Origin: Erysipelotrichaceae bacterium
Lineage (GTDB): Bacteria > Bacillota_I > Bacilli_A > Erysipelotrichales > Erysipelotrichaceae
Length of the DNA stretch: 64,000 nucleotides
Reading direction: 5' to 3'
Assembly (NCBI GenBank): GCA_017428765.1
Contig: JAFRQF010000005.1
Location: 1 to 64,000, forward strand
Below the pieces are notes generated by a model, which made no database searches, was not told the origin of the DNA, and saw only the letters and a list, made by a program, of their open reading frames with translations. Positions 1 through 64,000 of the stretch are shown one piece after another. Made by a program: the position numbers and the translations under genes. Within the stretch, counting starts at the first letter, position 1. The number at the start of each line of letters is the position of its first letter.

Positions 1-72
1 CAACATCGCTAACAGTACTGCCAGAGTTACAGGCAGCACTACGCTTCGCAGAAAGATCTTCATTCTGCGCAT
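1..72 (-). CDS. N-terminus of an exported protein (partial, runs off left edge)
   Basis: Only the first 24 codons are in the window. An AAGGAGG ribosome-binding site (about positions 77-83) sits six bases before the ATG at 72. The peptide begins MRRMKIFLR and continues with a hydrophobic stretch (VVLPVTLAVLLAML), so it is a signal peptide or membrane anchor. The mature part is outside the window and no family can be named. The truncated comFA reading frame upstream stays open through this start in another frame, so the two overlap at the end of the window. Confidence 0.6.
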   Translation of the reverse strand, partial: MRRMKIFLRSVVLPVTLAVLLAML

Positions 73-118
73 GTTTCCTCCTTAAATCAATCATTAGTCT
101 CATTTGTGGGCTAAACAA

Positions 119-177
119 AATAGGACTAAGCTTCAAAAACCCTTTATTTGCCGAGCCTTTTGAATTTAGTCCTATTA
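119..177. repeat. 11-bp inverted repeat bounding a 37-bp AT-rich segment at the comFA break
   Basis: AATAGGACTAA (119-129) and TTAGTCCTATT (167-177) are perfect inverted copies. They enclose a segment read on the minus strand as GGCTCGGCAAATAAAGGG followed by TTTTTGAAG. The segment sits exactly where comFA homology stops. There is no T-run at the right place for an ordinary terminator and the loop is long. The interior vaguely resembles ends of ISL3-type insertion sequences, so a remnant or miniature element is possible, but this is not established. Confidence 0.5.
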
Positions 178-182
178 TTCCA

Positions 183-691
183 TACGCATCAAGCACCAGC
201 AGATCGAAGCTCTTGTGATATCGATACAGCTGATGACAGGTGCAGACGATCAGATCCCCTTTCAGGCACTCGTGATGGCCGCCATAGACGGCCTGTATCC
301 GCGCTTTCGGGAAGATGGTCTGAAAGCGGTCGGAAAGTTCGATGACCACTTCCTTGCGCGGGATCGCATACGCCACCTTGCATCCTTTGGAAAGATAATG
401 AGCGATGCTTTGGATCGCGATCTCCGTCTTGCCGGCACCGCACACGCAATGAAGAAGCACATCGCCGTTTTCCAAAGCCCTGAGGCATCTGTCCGAGGCT
501 TCTTTCTGATCTTTGGACAGTTCATAGGAAAACGCATACTCGCTCGCCTCAGGATCCACCTCGTAGTCAAAGCCTTCCAGCTCTTCTTTCAACAGCACAC
601 GGGAAAAGCGTATGCATTTCCGGCAGTAGTAGCCTTTCGATCCCTTATAGAAATATGTGGGATCGGTATTGCTGCATCTTGGACATTTCAT
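183..691 (-). pseudogene. comFA: comFA, truncated after Walker B (DNA-uptake helicase)
   Basis: ComFA is the cytosolic DEAD-box ATPase that drives DNA uptake during natural transformation. The ATG at 691 has an AGGAGG site. Two CxxC pairs near residues 3-6 and 23-26 make the N-terminal zinc finger. Walker A is the stretch CGAGKTE at about residue 92, followed by motifs Ia and Ib and a Walker B-like LLVLD at about residues 163-167. Family members continue with an acidic DExD-type motif and a second helicase domain, more than 400 residues in all. Here the sequence turns into AYGIIGL and unrelated residues, and the frame stays open to the left edge. All motifs after Walker B are lost. It carries the competence-type promoter described separately. 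Confidence 0.7.
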
Positions 692-705
692 CTGGTCCTC
701 CTACT

Positions 706-737
706 CATTATTCGTAAAAAAGAAGACCGATTCCTAA
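706..737 (-). promoter_or_regulatory. ComX/SigH-type competence promoter of comFA
   Basis: Read on the minus strand the site is TTAGGAATC, 11 bases, TTACGAATAATG, ending about 15 bases before the comFA ATG. The TACGAATA core equals the com-box consensus bound by ComX (sigma-X) holoenzyme in streptococci, and the AGGAAT/GAAT pair fits the Bacillus SigH consensus. The same bipartite sequence with the same spacing occurs at 36095-36126. That a ComX/SigH-like sigma factor reads it here is inference. Confidence 0.7.
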
Positions 738-776
738 AATTATTTTAAAAATTTACAATTTTGTTACACTTATGAT

Positions 777-2111
777 ATGAATAAGCTTCCCGAAGATTAT
801 CTTGCCATGATGAAAGACCTTCTGAAGGATTCCTATGATTCTTACCTGCAGAGTTTTTCAAAAGAACGCAGCTACGGATTGCGGGTCAATACTTCCAAGA
901 TCTCAGTGGAAGACTTTTTGAAGATCTGTCCGTTTTCCTTGGAAAAGATCCCCTGGTGTGAGGATGGCTTTTATTATAAGGAAGAAGACAGGCCTGCCAA
1001 ACATCCCTACTACTTTGCCGGACTCTATTACCTGCAGGAGCCCAGTGCGATGTTACCGGCGCAGGTCCTGCCGGTAAAACAAGGCGAGTTTGTCTTGGAT
1101 GCCTGCGCGGCACCGGGAGGCAAATCTTCAAAGCTTTCCAATAAGTTGCAGGGTGAGGGCATCCTTGTCAGCAACGACATCTCGATCAGCCGTGCCCAGG
1201 TCTTACTGTCCACCCTGGAAAAACAAGGAAGCACCGTCTCTTATGTCATGGCCGAAGACATCAGCACCCTGAAAGGATTTGAAGCCACCTTCGACAAGAT
1301 CCTGATCGATGCCCCCTGCTCGGGACAGGGGATGTTCCGCAAGCAGAGCGAACTGATCGCCTCCTTCAAGGAAAGAGGAAGCGAATACTATGTGCCGATA
1401 CAAAGACAGATCATCTCTGCTGCAGTGCGCATGCTCAAACCGGGCGGAATGATGGTCTATTCCACCTGCACTTTCGATGCCAGGGAAGATGAAGAGATCA
1501 TCGAATATGTCCTGAAAGAAAACAAAGATCTCAAAGTCCTTCCTATATATAAATATGAAGGTTTCAAAGACGGCATCACGGAAAATACCAAAGGCTGTGT
1601 CAGGCTTTACCCCCACCTCATCAAAGGCGAAGGTCACTTTGTTGCCCTCTTGCAGAAAGAAGGAACGCTCACTTCAAACAAAGTCCATGTGCCTTTCGCA
1701 GATAAGAAAGCTCTCGAGCTTCTTCCCAAAGCCTTCCATCCTTTCGTTCGGGGAAAAGACCTCATACGCCGGGATGATCGGCTCTATCTTCTTCCGGCCT
1801 ACGATCTTGATCTGAATAAGGCAAGGATACTTCGCTCCGGCCTTCTGCTTGGCGAGATCCGTCACGATCGCTTCAAGCCCTCACAGGCTCTGGCTATGGC
1901 CTTACATTATGAAGACTATGAAAACAGGCTCGATTTATCGATCGATGATGAACGGGTCTTGCGCTATCTGAAATGTGAAACGCTGAAGATCGAAGATACG
2001 AAGATGCAAGGCCTCGTGCTCGTGTGTGTCGATCGTTTCCCGTTAGGATTCGGCGAAGTGAAAAACGGCATCCTGAAAAACAAATATCCGGCCAATTACC
2101 GCTATCAGTAA
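777..2111 (+). CDS. RsmF/NOP2-family rRNA (cytosine-C5) methyltransferase
   Basis: SAM-dependent enzyme expected to methylate a cytosine in 16S rRNA. The 444 residues hold an N-terminal region, the SAM-binding DACAAPGGK motif near residue 108, DAPCSG with one catalytic cysteine near 180, and YSTCTF with the second cysteine near 230. A C-terminal RNA-binding extension similar to the RsmF tail follows. No Shine-Dalgarno precedes the ATG at 777. A TACAAT box lies about 17 bases upstream, so the leader would be very short. The gene stands alone, convergent with rpsI/rplM across a shared terminator. Confidence 0.85.
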   Translation: MNKLPEDYLAMMKDLLKDSYDSYLQSFSKERSYGLRVNTSKISVEDFLKICPFSLEKIPWCEDGFYYKEEDRPAKHPYYFAGLYYLQEPSAMLPAQVLPVKQGEFVLDACAAPGGKSSKLSNKLQGEGILVSNDISISRAQVLLSTLEKQGSTVSYVMAEDISTLKGFEATFDKILIDAPCSGQGMFRKQSELIASFKERGSEYYVPIQRQIISAAVRMLKPGGMMVYSTCTFDAREDEEIIEYVLKENKDLKVLPIYKYEGFKDGITENTKGCVRLYPHLIKGEGHFVALLQKEGTLTSNKVHVPFADKKALELLPKAFHPFVRGKDLIRRDDRLYLLPAYDLDLNKARILRSGLLLGEIRHDRFKPSQALAMALHYEDYENRLDLSIDDERVLRYLKCETLKIEDTKMQGLVLVCVDRFPLGFGEVKNGILKNKYPANYRYQ

Positions 2112-2114
2112 AAA

Positions 2115-2147
2115 GAAAAAAGCACCCCAGCAATGGAGTGCTTTTTG
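2115..2147. terminator. Bidirectional terminator between rsmF-like gene and rpsI
   Basis: AGCACCCCA and TGGAGTGCT form a 9-bp stem with one mismatch and a CAAT-type loop, flanked by an A-run on the left and a T-run on the right. It can end transcription from both sides. Confidence 0.85.
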
Positions 2148-2164
2148 AAACGCAATTCGGTAAA

Positions 2165-2569
2165 TTAACGTTTTGAGTACTGAGGTCTTCTACGAGCTCC
2201 TCTTAAACCGTACTTCTTACGTTCTTTCACTCTGGAATCACGAGTTAAGAAGCCTGCTTTCTTAAGGACGCCTCTGAAGTCTTCGCCGACTTCCAGCAAT
2301 GCACGGGCGATACCGTGTCTCATTGCACCGGCCTGTCCTGTCATACCGCCGCCGTAAACATTGATGAAGACATCATACTGGCCTTCAGTTCCTGTTTCGA
2401 CCAATGGCGATTTGACGACCATTCTTAAGATCTCCTGCGGCAGATATTCTTCGAGAGTCTTTTCACCGACCATGATCTTGCCGGTACCCGGAGTCATATA
2501 GACACGGGCAACGGAAGATTTACGTCTTCCTGTTCCAAGGTAACTAACATTTGATTTCTTTTTAGGCAT
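2165..2569 (-). CDS. rpsI: 30S ribosomal protein S9
   Basis: S9 of the small subunit head; its C-terminal tail reaches the P-site tRNA. The 134-residue protein has the usual [12 protein letters not shown]-type start, the [17 protein letters not shown] core and the terminal basic RRPQYSKR, where the conserved SKR end is intact. It follows rplM by 11 bases, the standard bacterial pair. Length is as expected. Confidence 0.97.
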
Positions 2570-2580
2570 TGATTTTCTCC

Positions 2581-3009
2581 TTATTTAAGCTCAATTGGTT
2601 TTTGAGCAGTATGAGGATGCTCAGCACCTTCATAGACGTACAGATGGGTTCTCATACGATCGCCCAGTTTGTTGTGTGGAAGCATACCTTGGACTGCTTT
2701 TTCCACTAACTCAACAGGATATTCTCTCTTCATCGTACCGATCGATCTTGCTTTCAATCCTCCCGGATACATGGAATGGTGATAGTAGATCTTCTTGTTT
2801 TCCTGATCGCCTGTGTAGACGACCTTTGCAGCATTCGTGATGATCACGTAATCGCCGCAATCGACATTCGGTGTGTAAGTCGGCTTGTGCTTTCCTCTTA
2901 AGATAGCAGCGCACTGTGTTGCCAGTCTACCAAGAGTCTTGCCAGTCGCATCAACTACATACCAGTCTTTCTTAACTTCTGCTGGTTTCAGCATAGTCGT
3001 TTGACGCAT
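2581..3009 (-). CDS. rplM: 50S ribosomal protein L13
   Basis: L13 is an early-assembling 50S protein that binds 23S rRNA. The 142 residues include the [11 protein letters not shown] start region, the HKP.YTPN.D.GDYV segment and the PHNKLG motif. It is the first gene of the rplM-rpsI operon. It has a GGAG-type ribosome-binding site and the L13 leader hairpin upstream, so it is probably autoregulated by L13 binding. Confidence 0.97.
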
Positions 3010-3024
3010 ATTTTTCTCTCCTTT

Positions 3025-3115
3025 GAAGTTTCCGGGGCTTCAATTTAAAAAATAAGGCAGTTATTATTATATGGGATTTCCCCATATCTTGCAATAACAA
3101 TCGCCTTATTTTTCG
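3025..3115 (-). ncRNA. Ribosomal L13 leader (autoregulatory 5' UTR of rplM)
   Basis: On the minus strand AAAAATAAGGC (3103-3113) pairs with GCCTTATTTTT (3047-3058 region). Inside it GTTATT pairs with AATAAC, and the top hairpin ATATGGG/CCCATAT closes the structure. A second hairpin, TTGAAG/CTTCAA, lies just before the ribosome-binding site. A long interrupted stem in front of rplM matches the known Bacillota L13 leader. A covariance-model search would confirm it. Confidence 0.75.
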
Positions 3116-3131
3116 GGTATTTTTTCTGTTT

Positions 3132-3542
3132 TTAAGCTTCTTTTCTGAAAAGCTCCTGCATGACACGCTTCCTGGTGACGATGCCCATCAGCACATTGCG
3201 GTCATCGACGACCGGAACGAAGTTCTGGTTGATGATCATGTCGGCCAGTTCGCCGGCATCGGCATCGACTTTGACCGCTGGGACTTTGTTTGCTTTCAGC
3301 AGCTGGGTGATCAGGACATCTTCCAGACCCTCCATCCTGATGTCTTCATCCTGGACGATATGCCAGAGAAGATCACCTTCCGATATCGTGCCCAGATATC
3401 TGCCGTCTTCTGCAATAAGCGGGATCGCCGAATAGCCATGGGCCCGCATCTTCTCTAATGCCTGACGCACATTCATCGACTCTGTCAGACATGCGACCTT
3501 GGTCTTGGGCGTCAGCAGGAACAATACATTCGTCTTTTCCAT
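3132..3542 (-). CDS. cbpB: CBS-pair protein, probable cyclic-di-AMP receptor CbpB/DarB
   Basis: A stand-alone pair of CBS domains (about residues 10-70 and 75-133) with nothing else. It matches the Bacillota CbpB/DarB proteins that bind cyclic-di-AMP and, in Bacillus, regulate Rel and pyruvate carboxylase. The 136 residues are the family length. No Shine-Dalgarno is present. TACAAT (3549-3554) ends six bases before the ATG, so the mRNA is probably leaderless. The L13 leader begins right after its stop. The name is inferred from architecture. Confidence 0.7.
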   Translation of the reverse strand: MEKTNVLFLLTPKTKVACLTESMNVRQALEKMRAHGYSAIPLIAEDGRYLGTISEGDLLWHIVQDEDIRMEGLEDVLITQLLKANKVPAVKVDADAGELADMIINQNFVPVVDDRNVLMGIVTRKRVMQELFRKEA

Positions 3543-3548
3543 ACTTTT

Positions 3549-3554
3549 ATTGTA
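3549..3554 (-). promoter_or_regulatory. -10 box of leaderless cbpB
   Basis: TACAAT on the minus strand, six bases (AAAAGT) before the ATG. Transcription would start at or next to the first codon. The -35 region is poor. Confidence 0.5.
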
Positions 3555-3586
3555 AGACCTCAGTATGAAAAAATTGTGATATTTGC

Positions 3587-4960
3587 CTAAGCGAGCTCTG
3601 CGTCCTCTTCCTCAAGATGACCGCCGTAAAGATAGTACTTCGTATCTTTTTCGATCTGCTTTCTCAAAAGCAGGACGGCGATGACGTTGGGGATGCACAT
3701 TGCAGCATTCAGGATATCGGCCAAAGTCCAGATGGCACCTTCCGATACGATCGCACCGATAAAGATGACGATGATCCATAAGATCCGATAATAACGTATG
3801 GCGGCATCATTGAACAAATAGCGGATGCAGTTTTCCCCATAGTAGCTCCAGCCCAGGATCGTGGAATAGGCAAAGGTCAGGATGCCAAACGTCAGTAACG
3901 GCTTTCCGAAAAGAGGGATCTGTGAGAAACATGCCGAAACGAGTCCCGAACCGGAAATGATCGATCCGTCCGCCAGAATGCAGGAGATCGAATCGTTGGC
4001 AATGATGCTTGAAACCAGTACAAGTCCGCTCATCAGACAGACGACGACCGTATCCCAGAAGACACCGGTCGAAGCCACCAGTGCCGGCTTGACCGCATTG
4101 CCGGCGACCGAAGCTGCCGAAGCCTGCGGGGCCGAACCCATACCGGCTTCGTTGGAAAATAAGCCTCTGGCGATACCTGCTCTGGCTGCCGCCATGATAC
4201 CGGTGCCGATGAAACCGCCCATCGCTGCGCGGGTCGTGAATGCGCTCGACAGGATCAGAGCGATCGTTTCCGGCAGATAGCGGATGTTGACGATCAGGAT
4301 GACAAGACAGCCGATCACATAGACGATCGACATGAACGGGACCAGCCTTTCGCAGACTCTGGCGATCGAATGCAGACCGCCGAATACGACTAATGCCGTC
4401 AATACGCAAAGAAAGATGCCGGTCACAACCGCATTTATCCCGTAATTTCCGGAAATGACGTCGACGATCGCCTTGGATTGCGAAGAACAGCCGATACCGA
4501 ATGCGCCAAGTGCGCAGCATATGGCGAATATCTTTGCCATGAGCGGCATATGCAGGTGTTCAAAGGCAGTCATCGCACCGCCCATATAAGAACCGTCCTT
4601 CTTTTTCTGACGGTATTTGACAGCGATGAAAGATTCCGCATACTTCGTGGCGATGCCGAAGATCCCGCCGATCCACGTCCAGAAGACTGCGCCGGCGCCG
4701 CCGATCGTGATGGCCGTACCGACGCCGATGATGTTTCCGGTGCCGATCGTTGAAGAAAGTGCCGTCATCAGGGAACCAAAGACCGAAAGATCGCCTTTGT
4801 CGGAAGAGTCCTTGCGCAAGGAGATGCCGATCCCTTTGAATACTTCCTTCTGTACGAAACCGGTCTTATATGTCAGATAGATGTGTGTTCCTAACAGGAA
4901 AAGGATCATTGCAGGTCCCCACATGATGTTGTTGTCGATCCAGTTCAGTATTTCATTCAT
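3587..4960 (-). CDS. Sodium:alanine symporter (AGCS family)
   Basis: Inner-membrane Na+-coupled alanine/glycine importer. The 457 residues contain about ten hydrophobic segments, the early IGTGNIIGV motif near residue 73, and the family signature SNEAGMGSAP near residue 270. It lies 44 bases after leuS in the same direction, with a terminator in between, so it probably has its own promoter. The weak GGGGAA site is consistent with the start chosen. Substrate could also be glycine or glutamine, since AGCS paralogues differ. Confidence 0.88.
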   Translation of the reverse strand: MNEILNWIDNNIMWGPAMILFLLGTHIYLTYKTGFVQKEVFKGIGISLRKDSSDKGDLSVFGSLMTALSSTIGTGNIIGVGTAITIGGAGAVFWTWIGGIFGIATKYAESFIAVKYRQKKKDGSYMGGAMTAFEHLHMPLMAKIFAICCALGAFGIGCSSQSKAIVDVISGNYGINAVVTGIFLCVLTALVVFGGLHSIARVCERLVPFMSIVYVIGCLVILIVNIRYLPETIALILSSAFTTRAAMGGFIGTGIMAAARAGIARGLFSNEAGMGSAPQASAASVAGNAVKPALVASTGVFWDTVVVCLMSGLVLVSSIIANDSISCILADGSIISGSGLVSACFSQIPLFGKPLLTFGILTFAYSTILGWSYYGENCIRYLFNDAAIRYYRILWIIVIFIGAIVSEGAIWTLADILNAAMCIPNVIAVLLLRKQIEKDTKYYLYGGHLEEEDAELA

Positions 4961-4979
4961 AAGTATTCCCCATAACCAG

Positions 4980-5007
4980 AAAAAGAATGGTTTGACCCAT
5001 TCTTTTA
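4980..5007 (-). terminator. Terminator of leuS
   Basis: AAAAGAATGG and CCATTCTTTT form a 10-bp stem around a short loop that overlaps the leuS stop codon. A T-run follows on the minus strand. Confidence 0.8.
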
Positions 5008-7401
5008 AATGACGATATTGACGACTCTGCCGCGGATGACGAAGTGTTTCCTGACTTCGTTTCCATCCAGGTATTTCTTCACATTCTCCTGCTGCAGTGC
5101 CGTTTCGTAAAGTTCATCATCGCTCGCATCGGCAGAGATGTTGAATTTCGCCCTTACCTTGCCATTGACCTGGACGGCGATCTCTTTTTCTTCGACGACC
5201 AGTTTGGATTCGTCATAGGATGGCCATTCACGGTACGCAAGGTCTGTCCTGCCGGTAAGCATCTCATACATCTCACAGCAAAGGTGCGGTGCGAATACCG
5301 ACAGCATCTGAATGAAGTTCACGGCATAGTCTTTGAAGACTTTTCCTTCCTTGTAGCAGTCGTTGATGAAGATCATCATCTGCGAAATCGCAGTATTCAG
5401 ACGCAGGTTCTCGATATCTTCCGAGACTTTTTTGACGGTGAAGTTGTATGAATAATCGAGCTTTCCGTCATTGGTCTCAGTGAGCTTATCTTTATCGGTC
5501 ATCAGACGGTAGACTCTCTCCAGCCATCTGTGGGCACCTTCGATGCCCTGTGTCGACCAAGGCTTGTCTGCCTCGAGCGGACCCATGAACATCTCGTAAA
5601 GACGCAGCGTATCGGCACCGTATCTTTCTACGATGTCACTCGGATTGACGACATATTCCGGGAAACGCTTGCCCATCTTGATGCCGTTGGAACCCAGGAT
5701 ATATCCCTGGTGGACCAGTTTCTGGAACGGTTCTGCGCAAGGGACCAGACCCTTGTCATAGAGATAGTTGTTCCACATCCTCGAATACAGAAGATGACCG
5801 ACCGCATGTTCCGGACCGCCGATATACAGATCGACCGGCATCCAGTGTTCCAGCAGTCTGTAATCCGCAAATTCCTTGTCGTTGTGCGGATCGATATAAC
5901 GTAAGAAGTACCAGGAAGAACCGGCGGAACCCGGCATCGTCGAAGTCTCTCTCTTGCCTTTCTTGCCATGGTATTCCACATTCACCCAATCGGTCGCCTT
6001 ATCCAAAGGCGCACCTGTCTTGGAAGGACCGTAGTCATCGAGCTCCGGCAGGATCAAAGGCAGATCCTCATCATCGAGAACGCCGACCGTGCCGTCTTCA
6101 TAGTGGATGACCGGGATCGGTTCGCCCCAGTAACGCTGTCTGGCGAAGATCCATTCTCTCAGTTTGTAGTTGACTTTCTTCTTGCCGATGCCTTTTTCTT
6201 CCAGCCATGCTAGCATGGCATTGATCGCATCTTCCTTGTTGAGTCCGTCCATGAAACCGGAGTTGATATGAACACCGTCTTTCGTCCAGGCTTCCTTGGA
6301 GATATCGCCGCCTTCCAGGACCGGGATGATATCGATACCGAATTTCTTTGCGAATTCATAGTCTCTTTCGTCATGTGCCGGAACGGCCATGATGGCACCT
6401 GTACCATAGGTCATCAGGACATAGTCGGAGATCCAGATCGGGATCTTCTTTTCATTGACCGGATTGATCGCATAAGCGCCGATGAACACACCGGTCTTAT
6501 CCTTATTGAGCTCCGTTCTTTCCATTTCGGACTTGGAAGCACATTCCTTCTTATAGGCTTCGACTTCCGCCTTCTTGTCTTCGCTTGTGATCTTGTCAAC
6601 CAATGGATGTTCTGGCGAAAGTACGCAATAGGTCGCACCGAACAATGTATCGCAGCGCGTCGTAAAGACAGTGAAGCTCTCATCTGTTCCGTCGATCCTG
6701 AAATCGACTTCCGCACCGATCGATTTGCCGATCCAGTTGCGCTGTATCTCTTTGGTCGATTCCGGCCAGTCGATCGTTTCCAGATTGGCCAGCAGTTTTT
6801 CCGCATACGCCGGGATATCGATGATCCACTGTTTCATGTTCTTACGGATGACCGGATAGCCGCCTCTTTCCGACTTGCCGTCGATGACTTCATCGTTTGC
6901 CAGGACGCAGCCGAGTTCCTCACACCAGTTGACCGGCATCTCGATGCATCTTGCATAACCGTCCAAGAAGAGCTGTTTGAAGATCCATTGCGTCCACTTG
7001 TAGTAGGCCGGATCGGAAGTCGAAACGACTTTCGACCAGTCATAGGAGAAGCCAAGACCTTTGAGCTGCTCAGTGAAATGATCGATGTTCTTCTGCGTGA
7101 AGCCGGCCGGATGATTGCCGGTCTGGATCGCATACTGTTCTGCCGGCAGACCGAAGGAGTCGAAGCCCATCGGATGTAAGACGTTGAATCCCTTCATCCT
7201 CTTGTAACGGCTGACGACATCCGTTGCCGTATAGCCTTCCGGATGTCCGGCATGAAGACCAACGCCCGAAGGATACGGGAACATGTCCAGTGCATAGAAT
7301 TTCGGCTTGGAAAAATCATTCACATCCGTCTTGAACGTTTCATTCTCTTCCCAGAACTTCTGCCATTTCTTTTCGATCGTTTTGTAATCAAATACGCTCA
7401 T
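5005..7401 (-). CDS. leuS: Leucyl-tRNA synthetase
   Basis: Class I synthetase charging tRNA-Leu. Start [13 protein letters not shown] was chosen because GGAGG sits five bases before it, although the frame is open 14 codons further upstream. The HIGH motif appears as HAGH within the PYPSG region near residue 45. The CP1 editing domain with its threonine-rich [12 protein letters not shown] stretch is present. The KMSKS loop is KMGKR, a variant form, in a context that is otherwise well conserved. A C-terminal anticodon-binding domain completes about 798 residues. Expression is controlled by the T-box upstream. Confidence 0.97.
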
Positions 7402-7414
7402 CTTGTCCTCCATA

Positions 7415-7600
7415 AAATAAAAAGGTGATAACAAAGGGCGCAAGTGCGCGGTACCACCTTAATTTCTAACTTTAGCGTCCTTAACGCAGAACTACGATTA
7501 ATCATTCCATCAGATGAGTTCACCATTCTCTTCCGCCGCTTCGCACCATCCAGCGGCTCTCTTTGCGAACAGAAATGACTACTGTTTCTGAAGATTACTC
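7415..7600 (-). promoter_or_regulatory. T-box riboswitch of leuS, specifier CUC
   Basis: Read on the minus strand: AGAGAG of stem I (7557-7562), the distal GGATGGTGCGAA element, GAA-CTC-ATC with the leucine specifier CTC at 7518-7516, and the T-box core GGTGGTACCGCG near 7449-7458. The terminator stem AAGGTGGTA (7452-7460) pairs with TATCACCTT (7422-7430) and is followed by a T-run. Binding of uncharged tRNA-Leu(GAG) should favour antitermination. A tRNA-Leu(GAG) gene lies at 29757. Confidence 0.93.
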
Positions 7601-7604
7601 CTTA

Positions 7605-7633
7605 ATCTTAATATTTTAAACAGCTATTTTCAA
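7605..7633 (-). promoter_or_regulatory. Promoter of leuS T-box transcript
   Basis: TTGAAA (7628-7633), a 17-base spacer and TAAGAT (7605-7610) on the minus strand, immediately before the T-box leader. Confidence 0.7.
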
Positions 7634-7642
7634 TACGAAACA

Positions 7643-7989
7643 TCACTCAGTGACAGCCGCATCGGAAATGATGCAGTAGGAATGTTTTCCTTCTTCAGAC
7701 AGTTCAAGAACACCGGAGATCTTGACCATCTCCCCTTCCGGCGGCAGCTTGTCCAGATCACCTTCCTCTTTCATGATGAATTCGATCCCCTGTGCGCAGC
7801 ACTGCGTGTTGTCCTGTATGGTCACCGTGTAATTATACTGGTGCGAGAAACCGTTGAACGGAGCCGTGTAGATCCCCCTTGACGATGATCGGCATGCCTG
7901 GCCGCATAGGCATAAGAAAACAAAGTCCCCAGCAGGATCAGGCCGATACAGAAGATCTTGAACAGGTCTCTTACAAAGTGCTTTTCCAT
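7643..7989 (-). pseudogene. Frame-broken exported protein with CC-motif
   Basis: An N-terminal signal anchor (MEKHFVRDLFKIF then a hydrophobic core) is in one frame. The stretch RPGMPIIVKG follows in a second frame. The remainder, from IYTAPFNG through a CCAQGIEF motif to the stop at 7643, is in a third. The changes fall near 7895-7905 and in the G-run at 7874-7878. Small indels at these places would restore one protein of about 115 residues. The family is not recognised with certainty; a small exported OB-like domain is a guess. Either the gene is decaying or the assembly has errors here. Confidence 0.55.
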
Positions 7990-8064
7990 TCTATTCATTA
8001 TCATAACACGGCAGTCAACAGGAGTATTTTGCCTGGTTCAAAGAAAAACGATACCTTCGTATCG

Positions 8065-9555
8065 TCATCCTTGTTTCATGATCTGTTTTGCCGTTTCAAA
8101 CTGCGGATCCCTCAAAGGATCGGCCAGCTGTCTTCTGGTCTCGGAAATGATGCTGGAAAAGACATCCTGATCAAGGACATCTTCGCCCCCGAGTTCATGA
8201 TCGGCTTTATAGGCCTTTAAGGCATTCAAAGTCGTCTCATCGAAGTAGCCGTCAGTCCGTCCTACATCATAGCCTAGATATGTCAGGGCTTTCTGCGCGA
8301 TCGCCGCAGCTTCCGATACGGAATCATAGACATAAGACTCGTCCTCTTCCATATCATAATAATATTCGTAATAGATATCCGGCATCCTCACTTCGACATC
8401 CGGTTTGATACCGGTCTTATCGATCGAGACACCGTCCGGTGAATACCAGTAATAAGACGTCAGTTTCAATACGCCTCCGTTGGAAAGGATGCGGTTGGTC
8501 TGGATGACGCCCTTGCCATAGGTCGTATCGCCGACTAAGATCGCATCGCATCTTTCGCGTAAGACGATCGCCAGCACCTCCGCTGCCGAAGCCGTATCTT
8601 CCGAAGTCAGAACGACGATCTTTTTCAGATTATCGTATTTCTTTATCGAAGAAGGTGTGACATCGACCATCTCGACGCCATCCACGCCTTTCTGGCGCAG
8701 ATAGACTTCATCCGGTCCGATGAACAGACCCGAGATGTCCCTCACCGCCGTCTGATAGCCGCCGGAATCGGCACGCAGATCGATGATGATCTTTTCATAA
8801 TCGGAGAACTCATCCAGATACTTCTGCACTTCTTCCGCCGTCGTTTCACCGAAACTGTCAAGTTCCATGACGATATAGTCATCTTCCGTATAGGCATAGA
8901 CCGTAGAGTTTACGACCCCGCGGATCACTTCGACATCGTTAGTCTCGCCATCCCGTTCGATGCCCAGAGTAACGATCGTTCCCTCTTCCCCGAGGACCAG
9001 TTCACGGATCGCTTCCGTATCGAGTCCGGCAACGGATGTCCCTTCGACCGAAACGATGATGTCACCGGCTTTGAGTCCTGCTTTTTCGGCAGGCGAGGAT
9101 TTGAAGACGCGGACGATCAAAGCCGCATCATTGACATAGGAATACTCGACACCGATGCCCACATAGGAACGGTTGATCGAATCGGAAAAAGAATTCATCT
9201 CTTCCGCCGACATATAGGAAGTATACGGATCGAAATCGAACGCCGTCATCCCGTACTGGGCCTTATCTTCCAGTTCCTGATGAAGGTCTTCGTACTGATC
9301 GCCGTACAGCCAGTATCTTTCCATGATCTGTTCGATCTCCGTCACGCCGGATGCATCATAGCCGTTATAGATGATGCTCTGGGCAGGGAAAAAGATCCTT
9401 GTCAGCAATGCCCCCAACAAAAAGAAGAAAAGGCAGACCAAAACGATCAGGAATCCCTTCTTTCTTTTTTGCGCGATCTCTTTCCGCTCTGAAGCCAGAG
9501 GAACTTTCTTGAGATCGATCAGTACTTTTTCATCTCTTTCTTCGTTGTTTTCCAT
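8065..9555 (-). CDS. S41 C-terminal processing peptidase (CtpA/CtpB type)
   Basis: Membrane-anchored serine protease facing outside. The 496 residues show a cytoplasmic N-terminus, one transmembrane segment near 34-54, a PDZ domain with GIGVEY and AGDIIVSVEG, the S41 catalytic core with serine in EDTASAAE and lysine in GDTTYGKG, and a C-terminal peptidoglycan-binding domain (TDGYFDETTLNALK). It is the last gene of ftsE-ftsX-M23-S41, four bases after the M23 gene. A role in processing cell-wall hydrolases or the FtsX partner is inferred from this order, which parallels ftsEX-ctpB in Bacillus. Confidence 0.9.
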   Translation of the reverse strand: MENNEERDEKVLIDLKKVPLASERKEIAQKRKKGFLIVLVCLFFFLLGALLTRIFFPAQSIIYNGYDASGVTEIEQIMERYWLYGDQYEDLHQELEDKAQYGMTAFDFDPYTSYMSAEEMNSFSDSINRSYVGIGVEYSYVNDAALIVRVFKSSPAEKAGLKAGDIIVSVEGTSVAGLDTEAIRELVLGEEGTIVTLGIERDGETNDVEVIRGVVNSTVYAYTEDDYIVMELDSFGETTAEEVQKYLDEFSDYEKIIIDLRADSGGYQTAVRDISGLFIGPDEVYLRQKGVDGVEMVDVTPSSIKKYDNLKKIVVLTSEDTASAAEVLAIVLRERCDAILVGDTTYGKGVIQTNRILSNGGVLKLTSYYWYSPDGVSIDKTGIKPDVEVRMPDIYYEYYYDMEEDESYVYDSVSEAAAIAQKALTYLGYDVGRTDGYFDETTLNALKAYKADHELGGEDVLDQDVFSSIISETRRQLADPLRDPQFETAKQIMKQG

Positions 9556-9558
9556 TGT

Positions 9559-10929
9559 TTAGTTTGCCGGCAGATAGTATTCCGGATTGAGGATACAAGG
9601 TGCCGGAGTTCCGTTTTCACAGCGGTTGTTGTAAGCGGTACGGCCGCGTCCGACCGAGAAGGTCGCATTCCAGCCCATGGACAGGTAATCGAGAAGTTCG
9701 CCGTCACCGAGATAATACATTTCGATATGACAATGCGGACCGGTCGAAGAGCCGGAAGAACCGACCAGACCGATGACATCGTCCTGTAACAGATAATCGC
9801 CATAGGAGACATAGACCTGGTTGAGGTGGAAGAAGATGAAGCCGTAGATGCTTCCGTCGACTTCGCACATCATGTAGACCTGGCTGCCGCCGCCTGAGAT
9901 CCAGGCTCCGCAGGAAGATCCCAGATAGCCCGGGTCGGAACAGCTGTCATCCGCACGGATGACCACACCGCCCGCCGGCGCATGGATCTCTCTTCCTCTG
10001 GAAGCGGCATAGTCGACACCGAGGTGCCATGCCCCGCCCAGGAAGTCATTGTCGTAGTTCCAGACACTTGCCGAGATCCAGGAGTTATGAACAGCCGGCA
10101 CGAATCCGTCGGAAACGGTCACGCCGGTCGCCTTCAGAGCTTCACGCAGATCATCGAAGGTGTTGTAGATGTTGTCCCTTGCCTCGGTCATCGCATCGAG
10201 TTCTTCGGAGATCCTGAGGGCTTCTTCCTCATAGAATTCCTGCATTGCGATGAGTTCCGCCTGCTTGGCAACGATCTCTTCATATTTCTCATCCAGTTCT
10301 TTCTTGGATGCATCAAGTTCCGCCTTGTCTTTGTTCAGCTGTTCGATGACGCTGAGCAGTGATTCACGGTCTGCCTTGTCTTTGGAGACGATGGCTTCCA
10401 CGCCATAGACTCTTGAAAGCATATCGGTGAATGACTTGGAACCGAGTATGAATTCCAGATAGCCGTTGAAATGCATGGTCTTCTGCGTCTCCACCATACG
10501 ATTCTTGACGCGGGTATTCAGCGCTTCGACCTTTGCCTCGTTTTCTGCGATCTGCACCGTGAGCTCTTCGATACGGGTTTCCAGATCATCGATCTGTATC
10601 TTCAGCGTATCGATCTCGCCCTGGTAGGCTTCCGCCTTGGTCGCATATTCATTGGCCAGGGCAGCTGCCGCTTCCCTGTCATCCTGGGCTGCCGCGATCT
10701 GATCTTCGATCTCTTTTAAGGAAGACTGGGCGTTCTTGGCGATGGCCCGGCAGGCTGCCTTGTCCTTGTCGTAGACGCACTTTTCGTAGTCCGTCTTTTC
10801 TTCTTCCTCTTCTTCGTAAGTCTCTTCTTCGTAGACTTCCTCATCGGCATAAATAAAACTCGTCTTAACGCAAAGCGGTAAGACTAAAAGAAGGACAAGG
10901 ATGATGTTCATCAGTTTTTTAAACATCAT
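9559..10929 (-). CDS. M23-family peptidoglycan hydrolase with coiled coil (EnvC/PcsB-like)
   Basis: Secreted protein with a signal peptide, an acidic glutamate-rich stretch, a long coiled coil (about residues 70-260) and a C-terminal LytM/M23 domain. The domain carries HLGVDYAASRG near 305 and HCHIEMYYLGD near 420, which hold zinc ligands. The coiled coil plus hydrolase layout and the position after ftsX make it the probable periseptal hydrolase activated by FtsEX. The start at 10929 was preferred because it forms an ATGA overlap with the ftsX stop. Confidence 0.85.
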   Translation of the reverse strand: MMFKKLMNIILVLLLVLPLCVKTSFIYADEEVYEEETYEEEEEEKTDYEKCVYDKDKAACRAIAKNAQSSLKEIEDQIAAAQDDREAAAALANEYATKAEAYQGEIDTLKIQIDDLETRIEELTVQIAENEAKVEALNTRVKNRMVETQKTMHFNGYLEFILGSKSFTDMLSRVYGVEAIVSKDKADRESLLSVIEQLNKDKAELDASKKELDEKYEEIVAKQAELIAMQEFYEEEALRISEELDAMTEARDNIYNTFDDLREALKATGVTVSDGFVPAVHNSWISASVWNYDNDFLGGAWHLGVDYAASRGREIHAPAGGVVIRADDSCSDPGYLGSSCGAWISGGGSQVYMMCEVDGSIYGFIFFHLNQVYVSYGDYLLQDDVIGLVGSSGSSTGPHCHIEMYYLGDGELLDYLSMGWNATFSVGRGRTAYNNRCENGTPAPCILNPEYYLPAN

Positions 10930-11828
10930 CTTGTCAACCTCAGATACTTGCATACGGAAATATAGGAACCCATGAAACCGACGAAAATGCCGATCGCCAG
11001 AAGTCCCGCAGCGATATAGATGATGAACGGAACGACCGGGATCAGGGTGATGACGCCTGCCAGCACGCCGCCGGTCATCTTGTATAACTCATAGTAGCCG
11101 TAAACGATCAGCCCGATCGGTAAGATCGAACCGATGATGGCGATAATGACACCTTCCACTAAGAAAGGCGCACGGATGTAGGAGTTCTTCGCTCCGACAT
11201 TCCGCATGATCCAGATCTCATCTTTTCTGGTCGCGATCGTGATCTTGATCGTATTGTAGATCAGATAGACCGCTAAGGCGATCAGAGCCAGGATCAGGAT
11301 ACCGCCGGCATTCCTTACGGTATGTAAGATATTGATCAGAGTATAGGTGTTGTTGCCGCCATCCTGGACGGAATCGATGCCGTTCATTGCCGCAACGGCA
11401 TTCTTGACGGTCTCCATGTTCATGCCGTCTTTGACATAGATCAGAAACGTATCATGGAAAGGATTCTCGGCACGGTAGTTTTCGGAGAACTCCACCATGT
11501 CCGGATATTCCTTGTTATAGAAATCGAATTCTTCGTCTTTCGTACGATAGATGACATGGTCCACTTCTTCCATGGACTCGATGTCGTTTTTCATATTGGT
11601 GATCCTTGAAGGATCGTTCACTTCATAGTCGATCAAAGCGACCAGAGAGATGGAAGATTCGATCTCCTGGGTCAGATAGGCCATGTTGATGGCAAAGACA
11701 CCGAAGACACCGACAAGAAGCAGAGTGATGGTGACTGCCGAAGACGCTGAAAAGGCCATACCGAAATGGCGTTTGACACCGATGAAGCCTTCTCTGAGGT
11801 GTCTGAAGAAACGGCGGAAGAATACCAT
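10926..11828 (-). CDS. ftsX: Cell-division protein FtsX
   Basis: Membrane component of the FtsEX complex that passes ATP hydrolysis to extracellular cell-wall hydrolases. The 300 residues have a first transmembrane helix near 23-45, a large extracellular loop of about 120 residues, and three helices in the C-terminal half, with the conserved IMRNVGAKNSYIRAPFLVEG cytoplasmic segment. The start overlaps the ftsE stop by one base (TAATG). Confidence 0.93.
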   Translation of the reverse strand: MVFFRRFFRHLREGFIGVKRHFGMAFSASSAVTITLLLVGVFGVFAINMAYLTQEIESSISLVALIDYEVNDPSRITNMKNDIESMEEVDHVIYRTKDEEFDFYNKEYPDMVEFSENYRAENPFHDTFLIYVKDGMNMETVKNAVAAMNGIDSVQDGGNNTYTLINILHTVRNAGGILILALIALAVYLIYNTIKITIATRKDEIWIMRNVGAKNSYIRAPFLVEGVIIAIIGSILPIGLIVYGYYELYKMTGGVLAGVITLIPVVPFIIYIAAGLLAIGIFVGFMGSYISVCKYLRLTR

Positions 11829-12865
11829 TATTCCCTTCCTCCTTCCGAGATCTCTTTGATCGCATCGAGCTGCATCGTGATCTCGTTGATCATCTCATCC
11901 TGGGCTTCTTCCTTGGAAAGATGTCTTTCTTTGATCGGACGCTCGTCATAAGGGATCGAACCGTCAGAGCGTACATGTTTCGGTTTGTCGCGGTCGCGGT
12001 GGAGCTCCGTCTGTACGGAAGAAGGCTGCACAGCCGCTTCCTGTTCGGGAACATTCGAAACGGAAGCTTCTGTTACAGGAGCTTCATTTTTCACTTCTTC
12101 CTGTATGGTCTGCTGAGGCACATTTTCCTCAGTAACTGTTTCTTCTTTCTTCGTCTCGCCTTTGACCTGCGTGAGGTTCTGTTTATAGAAGCTCAGGGTG
12201 CGGCTTCCGTCATTGACGATGTGGCCGGAATCGATGCGGATCGTACGCTTCGGATGGTATTCGACCATGACGTCGTTATGCGTGACGACTAAAAGCGTCG
12301 TCTTTTCTTCGCTGTTGATCTTTTCCAGAAGGCGGATCATTTCATCGGTCATCGAAGGGTCGAGGTTTCCTGTCGGCTCGTCGGCGATCAGGATGGTCGG
12401 ACGCTTGGCGATGGCACGGGCGATGGCGACACGCTGCTGCTGGCCGCCTGAAAGTTCTCTCGGTTTGACGTTGGCCTTGTCAGCCAGATCGACGAGTTTG
12501 AGAACTTCCCTGGTGCGCTTGCGGATCTTGTCATTTGGCAGATCGAGGACTTCCAAAGCATAGGCGACATTTTCAAAAACGGTCTTCTCCGGAAGCAGAC
12601 GGTAGTCCTGGAAAACGACACCGATCTTGCGGCGGTACAGATAGACCTTGGATTTGCGCAGTCTTCCGACATTGACGCCGTTGACGATGACGCTGCCGCC
12701 GGTCGGCACTTCTTCGCCATCCAGCAGTTTGATCAGGGTCGATTTGCCTGAACCTGTCGGGCCCATGATATAGACAAATTCGCCGTCATTGACTTTGAGA
12801 TTGATGTCCTCTAATGCGTGTGTACCATTCTTATATTTCTTTGAAACGTTCTTGAATTCTATCAT
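11828..12865 (-). CDS. ftsE: Cell-division ATPase FtsE with long C-terminal extension
   Basis: ABC ATPase of FtsEX. Walker A is GPTGSGKST near residue 36, the signature is LSGGQQQR near 139, and Walker B is ILIADEPTGNLDP near 158. The core ends near residue 228, the usual full length. A further ~115 residues rich in Glu, Val, Pro and Gln (EEVKNEAPVTEASVSNV) end in a charged helix. No Shine-Dalgarno is present. TTGTGG, 17 bases, TACAAT ends nine bases before the ATG, so the operon mRNA is probably leaderless. Confidence 0.93.
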   Translation of the reverse strand: MIEFKNVSKKYKNGTHALEDINLKVNDGEFVYIMGPTGSGKSTLIKLLDGEEVPTGGSVIVNGVNVGRLRKSKVYLYRRKIGVVFQDYRLLPEKTVFENVAYALEVLDLPNDKIRKRTREVLKLVDLADKANVKPRELSGGQQQRVAIARAIAKRPTILIADEPTGNLDPSMTDEMIRLLEKINSEEKTTLLVVTHNDVMVEYHPKRTIRIDSGHIVNDGSRTLSFYKQNLTQVKGETKKEETVTEENVPQQTIQEEVKNEAPVTEASVSNVPEQEAAVQPSSVQTELHRDRDKPKHVRSDGSIPYDERPIKERHLSKEEAQDEMINEITMQLDAIKEISEGGRE

Positions 12866-12874
12866 ACTTTTATC

Positions 12875-12903
12875 ATTGTACCACTATTGAATTAGCCCCA
12901 CAA
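12875..12903 (-). promoter_or_regulatory. Promoter of the ftsE operon
   Basis: TTGTGG (12898-12903), 17-base spacer, TACAAT (12875-12880), then nine bases to the ATG. It implies a start of transcription close to the initiation codon. Confidence 0.65.
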
Positions 12904-12974
12904 ACAAAGGGATACTGATTTTTCCCTAAATCCGCAGATTGATGTTAAAATAATTTTATAGAGGAGGCAGACTT

Positions 12975-13298
12975 ATGAAACTTATTCTTGCTATAATCTC
13001 GACTGACGATACTAAGGCTTGTATTTCCGCTTTAAACAGAGCTTCTTTTCATGTGACACGTCTGGCCACGACCGGTGGTTTCCTCTCCTCGGGAAACACG
13101 ACACTGATCATCGGCTGCGAAGACAAAGAAGTTGAAAAAGCCATAGAGATCCTCGGAAGCGAATCACAGAGAAGAAAAGAAGCTGTCCCAACGACCATCT
13201 CTACCGATATGTCTTCCCTGGTGTCCTACCCGATCGAAGTGGAAGTCGGAGGTGCCACCATCTTCGTACTGAATGTCGAGGATTTCAGAAAACTCTAA
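12975..13298 (+). CDS. darA: Cyclic-di-AMP receptor PstA/DarA (DUF970)
   Basis: Small PII-like signalling protein that binds cyclic-di-AMP. The 107 residues start MKLILAIIS and contain the family TRLATTGGFLSSGNTTL segment (about residues 29-45) that shapes the nucleotide site. An AGAGGAGG ribosome-binding site precedes the ATG. In Bacillus the homologue (yaaQ) lies between tmk and holB. Here it has moved away from that cluster and stands alone, divergent from ftsE and closed by its own terminator. Confidence 0.92.
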   Translation: MKLILAIISTDDTKACISALNRASFHVTRLATTGGFLSSGNTTLIIGCEDKEVEKAIEILGSESQRRKEAVPTTISTDMSSLVSYPIEVEVGGATIFVLNVEDFRKL

Positions 13299-13302
13299 TC
13301 TT

Positions 13303-13331
13303 GAAGAACCAGTCCCCTGGTTCTTTTTTAA
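13303..13331 (+). terminator. Terminator of darA
   Basis: AAGAACCAG and CTGGTTCTT form a 9-bp stem with a TCCC loop and a T-run. Confidence 0.9.
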
Positions 13332-13340
13332 AAACAAATT

Positions 13341-14036
13341 ATGAACGCATTCTCTAAAGGATTGAAAACCGGCATTCCCATCGGACTGGGTTACTTCGCA
13401 GTCGCCTTTTCTCTTGGCATCGCCGCCGCATCGGCAGGTCTCACCCCTTTCCAGGGCTTTCTGACTTCTGCCGTCATGAATGCTTCAGCCGGCGAGAATG
13501 CGGCATTCATCGCCATGAAAGAATCCGTCCCCTATCTGCAGATGGCATTGATCACCGCCGTCTCCAACATCCGCTATGTCCTGATGTCCTTTGCCCTCTC
13601 ACAGAAGATCGACCCGAAGGCAAAGATGATACACCGCTTCCTGCTGGGTTTCTTTCTGACCGACGAATACTTTGCCCTGGCCATCAGCCAGGACCCGTAT
13701 TGCGATCCGTATTTTTCCTACGGAGCGATCAGCTTTGCGGCACCCTGCTGGGCACTTGGCACGGCACTGGGCATATTGATGGGCAATATCCTGCCGCCAA
13801 GAGTCGTATCGGCGCTCTCGGTCGCCTTATTCGGCATGTTTCTGGCGATCATCATCCCGCCTGCCAAGACATCAAGACCCATCCTGATCCTGATCATCCT
13901 GAGCTTTGTTTCAAGCTTTCTCCTGTCAAGATTCACGTCTTTATCGCAATCCACCATCACCATCATCCTGACCATAGTGATCTCAAGCCTCGGTGCCTTG
14001 CTTTTCCCGGTGAAAGGAGGAGATCATGGATCGTAA
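13341..14036 (+). CDS. azlC: AzlC-family branched-chain amino acid exporter, large subunit
   Basis: Membrane protein of 231 residues with about five or six helices. It has the AzlC opening GLKTGIPIGLGYFAVAFSLG and the NIRYVLMSFALSQ segment. With AzlD it exports branched-chain amino acids or analogues. The ATG comes only ten bases after the darA terminator T-run and has no Shine-Dalgarno, so how it is expressed is unclear. The last codons overlap azlD by 11 bases. Confidence 0.88.
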   Translation: MNAFSKGLKTGIPIGLGYFAVAFSLGIAAASAGLTPFQGFLTSAVMNASAGENAAFIAMKESVPYLQMALITAVSNIRYVLMSFALSQKIDPKAKMIHRFLLGFFLTDEYFALAISQDPYCDPYFSYGAISFAAPCWALGTALGILMGNILPPRVVSALSVALFGMFLAIIIPPAKTSRPILILIILSFVSSFLLSRFTSLSQSTITIILTIVISSLGALLFPVKGGDHGS

Positions 14037-14331
14037 TTTCTACATCTACCTCCTGGTCATGGGCGTCACCGTCTTTGCGATACGCGTGCTTCCTCTGACT
14101 CTGATACGAAGGCCGATCAGAAACCGCTTCATCCGCGATTTTCTATACTATGTCCCTTACGTGACCTTGTCCATCATGACCTTCCCGGCCATCATCGATG
14201 CCACATCCAATCCGCTTGCCGGCTTGTTCGCCTTAATGGCAGGGATCATTGCCGCATATAAGGAAATGGGCTTATTCAAGGTCACACTGGTATGCTGCTT
14301 CAGCGTACTGATCCTGGAATTCCTCTTATAG
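14026..14331 (+). CDS. azlD: AzlD-family transporter small subunit
   Basis: A 101-residue protein with three or four hydrophobic helices and the AzlD-typical ALPL-like start region (FAIRVLPLTLIR). GGAGGAG lies before its ATG inside azlC. It is translationally coupled to azlC and is its partner in amino acid export. Confidence 0.87.
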   Translation: MDRNFYIYLLVMGVTVFAIRVLPLTLIRRPIRNRFIRDFLYYVPYVTLSIMTFPAIIDATSNPLAGLFALMAGIIAAYKEMGLFKVTLVCCFSVLILEFLL

Positions 14332-14388
14332 TTTTCACTTACTTTTTCTCCTTGTCATTTATAATGTAGATAAGGAGAATTTTTTATT

Positions 14389-16179
14389 ATGGAAATCACC
14401 AATACGATCAAATATGTAGGTGTCAATGACCACCGGATCGACCTTTTCGAAGGCCAGTACAAGGTCCCGAACGGCATGTCCTACAATTCCTACGTCATCC
14501 TTGATGAAAAGATCGCCGTCATGGATACGGTCGACCGCAATTTCACCCACGAATGGCTCGACAATATTCAGAATGTATTAGGCGGCAGGCAGCCGGACTA
14601 TCTGATCGTCCAGCATATGGAACCCGATCATTCCGCCAACATCGCCAACTTCATGAAGATCTATGACAAAGCAATCATCGTAGCTTCCGACAAGGCGTTC
14701 ACGATGATGAACAATTATTTCGGCACGGCTTACGAAGAGCGCCATCAGATCATCAAGGAAGGCGACGAGCTCGTTTTAGGAAAACACGTATTACATTTCA
14801 TCGCAGCACCGATGGTCCACTGGCCGGAAGTCATGATGACTTACGATTCTTATGAAAGAGCTCTGTTCTCTGCCGACGGTTTCGGTAAATTCGGCGCACT
14901 GGATGTCGAAGAAGACTGGGTCGATGAGGCAAGACGCTATTACATCGGCATCGTCGGCAAATACGGCAGACAAGTCCAGGCCGTCTTGAAAAAGGCCGCG
15001 GATCTGCACATCCAGATGATACTTCCGTTACACGGACCGTTCCTTTACAAGAATCTTCCGTACTACCTGAACTTATACAACACCTGGTCTTCCTACGACG
15101 TGGAGAAAGACGGCGTCGTCATCTGCTACACCTCCGTTTACGGTCACACCAAAGCGGCGGTCGAGAAGCTTGCGGAAGAACTGAAAGCCTGCAACGCTCC
15201 GGAAGTCAAGGTCTATGACCTTGCCAGATGCGATATGTCGCAAGCCGTTGCCGACGCCTTCGCCTATGGAAAACTGGTATTGGCAACGACGACTTACAAT
15301 GCCGACATCTATCCGTTCATGAAGGAATTCATCCATCATCTCACGGAACGCGGCTTCACCAAACGCAAGATCGGTCTCATCGAAAACGGCTCCTGGGCAC
15401 CTCTGGCAGCCAAGACGATGAAAGACATGTTTGCCAAGTCTGTCGATCTGACCTTCATCGACCCTGTCGTTTCCATCAAGTCGGCAATGAACGATGACAA
15501 CAAGAAACAGATCGAAGAACTTGCGGCCCAGCTTTGCGCAGACTATATGGCAAGGGATGAGAAGAAAGCCAACAAGTCCGATATGAAGGCCTTGTTCTCC
15601 ATCGGCTATGGCTTATATGTGGTCACCTCCAATGACGGCAAGAAGGATAACGGTCTGATCGTCAACACGGTCGTTCAGCTCACCGACAATCCGTTCAGGG
15701 TCATGGTCTCCATCAACAAGAACAACTATTCCCATCATGTCATCCAGCAGACCGGCATCATGAATGTCAACTGTCTGAGCGTCGAAGCACCGTTCAAGGT
15801 CTTCGAACAGTTCGGTTTCCAGTCCGGACGCAATGTCGACAAGTTCAAGGGTGAAACGATACTCCGTTCCGACAACGGACTCGCCTTCCTGTCCCGCTAC
15901 ATCAACGCCTTCTTCTCACTGAAGGTGGAAGATTACAAGGATCTCGGAACGCACGGCATGTTCATCTGCTCAGTCACCGAAGCGCGCGTCATCTCCAATG
16001 CGGAAACGATGACCTACACCTACTATCAGAAAAACGTCAAACCGAAACCTCAGACGGAAGGCAAGAAAGGCTTTGTCTGCAAGGTCTGCGGATACGTCTA
16101 TGAAGGCGACACTCTGCCGGAAGACTTCATCTGTCCGTTATGCAAACACGGCGCAAGTGATTTCGAAGAGATCAAATAA
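14389..16179 (+). CDS. Four-domain flavodiiron protein (diiron-flavodoxin-flavin reductase-rubredoxin)
   Basis: Cytosolic O2 or NO reductase protecting anaerobes. Domains in order: metallo-beta-lactamase diiron core with HMEPDHS near residue 80 and HGPFLY near 225; flavodoxin domain from about 253 (VICYTSVYGHTKAAVEKL); a flavin-reductase split-barrel domain near 400-540; and a C-terminal rubredoxin with CKVCGY and CPLCKHG holding four iron-ligand cysteines. Electron entry and acceptor are therefore fused in one chain. AAGGAG precedes the ATG and TATAAT lies about 22 bases upstream. A terminator follows the stop. Confidence 0.93.
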   Translation: MEITNTIKYVGVNDHRIDLFEGQYKVPNGMSYNSYVILDEKIAVMDTVDRNFTHEWLDNIQNVLGGRQPDYLIVQHMEPDHSANIANFMKIYDKAIIVASDKAFTMMNNYFGTAYEERHQIIKEGDELVLGKHVLHFIAAPMVHWPEVMMTYDSYERALFSADGFGKFGALDVEEDWVDEARRYYIGIVGKYGRQVQAVLKKAADLHIQMILPLHGPFLYKNLPYYLNLYNTWSSYDVEKDGVVICYTSVYGHTKAAVEKLAEELKACNAPEVKVYDLARCDMSQAVADAFAYGKLVLATTTYNADIYPFMKEFIHHLTERGFTKRKIGLIENGSWAPLAAKTMKDMFAKSVDLTFIDPVVSIKSAMNDDNKKQIEELAAQLCADYMARDEKKANKSDMKALFSIGYGLYVVTSNDGKKDNGLIVNTVVQLTDNPFRVMVSINKNNYSHHVIQQTGIMNVNCLSVEAPFKVFEQFGFQSGRNVDKFKGETILRSDNGLAFLSRYINAFFSLKVEDYKDLGTHGMFICSVTEARVISNAETMTYTYYQKNVKPKPQTEGKKGFVCKVCGYVYEGDTLPEDFICPLCKHGASDFEEIK

Positions 16180-16186
16180 CAAAGCT

Positions 16187-16208
16187 AAGGGGCCATCAAG
16201 CCCCTTTT
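16187..16208 (+). terminator. Terminator of flavodiiron gene
   Basis: AAGGGGC and GCCCCTT form a 7-bp stem around CATCAA, followed by T-rich sequence. Confidence 0.85.
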
Positions 16209-16224
16209 CTTATACAATGAAGGT

Positions 16225-16491
16225 ATGAAGAGATATTTCATCGTCTACAAAGGGATCGTCCAAGGCGTAGGTTTCAGGGGCAAGGCCATCCAATGTGCCA
16301 GAAGACATCAGCTGACAGGCTACGTACGAAACACGCTTGCGGGCGATGTCGAATGTGAAGTCCAGGGAGAAGAAGTCGACCTCTTTGTAAAAGAAACGAT
16401 CGCCGGCGATCGTTTCATCAAAGTCTTTGATTATTCCATAAAGCAGATCCCTCTCAAGGAAGATGAGAGGAATTTTACCGTCAGATTCTGA
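16225..16491 (+). CDS. acyP: Acylphosphatase
   Basis: Small enzyme that hydrolyses acyl phosphates. The 88 residues have the GIVQGVGFR signature (catalytic arginine near residue 18) and an asparagine in TGYVRNTLAGDVE. TACAAT (16213-16218) lies six bases before the ATG, which points to a leaderless message; the intervening GAAGGT is too close to act as a normal ribosome-binding site. Its end overlaps the convergent SpoU methyltransferase gene by 11 bases. Confidence 0.9.
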   Translation: MKRYFIVYKGIVQGVGFRGKAIQCARRHQLTGYVRNTLAGDVECEVQGEEVDLFVKETIAGDRFIKVFDYSIKQIPLKEDERNFTVRF

Positions 16492-17194
16492 ACCGATACA
16501 TGATGGTCGAGGCAGCCATGCCGACATTCAAAGAGTCGATATTGCGCATGTCGATCTTCATGATGCAGTCGGAAACATCCATCAGTTCTTTCAAGACGCC
16601 GCTTCCTTCGTTTCCGAGTATGAAAGCCATCTTTTCTTTCGGCTCAACTTCATGCATCTCATAGGTGTTGTCGCGAAGTCCCGTCGCACAGACATAGAAG
16701 CCCTCTTTCTTCAGACGATCCACTTCTTCCAGAAGATCGCCATGGCAGATCTTCAGCTCATAGATGCCGCCTTTACATGCGGAAAGGCATTTCTCATTGT
16801 AGATCTCCGCACATTCCTTCGATAAGATCAGCGAGTCGAAGCCAAACAGCTGTGCCGCCTCCATGATGCGGCCGATGTTCAAAGGATCCTGTAATCTGTC
16901 TAACAGGATGACCCGCTTTCCAGGGTCCCGCACTTCTTCGATCATTCCGGAAACGCCGATATAGGAATGTCCTTCTTCATCGGCGATCTTATCCAATACT
17001 TCCTGGCTCACTTCTAACACATCATCGTGTTCAAAAGGCAATTCTCCGGTATAGACGAGCTTTTTCAGAAAGCCTTTTTCTTTTGCCTTCAGGATCAGCT
17101 GTTCATCGCACAGCAGAAAACTGTCTTCACGATACTTCTTCATGTGAAGCTTGCACAGGTTCTTGACTGTCTTATTCTCCAAGGAAGTGATCAT
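16481..17194 (-). CDS. SpoU/TrmH-family RNA 2'-O-methyltransferase (first of two)
   Basis: SPOUT-fold SAM methyltransferase acting on rRNA or tRNA. The 237 residues include the three family motifs: DPLNIGRIMEAAQLFG near 104, FILGNEGSG near 193 and SLNVGMAASTIMYRF at the end. An N-terminal substrate-binding domain precedes them. It overlaps the upstream SpoU paralogue by ATGA and is last in the U32-U32-SpoU-SpoU operon. The target base cannot be read from sequence. Confidence 0.88.
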   Translation of the reverse strand: MITSLENKTVKNLCKLHMKKYREDSFLLCDEQLILKAKEKGFLKKLVYTGELPFEHDDVLEVSQEVLDKIADEEGHSYIGVSGMIEEVRDPGKRVILLDRLQDPLNIGRIMEAAQLFGFDSLILSKECAEIYNEKCLSACKGGIYELKICHGDLLEEVDRLKKEGFYVCATGLRDNTYEMHEVEPKEKMAFILGNEGSGVLKELMDVSDCIMKIDMRNIDSLNVGMAASTIMYRFRI

Positions 17195-17892
17195 CTTCTC
17201 TGGCTCCTTAACAAAGTCACCACGACATCAAGCGCCGCGCAGGCATTTAAGGCATTGCGGAAATCCGAACCGTAGGAGATATACAGGTGCTCATCGCAAA
17301 GTTCGAGCAGTTCGCTTGAAATGCCCCTTTTCTCTCCTCCCAGCATAAACAGAGCCCTTGGCGCAAAGCTCACGCCAAAGATATCTTTCGACTCTTCTCC
17401 CCGATATAAGCCATAGAGGTGATAGCCTTTGTTTTTATATTCCTTCATCTGTCCGACAGGATCGTTCAGTATCTTTATATGGATCATGTCATAAGCACCG
17501 GCGGAAGACTTCAGAAGCTGGGCTTCCATCGATGAATAATCGCGTTTGGAAAGAAGCACGTTCTTCACGCCTAAGGCATATAGACTGCGCAAGGAATAGC
17601 CCAGGTTGAACGGGTCTTCGATCCCATCGAGATAGAAGATATCGCCTTCTTCAAATTCATCTTCTTTCCTTGCGGAAACATCCGCGCCGATACCGCCGTG
17701 GCTCTTTCCGCTGAGCACATTCAAAAGCTCACTTTTTTCAAGTTCCTTCACTTCGACCCCCTGCAAGCGGGCGATCTTTCTGATGAAATTGAAATCCTTG
17801 GTCTTTTTGTCCTTATCGATATAGATGGAAAAGATCTCTCTTTTTTTATTCAATAAAGCGGCCTTGACCGAGATCGCACCTTCGATGATCAT
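17191..17892 (-). CDS. SpoU/TrmH-family RNA methyltransferase (second, divergent motif 3)
   Basis: A 233-residue SPOUT protein starting IIEGAISVKAALLN, with motif 1 as DPFNLGYSLRSLYALG and motif 2 as FMLGGEKRGIS. The third motif reads SDFRNALNACAALDVVV instead of the usual SLNVSVAAA, so SAM binding or specificity may differ. It is joined by ATGA overlaps to the U32 gene before it and the other SpoU gene after it. Confidence 0.85.
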   Translation of the reverse strand: MIIEGAISVKAALLNKKREIFSIYIDKDKKTKDFNFIRKIARLQGVEVKELEKSELLNVLSGKSHGGIGADVSARKEDEFEEGDIFYLDGIEDPFNLGYSLRSLYALGVKNVLLSKRDYSSMEAQLLKSSAGAYDMIHIKILNDPVGQMKEYKNKGYHLYGLYRGEESKDIFGVSFAPRALFMLGGEKRGISSELLELCDEHLYISYGSDFRNALNACAALDVVVTLLRSQRR

Positions 17893-19097
17893 CGTACAGC
17901 CGCCTTTCGTATCATATCGCCTTTTTCTACCGCAAAAGGCATCCGCAGCATCAATAGCTGCGTCGGCTTGTTGGCAAGTTCCACCGGATCGTAGTTCTGG
18001 TCGAACATCACCTCCGCCTTGAAGTGCAGATTGTCGATCTTCGGACCGAAGACTTCCAGTTCGTCGCCTTTCGCAAAGACGTTCTTTACCTCGACGAAGG
18101 CGATGTTTCGTCTTGCGTCAAAGTCATGGATGAAAGCCACATAGTCGTGGGTCACACCGGCGCCGTTTACGCCGTACAGATGTTTGGTATTGTCGCAATC
18201 CCCTGAGAGGAAACCGTCATCGCTCGGACGGTTCTCGGCTTTGGAAAGCTCATTGTCGTAGTAATCGAGACGTTCCTTGGGGAGTCTGCCCTTTTCATAG
18301 ATCTCATCGATCATCTTGCGGTAGGTCTTTACGACCTGGCCGATATAGTATTCCGACTTCATGCGTCCTTCGATCTTCAAAGAAGCGATATTGGAATGGA
18401 TCATCCTTTCCACATAAGCGGAAGCCCGTAAGTCCTTGGAAGACATCGACAGCAGACACTCCGGATCGGAGATCTCCGTATCCTTGTCGTATAAGCGGTA
18501 TTTCCAGCGGCAGGAATGGGCGCAGCCGCCTCTGTTGGCATCACGCAAAGTCATGCGGTTGGATAAGACACATCTTCCCGAATAGTTGGAACACATGCCG
18601 CCATGGATGAAGACTTCCAGAGGAACGGAAACTTTTCTGGCGATCTGTTCGATCTGTGCCATCGAAGCCTCTCTGGCCAGGACGATACGGTCGGCGCCGA
18701 ACTCCTTCAAAGTGCGGACTGCCGAAGAATTCAGAGAAGACAGCTGGGTCGAGATGTGACATTCGATATGCGGTGCTTCCTGCCTGACCACCGGGATCAG
18801 GGCAAGCGAAGAGATGATCACGGCATCGATGCCGATCTTTTCCAGATAGCGCAGATATTCTCTGATCCCGTAATAATCATCATCGTGGAAGACGATGTTG
18901 ACCGTCACAAAGACTCTGGCTCCATATTTTTTGGCAAATGCAGAAAGCTCCTTGAGATCTTCCAGAGAAAAGTTGGAAGCCCGCGAACGGAGTGAGTAAA
19001 ACTTGCCGCCCACATAGACGGCATCCGCTCCGTACATGATCGCGATCTTGGCCTTTTCCAGGTCCTTCGCAGGTGCTAATAATTCGATCTTATTCAT
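17889..19097 (-). CDS. U32-family protein, probable tRNA 5-hydroxyuridine synthesis protein TrhP-like
   Basis: U32 members YrrN/YrrO (TrhP) make 5-hydroxyuridine at tRNA position 34. The 402-residue protein begins IELLAPAKDLEKAKIAIMYGADAVYVGG and has the U32 cysteine cluster around HGGMCSNYSGRCVLSN and GGCAHSCRW (about residues 166-197), which would bind an iron-sulfur cluster. A C-terminal beta domain follows. It sits after a shorter U32 protein, the two-gene arrangement known from Bacillus. Confidence 0.85.
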   Translation of the reverse strand: MNKIELLAPAKDLEKAKIAIMYGADAVYVGGKFYSLRSRASNFSLEDLKELSAFAKKYGARVFVTVNIVFHDDDYYGIREYLRYLEKIGIDAVIISSLALIPVVRQEAPHIECHISTQLSSLNSSAVRTLKEFGADRIVLAREASMAQIEQIARKVSVPLEVFIHGGMCSNYSGRCVLSNRMTLRDANRGGCAHSCRWKYRLYDKDTEISDPECLLSMSSKDLRASAYVERMIHSNIASLKIEGRMKSEYYIGQVVKTYRKMIDEIYEKGRLPKERLDYYDNELSKAENRPSDDGFLSGDCDNTKHLYGVNGAGVTHDYVAFIHDFDARRNIAFVEVKNVFAKGDELEVFGPKIDNLHFKAEVMFDQNYDPVELANKPTQLLMLRMPFAVEKGDMIRKAAVR

Positions 19098-19966
19098 TCT
19101 TTAGAGATATTGGTCTTCTGATAGAGATAACCGGAAGAATAATTTCCCGGATGATTGTGTAAGAAAGAGTCGCGGATGAACTTTCCGTTGGTCGCCGAGA
19201 CCCTCTTGTAGTCGCGAAGTACCTGCGCGATCAGGGCATCATCTTCGATGAACAGCGTATCCACGATGCCCCTCTTGAGATCGTTTTTCAGTTCACTGAT
19301 CTCCGAGAACATTTCAAAAACATAATCCGTATAGATATACGTGCCGTCCTCATCTTCCACGATCGGCATCTTGTATTCCCGCTGTTCTTCCACCAGAGAC
19401 AGTGTCTCTTTTCCCTTGAAGTCATAGTCCTTTCCGATCTGACGGAAGTAATTGGACAGGAAATTGCGCTTGGAATAAGACATACGTAAATGACCGAAGA
19501 TCTGCATGTTGACTCGACCGCTGAGATTCTTTACGATCTCTTTGACTTCTTCAAAGGTCAGTTCCCTGGAGAACATGACGGAGTCGATGCCTTGGTCTAA
19601 CAGAAAGGCCGAATCCAGGGAATTGCACAGAACGGTCTTTCCGTCATAGATGAGCTTTGACAGCATGCCGTAGGACTTGGCGGCGTTATAGACACCTAAG
19701 TCATGGAAAAAGATCCCGTCGACATCGATGGAATCGATAAAGTCCAGATAGTCGTACATCAGCATCTTTTCATCTTCGGAAATGAAATCATCCATGACGA
19801 TGTAGAACTTTTTATGGAAGGTCTTGCAGAAACGGGAAGCCTGTCTGATCTCATCAAGAGACAGATGATAACCGGTCGTAAAATACCTGCCGGTGACGAT
19901 GCCATCGGCAAACGGCAGCAGTTTTTCGAGAGGTTCCAGCCTGCGTAAAGTAAAAAGCAATTCCAT
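19094..19966 (-). CDS. Short U32-family protein (TrhP1/YrrN-like)
   Basis: A 290-residue U32 relative that lacks the cysteine cluster of its partner. It has the DGIVTGRYFTTGYHLSLDEI start and the HLRMSYSKRNFLSNYF segment. It likely works with the longer U32 protein, whose gene it overlaps by ATGA, in wobble-uridine hydroxylation. It is first in a four-gene RNA-modification operon. No clear Shine-Dalgarno precedes the ATG and an AT-rich -10-like region lies within 20 bases. Confidence 0.8.
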   Translation of the reverse strand: MELLFTLRRLEPLEKLLPFADGIVTGRYFTTGYHLSLDEIRQASRFCKTFHKKFYIVMDDFISEDEKMLMYDYLDFIDSIDVDGIFFHDLGVYNAAKSYGMLSKLIYDGKTVLCNSLDSAFLLDQGIDSVMFSRELTFEEVKEIVKNLSGRVNMQIFGHLRMSYSKRNFLSNYFRQIGKDYDFKGKETLSLVEEQREYKMPIVEDEDGTYIYTDYVFEMFSEISELKNDLKRGIVDTLFIEDDALIAQVLRDYKRVSATNGKFIRDSFLHNHPGNYSSGYLYQKTNISKE

Positions 19967-20206
19967 CCTATTTATATTTTACTTTAAAATCCTTATAAAA
20001 AGAATTAATACAGACACCCGGTCTTTTCAAATGCCCTTTTTTAAAGAAAGACTGCTTCATTAAGAAGCAGTCGGTTTGCGTTTTATAGAAGGACACCGCT
20101 CGCTATCCCTAAGGATGCCTATAGAAAGATGACGATTCGATAGTCCTTCTTCAAGGAAGACCGGTATCCGTCATTCAGATCGCGATCCGCTTATCAAAAC
20201 TGTTTA
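19967..20206. other. Intergenic region between U32 operon and chromate-transporter operon
   Basis: It holds the U32 operon promoter region (AT-rich, 19967-20000), the terminator hairpin at 20035-20072 and then about 130 bases after the ChrA-like stop codon in which no gene, repeat or structure could be supported. Confidence 0.6.
20035..20072 (-). terminator. Terminator of ggt-chromate transporter operon
   Basis: GACTGCTTC and GAAGCAGTC form a perfect 9-bp stem. On the minus strand it is followed by TTTCTTTAAAA. Confidence 0.75.
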
Positions 20207-20764
20207 CTATAAGAATGATGCAATCAGACTGATACATCCGCATGTCAGCATGACCAGCATCGGATTGACTTTGTATCGTTTCAGAACATAGAAGGACGCA
20301 ATGACCATCAGCAGCGAAAGGATATTGATATCACCAAGAGATCCGAGACCTGACGGGAATACAGCATTCATGAACATCTTGATCAGCACCGAAAAGATCA
20401 GCGCGACCGACATGCATTTCAAAACTTTTATGGCTTCCGAGATCACGGGGATCTCTTTGTACTTGCGATACAGGCGGATCAGGATCAAAGCAATGATGCA
20501 GCCCGGCACCACACAGCCAAACGTTGCGGCGATCGCGCCAAAGACGCCGGAGAGTTTCATGCCGATGAACGTGGATGCATTGACGATGATCGGACCCGGC
20601 GTAAGCTCATCGATCGCCAGAAGGTCGGAGAACTCAGCAAAGGTCATCCATTTGGTATTGGTGACCATCTGTTCCTCGATCAGAGGGATGACCGCATATG
20701 CTCCGCCGAAGGCAAAGACACCGATCTTCAGGAAGTTCAGAAAGATATCGAGTATACTGATCAT
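20207..20764 (-). CDS. Chromate-transporter (CHR) family half protein, second
   Basis: A 185-residue membrane protein with about five helices and the CHR signature FAFGGAYAVIPLIEEQMV and DELTPGPIIVNASTFIG. Short CHR proteins act as pairs encoded side by side. It overlaps its partner by ATGA. In organisms with no chromate exposure the natural substrate is unknown; the position after ggt suggests an anion or peptide-breakdown product. Confidence 0.88.
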   Translation of the reverse strand: MISILDIFLNFLKIGVFAFGGAYAVIPLIEEQMVTNTKWMTFAEFSDLLAIDELTPGPIIVNASTFIGMKLSGVFGAIAATFGCVVPGCIIALILIRLYRKYKEIPVISEAIKVLKCMSVALIFSVLIKMFMNAVFPSGLGSLGDINILSLLMVIASFYVLKRYKVNPMLVMLTCGCISLIASFL

Positions 20765-21327
20765 AGTTTTGCCCCCGTTTGTTTTTGAAACAGCAGAGTT
20801 TTGAGCACTGCGACCGCGATGCAGATCAGTGCCAGGAAGAAGATCGAATACGGCGTGAGTCGGACATATAAGAAGGAAAGGACCACCATCGCATAATAGA
20901 AGACTTTATTCATCTTCCGCACGCCGGCAAAAAGTCCCAATACGACATCCAGAAGCATCGCACATACCCCTGCCTGCATGCCGGTGATGAAGATCCGGAC
21001 ATAGACGTTGGTCGAAATGAAGGTATAGAAGAACGTGACCAGGACCATCATGAGGAATGGCGGCAGGATGACGCCAAACACCGCAGTCAGAGCACCGATG
21101 ATGCCACAGGACTGGTAGCCGATGATCATCGTCGAAGAACAGGCGATCGGCCCCGGACAGCTCTGTGCCAAAGCGATATAGTCTTCCATCTCTTCTTTGG
21201 TGAACCAGCCGTACTTATCGACGAAACGGTTCTTGATGACGCCCAGCATTGCATAGCCGGAATTGGCAGTCATCGAGATGGAAAAGGTATTGATGAATAA
21301 TAACCAGGCTTTCTGAAACATAAGCAC
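20761..21327 (-). CDS. Chromate-transporter (CHR) family half protein, first
   Basis: A 188-residue partner of the next gene, with the CHR motifs MTANSGYAMLGVIKNRFVD and LAQSCPGPIACSSTMIIGY. It has the same topology as its neighbour and the two probably form one transporter. It lies eight bases after ggt with an AGGAG site, in one transcription unit. Confidence 0.88.
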   Translation of the reverse strand: MLMFQKAWLLFINTFSISMTANSGYAMLGVIKNRFVDKYGWFTKEEMEDYIALAQSCPGPIACSSTMIIGYQSCGIIGALTAVFGVILPPFLMMVLVTFFYTFISTNVYVRIFITGMQAGVCAMLLDVVLGLFAGVRKMNKVFYYAMVVLSFLYVRLTPYSIFFLALICIAVAVLKTLLFQKQTGAKL

Positions 21328-21334
21328 TCCTTTA

Positions 21335-22945
21335 TCAGTAACAGGCGATGTTGGAATCGGTCCGCGATTCGCAAGCCCCTACCAGAACTCCGTTTTCCAG
21401 ACGCCAGATGATCTGCCCTCTGCCAAATCCCGAAACGTCCCTGGCAAATGAGATATCATGGCCTTTTTCCTTGAGCTCTTCCGCCATCTTTCTATCGAAG
21501 GTCGGCTCAACGCTCACTTTCTTTCCTTCCAGCCATTGCCACCTTGGCGCATCGAGCGCCATCTGCGGATTGAGACCGAAGTCGATCATGTTCATCAAGA
21601 CCTGCACATGACCCTGCGGCTGCATGTAGCCGCCCATGACACCAAAGGGTCCGATCGGCTTGCCATCTTTTGATAAGAATCCCGGGATGATCGTATGATA
21701 GGACTTCTTGTGCGGTCCCAAAGCGTTGGCATCTTCCTCATTCAGTGAGAAGTCGGCACCCCGATTCTGCAAGGCGACACCATAGCCTTTGAGCACGATC
21801 CCCGAACCGAAACCCATGTAGTTGCTCTGGATATAGGAGACCATGTTGCCTTCGCCATCCGCCGTGCACAGATAGACCGTACCGCTCTTAGGCAGATCGG
21901 CTGCTTCGGGAAGTATCGCCTCCTCTTTGATGAGCCGGCTTCTCATCGCTCCGAAACCCGGCTCGAGCAGTCTTTCATAATCGATCTTCATATGTTCAGG
22001 ATCGGTCACGTACTTTTTCGCATCGGCGAAAGCGATCTTGATCGCTTCGATCTGCTTATGATAAGTATCGATATCTTCCTTATTTCTGAATTCAAATTCT
22101 TTCAGGATATTCAAAGCCATGAGAGCGACGATGCCCTGACCGTTTGGCGGGATCTCGTACACATCATAGCCGCGATACTTCACCATGATCGGCTCGACCC
22201 AGGAGATATCGTAATCCGCAAGATCTTCCTTGCAAAAGAAACCGCCGTCTTCTTCAGACTGTTTCACGAACTGCTCGGCGATCTCTCCCTTATAGAAGGC
22301 ATCGGTATCGGTCTCGGCGATCAGTTTCAGGGTCTTGGCGTGGTCTTTCAGAGTGACGATCTCACCGAAATGATAGGGTTCGCCATCCCTGGTAAAGACT
22401 TTGAACCATTCCTCATATTCTTTCTTCCCATCGAAGCGGGAATGATAGATCTTCGTCGCCGACTCCCACATCTTCGCCAGCATCGGCGAAAGCGGATAGC
22501 CTTCTTCCGCATAACGGATGGCCGGTTCCAGGACTTCTTTCAAGCTGAGTCTGCCGAAACGTTCGATGAGCCTGCCCCAGGTCTTGACGGCACCGGGTAC
22601 CATGACCGGCGTCCAGCCGAAACACGGCATCTTTCCGTCTTCAGAGATCGCCTTCACTTTTTCGATCGAAATGTTTTTCGGCGAATATCCTGAACCGTTC
22701 AGGCCATACAATCTATCCTTGATCCAGACCAAGGCAAAGGCATCGGAACCAAGTCCGTTTGCCGTCGGTTCCACAACGGTCAGAGCTGCCGCTGTCGCGA
22801 CTGCGGCATCGACGGCATTGCCGCCTTTCTTCAGGATCTCCAGTCCGGCTGCCGTAGCCAGATTGGAACCGCTGGCAACGATGCCGTTTTTCGCGGTGAC
22901 GCAATAGCGGTTGGAATGATAAGGCTGATAAAGCGGATCGAACAT
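21335..22945 (-). CDS. ggt: Gamma-glutamyltransferase-family enzyme, cytosolic
   Basis: N-terminal-nucleophile hydrolase that cleaves gamma-glutamyl bonds (glutathione or poly-gamma-glutamate). The 536 residues hold the start region NGIVASGSNLATAAGLEILK, the large-subunit core, and a processing site just before the threonine in SGTVYLCTADGEGN near residue 355. The GGYMQPQGHVQ segment follows near 440. No signal peptide is present, unlike many GGTs. AAAGGAG precedes the ATG. First gene of a unit with two CHR transporter halves. Confidence 0.88.
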   Translation of the reverse strand: MFDPLYQPYHSNRYCVTAKNGIVASGSNLATAAGLEILKKGGNAVDAAVATAAALTVVEPTANGLGSDAFALVWIKDRLYGLNGSGYSPKNISIEKVKAISEDGKMPCFGWTPVMVPGAVKTWGRLIERFGRLSLKEVLEPAIRYAEEGYPLSPMLAKMWESATKIYHSRFDGKKEYEEWFKVFTRDGEPYHFGEIVTLKDHAKTLKLIAETDTDAFYKGEIAEQFVKQSEEDGGFFCKEDLADYDISWVEPIMVKYRGYDVYEIPPNGQGIVALMALNILKEFEFRNKEDIDTYHKQIEAIKIAFADAKKYVTDPEHMKIDYERLLEPGFGAMRSRLIKEEAILPEAADLPKSGTVYLCTADGEGNMVSYIQSNYMGFGSGIVLKGYGVALQNRGADFSLNEEDANALGPHKKSYHTIIPGFLSKDGKPIGPFGVMGGYMQPQGHVQVLMNMIDFGLNPQMALDAPRWQWLEGKKVSVEPTFDRKMAEELKEKGHDISFARDVSGFGRGQIIWRLENGVLVGACESRTDSNIACY

Positions 22946-23023
22946 GAAGATCTCCTTTCTTTAAAACATTACTATCACTCTAACACAGAATCGAAAAGAT
23001 ACGTCGGAATCTGCCTTAGTATA

Positions 23024-23053
23024 GAAAAAACAGGACCGAAAGTATCAGTCCTG
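23024..23053 (-). terminator. Terminator of typA
   Basis: CAGGAC and GTCCTG pair around an 11-base loop that overlaps the last codons of typA, followed by a six-T run on the minus strand. Confidence 0.8.
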
Positions 23054-24880
23054 CTTGTTAGCCTCTTTTGCGACCTCACGCATGTGTCTGCGGCGGTCGA
23101 GATTTGTGAGATATCTCTTTCTCAGACGAATGGCATCCGGAGTGATCTCGACGAGCTCGTCGTCATTGATGAATTCCAGAGCTTCCTCCAGAGAGAAGAC
23201 TCTCGCCGGAACGAGTTTCATCGCTTCATCGTTGCCGGTCGAACGGATGGCCGTCATCTTCTTGTTGACGGTCGGATTGACTTCGATATCCTGTGTCTTG
23301 GAAGAGACACCGATGATCATGCCTTCGTAGACCTCCGTCTGCGGCGTCACGAACAGCTGCCCTCTTTCCTGCAGGTTCCAGAGCGCATAGGTCATCGCCT
23401 TGCCTGAAGCCATGGAGATCAAAGCACCGTTTGTTCTCTGCGGGATCTCACCTACGAACGGTTCGTACTGGATGAACTTTCTGACCATGACACCTTCGCC
23501 CTTGGTATCGTTGATGAATTCGCTTCGATAGCCCAGCAAGCCTCTGGTGGAGACATGGTAGATGATCTTGGTATAGGAACCTTCGTCCTGGATATCGATC
23601 ATCTGGCCTTTTCGCAGATTGAGCTTATTGATGACCGTTCCCGAGTATTCGTTCGGAACGGAACAGATGACTTCTTCGATCGGTTCATTGAGCCTGCCGT
23701 CGATCTTCTTGAAGATGACTTCCGGACGGCTGACTGCGATCTCATAGCCCTCTCTGCGCATGTTTTCCAATAAGATCGACAGATGGAGCTCACCTCTTCC
23801 GGAGACTTTGAAGGTATCGGTCGTTGCGGTCGTTTCGACACGCAGACCGACGTTGGTCTCAAGTTCTCTTTCCAGACGTTCCTTGATGTTGCGGCTGGTC
23901 ACGTATTTGCCGGACTTGCCCTGGAACGGGGAGGTGTTGACCATGAAGTTCATGGACAGTGTCGGCTCTTCGATGTCGATCTGCGGAAGCGGTTCAAAGA
24001 CGCCTTCCGGACCGATCGTATCACCGATCTCGATGTTTTCGATACCGGAGATCATGACGATATCACCGCACTGCGCTTCGCTGACGGCGGTACGTTTCAG
24101 ACCCTGGTAATTGTATAAGTTTGCGATCTTGCGGTTTTCTTTCTTGCCGGCGTTATTGCATACCGAGATCATCGCGTTCTGTTTGATGATACCGGAATAG
24201 ACTCTGCCGACACCGATCCTGCCGATGTAGTCATCATAAGCCAGTGCCGATACCTGCATGACGAGCTTTTCGTCCGTCTTATCCGGATACGGCTTGACGT
24301 GATTGACGATCGTTTCAAACAGCGGATTGATGTCATCATTGGAATCCGACGGATTGTATCTGACGATGCCGCTTCTTGCGATACCGTAAAGGATCGGGAA
24401 ATCCAGCTGGTCATCATTTGCGCTGAGATCCAGGAACAGATCATAGACCTCATCGATGACTTCATTGATACGGGCGTCTTTCTTGTCGATCTTGTTGATC
24501 AGAAGGATCGGACGAAGTCCGGCTTCCAGCGATTTCTTCAAGACGAATCTTGTCTGAGGCATCGGGCCTTCGGAAGAATCGACTAAAAGGATGACAGTAT
24601 CGACGGTCTTGATGATACGCTCGACCTCACTTGAGAAATCAGCGTGTCCCGGCGTATCGACGATATTGATCTTGTAATCCTGATAAATGATCGAACAGTT
24701 CTTGGAATAGATCGTAATGCCTCTTTCTCTTTCCAGATCATTGGAATCCATGACCTGAGAGACGACCTCCTCATGTTCGGAGAAGACGTGTGATTGCGCC
24801 AAAAAAGCATCGACCAACGTCGATTTACCTGCATCTACATGGGCGATCACCGCCACATTAATAATCTTTTTAAATTCCAT
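23045..24880 (-). CDS. typA: Ribosome-associated GTPase TypA/BipA
   Basis: Translational GTPase related to EF-G that aids 50S assembly and stress growth. The 611 residues show G1 [10 protein letters not shown] near 14, the EERGITI-like [11 protein letters not shown] switch, G3 DTPGHADF and G4 NKID. The C-terminal BipA domain is also present. No Shine-Dalgarno is visible. TTGAAA, 16 bases, TAAAAT ends eight bases before the ATG, so the mRNA is likely leaderless. Its promoter is back-to-back with that of the tRNA-Leu(CAG) gene. Confidence 0.96.
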
Positions 24881-24888
24881 ACTGTATT

Positions 24889-24933
24889 ATTTTAACATTA
24901 CTTGTTTGAGTTTCAAGATTTTTGTGTTAGAAT
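24889..24933. promoter_or_regulatory. Divergent overlapping promoters of typA and tRNA-Leu(CAG)
   Basis: Minus strand: -35 TTGAAA (24911-24916) and -10 TAAAAT (24889-24894). Plus strand: -35 TTGAGT (24906-24911) and -10 TAGAAT (24928-24933), spacer 16 in each. The -35 hexamers share a base within the palindrome TTGAGTTTCAA, so the two polymerases should compete. Confidence 0.65.
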
Positions 24934-24941
24934 ATTCATAT

Positions 24942-25026
24942 GCACCGATGGCGGAATTGGCAGACGCGTATGATTCAGGTTCATATGGGGCGACTCGTGC
25001 AGGTTCAAGTCCTGTTCGGTGCACCA
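24942..25026 (+). tRNA. tRNA-Leu(CAG)
   Basis: An 85-base gene with CCA encoded. The acceptor arm GCACCGA pairs with TCGGTGC. The anticodon stem TATGA/TCATA encloses TTCAGGT, giving anticodon CAG. A long variable arm typical of leucine tRNA and the T-loop GGTTCAAGTCC are present. Confidence 0.95.
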
Positions 25027-25035
25027 CTTCAAAGA

Positions 25036-25063
25036 TAAAAGTTCCCGAAGGGAGCTTTTTTTC
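25036..25063 (+). terminator. Terminator of tRNA-Leu(CAG)
   Basis: AAAAGTTCCC and GGGAGCTTTT form a 10-bp stem with a GAA loop and a T-run. Confidence 0.88.
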
Positions 25064-25133
25064 TGCCTTTTGTTAAAAAACATATATAGTATAATGGATT
25101 CGTGAAAATCAAAGATTTCAAAGGAGGAAGACG

Positions 25134-25997
25134 ATGAAAAAGTTCCTTACCCTTCTGCTTGTCATAGGAATCCTGTCGGGCTGCGGCGCCAAGACCATTT
25201 CCTGGGAAGATGCGCAAGCCAGATATGAGCAAGCATACGATCAGATGGTCGAAACGGCAGCCGCTTATGACAGCTATTCGATCGAGGAATTCAAAACACT
25301 GACTTCAAATGTCATCAACAAAGCGGCGGAAGTTACTTCCGGCGTGAAGGAAGAAGATGAAGAAGGACTCCTATCCTTATATAAAGATGCGATCCTATTG
25401 CAGCAACTCTCAGGTCAGTCCAACAGTATCGAGGCCAACTCCCTCAACCTCTTATGTGAGGATGTACAGGCGCTGATCAAAGCGGCGTATGAAAAAGAAA
25501 AGCTCGAAGACCTCAAAGACGCCGTTGCGAAAAAAGCTGCGGAAATCGAGGGATGGAGCGATACCAACTGGGCCCTGGTCGAAAAGAAGAAAAAACTCAC
25601 CTGGTCTGAGGTCGCATCGCATTATGAGGAACTAAAGACCGCTACGATCGATTCCCTGCCATACGCATCCGAACTTACCGAAACCGATCTGGAAGGATAC
25701 AAGAACACCATATTGAACAATTATCCTCTGATCAAAGACGGTGTCCTGGAAGAGAATCAGACGAATGCCGATGCGGTCTATGAAGCCGGCCTCGCCTTGC
25801 AGTATTACATGGAAGGCCTGGATTCGGAAGATGCCGTAAAGGTCTATGATCTTGGCGAACAGGCGATCGAATATGTAAAGAGCTGTTACGGCAAGCCGAT
25901 CACGCTTTCTGACTACCGCTTCGAACAGATCGCGGCAGGTGCGGAAAAGTGGACGCTGTCACTGTGGAACGAACTGATCAAGCTCCTGAATCTGTAA
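25134..25997 (+). CDS. Predicted lipoprotein, all-helical, unknown function
   Basis: A 287-residue protein with lipobox LSGC at residues 15-18, so it is anchored to the outer face of the membrane. The rest is rich in Glu, Lys, Ala and Leu with heptad-like helices and no recognised domain. AAAGGAGGAAG precedes the ATG, and a TATAAT box (near 25092) gives it its own promoter. The last six codons plus stop (encoding IKLLNL) are duplicated in tandem directly after the stop. Confidence 0.8.
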   Translation: MKKFLTLLLVIGILSGCGAKTISWEDAQARYEQAYDQMVETAAAYDSYSIEEFKTLTSNVINKAAEVTSGVKEEDEEGLLSLYKDAILLQQLSGQSNSIEANSLNLLCEDVQALIKAAYEKEKLEDLKDAVAKKAAEIEGWSDTNWALVEKKKKLTWSEVASHYEELKTATIDSLPYASELTETDLEGYKNTILNNYPLIKDGVLEENQTNADAVYEAGLALQYYMEGLDSEDAVKVYDLGEQAIEYVKSCYGKPITLSDYRFEQIAAGAEKWTLSLWNELIKLLNL

Positions 25998-26018
25998 ATC
26001 AAGCTCCTGAATCTGTAA
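25977..26018 (+). repeat. 21-bp tandem direct repeat ending in the stop codon
   Basis: ATCAAGCTCCTGAATCTGTA plus a final A occurs at 25977-25997 and again at 25998-26018, identical. The first copy encodes IKLLNL and the stop; the second is a silent downstream copy. Confidence 0.95.
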
Positions 26019-26023
26019 ATCAT

Positions 26024-26062
26024 AGCCTTATATCCTATATAATAGAGATATAAGGCTTTTTT
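26024..26062 (+). terminator. Terminator of the lipoprotein gene
   Basis: AGCCTTATATC pairs with GATATAAGGCT, an 11-bp stem, followed by six Ts. Confidence 0.9.
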
Positions 26063-26092
26063 AATACATTCATCGAAATGAAAGGAGGTTTT

Positions 26093-27559
26093 GTGACAGC
26101 AGAAAAACTGGTTCTTTTGCATTCCAATGATATGCACGGCGATTTCCTGGCAGAACCCAAAGAGGGTTTTCACGAAGGCGGTGTGTCTCTTTTATCCGGA
26201 TTCATCAAAAAAGTCCGGAACGAAGAGAAAAACGTCCTCTATGCCATCGCCGGTGATATGTTCAGAGGCTCGATCATCGACTCGGAATACAAAGGTTTCT
26301 CTACGATCGAACTCATGAACTTCTTATCTCCCGATGTAGTCACCTTGGGCAACCACGAAGTCGACTACGGGCTGGCCCATCTGCTTTTTCTGGAAAGATG
26401 CGCAAAATTCCCTGTCGTCAACGCCAACATGTACATCAAGTCCAATCACGCAAGGCTCTTTGAACCTTACAAGATCATCGATGTCAACGGACTCAAGGTC
26501 ATGTTTATCGGCATCATCACCGAAGAAGTGCTGGCTTCCACAAGAAGCGAAGAGATCATCGGCTCCTTCATCGACGTCTGGCAGGCCGCCAGACAGGTCG
26601 GTGTCATCATCGATAACTATAAGACGACAAGAGTCGATCTGACGGTCTTACTGACACACATCGGTTTTGAACAGGACAAGAAACTCGCCGAGCTTCTCGA
26701 TCCCAACTGGGGCGTCGACCTCATCATCGGCGGACATACGCACACGCTTCTGGAAGAGCCGTGTATCGTCAACGGTGTCCCGATCGTGCAGGTCGGCATG
26801 GGTACCGACCAGATCGGCCGCTTCGACATCCGGATCGATACCGATGAACATAAGATGCTTTCCTATGACTGGAGCTGCATCCCCATCACCTCGAAAGTCT
26901 GTCAGGCCGATCCGATACTGGAAGAAGTGCTCAAGTCCTACAAGTCAAGGACCGATCAGAAATACATGCGCATCGTCACCAATTTCAAAAGGACCCTCAC
27001 CCATCCTGACCGCTATCGGGAAACGGAGCTCGGAAACCTGTTTGCCGATCTCTTGCAGGTGGATTCCTCCTTTGAAGTGATGCTGATGGGATCGGGATCG
27101 ATACGTCTGAAACAGATGGGACCGATCGTACAGTATCAGGAACTCAAAGAATGTCTTCCGTTCAATGCGCCGGTCTGGATGCTGGAAGTTACCGGCAGAC
27201 AGTTCCGCCATATGATCCGTTTCATGCTGAGAGATGAGGCATTTGATGAAAATGCCCACAGTGAATTCTACCAGGTCTCCAAAGGCACGAAGATCGTCTA
27301 TTCCCGCTCGCGCCATGAACTTCTGGAATTCTCGCTCAACGGCACAGAGATCAAAGACGATCGGATCATCCGCATCGCTTTGCAGGATTATCACTACAAG
27401 AACTTCTCGGAATTCTTCGATCTGCCGATCGAAGAGGTCATCGCCAATAAAAAACCGCGCATGGTCATTACCGAAGACTTCTCGATCTTCGAAGAGCTCT
27501 TATCCTCCATGAACAACGTCGACTCCCATGTGGAAGGAAGGATCACGATCCTGGACTAG
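26093..27559 (+). CDS. 5'-nucleotidase/2',3'-cyclic phosphodiesterase family metallophosphatase, cytosolic
   Basis: Two-domain UshA-type phosphohydrolase. Metal-binding motifs: HSNDMHGD near residue 9, AGDMFRGS near 52, LGNHEVDYG near 84, and GGHTHT near 215. The C-terminal nucleotide-binding domain follows from about 290. GTG at 26093 is the better start, because AAAGGAGG lies four bases before it, and the upstream ATG (26078) overlaps that site. No signal peptide is present, so it should act inside the cell, unlike secreted UshA. The substrate is not defined by sequence. Confidence 0.85.
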   Translation: MTAEKLVLLHSNDMHGDFLAEPKEGFHEGGVSLLSGFIKKVRNEEKNVLYAIAGDMFRGSIIDSEYKGFSTIELMNFLSPDVVTLGNHEVDYGLAHLLFLERCAKFPVVNANMYIKSNHARLFEPYKIIDVNGLKVMFIGIITEEVLASTRSEEIIGSFIDVWQAARQVGVIIDNYKTTRVDLTVLLTHIGFEQDKKLAELLDPNWGVDLIIGGHTHTLLEEPCIVNGVPIVQVGMGTDQIGRFDIRIDTDEHKMLSYDWSCIPITSKVCQADPILEEVLKSYKSRTDQKYMRIVTNFKRTLTHPDRYRETELGNLFADLLQVDSSFEVMLMGSGSIRLKQMGPIVQYQELKECLPFNAPVWMLEVTGRQFRHMIRFMLRDEAFDENAHSEFYQVSKGTKIVYSRSRHELLEFSLNGTEIKDDRIIRIALQDYHYKNFSEFFDLPIEEVIANKKPRMVITEDFSIFEELLSSMNNVDSHVEGRITILD

Positions 27560-27577
27560 GTCATAAACAACACAAAA

Positions 27578-27606
27578 CGGTATGCCTCTGTGCATACCGC
27601 TTTTTT
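27578..27606 (+). terminator. Terminator of the nucleotidase-like gene
   Basis: CGGTATGC and GCATACCG form an 8-bp stem around CTCTGT, followed by a T-run. Confidence 0.9.
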
Positions 27607-27626
27607 CTGATCGATTTGGATCGTTA

Positions 27627-27854
27627 TTATTCATCCGTCTGTTCAAACAAGGCATCGACGTCTGTTTTCAATGCCATTGAAAGGACGGCGATCTCATAAG
27701 GCCGGATGATCTTCTTATTCTTCAGCAGGCGATACAGGTCCTCTGTATGAATGCCGCTTCTTCTGCTCAATTCGTCAATACTGATTCCTTTGGCTTCCAT
27801 CACCTTCAAAATGTTCTCGACGACCGGATGATTTCTTTCTCGGATCGTTGCCAT
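27627..27854 (-). CDS. Small XRE-family DNA-binding protein
   Basis: A 75-residue protein with a Cro/CI-type helix-turn-helix across about residues 13-68 (ISIDELSRRSGIHTEDLYRLL). There is no other domain. It is transcribed divergently from the S24-type regulator next door, an arrangement seen in CI/Cro-like pairs, though no prophage genes are nearby. Ribosome-binding site is weak. Confidence 0.75.
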   Translation of the reverse strand: MATIRERNHPVVENILKVMEAKGISIDELSRRSGIHTEDLYRLLKNKKIIRPYEIAVLSMALKTDVDALFEQTDE

Positions 27855-28004
27855 AACCTGAACCCTTGAAATTTCATATTTCGGAATTTCATTACTATAA
27901 TATCACGATTTATAAAATATTCATGCGGATTCCCGTTGAATCCTCGCATTGCCAGTACCCAATTGCAATTTAACTTTGCTATCATCAAATAAAAGGTAGT
28001 GCAA

Positions 28005-28697
28005 ATGAAAATCGGTGAAAGAATCAGAGAAGCCCGTGAGAAGAAAGGGATCGCGCAGAAAGAACTGGCTGCCATGATCGGAAAAAGTCCGACGGCAATG
28101 AACAATTATGAGAAGTATTCCAAGGGACTGGATCCCGACATCATTGCCAAACTGGTGAAGATCCTGGATGTCTCTCCCAATTATCTTTTTCAGGATTTCT
28201 TCGATGAAGAAAAATACAGTTACAACGAAGAAGAAAACGAACTGGTATTTGATTATCGCGCTCTGGATTATTCCGGCAAATGCGTCGTAAGAAACAATCT
28301 CGATGCCGAGATGGCCAGAGTCAATGATCAGCTCTTACGGGAAAGGAAGATCTCGCGCCCGTATTTCAGAGATCTGACTTCCTACAAGGACAACAATACT
28401 CTGGAAGCCAGCGTTCAGAGACTGAAAGACACCGCAAACAATCAGAAAGCGGATTGTCTGGTCAGGATGTATGACGATTCGATGGAGCCTTTCTATCCGA
28501 AAGGATCCCGGCTGCTCGTACAGAATTCCAGCACCATATCGATCCACGAGACAGGCGTGTTCATCGTGGGCGATCAGATGATCATCCGCACCAAAGGAAA
28601 AGACTGTCTGAAGGCGCGAAACAGCGCTTATCCGGATATCCCGTTAAGTGATTCCGTGATCGCCTTGGGCAGGGTCTTAGGCCGATACAAACCGTGA
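28005..28697 (+). CDS. XRE transcriptional regulator with S24 (LexA-like) peptidase domain
   Basis: A 230-residue CI-like repressor. The N-terminal helix-turn-helix spans residues 1-62 (QKELAAMIGKSPTAMNNYEKYS). The C-terminal S24 domain has the serine in DDSMEPFYPKGS near 160 and lysines in the RTKGKDCLKA region. Such proteins cleave themselves after DNA damage through RecA, although the cleavage-site dipeptide is not obvious here. ATG at 28005 starts the conserved helix; a GTG two codons earlier is possible. Targets are unknown. Confidence 0.82.
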   Translation: MKIGERIREAREKKGIAQKELAAMIGKSPTAMNNYEKYSKGLDPDIIAKLVKILDVSPNYLFQDFFDEEKYSYNEEENELVFDYRALDYSGKCVVRNNLDAEMARVNDQLLRERKISRPYFRDLTSYKDNNTLEASVQRLKDTANNQKADCLVRMYDDSMEPFYPKGSRLLVQNSSTISIHETGVFIVGDQMIIRTKGKDCLKARNSAYPDIPLSDSVIALGRVLGRYKP

Positions 28698-28698
28698 T

Positions 28699-28728
28699 AA
28701 AAGGACGGCAGATGAAGCCGTCCTTTTT
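28699..28728 (+). terminator. Terminator between the S24 regulator and the flavin reductase gene
   Basis: AAAAGGACGGC and GCCGTCCTTTT form an 11-bp stem with AGATGAA loop and flanking A/T runs; it can serve both convergent genes. Confidence 0.85.
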
Positions 28729-28731
28729 CGA

Positions 28732-29673
28732 TTATTTCTTTTCTTTTTCCTGTTTGCGCTTGTCGTTGATGATCTTGACGTGTTCTTCCGTGATCAGCGT
28801 GACGTTGTTTTCTTTTGCCCAGGCAACGCAGCCGTTGAGTACCGTCTTCAAGAACGGACGAGGAACTTTGACGAAATTCTTCAAAGCTTCATCAGTGAAC
28901 TTGATATCGGGATCGCAGCGGTCTGCCGCATAACGGATGGAACCGAGATCGACTTCTTTCGGTGCCGGGATCGGTTCGGCGATCGGCTTGGCGATGAAGC
29001 GCGGGAACTGCGTGTACCAGAAATTGGTGGAATCACGATATCCGTAATCGACCGGAACGTTCGGGAAATCGTTTTTGGTGACACCGTTGACGATGGCATC
29101 ATAATAACGCGGCTTCATCAGGATCTTATCGATGTACAGGATGAAGTGTGCACCATACTTGGATGTGATGCCGTTGAAATCATTGTAAGGACCCGGATGG
29201 CCGTCATCGATGTCTTCGACATTGAAACGATCGGCATTCTCAAGCTGGCTTGCCCAGGTACATTCGAATACCTGATAGGCATCGGCGATGACCTGCGGTC
29301 TTTGTTTGTCACTTGGATCGGCAAGACCGTCTTCCATCGTGAAAAGCAGAGGCTCTTTCATCTTCTCTTCACTCGGTCCCGGGAAACCGAGACGTACGGC
29401 TTCTTTGAAATACTTCCTTTCGTCGGTGATGAAGTTGATCGCACACTTGTGCGTCCTCATGATATTCTGGCAGGTATTGGAAGTGTTCCTGCATTCCAGG
29501 ACCATCGCATATCTGTCTTTTCCGGCAATGTAATAAGGGAAACACAGGGAATAGGATCCGATATTAAGGCTTCCGTCCGGGTTTACCGTAGAGATACATA
29601 CGGTCGGCATCGGAAAGAACGAGGAAGTCTGATAAAAGTTATCTACGATCCTAAGATCTTTAAATGAGCTCAT
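28732..29673 (-). CDS. Flavin reductase-like FMN-binding protein with C-terminal PCP_red-like domain
   Basis: Residues 1-230 resemble the split-barrel flavin reductase/DIM6-NTAB family (MPTVCISTVNPDGSLNIGSYS near 23). The last 60 residues (FTDEALKNFVKVPRPFLK, then TLITEEHVKIINDK) follow the pattern of the PCP_red domain, a small helical module known from the C-terminus of light-independent protochlorophyllide reductase subunit B and from other redox proteins. The 313 residues are longer than simple flavin reductases. AAAGGAG precedes the ATG. Monocistronic between two terminators. Confidence 0.7.
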   Translation of the reverse strand: MSSFKDLRIVDNFYQTSSFFPMPTVCISTVNPDGSLNIGSYSLCFPYYIAGKDRYAMVLECRNTSNTCQNIMRTHKCAINFITDERKYFKEAVRLGFPGPSEEKMKEPLLFTMEDGLADPSDKQRPQVIADAYQVFECTWASQLENADRFNVEDIDDGHPGPYNDFNGITSKYGAHFILYIDKILMKPRYYDAIVNGVTKNDFPNVPVDYGYRDSTNFWYTQFPRFIAKPIAEPIPAPKEVDLGSIRYAADRCDPDIKFTDEALKNFVKVPRPFLKTVLNGCVAWAKENNVTLITEEHVKIINDKRKQEKEKK

Positions 29674-29742
29674 TGTAAATCTCCTTTATAAACTAACACA
29701 TATAATTTTACAAAATTATTTTTATTTCAGCACAAAATATTC

Positions 29743-29748
29743 TATAAT
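29743..29748 (+). promoter_or_regulatory. -10 box of tRNA-Leu(GAG)
   Basis: TATAAT, eight bases before the tRNA 5' end, in an AT-rich spacer. A clear -35 could not be picked. Confidence 0.65.
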
Positions 29749-29756
29749 AGAGATAC

Positions 29757-29841
29757 GCACCAGTGGCGGAATAGGTAGACGCGCACGTTTGAGGGGCGTG
29801 TGGGAAATCCCATGCGAGTTCAAGTCTCACCTGGTGCACCA
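29757..29841 (+). tRNA. tRNA-Leu(GAG)
   Basis: An 85-base gene including CCA. The acceptor arm GCACCAG pairs with CTGGTGC. The anticodon stem CACGT/GCGTG encloses TTGAGGG, anticodon GAG, which reads the CUC specifier of the leuS T-box. It has a long variable arm and T-loop GTTCAAGTC. Confidence 0.95.
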
Positions 29842-29849
29842 TTTGAAAA

Positions 29850-29882
29850 AGAAACAGCTCAGTGATGAGCTGTTTTATTTTT
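29850..29882. terminator. Bidirectional terminator after tRNA-Leu(GAG) and yunG-like gene
   Basis: AACAGCTCA and TGAGCTGTT form a 9-bp stem with GTGA loop. T-rich sequence follows on the plus strand and A-rich sequence precedes it, so it can end both convergent units. Confidence 0.88.
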
Positions 29883-30303
29883 CCATGATCTCTTTAAGCT
29901 TTTCTTTCAGAAGCAGATAGCGCTGATGCTTCTCCTCTTTGGCAAAATGTGTCTTTCTTTCCTGCGGGACTGCCGAAGAATAATCGAGTTTTTCTTTGAA
30001 CTGTTCGCTGGTCAGATCGAAGGCTTTCTGGCCGATCACATTGAAACAGTGGTAGTTTCCATCCTTCAGTTTGATTCCGTACACTTCCCCGCCGATGAGA
30101 TCCTGTACCAGGAAGGAAGTGATCGAGCACTGACCAAGAGTCTTATTGCCTTCATTCCAGTCATCCGCCATGCGCGGCGCACAGGTCTGTCTGCACCAGA
30201 CCTTTGAAAACACCTCATAGAGTTTTTCCGGTGTATCCAGGTCTTCGTATTGCCTGTTGACAAAGCGGATATCCTGCCCCGCTCCGTAAAAACGATATTC
30301 CAT
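29875..30303 (-). CDS. YunG-like family protein
   Basis: A 142-residue protein resembling the YunG family, whose members keep a Cys-His-Asp arrangement: C in LGQCSITSFLVQD near 68, H in GNYHCFNV near 94, D in AFDLTSEQF near 106. That layout hints at a papain-like hydrolase, but no activity is established to my knowledge. MEYRFYG was taken as start because ATG follows the mazG stop by one base and has AAAGGA upstream. Last gene of the tmk-holB-ricT-rsmI unit. Confidence 0.65.
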   Translation of the reverse strand: MEYRFYGAGQDIRFVNRQYEDLDTPEKLYEVFSKVWCRQTCAPRMADDWNEGNKTLGQCSITSFLVQDLIGGEVYGIKLKDGNYHCFNVIGQKAFDLTSEQFKEKLDYSSAVPQERKTHFAKEEKHQRYLLLKEKLKEIMEK

Positions 30304-30304
30304 C

Positions 30305-30631
30305 CTAGTCCTTTCTGTGCATCGACTTTTCTGCCTCAAATCCGTTGGGAAAACGGTCTTTGAGCTTTGCGATGTTTTTCTCAAGCACTTCGCTCAGATC
30401 GACATCCAGGCTGTAGGAAGCTTCCGCCAGATACCATGCGACATCGCCAAGTTCCTTGATCAGGTCTTCCTCGTTCAGTTCATGTCCCTGGAACAGATGT
30501 TTCTTCAAAAGATCCAAAGCCTCTCCGGACTCCGCACTCAATCCCATCAGGGCATTGAGCAGGACATCCTTTTCTTCGATCCCGGGATTCAGAAAGGCCA
30601 TCGCCTCTTTCTGATACTTATCGGCATCCAT
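30305..30631 (-). CDS. MazG-like nucleotide pyrophosphohydrolase
   Basis: A 108-residue all-alpha NTP pyrophosphatase. The metal-binding ExxE pair is in LSAESGEALDLLKK near 33 and the second acidic set is KELGDVAWYLAE near 60. Likely role is cleaning aberrant nucleotides. The ATG overlaps the rsmI stop (TGATG). Confidence 0.85.
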   Translation of the reverse strand: MDADKYQKEAMAFLNPGIEEKDVLLNALMGLSAESGEALDLLKKHLFQGHELNEEDLIKELGDVAWYLAEASYSLDVDLSEVLEKNIAKLKDRFPNGFEAEKSMHRKD

Positions 30632-31464
30632 CACTTGTTTCCTTCTTTCAGATATGCCTGATACAGCTGATTCTTGGAAACTTCATATTTTTCCGAGACC
30701 GTCTTTGCCGCATCCTTGGCCCGCTGCCCCTCTTCGATCAGAAGGTCCATCTCTTTGAGAAGGTCTTCCATGGAGACTTCTTTTTCACTTGTGTCGCCTT
30801 CAACGATCACGACCATCTCGCCTTTCAGGTCATGAAGTCCGCAAAGTTCTTTCAATGTTCCGCGGTGGTATTCTTCATGAAGCTTGGTCAGTTCCCTGGC
30901 CAGGCAGGCTTTGCGGTCGCCCAGGACCTCATACATCAGTTTCAATGTCTTTTCGATGCGGTGAGGCGCTTCATAAAAGATGAGCGTATAAGGAAATCCC
31001 TTCAAAGATTCCAGTTCTTTCTTTGCCTGGGATTGTTTGGCATTCAAAAAACCGTAGAAAAGATAATGGTTGGTCGGCAGTCCCGATGCCACCAGCGCAT
31101 TCAAAGCGGCATTCGGTCCGGACACGGTGACGATCTTATATCCCGCATCGATGACTTCATTGACCAGAAGATAGCCCGGATCGGATATGAGAGGATAGCC
31201 GGCATCCGAGATCAGAGCCACATCTTCCCCTTTTTCCAGAAGCGACAGGATCCCTTTGGAAGACTGGCGTTCATTGAAATTGTGATAGGTGATCGTTCTG
31301 GTGTGGATGTCAAAGTGCGACAGCAGCTTCTGGGAATTGCGCGTATCTTCGCAGGCGATGACACTGACATTCCGCAAAACTTCCAGGCAGCGCCCGGATA
31401 CTTCGTTCAGATTGCCGATCGGAGTCGCTACAAGAAAAAGTGTAGCCTTATTGTTTGGCTCCAC
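30631..31464 (-). CDS. rsmI: 16S rRNA (cytidine-1402-2'-O)-methyltransferase RsmI
   Basis: SAM-dependent tetrapyrrole-methylase-fold enzyme that modifies C1402 of 16S rRNA. The start is GTG within the ricT end, with GGAG six bases upstream. The sequence reads LFLVATPIGNLNEVS, then the EDTRNSQKLL and LISDAGYPLISDPGY motifs, and VSGPNAALNALVASGLP. The 277 residues are normal for the family. Adjacent to ricT and holB as in many Bacillota. Confidence 0.95.
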   Translation of the reverse strand: MEPNNKATLFLVATPIGNLNEVSGRCLEVLRNVSVIACEDTRNSQKLLSHFDIHTRTITYHNFNERQSSKGILSLLEKGEDVALISDAGYPLISDPGYLLVNEVIDAGYKIVTVSGPNAALNALVASGLPTNHYLFYGFLNAKQSQAKKELESLKGFPYTLIFYEAPHRIEKTLKLMYEVLGDRKACLARELTKLHEEYHRGTLKELCGLHDLKGEMVVIVEGDTSEKEVSMEDLLKEMDLLIEEGQRAKDAAKTVSEKYEVSKNQLYQAYLKEGNK

Positions 31465-32305
31465 TTTGTTCTCCTTTTTCGTCTTTCTTGACCGGTTTAT
31501 TATATTTTCCTTTGGCGATCAGGTCATCCAGCGTAATGAAGATCGCATGTTCCGGATTCTCCAGCTTGCAGTTTTTGGCGATGACGTTCATCGACGTGAT
31601 GCGGTATCTCTCCCCTTCGTATTCGACTTGCGAATTGAGCTTCGGCAGGTCTTTGCGAAGTGCCTTATAGGCATCGTCTTCAAAGCGCAGGCAGCACATC
31701 AGGTTGCCGCACTGGCCGGAGAGTTTCTGTATATTGAGTGCCAGAAGCTGATTCTTCGCCATGTTGATCGAGATACGGTCGAAATCACCGATGAATCGAG
31801 CACAGCACAATTCTCTTCCGCAGACACCGATACCGGATACCATCTTGGCCTTGTCTCTGGTGCCCACCTGGCGCAGGTCGATGCGGCAGTGGAAGATCGA
31901 TGCCAGAACTTTCAGAAGTTCACGGAAATCGACGCGGTCGTCTGCCAGATACGTGAACGTGATCTTGGCACGGTCGAGCGTATATTCGGCAGAGATGACG
32001 TTCATCTTCAGATCGAGATTGTCGGACTCTTCCTGACAGATCTTTTTCGCTTCCGCGGAATCCGCCTTGTTGCGGTCAAACTGTTTCTTATCCTTTTCGT
32101 TGGCTTTGCGGATGATCTCCTTGATCTCAAGAGACACGTTCGGTTTTTCAAACGGATCGGAAACGACATGGCCGTATTCCATACCGCGCTGTGTCTCTAC
32201 GACGACCGCGTCGCCGTTTTTTATCGTCGGATCAGTCGTTGAAAAGGTATAGGTCTTATTCGTTGTTTCAAATCGGACTGATATATATTTCTTGTTTTCT
32301 TCCAT
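31448..32305 (-). CDS. ricT: PSP1-domain protein RicT/YaaT
   Basis: RicT is part of the RicA-RicF-RicT complex, which binds iron-sulfur clusters and directs RNase Y processing; in Bacillus it is needed for competence, biofilms and sporulation. The 285 residues contain the PSP1 core with cysteines in GVCGRELCCARF and GQCGNLMCCLRFE. GAAGGTGAA precedes the ATG. Cotranscribed with tmk, holB and rsmI. Its unit begins at the competence-type promoter at 36 kb. Confidence 0.93.
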   Translation of the reverse strand: MEENKKYISVRFETTNKTYTFSTTDPTIKNGDAVVVETQRGMEYGHVVSDPFEKPNVSLEIKEIIRKANEKDKKQFDRNKADSAEAKKICQEESDNLDLKMNVISAEYTLDRAKITFTYLADDRVDFRELLKVLASIFHCRIDLRQVGTRDKAKMVSGIGVCGRELCCARFIGDFDRISINMAKNQLLALNIQKLSGQCGNLMCCLRFEDDAYKALRKDLPKLNSQVEYEGERYRITSMNVIAKNCKLENPEHAIFITLDDLIAKGKYNKPVKKDEKGEQSGAKQ

Positions 32306-32314
32306 AATTCACCT

Positions 32315-33283
32315 TCAAATATATGATATTATCTCATAACTTATCGCGTCAAACAGCAGTTTTCGCTCCGCATTGAGCATGGCTTTGTCTGATGCCCTGA
32401 CGAAAATATCGAGCAGTTTTCCCGGCTGATGCTGCCTGATGATGCTCAGATGCCGGTTGTAAAGATCATCGTCGCTTTCCTTATTTTTCAAAGCGTCATC
32501 GATCATGACGATCATGACAGACAGATACATGTCGACGCATCTGCGGAATTCCTCACGGTCCTTGAATTCCGTATAGAATTCCTGGGAAAACATCACCGGC
32601 AGAAATTCCTTCTTATCGAAAAGCTCGATGGTCTTGTATACATAGTCCCTGGCGGCCAGATAGATCGGATCGTTGAGATCCAGATCGGGATCGTAGCGGT
32701 GCAGGATGTTGGAAAGCAGGTAGGCATCGATCCTGTCAAAGCCCTTTTCCTCATATCTATCGATCAGGAAAGAAAAATCCCTGGTCAGAAAAGGAACTTC
32801 CTGACAGCGTGAGACGATGGTCGGAAGCAGATCCTCCTTGTGATCGGAGATGAAGATACCGTAGGTATTGGAACTGCTTGGTTCCTCCATGAACTTGAGG
32901 ATCATGTTGAGGACCTTGGTCGAAGCGTTGTTGATGTTGGCGAGGATGTAGACCTTCTTGCCCGAAGACTCCAGGGAAGTCCTGGAGAATTCATCAAGGA
33001 TCATCTCGATATCATCCTTTTTGATGCTGGAGGCATAGCCGTCGACATAGATCACATCGAAATAGCTGTTGTTCCTGATACGCTTGCATACATCGCAGGT
33101 CTCGCAGGCGAAATCATCTTTGCCTTCCACGATCGACTGCGCCAGAAGATAAGCCGCTTCGATCTTCAAAGGGTTGTATTCACCTGAAAAAAGGTAGCTG
33201 TGCGCTACTTTTCTGTTTTTCAGAGAGTTTTCAAGGCTCTGATACGCGATCGGTTCAGAATCCCTAAGCTGCGTTTTGATCAT
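32315..33283 (-). CDS. holB: DNA polymerase III delta' subunit
   Basis: Clamp-loader subunit. The 322 residues have the delta' pattern: degenerate P-loop region (SYLFSGEYNPLKIEAAYLLA), zinc cysteines in CETCDVCKRI near 60, and the sensor region FMEEPSSSNTYGIF. Starts inside the last codons of tmk (20-base overlap). Confidence 0.9.
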   Translation of the reverse strand: MIKTQLRDSEPIAYQSLENSLKNRKVAHSYLFSGEYNPLKIEAAYLLAQSIVEGKDDFACETCDVCKRIRNNSYFDVIYVDGYASSIKKDDIEMILDEFSRTSLESSGKKVYILANINNASTKVLNMILKFMEEPSSSNTYGIFISDHKEDLLPTIVSRCQEVPFLTRDFSFLIDRYEEKGFDRIDAYLLSNILHRYDPDLDLNDPIYLAARDYVYKTIELFDKKEFLPVMFSQEFYTEFKDREEFRRCVDMYLSVMIVMIDDALKNKESDDDLYNRHLSIIRQHQPGKLLDIFVRASDKAMLNAERKLLFDAISYEIISYI

Positions 33284-33899
33284 TGATCAGTTTTAAGATC
33301 TCCTTCATGGAAGCTTCAATGACCTCTTGTTTCGTCTTTGAAGCATCGATGATCGTGATGCGGTCTTTGAAACGCCTCAGCACTTCCCGATAGCCTTGCG
33401 AGACCCGATGATGGAATTCCAGCGATTCCTGATCGAGACGGTCCTTGAAGCTGCGGTCCTGCAGACGGTCGAGCCCGACCTGTTCATCGACATCAAGATA
33501 GATCGTCATATCCGGATAGGTATTGTCGATCGCAAACAGATTGATCGATAATACTTCATCAAAGCCAAGATTCCTGCCATAGCCCTGGTAAGCCAGCGAG
33601 GAATCCAGAAAGCGCTCGCAGATGACGATCTTGCCTTCTTTCACCGCCGGGAAGACCTTCTCAACAAGGTGCTGACGGCGGGAGGCGGCATAAAGAAGCG
33701 CCTCTGTCTTGGCGTCCATCATCGTATTTTTCGGATCAAGGATGATATTGCGGATGTCTTCGGAAATGCCGATACCGCCCGGTTCTCTGGTATGGATGAC
33801 ATCGTATCCGAGTTCAGTGAGCCGTTTGCAGACTTCCGTGGCAACGGTCGTCTTGCCGGAACCGTCCGGTCCTTCGAATGTAATAAAATAACCCTTCAT
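33264..33899 (-). CDS. tmk: Thymidylate kinase
   Basis: Phosphorylates dTMP to dTDP. P-loop FEGPDGSGKTT near residue 8, the TREPGG motif near 37 (DR-type ER(F) region CERFLDSSLAYQG near 92), 211 residues. The ATG overlaps the preceding Phd-like stop (TGATG). Standard neighbour of holB. Confidence 0.95.
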   Translation of the reverse strand: MKGYFITFEGPDGSGKTTVATEVCKRLTELGYDVIHTREPGGIGISEDIRNIILDPKNTMMDAKTEALLYAASRRQHLVEKVFPAVKEGKIVICERFLDSSLAYQGYGRNLGFDEVLSINLFAIDNTYPDMTIYLDVDEQVGLDRLQDRSFKDRLDQESLEFHHRVSQGYREVLRRFKDRITIIDASKTKQEVIEASMKEILKLINDQNAA

Positions 33900-34195
33900 C
33901 AGTTCAGTTTCTCCGGTTTAGGCATGAAAGTCTTTTCCACAGCGTCCATGATCTGCTTCTTGATCCTTTCATATTCATCATAGCTGAGATCGAGATCCTG
34001 GGAGGAAGCGATCTTCACCGTCATCGCATCCGGATCGTTCAGCATCATCATCAGATCTTCCATGGAATCATAAAGCTCGATCGGCAGGATCGCATATCTT
34101 GCCTTTCCGTCTTCATCGATAAACAAAACATCATTCTCTTTCATGGAATGAAGCTCATCTTTGATCTGTTCGATTTCTTTGATATTGATATTCAT
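33899..34195 (-). CDS. Small Phd/YefM-like protein before tmk
   Basis: A 98-residue protein whose middle (FIDEDGKARYAILPIELYD) resembles the DNA-binding/dimerisation core of Phd/YefM antitoxins. It is followed by a helix-rich acidic tail. There is no adjacent toxin gene; tmk follows directly with a one-base overlap. No Shine-Dalgarno is visible. The extended -10 TGCTATAAT ends nine bases before the ATG. Function unknown; it takes the place that yaaQ/darA has next to tmk in Bacillus. Confidence 0.55.
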   Translation of the reverse strand: MNINIKEIEQIKDELHSMKENDVLFIDEDGKARYAILPIELYDSMEDLMMMLNDPDAMTVKIASSQDLDLSYDEYERIKKQIMDAVEKTFMPKPEKLN

Positions 34196-34204
34196 ATTAC
34201 AACC

Positions 34205-34213
34205 ATTATAGCA
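34205..34213 (-). promoter_or_regulatory. Extended -10 promoter before the tmk block
   Basis: TGCTATAAT on the minus strand, nine bases before the ATG at 34195. It would give a leaderless transcript for the Phd-like gene, tmk and holB independent of the promoter at 36 kb. Confidence 0.6.
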
Positions 34214-34222
34214 CTTATCGTT

Positions 34223-34999
34223 CTACAAGGCTTCTTCCTGGACCTGACCGATAAAAGAGAAGAAATCCGGAACGGCACAGATCGTATCATAAAGCTCGTC
34301 GATCGCCGAAAGGAATTCTTTCTGTTTCGCATCGTTTTCATCGATGTCCCACATATGATCGAGATACCCGGCGTATTCGATGTTTTTAAACATATCCAGT
34401 GTCACTTCCCTGGCTCTGAGCCTGTCTTCGTGCTTGAGCAGCGTCACGATCAGAAGGATATAGTCATAGATATCGAACTTCGCATCCAGATACAGACGGT
34501 AGAAATCATCCGCCTCTTCGATCACGCTGTACATGAAAGACAGCCTGCTGACGTTTTCCTTGGAAAGTTCACCGGAAAGACGTATGACCTGCCTTTGGAC
34601 CTTGATGGCCTTGGTGAAGTTCCGGATATCCATCAGAAAATCAGAGTAGAAGCGAAGTATGGTGAGAAAACAATGTTTCTGATAGGAAGAAAGATCGCCA
34701 TATTCGCTCAGATGTTCGTAGTAGGCGGCAAAACGCTGGTCCACATAAACGTCTTCCGACAGCATGAACCAGACGAAAAAGGCTTCCACGCATAAGGGAT
34801 CATAGGAAAACGCCTGTTCGCAGCGTTCGATCAGTTCTCTGGAAGAGAAAAACATCTCCTTGATCGCTTTCCGGGCGATCCTGTCCGCTTCCGCGGGGAT
34901 CTGATACGTCTTGAATGCGGAACGCGTGAAAAAGGAAGTGAAATACTCTTTGGGATCCTTGTCTTTTAAGTCAGCGACCAGTGCAGCAAAATCAGCCAT
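34223..34999 (-). CDS. Unknown helical protein
   Basis: A 258-residue soluble protein, almost entirely helix-forming and rich in Tyr, Phe, Asp and Glu. The irregular hydrophobic repeats could be TPR-like. No catalytic motif or membrane segment is seen and I do not recognise a family. Its start overlaps the end of nudF by eight bases, so it is translated with it. Confidence 0.7.
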   Translation of the reverse strand: MADFAALVADLKDKDPKEYFTSFFTRSAFKTYQIPAEADRIARKAIKEMFFSSRELIERCEQAFSYDPLCVEAFFVWFMLSEDVYVDQRFAAYYEHLSEYGDLSSYQKHCFLTILRFYSDFLMDIRNFTKAIKVQRQVIRLSGELSKENVSRLSFMYSVIEEADDFYRLYLDAKFDIYDYILLIVTLLKHEDRLRAREVTLDMFKNIEYAGYLDHMWDIDENDAKQKEFLSAIDELYDTICAVPDFFSFIGQVQEEAL

Positions 35000-35519
35000 C
35001 GATACTTTCCATCTTTATGTAATACATCAGTGCGATCGTCTTGGCATCATCGATCTGACCGTTCAAGATCATCTCATTGATCTGTGAGAACGAATAGAGC
35101 TTGAGGTCGATCCTTTCATCCGGATCGAAGTGCTGGCCAAGCTTTTCATCCGCTTCGCCATAGTATAAGTGGATCCTTTCCGAACAATAGCCGCAGGTCG
35201 GGATGATGCTTCCCATCTTGCGGATGTTCTTTACGGAATAGCCGGTCTCCTCGACTGCTTCCCGCAGTATCGTCTCATCGGGATCTTCCCCTTTTTCGAT
35301 CTTGCCGGCCGGAAATTCCAGCATCTCCTTGCCCAGGGAATAGCGGTACTGAGAGACCATAAAATACAGTCCGTCTTTCTTTAAGGCGATGCAGGCACCG
35401 CCATTATGTAAGACGACCTCACGATAGGCTCTTGAACCGTCGTCCAGTGCGACTTCATCCTTCACCACATGGATGACTTTCCCGTTATAGATCTCTTCTC
35501 TGTTCACTTGTTTTTCCAT
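34992..35519 (-). CDS. nudF: NUDIX hydrolase, ADP-ribose pyrophosphatase type
   Basis: The Nudix box spans about residues 72-94 (GKIEKGEDPD, then REAVEETGY). The 175-residue length, the start (EEIYNGKVIHVVKDEVALDDG) and the proline after the box region fit ADP-ribose pyrophosphatases. GAAGGA lies eight bases before the ATG, inside the 3' end of the PIN-like gene (35-base overlap). Confidence 0.88.
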   Translation of the reverse strand: MEKQVNREEIYNGKVIHVVKDEVALDDGSRAYREVVLHNGGACIALKKDGLYFMVSQYRYSLGKEMLEFPAGKIEKGEDPDETILREAVEETGYSVKNIRKMGSIIPTCGYCSERIHLYYGEADEKLGQHFDPDERIDLKLYSFSQINEMILNGQIDDAKTIALMYYIKMESIDG

Positions 35520-35907
35520 TTTCGATCTTCCTTCTCAATTCTTTCGGAACGTACAGTTCTATTGTACTATCCTCTTTCCCGTTTTTCTCCATCACCAGCG
35601 CACAATCGAGCCGATGCCGCTTCACCAGGATCGCATACAGACCGCTTTCCGGATCCTCATAATTGAGTGCCTCCCTCAAGTCACGCATATTGACATGGAT
35701 CGGTTTCAAAAGCTTCCCCAATATCGAAAGGGTCTTTCGCATCTCGTTCGCCGTCATCTTTTGCGCCAGAAGGCAGTAATAGAAACTGCAGCAGTAGCCT
35801 TCGATCGTTTTGTCCTGACAATCGTTGAGGAAGCGTCTGATCTCCATGGAACGGTTTCCGTTTTCCAGGACCTCATCAAGCACGGTATTGGCAAACAATA
35901 CTTTCAT
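35485..35907 (-). CDS. PIN-domain (VapC-like) protein with a missing first aspartate
   Basis: A 140-residue protein whose start (MKVLFANTVLDEVLENG) mirrors the PIN pattern DTNVLLD, but the invariant first aspartate is replaced (FANTVLD). The middle is helical and the end (NYEDPESGLYAI, RHRLDCALVMEKN) follows the later PIN acidic motifs. VapC-type PIN proteins are RNases inhibited by an antitoxin. Loss of the first acidic residue may reduce catalysis. The gene overlaps the Phd-like antitoxin gene upstream and nudF downstream. Confidence 0.6.
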   Translation of the reverse strand: MKVLFANTVLDEVLENGNRSMEIRRFLNDCQDKTIEGYCCSFYYCLLAQKMTANEMRKTLSILGKLLKPIHVNMRDLREALNYEDPESGLYAILVKRHRLDCALVMEKNGKEDSTIELYVPKELRRKIENGKTSEQRRDL

Positions 35908-36079
35908 CCCTGTGATATCCTTTCAGTTCATCCGAGATATAGGACGGCGATCTTTCGATCGCGATCAGCTTGGCGATGATGATCCCGTGTCTTTCGATAT
36001 AGACTTCGCCGTTCTTCAGCGCCTGGTCAAGATACTTTCCGAAACTGTTTTTCATTTGTGTTGCCGTAGCTATCAGCAT
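35876..36079 (-). CDS. Phd/YefM-family antitoxin-like protein
   Basis: A 67-residue protein with the Phd fold signature: ATATQMKNSFGKYLDQAL, then GEVYIERHGIIIAKLIAIE. GGAGG precedes the ATG. It overlaps the PIN-like gene by 32 bases, the usual order antitoxin-toxin. It is the first gene after the competence-type promoter at 36095-36126. Confidence 0.75.
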   Translation of the reverse strand: MLIATATQMKNSFGKYLDQALKNGEVYIERHGIIIAKLIAIERSPSYISDELKGYHRDESIVCQYRA

Positions 36080-36094
36080 AATATACCTCCACTA

Positions 36095-36126
36095 CATTAT
36101 TCGTAAGAAAAACAGCGGATTCCTAA
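36095..36126 (-). promoter_or_regulatory. ComX/SigH-type competence promoter of the Phd/PIN-nudF unit
   Basis: TTAGGAATC (36118-36126), 11 bases, TTACGAATAATG (36095-36106) on the minus strand, identical in both conserved blocks and spacing to the comFA promoter at 706-737. It lies between the terminator of the mfd operon and the GGAGG of the Phd-like gene. Confidence 0.7.
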
Positions 36127-36133
36127 CCCGAAA

Positions 36134-36162
36134 TGAAAAAAATGCGGATTCTTCCGCATTTT
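36134..36162 (-). terminator. Terminator of the mfd-rqcP-divIC-like operon
   Basis: AATGCGGA and TCCGCATT pair around AGAA-type loop and are followed by a long T-run on the minus strand. Confidence 0.88.
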
Positions 36163-36188
36163 CTCTCATCTTTTCTTTTTTTGGTCAG

Positions 36189-36488
36189 CTAATCGCCCGG
36201 CAGATAGAAGACTTTTTCATCGCCCTTGGAGAACATATATTCGCCTCTGGCGTAAGTTTGCACATAGTCGGGATCCTCCAGCTTTTCCTTGGTCGAAGTC
36301 AGAGAAGCATTCTCATCGCGCAGTGCTTCGAGCTCCGCTTCCACTACCTTGGCCTGCTGCTGCAGGGTGAACATATTGTAGATCTTTTCCAAGACACCCG
36401 AAAGGATGGCGATCGCAGCAACGATCAGAACGATCGAGATCAGTTTGGAAACGATCGGATTCTTTTTCTTCTTTCCCTTTTTAGCCAT
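36189..36488 (-). CDS. DivIC/FtsB-family septum formation initiator
   Basis: A 99-residue bitopic protein: lysine-rich N-terminus, one transmembrane helix near 14-32, then a coiled coil (QQQAKVVEAELEALRDENASL) and the DPDYVQTYARGEYMFSKGDEKVF end typical of DivIC. It acts in the divisome. The mfd-rqcP-divIC order is common in Bacillota. Confidence 0.85.
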   Translation of the reverse strand: MAKKGKKKKNPIVSKLISIVLIVAAIAILSGVLEKIYNMFTLQQQAKVVEAELEALRDENASLTSTKEKLEDPDYVQTYARGEYMFSKGDEKVFYLPGD

Positions 36489-36495
36489 ACAATCA

Positions 36496-36807
36496 TTATA
36501 CTACATTCTTATTTTCAATAGAATCATCCGATGTTTCTGAGGCAGGCCTAAGCTCCTCCTTGATCTCTTCAAGAACTTCATACATCGAGAAAGCCTGTTC
36601 CTTGGAAGCGGAGTCTCTGACCTCCAATACTTTCAATAAGATCTGCCGATGTCCGAAGACGATGCGGATCTCATCGCCCGCATTCACTTCCGAAGAAGGC
36701 TTTGCTGCCTTGCCGTTGATGAAAAGACGCTCGTTGAGAGCCAGCTGTTTCCCTACTTCTCTGCGTTTCAGGATCCTTGCGACTTTAAGATATTTATCGA
36801 TCCTCAT
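36496..36807 (-). CDS. rqcP: S4-domain RNA-binding protein RqcP (YabO/Hsp15-like)
   Basis: S4 domain across residues 1-60 (MRIDKYLKVARILKRR). RqcP works with RqcH in ribosome quality control, adding alanine tails to stalled peptides. The 103 residues include an acidic tail. It overlaps the mfd stop by ATGA. Confidence 0.85.
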   Translation of the reverse strand: MRIDKYLKVARILKRREVGKQLALNERLFINGKAAKPSSEVNAGDEIRIVFGHRQILLKVLEVRDSASKEQAFSMYEVLEEIKEELRPASETSDDSIENKNVV

Positions 36808-39800
36808 TGTTTCTCCAGTTTATCCAAATTATCTACCAGTTTCAACATCTTCGAAATGTTTTCCTTCTGGTTGTCCAGTGAAATGGCCAGACGGCTGTTC
36901 TTATAGGAGATCTCCATGTCTCTGGAGATCGTGTTGACATATTCAAACAGCTTCAGCCCGTCGATCTTATCGGAATAGTCCTTCGACAGGATGATCGTGA
37001 AGCGTCCCTTGAAATTCGATACCTTATCGATCAGATTCAGATTGCACAGCAGTTCCAGCTTCTTCTTATCGAAAAGAGCTTCCACTTCCTTCGGCAGTTT
37101 GCCGTACTCATCGGTGATCTTGAGATAGTAATCGAATAAGTCTTCCTTATTGTCGATATCATAGAGCTCATGATACAGCGACAGCTTGTCATAGTCGTTG
37201 TCGGAGAAAGACTCCGGGATATAGCTCGAGATCGGGATATTGACGTTGACCTTGACTTCCTCTTCCTCGACCTCTTCTCCCTTGGCCTTCAGTATGGCCT
37301 TGTTGAGCATCGCCAGATATAAGTCAAGACCGACGTTGTCGATGAAGCCGGATTGTTTTTCACCCAGAAGATCGCCTGCCCCTCGGATGGTGAGGTCACG
37401 CATCGCGATCTTGTAGCCGGAACCAAGCGAAGTGAATTCCTTGATCGCATCGAGGCGCTTGTTGGAATTCTCAGTCAGCTGTTTCTTTTCCGGGATCATC
37501 AGATAGGCATAGGCGATGCGGTCCGATCTGCCGACTCTGCCCTTGATCTGGTAGAGCTGGGAAAGACCGAAGTTCTGCGCATCTTCCACGATGATCGTGT
37601 TGGCATTGGGGATATCGAGGCCCGTTTCAATGATCGTCGTACAGATCAGCACGTTGATCTCGTTGGCATAGAAACGATACATGATGTCCTCGATCTGTTT
37701 CCTGTCCATCTGCCCGTGGGCCACACCGATCCTGGCATAAGGCAGAGCCTTTTCCAGTTTCCTGGCCAGGGAATAGATCAGCTCGACATTGTTGAACAGA
37801 TAGAAGACCTGACCGTTCCTTTCCAGTTCACGCATGATGACTTCTTCGACAAGATTCTGATTCTTGTGGACGACATAGGTCTGTACCGGATAGCGGTTGT
37901 TTGGCGGAGTGTCGAGCGTCGAAAGGCCGCGCAATCCGACAAGCGACATCTGTAAAGTACGAGGGATCGGCGTTGCCGAAAGAGAAAGGACATCGATGGA
38001 ATTTTTCATCGTCTTGATCTTTTCTTTGTGTTCGACACCGAAACGCTGTTCCTCATCGATGATCAATAAGCCCAGATCCTTATACTCGATATCCTTGGAA
38101 AGGATGCGGTGCGTACCGATCAGGATGTCCACCTTTCCTTCCTTGAGATCTTTGAGTATGGCTCTCTGTTTTTCTTCCGTGACATAGCGGTTGAGCAGTT
38201 CCACCCGGACCGGGAAGTCTTCAAAACGTCTCTTGAACGTATCAAAATGCTGGAAGGAAAGCACAGTCGTCGGACAAAGATAAGCGACCTGCTTGTCATC
38301 ATTGACCGCTTTGAACGCGGCACGTATGGCCACCTCGGTCTTGCCGAAACCGACATCGCCGCAAAGCAGTCTGTCCATCGGCTTGGGACTTTCCATATCC
38401 GCCTTGACTTCTTCGATGGCGGTGATCTGATCGTCCGTCAGTTCATATTCGAAGGTATCTTCAAATTCCTTCTGCATCGGCGTATCCTTCGAGAAGGCAA
38501 AACCGATGTTGGTGTCACGCACACTGTAAAGCTCGATCAGCTTGCCGGCGATATCATTGACGCTTTCTTCGACCCGCTGCTTGGTCTGTGCCCACTCTTT
38601 GGATCCGAGTTTATGAAGTTTAGGTACGACGCCTTCTTTGGAGACATACTTTCTGACAAGCGAAAACTGTGACAGCGGAACGAGAAGTTCGTCGTTGCCC
38701 TTGTAGATGATCTTGAGATAGTCGCACTTGATCCCGTTGATGATACGCGATTCGATCGCCACATACTGGCCGATGCCGTACTGGTCATGGACCACGTAGT
38801 CCCCGGGTTTGAGTTCCTCATAGGAATTGAGCGTACGCGCTTCGGCATAACGGCTGGCATAGCGTCCGTGATGCGGCGCTTTCTTGAACAGTTCGCGGAT
38901 CGAATAGATCGAAAGATCGAGGTCCTCGACCCGGAATCCTCCGTAAAGATCGCCATAACTCAGATTGATGCCTTGTTTGAGATCGTCATTGGCGATGACA
39001 TAAGGGATATCGAGTTTTATAAGAGAATCGACGAGCTCTGCGAAATGTTTCTCATCGAGGATGACGAGCTTGTATGTACTCTTTTCATTGGCCAGGACAT
39101 TGGCGACATAATCCGTCGTCCCGTATGGGAAATCGATCTCTGCGATCTTGGGGATCTCGGAAAACGGCTTGCCATACAGCAGGTCCGCCTTGGCGATCTC
39201 CCTTGGGAATTCCGCAAAGACATAGAAACGAAGCGGCAGCCTCTTCTCCTCATGCATCTCCTGGATGTAGGTGATCGTCTCCTGCGACAGCATGTTCAGA
39301 TGCGAATCGATCTTCTCCTTGTCGGAAAGATAGACCAGAGGATCATCTAAGTAGTCGATCAGATGAGACTTGGCAAAATAACAGTAATAGAAATACTGGG
39401 ACTGTCTGTAAACATCATTAAAGATGTACTCGAGGTCGAGTTCCATCTGCCCGCTTTCTGCCGTGACGTTCTTCTTCAGATACTCTTTTTCTTCTTGCGA
39501 AAAGAAGACGTCCTTGGCAAAGATGATCTTCACTTCATCGACTTTCTCCAAGGTACGCTGCGAATCGTTGTCGAAAAAGCGGATCGAATCGATGACATCA
39601 TCGAAAAACTCGATCCTGACCGGCTTGTCGTAATTGACGGAAAAGACATCGACGATGAAACCTCTGGTCGCAAAAGTCATCGGCGTTTCGACGTGACTTG
39701 TCTTTTCGTATCCCAGAGAGATGAGCTTTCTGATCAGCTCTTCCTTGTTCAGGATATCGTCTTTGCGGATATCGATGACCTTATCTGAAAGCTCTTCCTT

Positions 39801-40172
39801 GGAAGGAAGATGACGTATCAGCCCGTATGGCGACACCAGGATGACCTTGAGCTTTTCCGAGCTCATCATCTTATATAAGGCATTGAGTCTGGCTGCCCGG
39901 TTTTCAAAAGAAGAGGCGATCTCTTCCGCCCGCAGTGATTCTTCCGGCAGATACGAGACGAGTTCATCCTCATCAAAATAGGAGACCAGGATGTCTTTCA
40001 GACGGTTTGCCAGATAGGCGTTCTCCTTGACGACGATCAGAGGTCTCTTGGACTCTTTTGCCCGAAAGACGATCTTGATCGCTTCTTCCGTCAGAGAATT
40101 GTAACTTAAAAAAGAATGAGACTGCTCATTGATTACCGGTCCGATTCTTTCCAATAGATCCAAAAACTTCAT
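36804..40172 (-). CDS. mfd: Transcription-repair coupling factor
   Basis: DNA translocase that removes stalled RNA polymerase and recruits UvrA. The 1122 residues contain the UvrB-like N-terminal modules, the RNA-polymerase interaction domain (LKPGDYVVHDQYGIGQYVAIE at about 465), the helicase core with GDVGFGKTEVA near 605 and DEEQRFGVEHKEK near 700, the RecG-like TRG region, and the D7 C-terminal domain. Overlaps pth by ATGA. Confidence 0.97.
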   Translation of the reverse strand: MKFLDLLERIGPVINEQSHSFLSYNSLTEEAIKIVFRAKESKRPLIVVKENAYLANRLKDILVSYFDEDELVSYLPEESLRAEEIASSFENRAARLNALYKMMSSEKLKVILVSPYGLIRHLPSKEELSDKVIDIRKDDILNKEELIRKLISLGYEKTSHVETPMTFATRGFIVDVFSVNYDKPVRIEFFDDVIDSIRFFDNDSQRTLEKVDEVKIIFAKDVFFSQEEKEYLKKNVTAESGQMELDLEYIFNDVYRQSQYFYYCYFAKSHLIDYLDDPLVYLSDKEKIDSHLNMLSQETITYIQEMHEEKRLPLRFYVFAEFPREIAKADLLYGKPFSEIPKIAEIDFPYGTTDYVANVLANEKSTYKLVILDEKHFAELVDSLIKLDIPYVIANDDLKQGINLSYGDLYGGFRVEDLDLSIYSIRELFKKAPHHGRYASRYAEARTLNSYEELKPGDYVVHDQYGIGQYVAIESRIINGIKCDYLKIIYKGNDELLVPLSQFSLVRKYVSKEGVVPKLHKLGSKEWAQTKQRVEESVNDIAGKLIELYSVRDTNIGFAFSKDTPMQKEFEDTFEYELTDDQITAIEEVKADMESPKPMDRLLCGDVGFGKTEVAIRAAFKAVNDDKQVAYLCPTTVLSFQHFDTFKRRFEDFPVRVELLNRYVTEEKQRAILKDLKEGKVDILIGTHRILSKDIEYKDLGLLIIDEEQRFGVEHKEKIKTMKNSIDVLSLSATPIPRTLQMSLVGLRGLSTLDTPPNNRYPVQTYVVHKNQNLVEEVIMRELERNGQVFYLFNNVELIYSLARKLEKALPYARIGVAHGQMDRKQIEDIMYRFYANEINVLICTTIIETGLDIPNANTIIVEDAQNFGLSQLYQIKGRVGRSDRIAYAYLMIPEKKQLTENSNKRLDAIKEFTSLGSGYKIAMRDLTIRGAGDLLGEKQSGFIDNVGLDLYLAMLNKAILKAKGEEVEEEEVKVNVNIPISSYIPESFSDNDYDKLSLYHELYDIDNKEDLFDYYLKITDEYGKLPKEVEALFDKKKLELLCNLNLIDKVSNFKGRFTIILSKDYSDKIDGLKLFEYVNTISRDMEISYKNSRLAISLDNQKENISKMLKLVDNLDKLEKQ

Positions 40173-40726
40173 CCGTTATATTTTGACATGACCAGATCAT
40201 AATCGTGGTCAAAGGCATAGATCAGAGCGTCTGCCCCCTTCTCGAAGACTTCATCGAGGATCTTGAACTCTTCTTTCGAAAAAGAAGACAGGACATAATC
40301 CTTCGTGTCGATCTTCTTATCGTTGGAGATCCCGATGCGCATGCGGTCGATCTTCGAAGTTCCGAGCAGGTCGATGATGTTTCCCATCCCCTTCTGTCCG
40401 CCGCTGGAGCCCTGCGCACGTAAGCGCAGCTTGCCTACCGGCAGATCGAGATCATCGTGGACGACGATCAGGTCATTTACATCGATATCATAGAAATGCA
40501 TCAGGGAAACGACGGCCTGTCCGGAAAGGTTCATGTAGGTCTGCGGCTTGGCGATGATGATCTTTTCCCCGTTGTGGCGATAGATCCCGTATAGGGCCTT
40601 GCACTTGGACTTATCGAGTTTCAGTCCGATCTTTTCGCACAGTCTGTCAATCAGTAAAAAACCCGCGTTATGACGAGTTTTTTCATATTCGATTCCCGGA
40701 TTTCCCAGACCGACGATCAGCTTCAT
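40169..40726 (-). CDS. pth: Peptidyl-tRNA hydrolase
   Basis: Releases peptides from peptidyl-tRNA. Motifs GLGNPGIEY near residue 6, TRHNAGF with the catalytic histidine near 19, KPQTYMNLSG near 60 and VHDDLDLP near 88. 185 residues. Overlaps both neighbours by four bases. Confidence 0.96.
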   Translation of the reverse strand: MKLIVGLGNPGIEYEKTRHNAGFLLIDRLCEKIGLKLDKSKCKALYGIYRHNGEKIIIAKPQTYMNLSGQAVVSLMHFYDIDVNDLIVVHDDLDLPVGKLRLRAQGSSGGQKGMGNIIDLLGTSKIDRMRIGISNDKKIDTKDYVLSSFSKEEFKILDEVFEKGADALIYAFDHDYDLVMSKYNG

Positions 40727-41532
40727 CGATCGTTTTCGCCTTCCTTAGTTTCCTCTTGAGAAACTCCTTTCGGCTCTTCTTCCTGTTTTGTCTCTTCTTC
40801 CTGTTCTTTCCTAGGCGGATACTTTTCCAGGATCTCGAGATCTCTCATATAAGTCTTGCCGATCTGTGTGGCAGCGAAGCTGTGCAGATCTTCCTTGTAA
40901 TAATCTTCCATCGGTTCGCCTGAATAGGCCAGCGTTGCCGAAGCAAATCTCTTGAACAGACCGATCAGATTCTTTTCATATTCATACTTGGCGAAATTGC
41001 CATCCAGCATCGATGACAGCATCTCGACACCGGCATCTTCCTTTTCGCAAAGGGCATTGTAGATGGCATAGAAGAGCTGATACTCGACACGGTTGGCCAT
41101 CATGGAGAGTCCGTCGAACTTCTCTTTCAGGCTGTCGAGCACATCGAACTTCGACATCCTTCTCGCCTTGGCCATATCCATATACAGCCAGACGAAAACA
41201 TCGGTATTCGTCGTCACCTGCTGACGGGAATACTTGCCGTTTCTCGTGAAGATCTTTGACAGATCAAGACTGTTCAATGTCTCGGAGACATCTTCCGGTC
41301 TGTCCATCTGTACGTAGAGTTTGAGGATCCTGCCCTTGTTTTTGAACTCTTCCTCGTTCTCGTTATTGATATAGCTGCAGATACGGTCATATGCGGTATC
41401 GGCCTCTGCGAGAAGTTCCTTATAACACTCGATATATTCCTTGTTGTGTCTGTAGCGGGCGATCATCACCGCATTGCGGTATGTCACATATGCCACCAGA
41501 AGGAACATTGCGATAAAAAATATCATTTCCAT
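40723..41532 (-). CDS. Unknown membrane-anchored helical protein
   Basis: A 269-residue protein with one N-terminal transmembrane helix (residues 3-17) and a long helical cytoplasmic part. The Lys/Glu-rich tail (KEQEEETKQEEEPKG) follows. I do not recognise the family. It is the first gene of the transcription unit unknown-pth-mfd-rqcP-divIC-like and overlaps pth by ATGA. Its place beside cell-division and quality-control genes does not define its role. Confidence 0.7.
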   Translation of the reverse strand: MEMIFFIAMFLLVAYVTYRNAVMIARYRHNKEYIECYKELLAEADTAYDRICSYINNENEEEFKNKGRILKLYVQMDRPEDVSETLNSLDLSKIFTRNGKYSRQQVTTNTDVFVWLYMDMAKARRMSKFDVLDSLKEKFDGLSMMANRVEYQLFYAIYNALCEKEDAGVEMLSSMLDGNFAKYEYEKNLIGLFKRFASATLAYSGEPMEDYYKEDLHSFAATQIGKTYMRDLEILEKYPPRKEQEEETKQEEEPKGVSQEETKEGENDR

Positions 41533-41561
41533 ATTGATTCATTCTCCTGATCTATTCACTA

Positions 41562-42323
41562 TTATAGCGTAAACAGCGAATGATAATTTTCATTCAGCTG
41601 TCTTTTGAATTCCTCTTCTTCCACGCCAAGTTCTTCGGCGATCTTTTTTCCGGTATAGACGACAAAGGATGGTTCGTTGCGCTTTCCGCGCATCGGTGAC
41701 GGGGCAAGATACGGACAATCCGTCTCGATCAGAAGCCTGTCAAGCGGTACGGTATGGATGACCGCAAGTTCCTTCTTCGCCTTTTTCCAGGTGACCGGTC
41801 CGGCGATCGAAATGTAAAAGCCCAGTTCCACAAAGCGCATCGCCCACTTTTCATCATCACCATAGCAGTGCATGACGCCTTTCACTGAAGCATCCTTCAG
41901 TATCTCATAGGTATCCTCGATCGCATCGCGGCTGTGAACGATGAGCGGCTTGCCCAGCTTTTCCGCAAGTTCTATCTGCTGCTTGAAGATCGCTTTCTGT
42001 TTTTCCTTGTTGTCGCTTGTCCAATGATAATCCAGTCCGATCTCGCCGATCGCGTTGCATTTCTTTTCTTCAAACAGTGCCGCAAATCTTTCAAACAGAA
42101 CTTCATCGACATCATCGACATCCCCCGGATAGATGCCAAGGGAACGCTTGAAGGCGATCTTCGGATGGACTATCGTCTTAGCGAAGTCATAGTCTTCGAT
42201 ATAGGAAGAGATGATCATCGCCTTGAGGACATCGTTTTCTTCCATGCGCTTCAAAACTTCATCCAGGTCCTCCCTGAAAGAAGAGTCATTGATATGACAG
42301 TGTGAATCCAGCCAGTTCATCAT
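41562..42323 (-). CDS. tatD: TatD-family metal-dependent deoxyribonuclease
   Basis: TIM-barrel hydrolase with DSHCHIND near residue 5, the IGEIGLDYH motif near 90, VHSRDA near 125, MHCYGDDEKWA and LIETDCPYLAP near 200. About 253 residues. ATG at 42323 was chosen because it overlaps the mnmE stop (ATGA), although the frame is open upstream. Confidence 0.93.
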   Translation of the reverse strand: MMNWLDSHCHINDSSFREDLDEVLKRMEENDVLKAMIISSYIEDYDFAKTIVHPKIAFKRSLGIYPGDVDDVDEVLFERFAALFEEKKCNAIGEIGLDYHWTSDNKEKQKAIFKQQIELAEKLGKPLIVHSRDAIEDTYEILKDASVKGVMHCYGDDEKWAMRFVELGFYISIAGPVTWKKAKKELAVIHTVPLDRLLIETDCPYLAPSPMRGKRNEPSFVVYTGKKIAEELGVEEEEFKRQLNENYHSLFTL

Positions 42324-43630
42324 TTGCCCAGACAGAAGTTTCTGAACATATGATCGATCAGATCCTCCTGATATTCCTTTCCCAAGATCTGACACAGGTC
42401 GTGGAAGGCGGCATCAAGGTCGGTGACGATGACATCCGTCGTTACATAGCCGATGTGATCTTTTGCGGTCTTCAGTTCCTGTAAGCACATCTTCATCAAA
42501 GCGATCTGTCTTTCGTTGTTGAGGATATCCTCATCCGCCAGAGAGATGTCTTCCTTATAACGTTCGTTGAGATAGTCCGTCAGAGAAGAAATGTCGCTGT
42601 TCTTTGCGCTGATCGAGATCTCTCCTTTTTTCACCAGATCGGATTTGTTGTATATGACGATCGTATTGCGGTCTTTGTAGGCATTCAATAGGCGCTCATC
42701 TTCTTCATCGATATCAGAAGCATCGATCACCAGCAGGATCAGATCCGCTTCCTCCAGTGCCTGCAGCGTCTTTTCGATGCCGATCTTTTCGATCTCTTCG
42801 CTGGTCTGTCTGATACCGGCGGTATCGATCAGATTGAGCGTGACGTTTTTAAGGGCGACCTTCCCCTCCACGAGGTCTCTGGTCGTTCCGGCGATATCGG
42901 TGACGATCGCCTTGTCTTTCTGAAGCAGCGCATTGAGCAGAGAAGATTTTCCGACGTTGGGCTTGCCGATGATGACGGTATTGAGCCCGTCCTTCACCAG
43001 ACGGAAACGCTCCGCCTTGTCGATCATGTCTTCCGCCATCGCGATCCATTTATCGATATACGGCGCAATGACTTCGTTGGACATCTGCACCTCATCTTCG
43101 TATTCCGGATAATCGATATTGACTTCGATCATCGAGATGACATCTTTCATCTGCTGACACAGCGGATCGATCAGCCTCTCCACCGAACCGTTCATTCCCC
43201 GGATTGCCGACTTTGCCTGCAGCATGCTTTCGGCTTTGATCAGATCATTGATGGAATCCGCTTCCGAGAGGTCGATCCTGCCGTTGAGATAGGCACGTTT
43301 GGTAAACTCACCCGGTTCTGCCAGACGGCAGCCGTTCTTTAAAAGAAGGTTGAGTATGAGCCTTGTGACATAGACTCCGCCATGACAGTTGATCTCCACC
43401 ATGTCTTCTTTCGTATACGATCTTCCTGCAGCAAAAAAGGAGACCAGTACCTCGTCGATGATCTGCCCCTCATCATAGATGTGGGAGTAAACGATGGTGT
43501 TGGCTTTGATCTTCTTCACATCGGAGATCTTCCGGATGATGTCAAAAGACTCGTCACCGGACATCCGGACGATGGAGATCGCTCCGTCTTTCAAAGCTGT
43601 GGAGATCGCACAGATCGTATCATTCAACAT
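42320..43630 (-). CDS. mnmE: tRNA modification GTPase MnmE
   Basis: With MnmG it makes the 5-carboxymethylaminomethyl group of wobble uridines. N-terminal folate-binding domain, G1 GKPNVGKSS near 224, DIAGTTRD near 245, DTAG near 268, NKSD near 332, and the terminal CLGK with the catalytic cysteine. 436 residues. TATAGA (43641-43646) is ten bases before the ATG and there is no Shine-Dalgarno, so the leader is only a few bases. Confidence 0.96.
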   Translation of the reverse strand: MLNDTICAISTALKDGAISIVRMSGDESFDIIRKISDVKKIKANTIVYSHIYDEGQIIDEVLVSFFAAGRSYTKEDMVEINCHGGVYVTRLILNLLLKNGCRLAEPGEFTKRAYLNGRIDLSEADSINDLIKAESMLQAKSAIRGMNGSVERLIDPLCQQMKDVISMIEVNIDYPEYEDEVQMSNEVIAPYIDKWIAMAEDMIDKAERFRLVKDGLNTVIIGKPNVGKSSLLNALLQKDKAIVTDIAGTTRDLVEGKVALKNVTLNLIDTAGIRQTSEEIEKIGIEKTLQALEEADLILLVIDASDIDEEDERLLNAYKDRNTIVIYNKSDLVKKGEISISAKNSDISSLTDYLNERYKEDISLADEDILNNERQIALMKMCLQELKTAKDHIGYVTTDVIVTDLDAAFHDLCQILGKEYQEDLIDHMFRNFCLGK

Positions 43631-43823
43631 ACACTACCATTCTATACGAAAAACAGAAAATCTTATAATAATTATTCAGGTGCCCCGTTTCTTTTGACGC
43701 ACATTACAAAAAGGTACCGATATCATGAAAGATATAACGTAAATCTTGAAAATGGGGATTTCGCATTTTAAAATTAAAGTAGTAAGAGCTTTATTTAATC
43801 ATAATAATAAAAGGAGGAAAAGT

Positions 43824-44207
43824 ATGAGTAAGTATGTAATTACATTAAGTCCATCCGGCAAGTATCATTTCAATCTTGTTGCAAGCAATGGTGAACCGAT
43901 CCTTCATTCTCAGATGTATGCTGCAAGAAAAGGCGCGGTCAAAGGCATCAGAAGCGTTGCCAAGAATGCACCGGAAGCACCGGTCGTTGACCTGACTGCC
44001 AAGGAAGTCGAACCTGCAAAGAATCCGAAATTCGAGATCTACCAGGGCAAAGATGAAAAGTACTATTTCAGACTCATTGCCGCAAATGCAAAATCCATCG
44101 GCAGATCCGAAGGCTACAATTCGATGGCATCCTGCAAGAACGGTATCAAATCCGTAAAGAAGAACGCAGAAGCAGAGATCGAAAAGAAAGCTCCTGCCAA
44201 GAAATAA
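43824..44207 (+). CDS. Tandem DUF1508 (YegP-like) protein
   Basis: Two DUF1508 repeats: residues 2-48 (YVITLSPSGKYHFNLVASNGE) and 70-115 (FEIYQGKDEKYYFRLIAANAK), each ending in a GIKSVKKNA-type helix. The start at 43824 has AAGGAGG six bases upstream. A lysine-rich tail follows. The family has no firm function. Monocistronic with a strong terminator. Confidence 0.9.
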   Translation: MSKYVITLSPSGKYHFNLVASNGEPILHSQMYAARKGAVKGIRSVAKNAPEAPVVDLTAKEVEPAKNPKFEIYQGKDEKYYFRLIAANAKSIGRSEGYNSMASCKNGIKSVKKNAEAEIEKKAPAKK

Positions 44208-44223
44208 CGATCCATATCCAAGA

Positions 44224-44256
44224 AAAATGCTCCGGAGATCTCCGGAGCATTTTTTG
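44224..44256. terminator. Terminator between the DUF1508 gene and ulaA-like gene
   Basis: AATGCTCCGGAGA pairs with TCTCCGGAGCATT, a near-perfect palindrome with flanking A and T runs, usable in both directions. Confidence 0.92.
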
Positions 44257-44275
44257 TTTCTGTTTGATGCTTTGT

Positions 44276-45544
44276 TTAAGCGAGGATCTTCGCGATCAGA
44301 CCTTCGATGATACCGAACAGCGAGAAGTCCTGGCCGCCATAGACCAGCATCCAAGGCTGAATGGTATTGTTGAAGAAGTAAGCGCCAAAGCCTACCAGTA
44401 AGACCATGATGACACCGTTAAGTGCACAGGCAATGATCGTACCTCTGATACCGCCCTTGGCATTTGCGATGATCGCAGCACAGCCGTTCTCGAAGAAGCA
44501 GGTGAAGATCAAAGGAATGATGACCGTCGGGAACATGCCTCTTGTGACCAGGATCGTGATTGTTGAAGTGATGACGGCAACGATGAAGCCGATCAGCAAG
44601 GAATTCGGACCGTAACCGAAGATGACCGGGCAGTCCAGTGCAGGAATAGCACCCGGGACCAGTTTTTCGGCAACGCCCTTGAATGCCGGAACGATCTCCG
44701 CGATCAGCATTCTGACACCCTGTAACATGACGGTGACACCGACACCGAAGTAGACGGAATGCGTGAACCAGTAAGAGAAGAAGCTGCCGCCGTAGCCGAA
44801 GACTTCAGCCGGAGAAAGGCCGGCACCGGAAACGACGAAGTACATGATGATGTAGACAACGGCGATCGCGATGGAGCCGGTGATGGATACTTCTCTTAAG
44901 AAGCCTAAGGATTTCGGAAGCTTGAGGTCTTCACAGCTCTTGGACTTGTCACCGACTAACGGTGCAACAAGACCTGCGATGACGGAAAGCGTCGTCGTCG
45001 GGTGACCGATCGTGAAGTCGTCTTTACCCGTAACATCTTTGACCAGCGGTCTCATCAGGTTTGGCGCAACGATCATGTACAAAGCTGTAAATACTGCAGC
45101 CAGACCGATCAGTTTGCCGCCCGTCAGACCGGCATCGACACCGGCTGCGATGAAGACGTATGGGAACCAGTATAACATATGGCCTGTGAGGAATACGGAT
45201 TTCCATTTGGTGAATCTGGCAACGACCAGGTTGATGGCGAATGCCAGGATCATGACGATACCGATCTGGGTACCATACTGACCGCCGATATCGATCGAAG
45301 CCGGAGCTGCGGCATTGCCCGGCATCAGCGTATTGAACGCCGTGATGATGCCGTCGATCGAATTGCCGGTGATCAATCCGGTACCGGTATTCAGTACGAA
45401 GAAACCGATCGCGGTCATCAGAGTGCCTCTGACGACTTCAGAACCCGATTTCTTCTGCAGGATCAGGCCGACCATTGCGACTAAAGACAAGAAGATCGCA
45501 CCCTGACCAAAGATCTCATTGATGATAAAGTTGAGAATTGACAT
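44276..45544 (-). CDS. ulaA: PTS ascorbate-type transporter subunit IIC
   Basis: Membrane channel of the L-ascorbate PTS family (EIIC-Sga). The 422 residues have about ten helices, the opening NEIFGQGAIFLSLVAMVGL, and the family GHPTTTLSVIAGLVAPLVG segment near 180. It follows the IIB and IIA genes. No catabolic ula genes are adjacent, so ascorbate as substrate is only a family inference. Confidence 0.88.
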   Translation of the reverse strand: MSILNFIINEIFGQGAIFLSLVAMVGLILQKKSGSEVVRGTLMTAIGFFVLNTGTGLITGNSIDGIITAFNTLMPGNAAAPASIDIGGQYGTQIGIVMILAFAINLVVARFTKWKSVFLTGHMLYWFPYVFIAAGVDAGLTGGKLIGLAAVFTALYMIVAPNLMRPLVKDVTGKDDFTIGHPTTTLSVIAGLVAPLVGDKSKSCEDLKLPKSLGFLREVSITGSIAIAVVYIIMYFVVSGAGLSPAEVFGYGGSFFSYWFTHSVYFGVGVTVMLQGVRMLIAEIVPAFKGVAEKLVPGAIPALDCPVIFGYGPNSLLIGFIVAVITSTITILVTRGMFPTVIIPLIFTCFFENGCAAIIANAKGGIRGTIIACALNGVIMVLLVGFGAYFFNNTIQPWMLVYGGQDFSLFGIIEGLIAKILA

Positions 45545-45590
45545 AAGTAGCCTCCTTTTTCTTTTTACTTATTTCTCCCCAAATAATTGA

Positions 45591-45878
45591 TTAATTCAGA
45601 CCCTTCATATACGTGAGTACTTTTTCTTCCACTTCCGAAGAATCCATGAAATTCTCGATGATGACGACCGGTACATCGGCACGGTCGACGATCCTTTCAG
45701 CGAGTTCCCGGGAAATGAAGATGACATCGCACGGATTGGAAAGACAGGTGCCGACATCGCCGCAGAACGTATCTGCTTCCAGATCATGTTTCTTCAGGAT
45801 GTCATCGATCGCCATACGCAACATGAGTGACGATCCGCAGCCGAATCCGCATACGCATTGGATTTTTGGTACTTTCAT
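45591..45878 (-). CDS. ulaB: PTS ascorbate-type subunit IIB
   Basis: Lactose/ascorbate-type IIB with the phospho-accepting cysteine in CVCGFGCGSS. The start at 45878 is preferred because AAGGAG, ten bases upstream, is too close to the ATG three codons earlier. About 95 residues. Lies between IIA and IIC. Confidence 0.88.
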   Translation of the reverse strand: MKVPKIQCVCGFGCGSSLMLRMAIDDILKKHDLEADTFCGDVGTCLSNPCDVIFISRELAERIVDRADVPVVIIENFMDSSEVEEKVLTYMKGLN

Positions 45879-45883
45879 ATCAT

Positions 45884-46357
45884 TCATTCTCCTTCTTTAT
45901 TGAACACTTCGTATAATTCTTCTTTTGTCTTGCATGCGGCAAGATCATCGATCATGCCCTCTTTCATCAGCTGCGAGGCGATCTTCTGTATCTTTTCCAT
46001 GTGGGACTGCCTGTCCGTACAGGCAAGACACATCACGACTTTGACCGGGTCGTTCTTGCTGCCGAAATCGATACCGTTCTTCAGATTGATCAGGGACACC
46101 GCATTACGCAATACCGCTTCGCAAGGTGCCGCATGTGCCAGGGCAAAGCCCTTGGCGATCACCATATAGGGACCGAGCGTATTGACACTTTCGATCATGT
46201 CATCGATATATGATCCCTTGATATCTCCGTTTCGGACCAGGATATCTCCTGCCTTATGAATGGCGTCTTTCCAATCCAAAACTTCTGCTTCAGCTTCAAT
46301 ATTGTTTAATCCGACCAGTTCTTCCATAGGGATGACGGGTACCTCTCTTTCTTCCAT
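45884..46357 (-). CDS. ulaC: PTS fructose/mannitol-type subunit IIA (ascorbate system)
   Basis: IIA domain with the phospho-histidine in GFALAHAAPCEA near residue 74. 157 residues from the ATG at 46357. The word TATAATGG covers this ATG and looks like a -10 box, which leaves the start open: ATG at codon 11 (MEELVGLNNI) is also at a family-like N-terminus. First gene of the IIA-IIB-IIC unit. Confidence 0.8.
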   Translation of the reverse strand: MEEREVPVIPMEELVGLNNIEAEAEVLDWKDAIHKAGDILVRNGDIKGSYIDDMIESVNTLGPYMVIAKGFALAHAAPCEAVLRNAVSLINLKNGIDFGSKNDPVKVVMCLACTDRQSHMEKIQKIASQLMKEGMIDDLAACKTKEELYEVFNKEGE

Positions 46358-46394
46358 TATAAGCTTTCTTCCTTTGCCAATTCAATCTTTCTAA

Positions 46395-46425
46395 CCAAAA
46401 AAGAAGTGACAGTATCCTGCCACCT
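46395..46425 (-). terminator. Second of two tandem terminators before ulaC
   Basis: On the minus strand AGGTGGCAG pairs with CTGTCACTT (two G-U pairs) around GATA, then a T-run. It lies 38 bases before the ulaC start and after another terminator. Confidence 0.75.
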
Positions 46426-46440
46426 GTCTGTTGCCTTTTT

Positions 46441-46468
46441 CAAAAATAAAGGTCTTCTTTCGAAGACC
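46441..46468 (-). terminator. Terminator of the XpaC/AAA+ operon
   Basis: GGTCTTC and GAAGACC pair around GAAA, followed by TTTATTTTTG, directly after the AAA+ stop codon. Confidence 0.88.
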
Positions 46469-48478
46469 TCAGTTCTTTCCGGAGAATTTGTTTTCGCTCA
46501 GATTGAAGTCGCATCTTTCCAGAACGTTCATCTGTGCATCCGGGTTTTCCAGAAGACGCTTGGACTGGTTGAGTATGGCATCTTCCACCAGGTTTCTGGC
46601 CAGACGGCCGTTGCCGGAGTTCGGATCGTTGCGGCTTTGGATCAGGGTGAAGTAATCCTGCAAAGGACGAAGTGCATCCTCGGCGATCACATAGTCCTTG
46701 CCTTTGGCGATCGACTTGGATATCAGCATCAGTTCTTCGCCTGTGTAATCGGAGAATTCGATGACGTTGGCAAATCTCGACTTCAGACCGGAGTTTGCCT
46801 CCAAGAACGTCTGCATCTCCTTGGTATAACCGGCCAGGATGACTATCAGGTCGTCACGATGGTCTTCCATCGCCTTGACCAGCGTATCGATCGCCTCCAG
46901 ACCAAAGGAATCATCTTTGCCTCTGTATAAAGAGTACGCCTCATCGATGAATAAGACGCCGCCCAAAGCCGACTGGATGACCGACATCGTAAGCGGTGCG
47001 GTATGACCGACATACTTGCCGACCAGGTCTGCCCTGGTAACTTCGACCAGCTGTCCCTGTTTCAGGATGCCGCAGGCCTTCATCATGCGCGAGACGAGTC
47101 TTGCGATCGTCGTCTTACCGGTGCCCGGGTTACCGGTAAAGATCATATGTTTGGAGATCTCATTGGTCTTGAGACCCTTCTGTTTACGGATCTGGTTGAT
47201 CTTGATCAGGTTCTCTAAAGATAAGAGATAATTCTTGACGTCATCGAGACCGACGATCTCATCAAGTTCCTTCTGTATCTCTTCTCTTTCCGCTCTGGAA
47301 TCATCGACGATGTTGAGGTCCAGAGAGATCTCATTGAAGACGGCTTTGATCGTCTCATCGTAATAGATCTTCACCTTTTCGCACTCGTCATGTTTCAAAG
47401 CGATGTCGACCATCTCGTTGTAGATCTTCTTGACGCTCGGTGAGATCGAATCGATACCGTCATTCGGTTCATAGATCGACTTGAGATAAGCGTTGATCGA
47501 AGGATCGACCTCAAGAGCGATCTCAAGCTGGTTGGTACATCTGCTGATCAAAGATTCGACCAGCTGATCGATGATCTTTACCAAAGATGCCTCATCGAGC
47601 TTTTCCGTTTTGACCTTGTCATCGATCTTCTCGATGAAAGATTTGCCGAAGACATCCATGAGCTTGGTCGGGTTCTTCTCCGTAACGAAGACCAGGACCT
47701 TGTCGTTGCCGTTGAGCCTGTCGATGATGTCACCGGACAGCGTATTGGTAGCTTCCACCAGCTGATTGTTTTTCAAAGTATAGCGCTTGTTTAAGACACA
47801 GTTTCCTTCCATGACCAGTTCCGACAGCATCCTGTTGAAGATCGGCGAAGCCTCTTCGAAGTTCTCGATCAGGATGATCGGGTTCTTGCCGGTCAGGGCA
47901 ACATAGATGTCCTGTAAGAACAGCACTTCCTGCGAGGAAGACTGGTATCTTGACATATCCAGTTCGATGACCTCATTGGAAACCGTGAGACCGTAGCGCT
48001 TGAGCAGTTCACCCATCGTATAGACCATCTGATGCCTGCCGGTACCGTTGGTACCGTAAAGGATGATGGAGTTGCGGATCTTCTTTGGATCGGAACCGAC
48101 GACATACGGCCTGCGGAATGCCGTTGTGAAAGCTTTGCAGGCTTCATCTTCGCCGATGATCGTCTCAGAGAGATCCTTATAGATGTTGTCGAAGACTTCC
48201 TTGGAAGCCTTGCCTAAAACGACGGTCTCCGGCGTTTCGATCGAGATGTTGAAATCCTTTTCGATATCCGCCTTGAGCTTCTTGAGATCGTCATCGGAGT
48301 AATTGAACTTCTTGGTCATCTCTTCGATGTCCTTCTGGTTCTGTAAAAGGATCTGGTTGAGTTCGCTTTCCGTATCCTTCAGGATATCGACCGAGTCATT
48401 GTAGATATTCGAAAAACTGCTTCTCCTTTTGGAGAAGAGTTCTTCCATCATTTTTTCTTTTTCTTCGTGTCTTGACAT
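46469..48478 (-). CDS. Two-module AAA+ protein (degenerate AAA + CbxX/CfqX-type AAA)
   Basis: A 669-residue protein. An N-terminal helical region is followed by a ClpB-like AAA module whose Walker A reads GTNGTGRHQ: the lysine and the Ser/Thr are replaced, so ATP binding there is doubtful. The second module, from about residue 415, is of the CbxX/SpoVK class with intact GNPGTGKTT near 445, Walker B GGVLFIDEAYSL and an arginine-finger region (LKSRFANVIEF). It is last of a three-gene unit starting with an XpaC-like membrane protein. The role is unknown, perhaps remodelling of an envelope complex. Confidence 0.8.
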   Translation of the reverse strand: MSRHEEKEKMMEELFSKRRSSFSNIYNDSVDILKDTESELNQILLQNQKDIEEMTKKFNYSDDDLKKLKADIEKDFNISIETPETVVLGKASKEVFDNIYKDLSETIIGEDEACKAFTTAFRRPYVVGSDPKKIRNSIILYGTNGTGRHQMVYTMGELLKRYGLTVSNEVIELDMSRYQSSSQEVLFLQDIYVALTGKNPIILIENFEEASPIFNRMLSELVMEGNCVLNKRYTLKNNQLVEATNTLSGDIIDRLNGNDKVLVFVTEKNPTKLMDVFGKSFIEKIDDKVKTEKLDEASLVKIIDQLVESLISRCTNQLEIALEVDPSINAYLKSIYEPNDGIDSISPSVKKIYNEMVDIALKHDECEKVKIYYDETIKAVFNEISLDLNIVDDSRAEREEIQKELDEIVGLDDVKNYLLSLENLIKINQIRKQKGLKTNEISKHMIFTGNPGTGKTTIARLVSRMMKACGILKQGQLVEVTRADLVGKYVGHTAPLTMSVIQSALGGVLFIDEAYSLYRGKDDSFGLEAIDTLVKAMEDHRDDLIVILAGYTKEMQTFLEANSGLKSRFANVIEFSDYTGEELMLISKSIAKGKDYVIAEDALRPLQDYFTLIQSRNDPNSGNGRLARNLVEDAILNQSKRLLENPDAQMNVLERCDFNLSENKFSGKN

Positions 48479-48481
48479 ATT

Positions 48482-48994
48482 TTACAGATGTTTCAGTATC
48501 TCACGGTTGATCGTTGCCAGCAGCAGCTCCTTGGATTTCTTGAGCGCTTTGTATACATAAGAAAGACCGTCGTAATATCCCTTGTCATACAAGGCGGAAT
48601 GCACATTGTTGCGGTTGAGTTCATCGGAAACTCTCGCTTCGATGACATAGAGATCCTTGCGGTTCTGGTAGGCATCGGAATAATACTTTTCCAGTGCATC
48701 CTTATGGCCTTCGACATAGGCATTGACGTTCTGTGTGCCATAGGAAACATGTTCGATGATGCAGCGGAAACATTCAAACCGCGTCGTATAGTTTCCGATC
48801 TCATCGGGAATGCGCGGTCTGCTGATCAAAGAAGGATCGTTGGAGGAGACATAGGTCTGTCTTTTTTCTTCCTCCTTCTTCACTTCTTCGTTTTTTACGG
48901 AATCCAGGTTCGAGAAGATATCATCGATATCCATCTTTTTCTGCTTCTCGACCTGTTCCACGAGTTTGAACATATCGATCTTTTTATCCGTCAT
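48482..48994 (-). CDS. Unknown protein in the XpaC-AAA+ operon
   Basis: A 170-residue soluble protein starting MTDKKIDMFKLVEQVEKQK. GGAGGT lies five bases before this ATG, inside the end of the XpaC-like gene (11-base overlap). Acidic-basic first third, then a helical domain with ECFRCIIEHVSYG and EARVSDELNRNNVHSALYDKG. I do not recognise it. It is probably an adaptor between the membrane protein and the AAA+ enzyme; this is inferred only from order. Confidence 0.65.
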   Translation of the reverse strand: MTDKKIDMFKLVEQVEKQKKMDIDDIFSNLDSVKNEEVKKEEEKRQTYVSSNDPSLISRPRIPDEIGNYTTRFECFRCIIEHVSYGTQNVNAYVEGHKDALEKYYSDAYQNRKDLYVIEARVSDELNRNNVHSALYDKGYYDGLSYVYKALKKSKELLLATINREILKHL

Positions 48995-49958
48995 CGCGAC
49001 CTCCGTCGAACGGGCTTCCGACAAGACCGTCCTGTTTCAAAAGAGACTGCAGCGTGTTGATGTCTGCGTTCAGGTTCATATAGTCAGATTCGTGCAGCGA
49101 ATTATAAATCGTCTTGAGCGCTTCGTTGATCAGCTTGATCGTCTTGACCAGCTGTACCTCACACTTCTTGAACTCATCGCCTTTGACGGCTGAATCGGAA
49201 AGGTGCTTGTAGTTCTCCAGGATACCGATCAGGATCGGCAGATAGTATTCATAAAGCTTGTTGAGCTTCGGATCGACCGTTCCGTCTTCCTTATCGACGA
49301 TGTCGATCTGCTTGAGCAGTTCGCATGTCTGATACAGACCATTCGTGACTTCCTCGTTGGACAGGCCTTTGTTGAGCTCATTGATCTGATCGATGAACTT
49401 CTCTGCCTGTGAAAGAGGTCCTGCCTTCTTCTGGGACTCCGGTTTCTTCTCTTCTTCCTTTTTAACGCTGCCGCCCTGTTTTGCCAGCTGGGCAAGCGCG
49501 GAAATGACTTTCTCATACGCTTCCGGATAGTAGGAACGGAACTCCTTGAGCTGAGCGACCTTTTCATCCTTATAAGAGATGTAAAGGTTGTCTACCGTCG
49601 TATAGGCGCCGCTGTGCGGGGAGATCGAAATGTCATCGAACAGGATCAAAGAAACATTGTCCTTGAAATATTCCGAAAGCACTTTGTCGATCTGCGCATT
49701 GCGGGAATTTTTCACGTAACTGGTCGATTTCTTCTGATGGACATTGGAACTTCTGCGGTATGCCGAGCTTCTGCCCGTCTCGCTTTCTCCGAAGATATAT
49801 CGCATGAATTTGAAAATGCCATAGAAGGCCAGAGCCGTCACAACCCCCGGGATCACCAGACCAAACAGTATCAGACCGCCGCTTTCAAACAAAAAGTCCA
49901 GTATCGTCATAATGATGATAAAACCGAAAATACCGATTCCGCCTCTTCTTCTTCTCAT
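48984..49958 (-). CDS. XpaC-like membrane protein
   Basis: A 324-residue protein: Arg-rich start, two transmembrane helices (about 9-24 and 28-50), a basic linker, a first domain (DKVLSEYFKDNVSLILFDDI), a Lys/Glu linker, and a C-terminal helical domain of XpaC type (YEYYLPILIGILENYKHLSDS). XpaC proteins usually pair with TelA; here an AAA+ gene takes that place. No Shine-Dalgarno is seen. The extended -10 TGTTATAAT ends nine bases before the ATG. Confidence 0.65.
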   Translation of the reverse strand: MRRRRGGIGIFGFIIIMTILDFLFESGGLILFGLVIPGVVTALAFYGIFKFMRYIFGESETGRSSAYRRSSNVHQKKSTSYVKNSRNAQIDKVLSEYFKDNVSLILFDDISISPHSGAYTTVDNLYISYKDEKVAQLKEFRSYYPEAYEKVISALAQLAKQGGSVKKEEEKKPESQKKAGPLSQAEKFIDQINELNKGLSNEEVTNGLYQTCELLKQIDIVDKEDGTVDPKLNKLYEYYLPILIGILENYKHLSDSAVKGDEFKKCEVQLVKTIKLINEALKTIYNSLHESDYMNLNADINTLQSLLKQDGLVGSPFDGGRDDG

Positions 49959-49967
49959 AACAAAATA

Positions 49968-49976
49968 ATTATAACA
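49968..49976 (-). promoter_or_regulatory. Extended -10 promoter of the XpaC-like operon
   Basis: TGTTATAAT on the minus strand, nine bases before the ATG at 49958, giving a probable leaderless message. Confidence 0.6.
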
Positions 49977-50364
49977 TCATTGAAATAGAATTCGATACAA
50001 TGCAAAGATTCATGTACTGTTATCCGCATTTCTTCGCATTTATAAAGGACTCCCGCAGGAGTCCTCGTCTATGGTCTGATCTTCTCTCTTACATCTTCAC
50101 GGTTCATGATCGTTCTCTCCGTTCTGTTATTCAAACACTTCTCTTCTTTTTTTACAAAAAAAGGGCTTCGTCAAAACCATTTTACGTACCATTCTATGTC
50201 GCTATATGCAACGCAAACGCAACATAAAGCAGGTACGCCTTTACAAGCTCATGATATGGCTTTTCAAAGCCTTTTTGAGCGATAAAAGAGTGATAAAACG
50301 TGTATAAGTATTGCATACCGGTTCCTGTTTTTTTATATAATAGATTTGAAGGAGGTATTCTGAT
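49977..50364. other. Long intergenic region with several hairpins
   Basis: Contains AGGACTCC/GGAGTCCT (50046-50065), followed on the minus strand by TTTATAAAT; CGTACC/GGTACG (50185-50236 region) with inner TATGT/ACATA pairing; GGCTTT/AAAGCC (50258-50271) inside GCTCA/TGAGC; and the promoter of the next gene (TTGCAT near 50311, TATATAAT near 50335). No convincing protein gene. A structured RNA or decayed element is possible. Confidence 0.5.
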
Positions 50365-50985
50365 ATGACAAAATTTGAGGATACTGTAAAAGAAATGGAA
50401 TCTCAGGTCGAAGATCTCGAAAACGATCTCGCGGAAAAAGAAACACAGCTTGACGACGCTGGAAGAGAAAAAGCAAGATTGCTTGTCGAAAAGACTGAAG
50501 AAGCTATCAAGTCTTCTATAGAAAAAGTAAAAGGCATCATCAACGATGTCCAGGAAGATGAAAAGCTCGATGAATTCCTTGATAAGGTAAAAGCAAAATC
50601 CATGGAAGCTGTTGATTTCACAAAGGAAAAAGTTGCTGAACTGACAAAGAAAGCTGACAACGACAACAGACTCGAAAAGCTCGGCAATGACATCATGGCG
50701 GAATTCGACAAGCTGAAAGAATCAGATGCTTTCAAAAAGACTGCTGACTTCTTAAGCGACATCTCGACGAAGGTCAACGATTACTTCAACAAACCGGAAG
50801 TCAAGGAAGTCATCAACAAGGCTAAGACTACGACGATCAACATCGCTGAAAAAGGCGTTGAAGGTCTCAAGAAAGCTTTGGAACCAAAAGAAGCTCCGGT
50901 CGAAGAAGCTAAGACAGAAGCCTGCGAATGCAAGGAAGATGTCTGCGAATGCGATGCTCCGGCTGAAGAAAAACCTGAAGAATAA
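50365..50985 (+). CDS. Acidic coiled-coil protein with CxC-rich tail
   Basis: A 206-residue, Lys/Glu-rich helical protein without membrane segment or signal peptide. Coiled coil at about residues 5-75, amphipathic helices to 165, then an acidic tail with the pattern CECKEDVCEC (cysteines as CxC-x4-CxC) near residue 188, which could bind metal. GAAGGAGG precedes the ATG and a good promoter lies upstream, suggesting high expression. Family unknown; the helical part looks like phasin- or apolipoprotein-like surfaces. Confidence 0.75.
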   Translation: MTKFEDTVKEMESQVEDLENDLAEKETQLDDAGREKARLLVEKTEEAIKSSIEKVKGIINDVQEDEKLDEFLDKVKAKSMEAVDFTKEKVAELTKKADNDNRLEKLGNDIMAEFDKLKESDAFKKTADFLSDISTKVNDYFNKPEVKEVINKAKTTTINIAEKGVEGLKKALEPKEAPVEEAKTEACECKEDVCECDAPAEEKPEE

Positions 50986-51003
50986 TTCAAAGATTCCATC
51001 ATA

Positions 51004-51031
51004 AAACCCGATCTGCCGATCGGGTTTTTTT
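51004..51031. terminator. Terminator shared by the acidic protein gene and guaD
   Basis: ACCCGATC and GATCGGGT form an 8-bp stem around TGCC with a T-run to the right and an A-run to the left. Confidence 0.9.
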
Positions 51032-52316
51032 ATATCTTCAGGAGTCTTTCGTAGACCTCATCCGGGTCGATCTTCTTGCCGTCGATGTAACGTTCGGCGA
51101 TATTTCTTTCATCGCCGATGTAGCAGAACCTTTCCAAGGCATCCGCTAACGAAGTGTGATATTCCTTATCGAGCATGTCATCGACCACCAGGGCATTGAA
51201 GCGATAGCCCCTTTCCAGTTTTCCGACTCTGTCAAAGATGCTTCCGCCGTTGACCGTCGCCATATAGAAGGCATTGGCCAGTTCGATTTTTTTATTGTCC
51301 GGTTCATAGAACTCCTTCATCTTGGAGATCTGGGCAGCTCTGGCGATCTGACGGTAGATGCCTAAGAAGTGGCCGCCGCCGACATCGGAACCAAGGGCGA
51401 TCTTCAAGCCCTTTTCTTTCATCTCTGCGGCAGGCATGATCCCGGCGATGATATTGGATGTCGCATCCGGACAGTGCACGGAAATGCCGTCATACTGCTT
51501 TAATATTCTCTCTTCCGTCTTTGTCGGAAAGATGACATGCGCAAAGATCTTCGGGCCGCTTCCTTTCAGCAGGCCAAGTGCCTCGTAGATCTCACCGTCC
51601 GAGGCATATTCCGGATACAGCTCCTTCGCCCAGGCAGCTTCGGCTTTCGATTCGACGAGGTGGGTCTGTACGCCGACATCATATTTTTCCGCCAGCCTCC
51701 CGAGACCTTCCATGAGTTTCCTGGAGCAGGTCGGGGCAAAGCGCGGCGTCAGGATCGGCTTCACTTTCTCATCGCCAAGATGTTCCTTGATGAACTTCTC
51801 GGTCTTTTCAAGAGAGACCTCCGTGTCATCGACATAGTAGTCCGGTGAATTCCTGTCCATATTGACAAGGCCTGTGTAGGCATAAAGCCCCGCTTCCTTC
51901 AGCATCTTATACAGCAGATCGCAGGCATCATAATGGATCGTCGTGAACAAAGAAAGATGGAAGCTTCCCTGTCTTAAGAATTCCCTTACGAGTCTGGCAT
52001 AAACGGATCTGGCATAGTTCATATCTTTATAGTTGGATTCCTGCGGAAAGGTATAGTCATTCAGCCAGTCAAACAGCAGGCAGTCCATGCCGATGCCTCT
52101 TTGCGGGTATTGCGGGGCATGCATATGCAGGTCGGAAAATGCCGGTAAGATCAGCTTTTCTTTATGATCGATCAGCGTCTCATTCTCATATTCCGGTCTC
52201 AGAGTTTCCGATACGTCTGCAATGAAACCGTCTTTGACGGCGATGTATCCCTGCTCAATGATCCTTAATTCGTCGTAGGAAGCCGAAGTGATGATGTTGC
52301 CTTTATGGATCTGCAT
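51030..52316 (-). CDS. guaD: Guanine deaminase
   Basis: Amidohydrolase that turns guanine into xanthine. Metal ligands: HMH in FSDLHMHAPQYPQRG near residue 64, histidine in VQTHLVES near 215, histidine in FAHVIFP near 255, and aspartate in ALGSDVGGG near 310. The YTFPQE segment is typical of guanine deaminases. 428 residues. AGGAC-type site before the ATG; TATAAT at 52345-52350 gives a 20-base leader. Monocistronic. Confidence 0.9.
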   Translation of the reverse strand: MQIHKGNIITSASYDELRIIEQGYIAVKDGFIADVSETLRPEYENETLIDHKEKLILPAFSDLHMHAPQYPQRGIGMDCLLFDWLNDYTFPQESNYKDMNYARSVYARLVREFLRQGSFHLSLFTTIHYDACDLLYKMLKEAGLYAYTGLVNMDRNSPDYYVDDTEVSLEKTEKFIKEHLGDEKVKPILTPRFAPTCSRKLMEGLGRLAEKYDVGVQTHLVESKAEAAWAKELYPEYASDGEIYEALGLLKGSGPKIFAHVIFPTKTEERILKQYDGISVHCPDATSNIIAGIMPAAEMKEKGLKIALGSDVGGGHFLGIYRQIARAAQISKMKEFYEPDNKKIELANAFYMATVNGGSIFDRVGKLERGYRFNALVVDDMLDKEYHTSLADALERFCYIGDERNIAERYIDGKKIDPDEVYERLLKI

Positions 52317-52351
52317 GTAAAGTCCTCTTTCTTTCTATGCCAACATTATAC

Positions 52352-52376
52352 AAGAAAAGGAAGGCTTCGCCTTCCC
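52352..52376 (-). terminator. Terminator of the PASTA-ABC exporter operon
   Basis: GGAAGGC and GCCTTCC form a 7-bp stem around GAAG-type loop followed by TTTTC on the minus strand. Confidence 0.8.
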
Positions 52377-52386
52377 TGTCTTATCA

Positions 52387-53064
52387 TCATAATTCGTTGA
52401 GTTTGCCGTCTTTCAACAGGACTCTTAAGTCGGACATCTCCGAAACGGTATTGGAATGGGTGACGACGATGATCGTCTTACCGAATTCCTGGGACAGCTC
52501 CTTGAAGATGGCGATGATCTCGCGTTCCGTCGCCGTATCCAGGTTTCCTGTCGGCTCATCGGCAAAGATCAGATCGACGTTGGATGCCAGAGATCTGGCG
52601 ATCGCCACACGCTGCTGTTCACCGCCGGAGAGCTGATTGACCATGCGGTCCGCCTTGGAACGCACGATACCGAATCTTTCCAGAAGGTTGTAGGCGACGT
52701 TCTTCCTGTCTTTCGGCAGCTTGTTGTCGGTCTCCGACATCGCCAGCATGACGTTTTCCAAGCCTGTCAGATAGGAGATCAGATTGTACTGCTGGAAGAC
52801 GATGGAGATCGCATTCCTTCTGTATTTGTGAAGACCGATCTCTTTGATGTTCTTTCCTTCAAAATAGATCTCGCCGCTTTTGGCGGTATCCAGGCCCGCG
52901 ATGATCGACAATAAGGTCGTCTTACCGGAACCGGAAGGACCTAAGATCGTATAGAACTTTCCTTTTTCAAATGTGTAGGAAAGATCTTTCAGGATCTGTC
53001 TTTCATAGCCGCCATCGATATAAGAATAATTGATGTTTTCTAGTCTCAGTATTTCTTCTGCCAT
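52387..53064 (-). CDS. MacB/LolD-type ABC transporter ATPase
   Basis: ATPase of 225 residues with Walker A GPSGSGKTT near 42, signature LSGGEQQRVAIARSLA near 143 and Walker B IFADEPTGNLD near 165. Class typical of ABC systems paired with FtsX-type permeases. Nine bases after the permease gene. Substrate not deducible. Confidence 0.92.
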   Translation of the reverse strand: MAEEILRLENINYSYIDGGYERQILKDLSYTFEKGKFYTILGPSGSGKTTLLSIIAGLDTAKSGEIYFEGKNIKEIGLHKYRRNAISIVFQQYNLISYLTGLENVMLAMSETDNKLPKDRKNVAYNLLERFGIVRSKADRMVNQLSGGEQQRVAIARSLASNVDLIFADEPTGNLDTATEREIIAIFKELSQEFGKTIIVVTHSNTVSEMSDLRVLLKDGKLNEL

Positions 53065-53072
53065 ATGCCCTC

Positions 53073-54686
53073 CTAGTTCTGATTCATCAGGATCTTCTTC
53101 GGATTGTATCGCATGATCATGAAGGAAGGTATGATGACGGAGATCAGAACGATGCCTAAGCCCATGACGTAGATCTCGGCAATGATCAATGGGGAGATCT
53201 TTACCTCATATTCCGAGATCAGATCATCCAATGAGATCTCCGTGGAGTAATCCGTGTTCCAGATATCGATGTAATCGTAGCCGAAGTCTTCTTCGTTTGC
53301 GACATCGGAAGTGGCGATCTGCGCCTCTAAGACCGTATTGCCGATCTTCTTGGCGATCAGGGAACCCGATATGACCGAAAGAGTGAAACCGATGATCGCA
53401 ACAAGCGCCAGCTCGACGAAGAACTGGGCGATGACTTTGACCTTGGAAGCACCGACTGACAGCAGGACACCGATCTCATATTCCCTGGTCTTCAAAGTCA
53501 GAGCGGTGACCAAAGTGATGATGACGATCGCATTGATGACGACCAGCCACACGATGAAGTTGGCATACATCGACAGCGTATCCAAAGGTTTGGACAGTCT
53601 GTTGAATTCGTCGTTGTTGGCATCCAGGGATGTGAACTGCGAAATGGAATTGGAATAGTCTTCAACGAACTGTTCGACATTGAGCGGATCATCCAGCAGC
53701 AGCGTGACGTTTTCCATATACATGCTGCGTTCCATGTTTTCCATCGACGGACGGTTCTCCTCGTTGGAATAGTATTCATCTTCCGGATTCTGGGCCGCAT
53801 AGTAATCGAAGGTCTTCTGCTGTACCGGCAGCATCGCCTTGAATACGGCAGTCGTCGGCATGAAGATCATATTGTCCGGATTTTCGTATGGGGAAGCATA
53901 TTCCCAGTTGGATGCATCCGGAAGCAGAGGGTTGTGATGGTCATAGATACCGATGACCTGGAATTCGCAGTTGTAATCTTCCGGGTTGACGCCCTGTCTT
54001 CTCATGTAGGAAGAATCATTGCCGGTCGCCAGAGTGATCGTATCACCGACACCGACTCCGTTGGTCGCTGCCAGATTGACGGAGATCAGACAGACCGATT
54101 CGGCATTATTGATCTCTTCCTGGGTATAGAATCTTCCTTCGGTGATCTCATAGCCGCCGTCTTCGAATTCGATCATGCCCGGGAACATGTTGGACTTGAT
54201 GAAGAAGTACGGTTCCTTGTAGGTCTCGCACTGCATCACGCCGTCCTCGTCGTAAAAACAGGACTGGCCGCCGCTCTCATCCATGTTCTGTTCCCTGCTG
54301 TTGCCCAGATGGACGAAATCCAAAGAACCTTCCGCATCGGAATACCACATGTTGGAAGAGACCGCATTGGCGATCCTGACACGCGGATCCGTTAAGAATC
54401 CGGCAACATCTTCCACTTTGACACGCGGATAGTTCTCATAGAACTTGTTGATCTCATCTTCGTCGGTCAAAGACTCGACATAGCGGTAGACCTTGTCGTA
54501 GTCGACCATATAGGTAACGACGGCCCGCATCTTCTTACGGGTGAGGATCTTCGCACTTTCGGCAGCCGAAGAGACACCCAGGCCGATGATGACCAGGTTA
54601 CCGATCAGAAAAAACGTCAGGACCAGGAGTATCGTTTTTGACAGCCTCCTGGTGACATTTTTGAATGCTCTGTTTATAAAATTCAT
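53073..54686 (-). CDS. FtsX/MacB-type ABC permease with large external domain
   Basis: A 537-residue permease: first transmembrane helix near 18-40, an extracytoplasmic domain of about 330 residues, and three helices in the last third (IVWLVVINAIVIITLVTALTL and two more), with the cytoplasmic loop YEIGVLLSVGASKVKV typical of the FtsX fold. AGGAG site before ATG. Partner of the next gene; the preceding PASTA protein is probably the third component. Confidence 0.88.
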   Translation of the reverse strand: MNFINRAFKNVTRRLSKTILLVLTFFLIGNLVIIGLGVSSAAESAKILTRKKMRAVVTYMVDYDKVYRYVESLTDEDEINKFYENYPRVKVEDVAGFLTDPRVRIANAVSSNMWYSDAEGSLDFVHLGNSREQNMDESGGQSCFYDEDGVMQCETYKEPYFFIKSNMFPGMIEFEDGGYEITEGRFYTQEEINNAESVCLISVNLAATNGVGVGDTITLATGNDSSYMRRQGVNPEDYNCEFQVIGIYDHHNPLLPDASNWEYASPYENPDNMIFMPTTAVFKAMLPVQQKTFDYYAAQNPEDEYYSNEENRPSMENMERSMYMENVTLLLDDPLNVEQFVEDYSNSISQFTSLDANNDEFNRLSKPLDTLSMYANFIVWLVVINAIVIITLVTALTLKTREYEIGVLLSVGASKVKVIAQFFVELALVAIIGFTLSVISGSLIAKKIGNTVLEAQIATSDVANEEDFGYDYIDIWNTDYSTEISLDDLISEYEVKISPLIIAEIYVMGLGIVLISVIIPSFMIMRYNPKKILMNQN

Positions 54687-54694
54687 ATTCGCTC

Positions 54695-56215
54695 CTATTG
54701 TTTATAGCTGTCATCACAGATCGTGATATATACCGTGATGCTTTCCGGCAGATAGGTACCGGCTGCGATCGGCTTGTCATCCCAGCGTCTGACCGAGATC
54801 ATCTCGCCATTCGCCTTACCCGGTGCATAGGCATAGGAAACTTCATAAGTGATGTTTGCCCAGTCGCAGAGCGCCCTTGCGTCATCTTCCACGAGCTTGC
54901 AGTTATACAGATCCGCCCAGGTCACAGGCGTGACACCGTCTTCCTTCTTGAACAGGTCCTTCGGATCTTCCAGAAGGATGTTCCTTCCCTTGGAAATCCA
55001 GACGTTCATCGAAGAACCGACGTAGACGCCGTTGTCATAACGGATGATCTTGTTGACCGGGATATCGTCGGAGAATTCATAGATCCTGTTGACGGTGATA
55101 TCGGCACCTAATTCGTTCTGTTGATCCTTCCAGTCGTGCAGACCGCCGCGGTCGTGGTATTCGCCGCCGACGAAGTTGCCCGGGATATCGACGATATTGC
55201 CAAGCGACATCGTCAGTTCGATCAGACTGCTCGGATCGATCAGAGAGCCTGCGGAAAGTGACTGGCTGAGTACGACGTCCTTTGCTTCGGAAGAATAGAT
55301 GCCCTTTTCGGTATCGATATAGGCTGTCGGATTCTTGCGCATCCAGGCATCGACCTGTTTCTTGGTCCAGCCGACCATGTTCGGCATATAGACGGCAACG
55401 CCCTTGGAGACGACGACCGTCATCGTATCGCCTTCCTTGATGGTCTTGCCGGAAGCGATGGATTGGGAGATGACATAGTCCTGATCGATCTTGTCGGAAT
55501 ACTGTTCGACTTTGATCAGTTCGATCTTGTTGTTCTTGGCCCAGGCTTCCACGGTCGCGAAAGGCTTCTTTTCGAAGTCTTCGACCGACACCTTGCCGGC
55601 CGGTGCCGCACCCTTGGAGACATTGATCTTCAAAGTACAGCCTCTGGTGAAGTTATCTTCTTCACATCCCGAGAAGGAATAGTCGATGACTTCGTTCTCC
55701 GGAACTTCGGTATTATACGCCGTGACCGTCTTGGTCTTTAACAATTTATTGGAAGATATCCATTCCTGGATCTCGTCCTTGGTCATTTCGGAGAGGTTCG
55801 GCACACTGATCTTTTCCTCCGGATCCGGTCCCAAAGACAATGTGAAGTTGAGCTTGACATCTTTTCTGACCTTCCTTCCGGCTTCGACGCTCTGTTTCAG
55901 GATCGTACCTTCGGCAGAATCGAAATCGTAGGTATCATCAAAGATGACACCGCTGGCTTCGATACCCTGCTGCTTGACCCAGGCTGCGACATCGCTCCTG
56001 GTCTTGCCGACAAAGTCCGGCATCTCGATCTTCGGCGCGAAGAAAAGGAAATATGAGAGGATCCCCAGCACTGCCAGAACGATCGCCGCAATGATCAGTG
56101 CTTTGACATTCAGCGGTTTTCTTTCTCTTTGTACCGGTATCCTTTCTTCCTCCTGGAAACTGGCCGGTTTCCCCTGATCGGAGAACTGGTCCAGAAAGTT
56201 TTTATCATCAGGCAT
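54695..56215 (-). CDS. PASTA-repeat membrane protein of an ABC exporter operon
   Basis: A 506-residue protein: cytoplasmic N-terminus, one transmembrane helix near 38-60, then four or five PASTA-like repeats outside (MPDFVGKTRSDVAAWVKQQG, VPNLSEMTKDEIQEWI, MPNMVGWTKKQVDAWM and others). No kinase domain precedes them, unlike PknB-type proteins. PASTA domains bind peptidoglycan or muropeptides. Its place directly before a MacB-type permease/ATPase pair suggests it plays the part of a periplasmic adaptor or sensor. GGGGG site before the ATG. Confidence 0.85.
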   Translation of the reverse strand: MPDDKNFLDQFSDQGKPASFQEEERIPVQRERKPLNVKALIIAAIVLAVLGILSYFLFFAPKIEMPDFVGKTRSDVAAWVKQQGIEASGVIFDDTYDFDSAEGTILKQSVEAGRKVRKDVKLNFTLSLGPDPEEKISVPNLSEMTKDEIQEWISSNKLLKTKTVTAYNTEVPENEVIDYSFSGCEEDNFTRGCTLKINVSKGAAPAGKVSVEDFEKKPFATVEAWAKNNKIELIKVEQYSDKIDQDYVISQSIASGKTIKEGDTMTVVVSKGVAVYMPNMVGWTKKQVDAWMRKNPTAYIDTEKGIYSSEAKDVVLSQSLSAGSLIDPSSLIELTMSLGNIVDIPGNFVGGEYHDRGGLHDWKDQQNELGADITVNRIYEFSDDIPVNKIIRYDNGVYVGSSMNVWISKGRNILLEDPKDLFKKEDGVTPVTWADLYNCKLVEDDARALCDWANITYEVSYAYAPGKANGEMISVRRWDDKPIAAGTYLPESITVYITICDDSYKQ

Positions 56216-56295
56216 ATGCGCTTACCCCCTTATTCAATCTCTTTCATTATATGCCAATCTGAAAGCATATTTTCTTAATATCTACTAACAAGTCC

Positions 56296-57804
56296 TTAAG
56301 GTTTCGTCACATCAGGTACATAAGAATGATAGATACGCAGTGTTCCATCCGTACCGATGCGATACTCTCCCTCTTCGGTCGTTACCGTGATCCTGACCGA
56401 AGGATCCTTCGCCAGAGCGATCAGATCCTTCAAGGCGATCGCTTCGTTGCAGGTATACTGGCTATAGGAAAAACCTCCGTCCGGAACGATCGTGATGTGA
56501 GAGGAAGCCTCATATTCTGCGTATTCCCCTTCATAGAAGTCATCGATCGCCTTCTTGCGGTAGCGCTCGATGATATCGGAAGTCTCTTCGCTCATAAGAG
56601 ATACCTGATTCGCGATCTTATCACCGTTGACCTGAACGAAGACACCGACGTATTCGCCCCGTTTGCCCTGCTGTTCAAAAATATAATCGTTCACCTCATT
56701 ATTGTTATCCGCATACCAGATGTCGATACTGACGGTATCCGGACCTTTCGCCTTTTCATATCTGTCGGAAAGGCCAAATCCCCGGCTGCTTCTTGCCGAT
56801 GAAACAAAAAGCAACGAGACGAGCACGACCGCCAGATAGAACAGAGGCAGTCTGAAGTTGAAATAGAACTTGCGGCGGTAAAGGAAGTAAGCAGCCACGA
56901 ATGCTGCAAATAACAGGATATACAGGACGAAATGATCGCCAAGGAATTCGCCAAGTGCTTTGTATCTCATACCGTATAATGTTGCGATCGCATAGACGCA
57001 GACGATCAGATACAGGTTGATCACTAACGGATAGGAGAAGAAAGAAGTCGAACGCGAATTCGCCCTCTCCGCTTTGCGAAGGACATAGGAGCGATGAAGC
57101 AGATATGCCGATAAAAGCGCAGCGATACATAGACCGATCAAAGAAGACCAGTATACTTTGCCCTGTTCGGCGATCATCAGCAGCAGTTCCGCCGACATGT
57201 AGATCGGTGAAAAGAAACGGATCACCGAAAGGTCGGGATTGTTTCCTCCCGCCACAAAGGAATAAAAGAAGCTGCTGATGACGATGTAGATCGCAAGCGG
57301 AAGGCAGGTATAGGCACCCATCATGATGACGCCGTCGATCAGATCGTTGCCGATCAGATATAAGGCCGTGTTGAACATGACCAAGGCCAGACAGGTCGGA
57401 GCCATTACGGCCAGGGCAAGCAGCACATTGAAAGGTTGCGAAGGGCTCGGAAGCGAAGAACCGATGACATCGGCCGGGTATTGCCCCTTGATGCCGAAAG
57501 CGATACAGCCGATGGCGATCATCAGATAGACGCCAAGAAAGCAGAAGACGATCCCCGTTACCAGCATCGCCTTGCGCGATACCGGCAAAGACAGATAGGA
57601 ATCGACTGCCTTTTTATCGTGGACGTGGTAAAAGACGATCATCGGCAGGATGAAACTGCAGCCTGCCGCAAAGATGCCCTGTAATATCAGATCAAGACCG
57701 CGTATCGTATTGCCCAATGCGTTGAGCATGCCTACCAGCAGCAGAAGGATCAGCAGATAGCGGTTGGAAGAAAGCAGATATCTGAAATATTCTTTGGAAA
57801 ACAT
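56296..57804 (-). CDS. ABC-2-type permease
   Basis: A 502-residue membrane protein with about eight helices and a C-terminal extracytoplasmic domain (from about 345). It resembles permeases of YtrABC-like envelope-stress exporters. The start overlaps the ATPase stop by one base (TAATG). Last gene of the GntR-ATPase-permease unit. Confidence 0.75.
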   Translation of the reverse strand: MFSKEYFRYLLSSNRYLLILLLLVGMLNALGNTIRGLDLILQGIFAAGCSFILPMIVFYHVHDKKAVDSYLSLPVSRKAMLVTGIVFCFLGVYLMIAIGCIAFGIKGQYPADVIGSSLPSPSQPFNVLLALAVMAPTCLALVMFNTALYLIGNDLIDGVIMMGAYTCLPLAIYIVISSFFYSFVAGGNNPDLSVIRFFSPIYMSAELLLMIAEQGKVYWSSLIGLCIAALLSAYLLHRSYVLRKAERANSRSTSFFSYPLVINLYLIVCVYAIATLYGMRYKALGEFLGDHFVLYILLFAAFVAAYFLYRRKFYFNFRLPLFYLAVVLVSLLFVSSARSSRGFGLSDRYEKAKGPDTVSIDIWYADNNNEVNDYIFEQQGKRGEYVGVFVQVNGDKIANQVSLMSEETSDIIERYRKKAIDDFYEGEYAEYEASSHITIVPDGGFSYSQYTCNEAIALKDLIALAKDPSVRITVTTEEGEYRIGTDGTLRIYHSYVPDVTKP

Positions 57805-58679
57805 TATCTGTCACCTCCTTCGTGTTCATAGATGAACAGTTCTTCAAAGTTGACCGGAAGCGTGTCCAAGATCAAAGGATGAAGACTTCTGAGTTTTTCT
57901 TCGATCTCGCTTCTTTCTCCCTTGATGACAAAGGAATAGACCGAGCCTTCCCTGTGGGAATGCAGGATCTCAAACTGTTTAAAGAAGCTCTCATCGACCG
58001 GCGTATTGAAAGCCAGCTGGTATTTGTTGATGTTGGCCTTGGATTCCAGAAGATCGCCATAGGAAGAGATCTTCCCGTTCTCTAAGATGCCATAGGAATC
58101 GCAGATATCCTCAAGCTCCTTCAGGTTGTGGGAAGAGATGATGATGGTCGAGCCGTCTTCCTCGATGAACTCATAAAGAAGTTTCTTGAGTTCATGACGC
58201 ACGATCGGATCGAGCCCGTCAAATGCCTCATCCAATAATAAGAGCTTCGGACGGATCGACAGTGCGAACAATAACATCGTCTGCCGTTTCATGCCCTTGG
58301 AAAAAGAAGAGACCGGCTTGTTTTCACTTAACGCAAACAGCTTCAGCAGCTTTTCATACGCCTCTTCATTCAGATCGTAGAAAGACGCATAGAAGTCTTT
58401 CAAAGAACGTATCGTGGCAGCCGGCGGATAATAAGGATCATCGCTCACGAAAAAGATCTGTTTTCTGATCTTTTCATCTTCATATGTGTTTTTCTCATTA
58501 AAATACACGGCCCCTTCATCCGTATCGTAGATGCCGGACACGCATCTTAAAAGCGTCGATTTGCCCGCACCGTTGACACCGACCAGACCGAACATGGAAC
58601 CTTCATTCACGATAAGGTTCAGACCATCAAGGACTTTCTTATCTCTGAAAGCCTTGGACAAACGTTCTATCCTTAACAT
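57804..58679 (-). CDS. ABC transporter ATPase (YtrB/BcrA-like)
   Basis: 291 residues: Walker A GVNGAGKST near 36, signature SSFSKGMKRQT near 126 (SFSKGM variant common in this group), Walker B LLLLDEAFDGLD near 150, and a C-terminal extension of about 80 residues. Overlaps the GntR gene by seven bases. Confidence 0.88.
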   Translation of the reverse strand: MLRIERLSKAFRDKKVLDGLNLIVNEGSMFGLVGVNGAGKSTLLRCVSGIYDTDEGAVYFNEKNTYEDEKIRKQIFFVSDDPYYPPAATIRSLKDFYASFYDLNEEAYEKLLKLFALSENKPVSSFSKGMKRQTMLLFALSIRPKLLLLDEAFDGLDPIVRHELKKLLYEFIEEDGSTIIISSHNLKELEDICDSYGILENGKISSYGDLLESKANINKYQLAFNTPVDESFFKQFEILHSHREGSVYSFVIKGERSEIEEKLRSLHPLILDTLPVNFEELFIYEHEGGDR

Positions 58680-59035
58680 GTTTCCTCCTCGTATACTCTC
58701 TCCAAAAGAGCGATCACTTCCTGCTTTGCGAAACCTTCCTCCTTCAGAGTCATCAGGATCTTCATCGCATCAGAGGTATCTTTTTCGCTTTTTCCTTCCT
58801 TTGAACCGGAAACGAAAACACCCTTTTTGTTCAAAGTGTAGATGTAGCCGTTCTTCTCAAGCTCCTGGTAGGCCTTCATGACCGTATTGGGATTGATGCC
58901 TAACTCCATCGCCAGACTTCTCACGGAAGGAAGTCTGTCATCCGGCCTGAGGATACCGGCTTGAATGAATCTGACGATCTGTGAACGGATCTGTTCATAG
59001 ATCGATTCTTTTCCTTGTAAGTTGATCAGGAACAT
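58673..59035 (-). CDS. GntR-family (YtrA-type) repressor
   Basis: A 120-residue regulator with only the winged helix (SIYEQIRSQIVRF, GILRPDDRLPSVRSLAMELG) and a short helical tail, the YtrA subfamily layout. The ATG at 59035 has GGAGG six bases before it; the frame is open further upstream but without support. It probably represses its own ABC operon through the direct repeats just upstream. Confidence 0.88.
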   Translation of the reverse strand: MFLINLQGKESIYEQIRSQIVRFIQAGILRPDDRLPSVRSLAMELGINPNTVMKAYQELEKNGYIYTLNKKGVFVSGSKEGKSEKDTSDAMKILMTLKEEGFAKQEVIALLERVYEEETC

Positions 59036-59050
59036 CCGCTGCCTCCAATC

Positions 59051-59086
59051 TGTATTAACTGTATTAATTGTATTATCTGTATTATG
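59051..59086. promoter_or_regulatory. Four 9-bp direct repeats, probable GntR operator
   Basis: TGTATTAAC, TGTATTAAT, TGTATTATC and TGTATTATG follow one another without gaps, 16 bases upstream of the GntR ATG. They also supply AT-rich -10-like sequences for its promoter (TAATAC on the minus strand). Confidence 0.7.
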
Positions 59087-59174
59087 CGATGTCAAATCGG
59101 AACGCCTCTTTCGCCCGAAGAGTTTCAGGTCCGTATCTTTTCCCATGTTATGATGAAAGAAAAAGGGGCACATT

Positions 59175-60443
59175 ATGAAAACGATCAGGATCATTCTGGG
59201 AATACTTCTTTCGCTTTTGCTTATCACCGAAATTTTATGTTCGGGAACGCTTTTCGCATCTTCAAAGGTATTTGAAGAAGAATCACTGAATACGATCCTT
59301 TCGCAGATCGATACCGGAAAGAAGATCATGGATTATGAATACCTGTCGGAAGATATCGATTCGACAGACATCTATGAACAGCTTGCCAAAGCCATCCCGG
59401 CGCAAGTCGCTTTGTCTGTCAATGTCTCAGGACAGGAAGCTGTCATCTGTCAAGACGGTGCCTTACAGCAGATCGCGCAGCTGGAAGAAGAGAAATACGC
59501 CTACACTTCCTTCGACTCTGTGGCTGAAGATCTTGCTGAAGCTTATGTACAGACAGCGATCGCGCACAAGATCATCAGCCCCGGAAAGACGATCAGCTAC
59601 AAAGACTCACGGAATCAGCGGGTCTATGCCAGAAGCGATACGCTGTTACAGGAAACCATCGTTCTCAAATACAAAACGATCCTTGAAAAGCTGAAGGAAG
59701 AAGGCTTCTTCTGCAGTCTGGACATCGACGGGAAAAACGCGATCGTCTATCTGATGCGATGCGGCAAGAAGGCTGCTGAAGCAAAAAACGGATTGTATCG
59801 TTCCATCGAAAACAAGATCTCTGAGATCTTCAACGCTCATTTTGTGGATTATATCCGCTGTCTGAAAGACCGGGATCCTTCCTACGCTCTGATCGCTCAG
59901 CAGGACCTCAACGAGATCTTACTGAGCGAAGTCTATTCCTACATTCACAGTCTTGACATTTCTCAAGAGAAACTGCGCACCGACAGGGTGAATGCATCCA
60001 TCCTTCAAGGCATTTCCCAGTACATCGCTCCTAAGCTCTATACATGTCTGCCATCCTATAAAGATACGCTCACGGCGCTGGGTGAGACCGGCATGTCTTT
60101 AGCCGCATTCGCCTTAAACGGCAGGATGTTTTCTATCTGTCTGGCCGCTGCTGTTATGACCATGGTCTTGCTGCTGCTGATCGGAAAAGGGAAAGCCTTA
60201 TTCTATATCGGGATCGCCTTCCTCTTATCGGGGGCAGCTGCCTTATCAGGCAGATCCGCTTCCGTTAGGCTGCCGGATATCATGAGTACATCTTTAGCCG
60301 CTGAGAGAAATGATCTTTCCTTTCTGATCCCCGATTTTGTCAAAGCTGTCCTGGAACGCCTCTTTTCCCTTGGGATCTATATCGCAGCTTTCGGCATCCT
60401 CTTGCTTGCCGCATCTTTTCTGTTCAAAAAGAAAAAGGCTTGA
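59175..60443 (+). CDS. Unknown membrane protein, divergent from the GntR-ABC operon
   Basis: 422 residues: N-terminal signal anchor (residues 4-28), about 280 residues of mixed helical extracytoplasmic sequence, then three transmembrane helices near 318-340, 343-360 and 395-418 and a Lys-rich end. No known domain recognised. AAAGGGG precedes the ATG. Its promoter region abuts the GntR operator, so coregulation is possible. Confidence 0.75.
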   Translation: MKTIRIILGILLSLLLITEILCSGTLFASSKVFEEESLNTILSQIDTGKKIMDYEYLSEDIDSTDIYEQLAKAIPAQVALSVNVSGQEAVICQDGALQQIAQLEEEKYAYTSFDSVAEDLAEAYVQTAIAHKIISPGKTISYKDSRNQRVYARSDTLLQETIVLKYKTILEKLKEEGFFCSLDIDGKNAIVYLMRCGKKAAEAKNGLYRSIENKISEIFNAHFVDYIRCLKDRDPSYALIAQQDLNEILLSEVYSYIHSLDISQEKLRTDRVNASILQGISQYIAPKLYTCLPSYKDTLTALGETGMSLAAFALNGRMFSICLAAAVMTMVLLLLIGKGKALFYIGIAFLLSGAAALSGRSASVRLPDIMSTSLAAERNDLSFLIPDFVKAVLERLFSLGIYIAAFGILLLAASFLFKKKKA

Positions 60444-60488
60444 TCTCAAGCCTTCTTAAACCCGATATAAAAACGTAAACTTTTCTGA

Positions 60489-60719
60489 TCAGCCCAGTTT
60501 GTCGAAATCGAAGTCTTTCAATGCTTCAAACAGAGCCAGAGCTTCCTCTCTGTTTAAAGTGATGCCCTTTTGCATCTTATCCTCCGCTCTGTTCCATTTA
60601 CGGATATCGAGCTTCGGTCTGCCGGTACCGTAGGTGATGATGTTCGCCTCACAGGTGAAGTCACCGTTTTCCGATAAGACAGCGACTTCTTCATTGATCT
60701 CGTATTTGAATTCTGCCAT
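60489..60719 (-). CDS. PC4/YdbC-like single-stranded nucleic acid-binding protein
   Basis: 76 residues from the ATG at 60719, with AAGGAGG six bases before it. The sequence (FTCEANIITYGTGRPKLDIRKW, then ALALFEAL) follows the YdbC/PC4 fold, which binds single-stranded DNA or RNA. A longer frame upstream lacks a ribosome-binding site. Confidence 0.78.
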   Translation of the reverse strand: MAEFKYEINEEVAVLSENGDFTCEANIITYGTGRPKLDIRKWNRAEDKMQKGITLNREEALALFEALKDFDFDKLG

Positions 60720-60836
60720 ACTTTCCTCCTTATCTTTCAAAGTGTTTTTTAAACGCAGTTCTGCGCACTTTTCTTCTTTTTGTGTCGATCATAACAGACA
60801 TGCGGCATATCTGATCACTCGATATCTTTGTCTTTG

Positions 60837-61556
60837 TTACGATGCATTCCTGATGAAATCGACGATCGCATCCGCCGTAAGGTCCTGCTGCTCCTCTTCC
60901 CGGATCAAAGCTTCCCCATCGCCTTTCTGAGGACCGTAGGAACCAAACCACGCATGGTTTCCTCCCTTGATCACAAGCTGCCGGAAATCGGAAGGAAGAT
61001 ATTTCAAAGCTTCCTCATGTTTTTCCTTGTTCAGGACTTCATCCCTGTCCCCATAGATGTCAAGGACTTCAAGATCAGACGAAGACAGATCCCTGTTGGA
61101 ATAGGAAGCAAGCAAGATGAGACCTTCATAGTCTGAGGGATGCCTGCTTACATACATCGATGCGCAAACCCCGCCCAAAGAATGACCGCCAAGAAAATAC
61201 CGTTTTCCCTGCGGATAGAGTTTTGCCAGGGCATCGGCTGCATCGACATCCAGCAGCGCAAAATGCAATGGCGGCTTTACGATCAGACATAACACGCCCT
61301 TTTCTGCGCATCTTTTTAATAACGGCACATAGGCTTCAGCCTCCACTTTGGCCCCGGGATAAAAGATGAAGACATCTTCATATGCCTTGGGGATCAGAGC
61401 GATATGATCGTCTTCTTCCCTGATCGTGACACTTCGATCCGATGTTTCATATGTCTTCGCCTTGTAATAAACGGAAAAATAGGAGACAAAGCCCAGCCCT
61501 GTTACAAGCAGCAGCGCCAGAAACAGGACGAGGATCTTTTTCAATACTTTTTTCAT
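60837..61556 (-). CDS. Membrane-anchored alpha/beta hydrolase
   Basis: 239 residues with an N-terminal transmembrane helix (7-28) and an alpha/beta-hydrolase core: oxyanion region (FIFYPGAKVEAEAYVPLL), nucleophile serine in GGHSLGGVCA near 149, aspartate in DIYGDRDEV near 193 and histidine in KGGNHAWFG near 217. Esterase-like; substrate unknown. It follows the glycerate kinase gene by four bases. Confidence 0.82.
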   Translation of the reverse strand: MKKVLKKILVLFLALLLVTGLGFVSYFSVYYKAKTYETSDRSVTIREEDDHIALIPKAYEDVFIFYPGAKVEAEAYVPLLKRCAEKGVLCLIVKPPLHFALLDVDAADALAKLYPQGKRYFLGGHSLGGVCASMYVSRHPSDYEGLILLASYSNRDLSSSDLEVLDIYGDRDEVLNKEKHEEALKYLPSDFRQLVIKGGNHAWFGSYGPQKGDGEALIREEEQQDLTADAIVDFIRNAS

Positions 61557-61560
61557 ATGC

Positions 61561-62790
61561 TTAATTTCGTATCAGAGCGATGCTCAGATCATTGACATTG
61601 GTACCGGTCGGACCCGTTTTGATCAGAGAATCGCATAATTGCAAGCCATGGTAGGAATCGTTGTCCTCCAGGACCTTTTCATATTCACCGCCGGCCTTTA
61701 CAAACCTCTCATAGGATGACCCGTCGATATAGCCGCCTGCCGCATCCGTCGGCCCGTCGGTCCCGTCCGATCCGATCGAAAGGATGCAGACATCATCCAT
61801 TCCGGAGATCTTTTTCATCTGTGAAAAGACGAGTTCCTGGTTCCTGCCGCCAAGACCTTTGCCTCTTACATGGACCACGGTCTCCCCGGCCAGGATCAAT
61901 GCGGTATCTTTGCCGTCATTTCGATGTTTTTCGATCTCTTCAAAAAGAAGATCACCGGCATCCTTGGCTTCGATGTCGATCTGATCATCGATCAGTATCG
62001 GCCGATAGCCGAGCTTTTCCGCTTCTTCCATCGCCTTTCGCGCCAGGATCTTCACCGAACCGATGACGATGTTCGTACAGTTGTCAGCCTTCCCGCTCTT
62101 TGAACGCAGGATGATGTCTCTTGTTTTCTCATCGATCTTGATGTCTTTTTCTTCCAGCAGGGAAAGTGCCTTTCGCCCGTTTGTCTCATCTTTGACCGTC
62201 GGCCCCGAACCGATCGAATCCAGCCGGTCGGAAAGGACATCGGACAGGATGATCGAATAGACTTTCGCAGGCTTGCATAAGTCGGCAAACCTGCCGCCCT
62301 TGACCTTTGAAAGCTTCTTGCGGATGGTGTTGATCGAAACGATATCGAGTCCCTTGTTCAATAGCTGTCTGTTGAGCCCCCGCAGCTCTTCGAGCGGTAT
62401 CAAAGGTGCTTCAAACAAGGCGCTTGCCCCACCCGATAAGAGGAAGACAACGATATCCTCTTCTGACAGTCGGCTGCACATCTTTATGGCTTCTTCACTT
62501 GCCTTGATCGAATTTTCATCGACCAAGGGGTGGCCGGCTTCATAGCAGGTCACATGGTCGATCTTTCCTTCAATGTGGCCGTACTTTGTGATGAGTATCC
62601 CTTCTTTGATCGAAAGGACCTCACTTGCCGCTTTGGCCATGGAAAAAGCTGCCTTGCCGACAGCGACAAGACAGACTTCTTTTTTCAGATCCAGATCCTT
62701 TAACGCCTTTTTCACTCCTTCTTCGGGAAGACAGGAGCGTATGGCGTTCATTGCGATCTGCTGTGCATCATTCCACATAGATCTCGACAT
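61561..62790 (-). CDS. Glycerate 2-kinase (MOFRL/TtuD family)
   Basis: Phosphorylates glycerate to 2-phosphoglycerate. The 409 residues contain VAVGKAAFSMAKAA near 43, LLSGGASALFEAP near 115, SDVLSDRLDSIGSGPT near 183, and a C-terminal MOFRL domain with GGRNQELV near 318 and GSDGTDGPTDAAGG near 345. The start is uncertain: ATG at 62790 or 62778, both inside the lipoprotein gene. Confidence 0.9.
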   Translation of the reverse strand: MSRSMWNDAQQIAMNAIRSCLPEEGVKKALKDLDLKKEVCLVAVGKAAFSMAKAASEVLSIKEGILITKYGHIEGKIDHVTCYEAGHPLVDENSIKASEEAIKMCSRLSEEDIVVFLLSGGASALFEAPLIPLEELRGLNRQLLNKGLDIVSINTIRKKLSKVKGGRFADLCKPAKVYSIILSDVLSDRLDSIGSGPTVKDETNGRKALSLLEEKDIKIDEKTRDIILRSKSGKADNCTNIVIGSVKILARKAMEEAEKLGYRPILIDDQIDIEAKDAGDLLFEEIEKHRNDGKDTALILAGETVVHVRGKGLGGRNQELVFSQMKKISGMDDVCILSIGSDGTDGPTDAAGGYIDGSSYERFVKAGGEYEKVLEDNDSYHGLQLCDSLIKTGPTGTNVNDLSIALIRN

Positions 62791-63292
62791 GATCGAGTTT
62801 ATCCTGGTCTACCGCAAAGATGTCGCCATAAAGTATGACGATATTGTTTTTCTTTCCCGTCTTTTTCCCGAACGCGCAAGCATAGCCGTTTCGCTCGATG
62901 TATTCGCCGCCGAACTTCTCACAGTTTTCTTTTACCGAAGAACTCAGCTCGATATCATCGATCTTATAGACGACATCCGGGAAATTGCTGAGATAAAAGA
63001 CGAATCTTGAGACCTTGGCCTTATCGGCCACGATCTGTTTCTCGCTGTCATTGGCGATATCGATGTCTGCCAGGTATCTGTTCCAGAAATACACCTTGTT
63101 GTCTTTTAAGACCTGTTTTGCTTCCAGGGTCTCCGGAAGATCGAGGTCGAAGATGACGCGCGTATATTCCACATCATCGTAGCCCGGAGCGATCGTATAA
63201 TCACCAAAAGAGAAGATATAATGATCTTCCCTTTCAATGGTACAGCCGCTTAGCAGCAGCAGACTTATCGCCAGTAACAGCAGTTTTTTCAT
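62768..63292 (-). CDS. Predicted lipoprotein, unknown
   Basis: 174 residues with lipobox LSGC at residues 14-17. The mature part is mostly beta/helix mixed, with two cysteines in NCEKFGGEYIERNGYACAFG, which could form a disulfide outside the cell. Overlaps DUF1667 upstream (ATGA) and glycerate kinase downstream. Family not recognised. Confidence 0.75.
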   Translation of the reverse strand: MKKLLLLAISLLLLSGCTIEREDHYIFSFGDYTIAPGYDDVEYTRVIFDLDLPETLEAKQVLKDNKVYFWNRYLADIDIANDSEKQIVADKAKVSRFVFYLSNFPDVVYKIDDIELSSSVKENCEKFGGEYIERNGYACAFGKKTGKKNNIVILYGDIFAVDQDKLDHVEIYVE

Positions 63293-63639
63293 TTCGTTAT
63301 GCTTTTTGAAGCGACCATATCGATGCCAAGTCCAAGCACATTTTCAAGGACGACATCGCCCATATGAACAGGTGCCTTGGCTTTGACGCCTTTGAGTTCT
63401 TTCATGACATCCATGATCTTCCCTTTCGGAAGCGGAGCGGAAGAGATGACAGGCAGACGCCTGTAATCATCCGATTCCACTTCGATCGTGGAAGTCAGAG
63501 TGCGCAGCGGATTGGTCATCTCGTTATATGCATAAGTATAACCGCGCGGGCAGGCGTTGCCGCTCACTTTGATCTTGTCCCCGTCTTTTTCCACCTGCAG
63601 GTGGCAGCCGCGCGGGCAGTTGATACAGATCAGATTCAT
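63289..63639 (-). CDS. DUF1667 protein
   Basis: 116 residues with four cysteines: CINCPRGCHL at the start and NACPRGY near 28. DUF1667 genes usually accompany a glycerol-3-phosphate dehydrogenase and an FAD/NAD oxidoreductase in anaerobes. Here it overlaps the oxidoreductase gene by ATGA. The cysteine set suggests an iron-sulfur or metal site. Confidence 0.88.
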   Translation of the reverse strand: MNLICINCPRGCHLQVEKDGDKIKVSGNACPRGYTYAYNEMTNPLRTLTSTIEVESDDYRRLPVISSAPLPKGKIMDVMKELKGVKAKAPVHMGDVVLENVLGLGIDMVASKSITK

Positions 63640-64000
63640 TCGACCACCTCCCAGTGAAGTTCTCCCTGAAGATCCTTGAGATCATCCTTCTTCAGCATGA
63701 CCTTCTGCATCTCGCTTGGCACGATGCCGAGCTTTTTGATCTTCTTATCCAGGCCGTTGCCATAGATATGGATATACGATTCCTTATAGACACGGCTGAC
63801 CCTGAACATGAATTCGAGGTCTCTCCCCTTATGGAAAGACTGCGGGACCATGTAGGAGACACCGTTGCTGACGATGTTTTTCACTTCCTCGCCTTCGCTC
63901 ACCATGCCTAAGACATAATCGGCAGCCGCTTTGCCGGCTTTTTTGCCTTCCTGCGATACATAGTCGACCAGGTCATGGACATGTAAGGCATTGCCGCAGG
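63636..64000 (-). CDS. FAD-dependent oxidoreductase, C-terminal part (runs off right edge)
   Basis: About 121 residues of the C-terminus are visible, beginning CGNALHVHDLVDYVSQEG, the typical FAD-contact end of pyridine-nucleotide disulfide-type oxidoreductases that pair with DUF1667. The tail is beta-rich. Upstream part, including FAD and NAD folds, lies beyond the window. Likely function is passing electrons with a glycerol-3-phosphate dehydrogenase, by family context. Confidence 0.82.
   Translation of the reverse strand, partial: CGNALHVHDLVDYVSQEGKKAGKAAADYVLGMVSEGEEVKNIVSNGVSYMVPQSFHKGRDLEFMFRVSRVYKESYIHIYGNGLDKKIKKLGIVPSEMQKVMLKKDDLKDLQGELHWEVVE

Follow-up and report, generated by a model that had tools for sequence, protein, structure and literature searches.

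The streptococcal SigX (ComX) regulon is characterized by the −10 octamer TACGAATA, which is tabulated as the SigX-box (cin-box or com-box) and directly preceded by a T-tract, and its targets include comGA, comFA, comEA, dprA and the late competence gene radC (PMC6001120). In Streptococcus pneumoniae, the gene of this sigma factor lies next to rRNA operons (PMC3364868). Activation of com genes by SigH-type factors encoded at the classical sigH locus is described for Lactobacillus sakei (PMC3364868) and Staphylococcus aureus (PMC3486894), and activation by SigH for Listeria monocytogenes (PMC4754846); the SigH consensus is given as (A/G)(A/C)AGG(A/G)(A/T)(A/T)(A/T)-N11-12-(A/G)(A/G)(A/C)GAA(A/T) (PMC4754846). 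The sigma-H promoters of Bacillus subtilis carry the corresponding −35 RMAGGRWWW and −10 RRMGAAW separated by N11-12 (PMC4754846), and in that organism the uptake genes are not under the direct control of sigma-H (PMC3364868). For SigH, strong sequence divergence inside a conserved gene cassette has been described as a 'similarity gulf' (PMC3486894), and its reason has been called unknown (PMC3364868).

The window, that is, the whole stretch of 64,000 nucleotides analysed here, contains two sites on the minus strand that resemble both types of promoter. Upstream of comFA, positions 737-706 read TTAGGAATC GGTCTTCTTTT TTACGAATAATG, and 35 kb from this copy, positions 36126-36095 read TTAGGAATC CGCTGTTTTTC TTACGAATAATG. 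As the original prediction had stated for these two places, the conserved blocks and the length of the spacer are identical, and the spacer letters differ. Judged by its letters, the element joins a SigH-like −35 region (AGGAAT) to the −10 region of the streptococcal SigX-box (T-tract and TACGAATA), which bears out two further parts of the prediction: the core equals the streptococcal com-box, the octamer being identical in this species and directly preceded by a T-tract (PMC6001120), and AGGAAT agrees with the −35 consensus of SigH (PMC4754846). The SigH promoters of non-sporulating Firmicutes are likewise similar, with AGG(A/G)(A/T)(A/T) at −35 and GAA(A/T) at −10. The element differs from that of streptococcal SigX in the presence of the strict AGGAAT at −35. 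The scan pattern proposed earlier, AGGAAT-N14-TACGAATA, has no match in the window; its bipartite core was correct and its spacing one base too long, as AGGAAT-N13-TACGAATA gives exactly two perfect matches. The features of the two loci are collected in Table 1.

Table 1. Positions of the putative promoters and the associated genes in the window.
Feature	Position	Strand	Basis
Putative competence promoter of comFA	706..738	(-)	Sequence; matrix score 29.6; congeners carry the bipartite element at the corresponding place before comFA
comFA promoter, −35 block TTTAGGAATC	738-729
comFA promoter, 11-nt spacer	728-718
comFA promoter, −10 block TTACGAATAATG	717-706
comFA, 5' part only (172 codons)	176..691	(-)	62-76% identity to ComFA of congeners
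Second putative competence promoter	36095..36127	(-)	Sequence; matrix score 29.0
Second promoter, −35 block GTTAGGAATC	36127-36118
Second promoter, 11-nt spacer
Second promoter, −10 block TTACGAATAATG	36106-36095
Terminator-like hairpin and T-run, between divIC-like gene (36189-36488) and second promoter	36134..36159	(-)	Read from the sequence; gene order
Phd/YefM-type antitoxin, 67 aa, first gene after second promoter	35876..36079	(-)	PF02604, E 2.3e-7, over cut-off
Degenerate PIN-domain protein (toxin-like partner), 140 aa	35485..35907	(-)	3' end overlaps NUDIX gene
NUDIX hydrolase, 175 aa, third operon gene	34992..35519	(-)	PF00293, E 4.6e-14; same order in congeners
Protein of unknown family, 258 aa, same operon	34223..34999	(-)	Open reading frame; no Pfam match; order conserved
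Thymidylate kinase (tmk), further along the same minus-strand gene run	33264..33899	(-)	PF02223, E 5.7e-53

The matrix scores in Table 1 come from a position matrix that was derived from 15 species and had both window sites in its training set; the next best place in the window scored 11.4. The octamer TACGAATA alone occurs in the window at a frequency near chance (3 seen against 1.1 expected), so the evidence lies in the bipartite form. On the strength of the octamer, the two copies could be put down to chance, or to a dispersed repeat that has no regulatory role. This reading is extremely improbable, as the bipartite core has four exact matches in the 2.4-Mb genome and its reversed control has none, the matrix leaves a gap of 29 to 11 within the window, and in many species com genes have the element ahead of their ribosome-binding site; the conserved position across congeners rules it out in practice.

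At comFA, an AGGAGG ribosome-binding site begins 3 nt past the −10 block. The similarity to ComFA stops at about codon 168 (position ~188), close to the contig end, and the break represents an insertion or an assembly break; the remainder of the gene was sought within 700 bp of other contig ends and was not found there. Beyond the ComFA-like part, positions 1-188 of the window contain an inverted TAGGACTAA/TTAGTCCTA pair and the apparent start of another gene.

At the second promoter, the hairpin listed in Table 1 is inferred from its sequence to insulate the promoter from the divIC-like gene. The 140-aa protein encoded behind the antitoxin gene has no Pfam match by itself; among its orthologues, PIN_3 is matched by three of six members, and the usual acidic residues of PIN domains are not invariant. 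A single-sequence structure prediction was too poor for use (pLDDT 53). The protein looks, from these residues, catalytically degenerate, and an active toxin is not claimed, because the PIN assignment rests on the orthologues and the acidic residues are not invariant. Between the genes of the 258-aa protein and thymidylate kinase lies one for a small protein. Congeners keep the order divIC, promoter, antitoxin, PIN-like protein and NUDIX hydrolase; in one of them (G251), the PIN part has apparently been lost, and the antitoxin and the promoter have been kept. The inclusion of this operon distinguishes the regulon from those of SigH in non-sporulating Firmicutes. A toxin-antitoxin pair under a competence regulator is known from Haemophilus influenzae (PMC6957337), where both the organism and the regulator (CRP/Sxy) differ, in addition to the apparent degeneration of the PIN-like partner here.

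In the whole genome, all four exact matches of the core have the N13 spacing, although N11-N15 was allowed. A longer 18-base form gave 26 matches with up to three mismatches against 10 in the control; 11 of the matches have 0-2 mismatches and include those of comFA, comGA, comE1 and the radC operon, and the weakest matches, with three mismatches, are mostly indistinguishable from the background of this genome. The other exact and near matches lie largely ahead of competence genes. Relaxed forms of the element were found upstream of comGA, dprA (with a spacer one base shorter), the comEA-comEC operon, where two sites lie within the gene run leading to comEA and comEC, and an operon encoding a CpaB-like protein, VanZ and RadC. 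Among the genes with such sites, comGA, comFA, comEA, dprA and radC are targets shared with the streptococcal SigX regulon (PMC6001120). The sites of comFA, cpaB-like/radC and comE1 read TTTTTTACGAATA, and the copies of the element are located on different contigs. One exact match (L062) is followed only by a short open frame without a known family. Near matches also occur before genes whose regulation is not known, encoding a Transposase_31 family protein, a BrnT/BrnA pair, a WXG100 protein and a TnpB-like protein. The site at L152:1501-1894 is a near-identical competence-type site about 80 bp before the BrnT/BrnA toxin-antitoxin pair (PF04365, PF14384), and that at L153:1501-2654, which is weaker with two mismatches, lies just before the TnpB-like protein (OrfB_IS605, Cas12f1-like TNB domain).

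The exact motif was absent from the 293 other genomes of the order, which fall in two families, and matched only in the genome of the window. This result was read at first as a species-specific motif, a reading that was replaced by a drift of letters: the exact motif is missing elsewhere because the letters drift per species, and relatives keep the architecture with other letters. Across 14 species of the genus, most of the regulon genes, and likewise the operon at 36 kb, are immediately preceded by the same bipartite element. For comFA and dprA as well as for the antitoxin and cpaB-like operons, it was found upstream in up to 14 congeners, and the same architecture precedes comGA within the genus; before the gene orthologous to that behind the second promoter, it is present in 7 of the 8 congeners where that gene was found. 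The element is positioned just before the ribosome-binding site or the start codon and consists of AGG(A/T)(A/T)T and, separated from the 10-letter −35 block by 10-11 bases, a T-rich stretch followed by RAATAATG. Examples of the letters are CCGGGAATAATG (G253) and CGGCGAATAATG (G243), and three genes of G184 have AGGTGA with GCAGATAA, so that the −10 letters, unlike those of the streptococcal SigX-box, vary between congeners. No site was found for phd of G242 or comGA of G269, none exceeded the threshold in the partial stretch examined around comEA of G144, and the comFA sites of G248 and G184 score low. In other genera of the order, the upstream regions of comGA mostly lack this exact element. 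Those of the other family (L316-L326) often share a −10-like word, GCGTATATA, before AGGAGG, which is possibly the same promoter in another dialect. A scan of a wider contig set gave four matches in unrelated bacteria, which were judged to be chance.

The pattern of conservation can also be described in terms of a housekeeping promoter. AATAATG is the most constant part of the element across species, and the arrangement AGGAAT-N17-AATAAT has a SigA-like spacing, so that SigA might recognize AATAAT as its −10 region, with a ComK-like or other activator acting on AGGAAT and the T-tract, in which case the fast change of SigH would be unrelated. We consider this unlikely: AGG is invariant at −35 in nearly all sites, unlike TTGACA; both the −35 and the −10 regions match the SigH consensus (PMC4754846) and the SigX-box (PMC6001120); and AATTAT, AATCAT or GATAA(T/A) stand in for AATAAT in some species.

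A candidate sigma factor of the SigH/ComX type for these promoters is present. The genome holds four proteins with sigma-70 region 2, one of which (191 aa) is encoded after cysS, mrnC and rlmB and ahead of rpmG-secE-nusG, which is the classical position of sigH. This cassette, cysS-mrnC-rlmB-sigH-rpmG-secE-nusG, is the same as that of non-sporulating Firmicutes, with which the link between the sigma factor and late com genes, inferred here, is also shared, and it differs from the location in S. pneumoniae. The SigH-like gene lies beside the same neighbours (rlmB/nusG) in 30 genomes. The protein scores 91.8 against the superfamily model TIGR02937 (cut-off 42.9) and only 40.8 bits against TIGR02859 (cut-off 294.8); since the curated SigH models are matched far below their cut-offs, the orthology rests on synteny. 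Sigma-H chains are among its neighbours in a phmmer search of the PDB. Relative to the proteins of the window's species, the identity at the same loci is 31-54% for SigH, 61-86% for rlmB, 57-80% for mrnC and 81-98% for nusG, and region 2.4 is among the least conserved functional regions of SigH. This divergence among congeners fits the 'similarity gulf' (PMC3486894). As a separate observation, the SigH frame of G296 (L105) departs from that of its sister G253 within region 4.2, as by a frameshift or an assembly error.

Taken together, the site most probably represents a competence promoter of the SigH/ComX type that is common to comFA and the antitoxin/PIN-like/NUDIX operon, within a regulon conserved in the genus. 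We hold it to be highly probable that both sites belong, as promoters, to a single competence regulon and that the SigH/ComX-like sigma factor from the rlmB-rpmG gap reads them, in the absence of transcript, binding or knockout data: the sites, their genes, the conserved position and architecture in congeners and the sigma gene are read directly from the DNA, and the recognition of the sites by this sigma factor and the joint induction of the genes are inferred. The original prediction of a real competence promoter is thus supported by the sites before com genes and the conserved placement in congeners, and its assignment of the second site to the same regulon by the element before the 36-kb operon in congeners. 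The sites it anticipated before comGA, comEA, comEC and dprA are present, as is one before comFA, and the sigma gene of the ComX/SigH type was found in a conserved cassette. The consensus it offered is usable in its exact form only in this species, given the absence of matches in the 293 other genomes, and the architecture is common to close relatives.

The drift of the promoter letters was quantified using 77 instances of the element from 15 species and 7 promoters, compared at 16 core letters (7 at −35 and 9 at −10). The core identity was 0.795 between different promoters of the same species, 0.686 between orthologous promoters of different species and 0.670 when both differed. When the species labels were shuffled within each gene, the observed difference was never reached (z 16.7, p ≤ 0.0002), and the coherence persisted without the window's genome (G000) and without any one gene. 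The sites were chosen with one common matrix, which cannot alone create differences between species. The letters therefore change by species, coherently across unlinked genes of the regulon. The 5' part of the spacer is likewise coherent (z 8.4), which indicates that the recognised element may extend into the spacer.

Mutational bias, or an exchange of sequence between promoter copies, could make the letters coherent without any changing trans-acting factor, as related species share their composition and the coherence includes the 5' part of the spacer. This is improbable in our estimation, because flanks of equal length (16- to 18-mers) reach only z 1.3-2.3, the spacers differ between copies within one genome, and the copies lie on different contigs. 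A drifting activator at a SigA promoter, as considered above, would equally yield species-coherent drift. The natural reading is the co-evolution of the sigma factor and its promoters, in which the letter drift reflects a sigma specificity that changes with the promoters; this is an inference, as no direct correlation with SigH distance was found. The species distances of whole SigH and of the promoters were not correlated (Mantel r −0.01, p 0.52), and the region-wise tests were weak, only the linker against the −10 letters giving r 0.33 (p 0.003, uncorrected among 12 tests). We give an even chance to the statement that each species of this genus has its own competence-promoter dialect, changed in concert throughout the regulon because SigH and the promoters co-evolve rapidly.

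If the dialect reading is true, it would explain the fast divergence of SigH within an otherwise conserved gene cassette and would offer a compact natural system for the joint change of a transcription factor and its binding sites; it predicts that the SigH of one species prefers the com promoters of that species to those of a sister species. The drift measured over 15 species and 77 sites offers a testable answer to the poor conservation of the competence sigma factor between species. The kind of system is already known; in the literature searched, with partial coverage, neither this regulon in the present lineage nor a regulon-wide, species-coherent drift of promoters was found described. 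The SigH/ComX-type control of DNA uptake is extended here to such a lineage, and the defined architecture of the promoter allows the regulon to be mapped in any congener.

In the proposed mechanism, RNA polymerase with the SigH/ComX-like sigma factor would contact AGGAAT at −35 and the T-tract with ACGAATAATG at −10, and transcription would start a few bases before the Shine-Dalgarno sequence, leaving only very short leaders. In this scheme, the promoter at 706-738 would drive comFA; that at 36095-36127 would drive the antitoxin/PIN-like/NUDIX operon, possibly running on into tmk; and the other copies would drive comGA, comEA-comEC, dprA and the cpaB-like/vanZ/radC operon.

Three minor observations concern individual sites. 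At dprA (L077:1355-1395 and congeners), the promoter block ends just 3-6 bases before the start codon, so the transcript may be almost leaderless. Directly after the first comE promoter (L061:2880-2908), there is a hairpin with a U-run (GAACAGGAGGTCCTGTTC followed by T7; dG −10.6, z −4.35), similar in congeners, which may be the greA terminator overlapping the promoter end and thus stopping only read-through. Two sites, L065:5805-5834 and L067:2215-2244, located upstream of a DUF285-containing gene cluster and WXG100 genes, end in ACGAATAACG and may constitute a class of their own within this promoter type.
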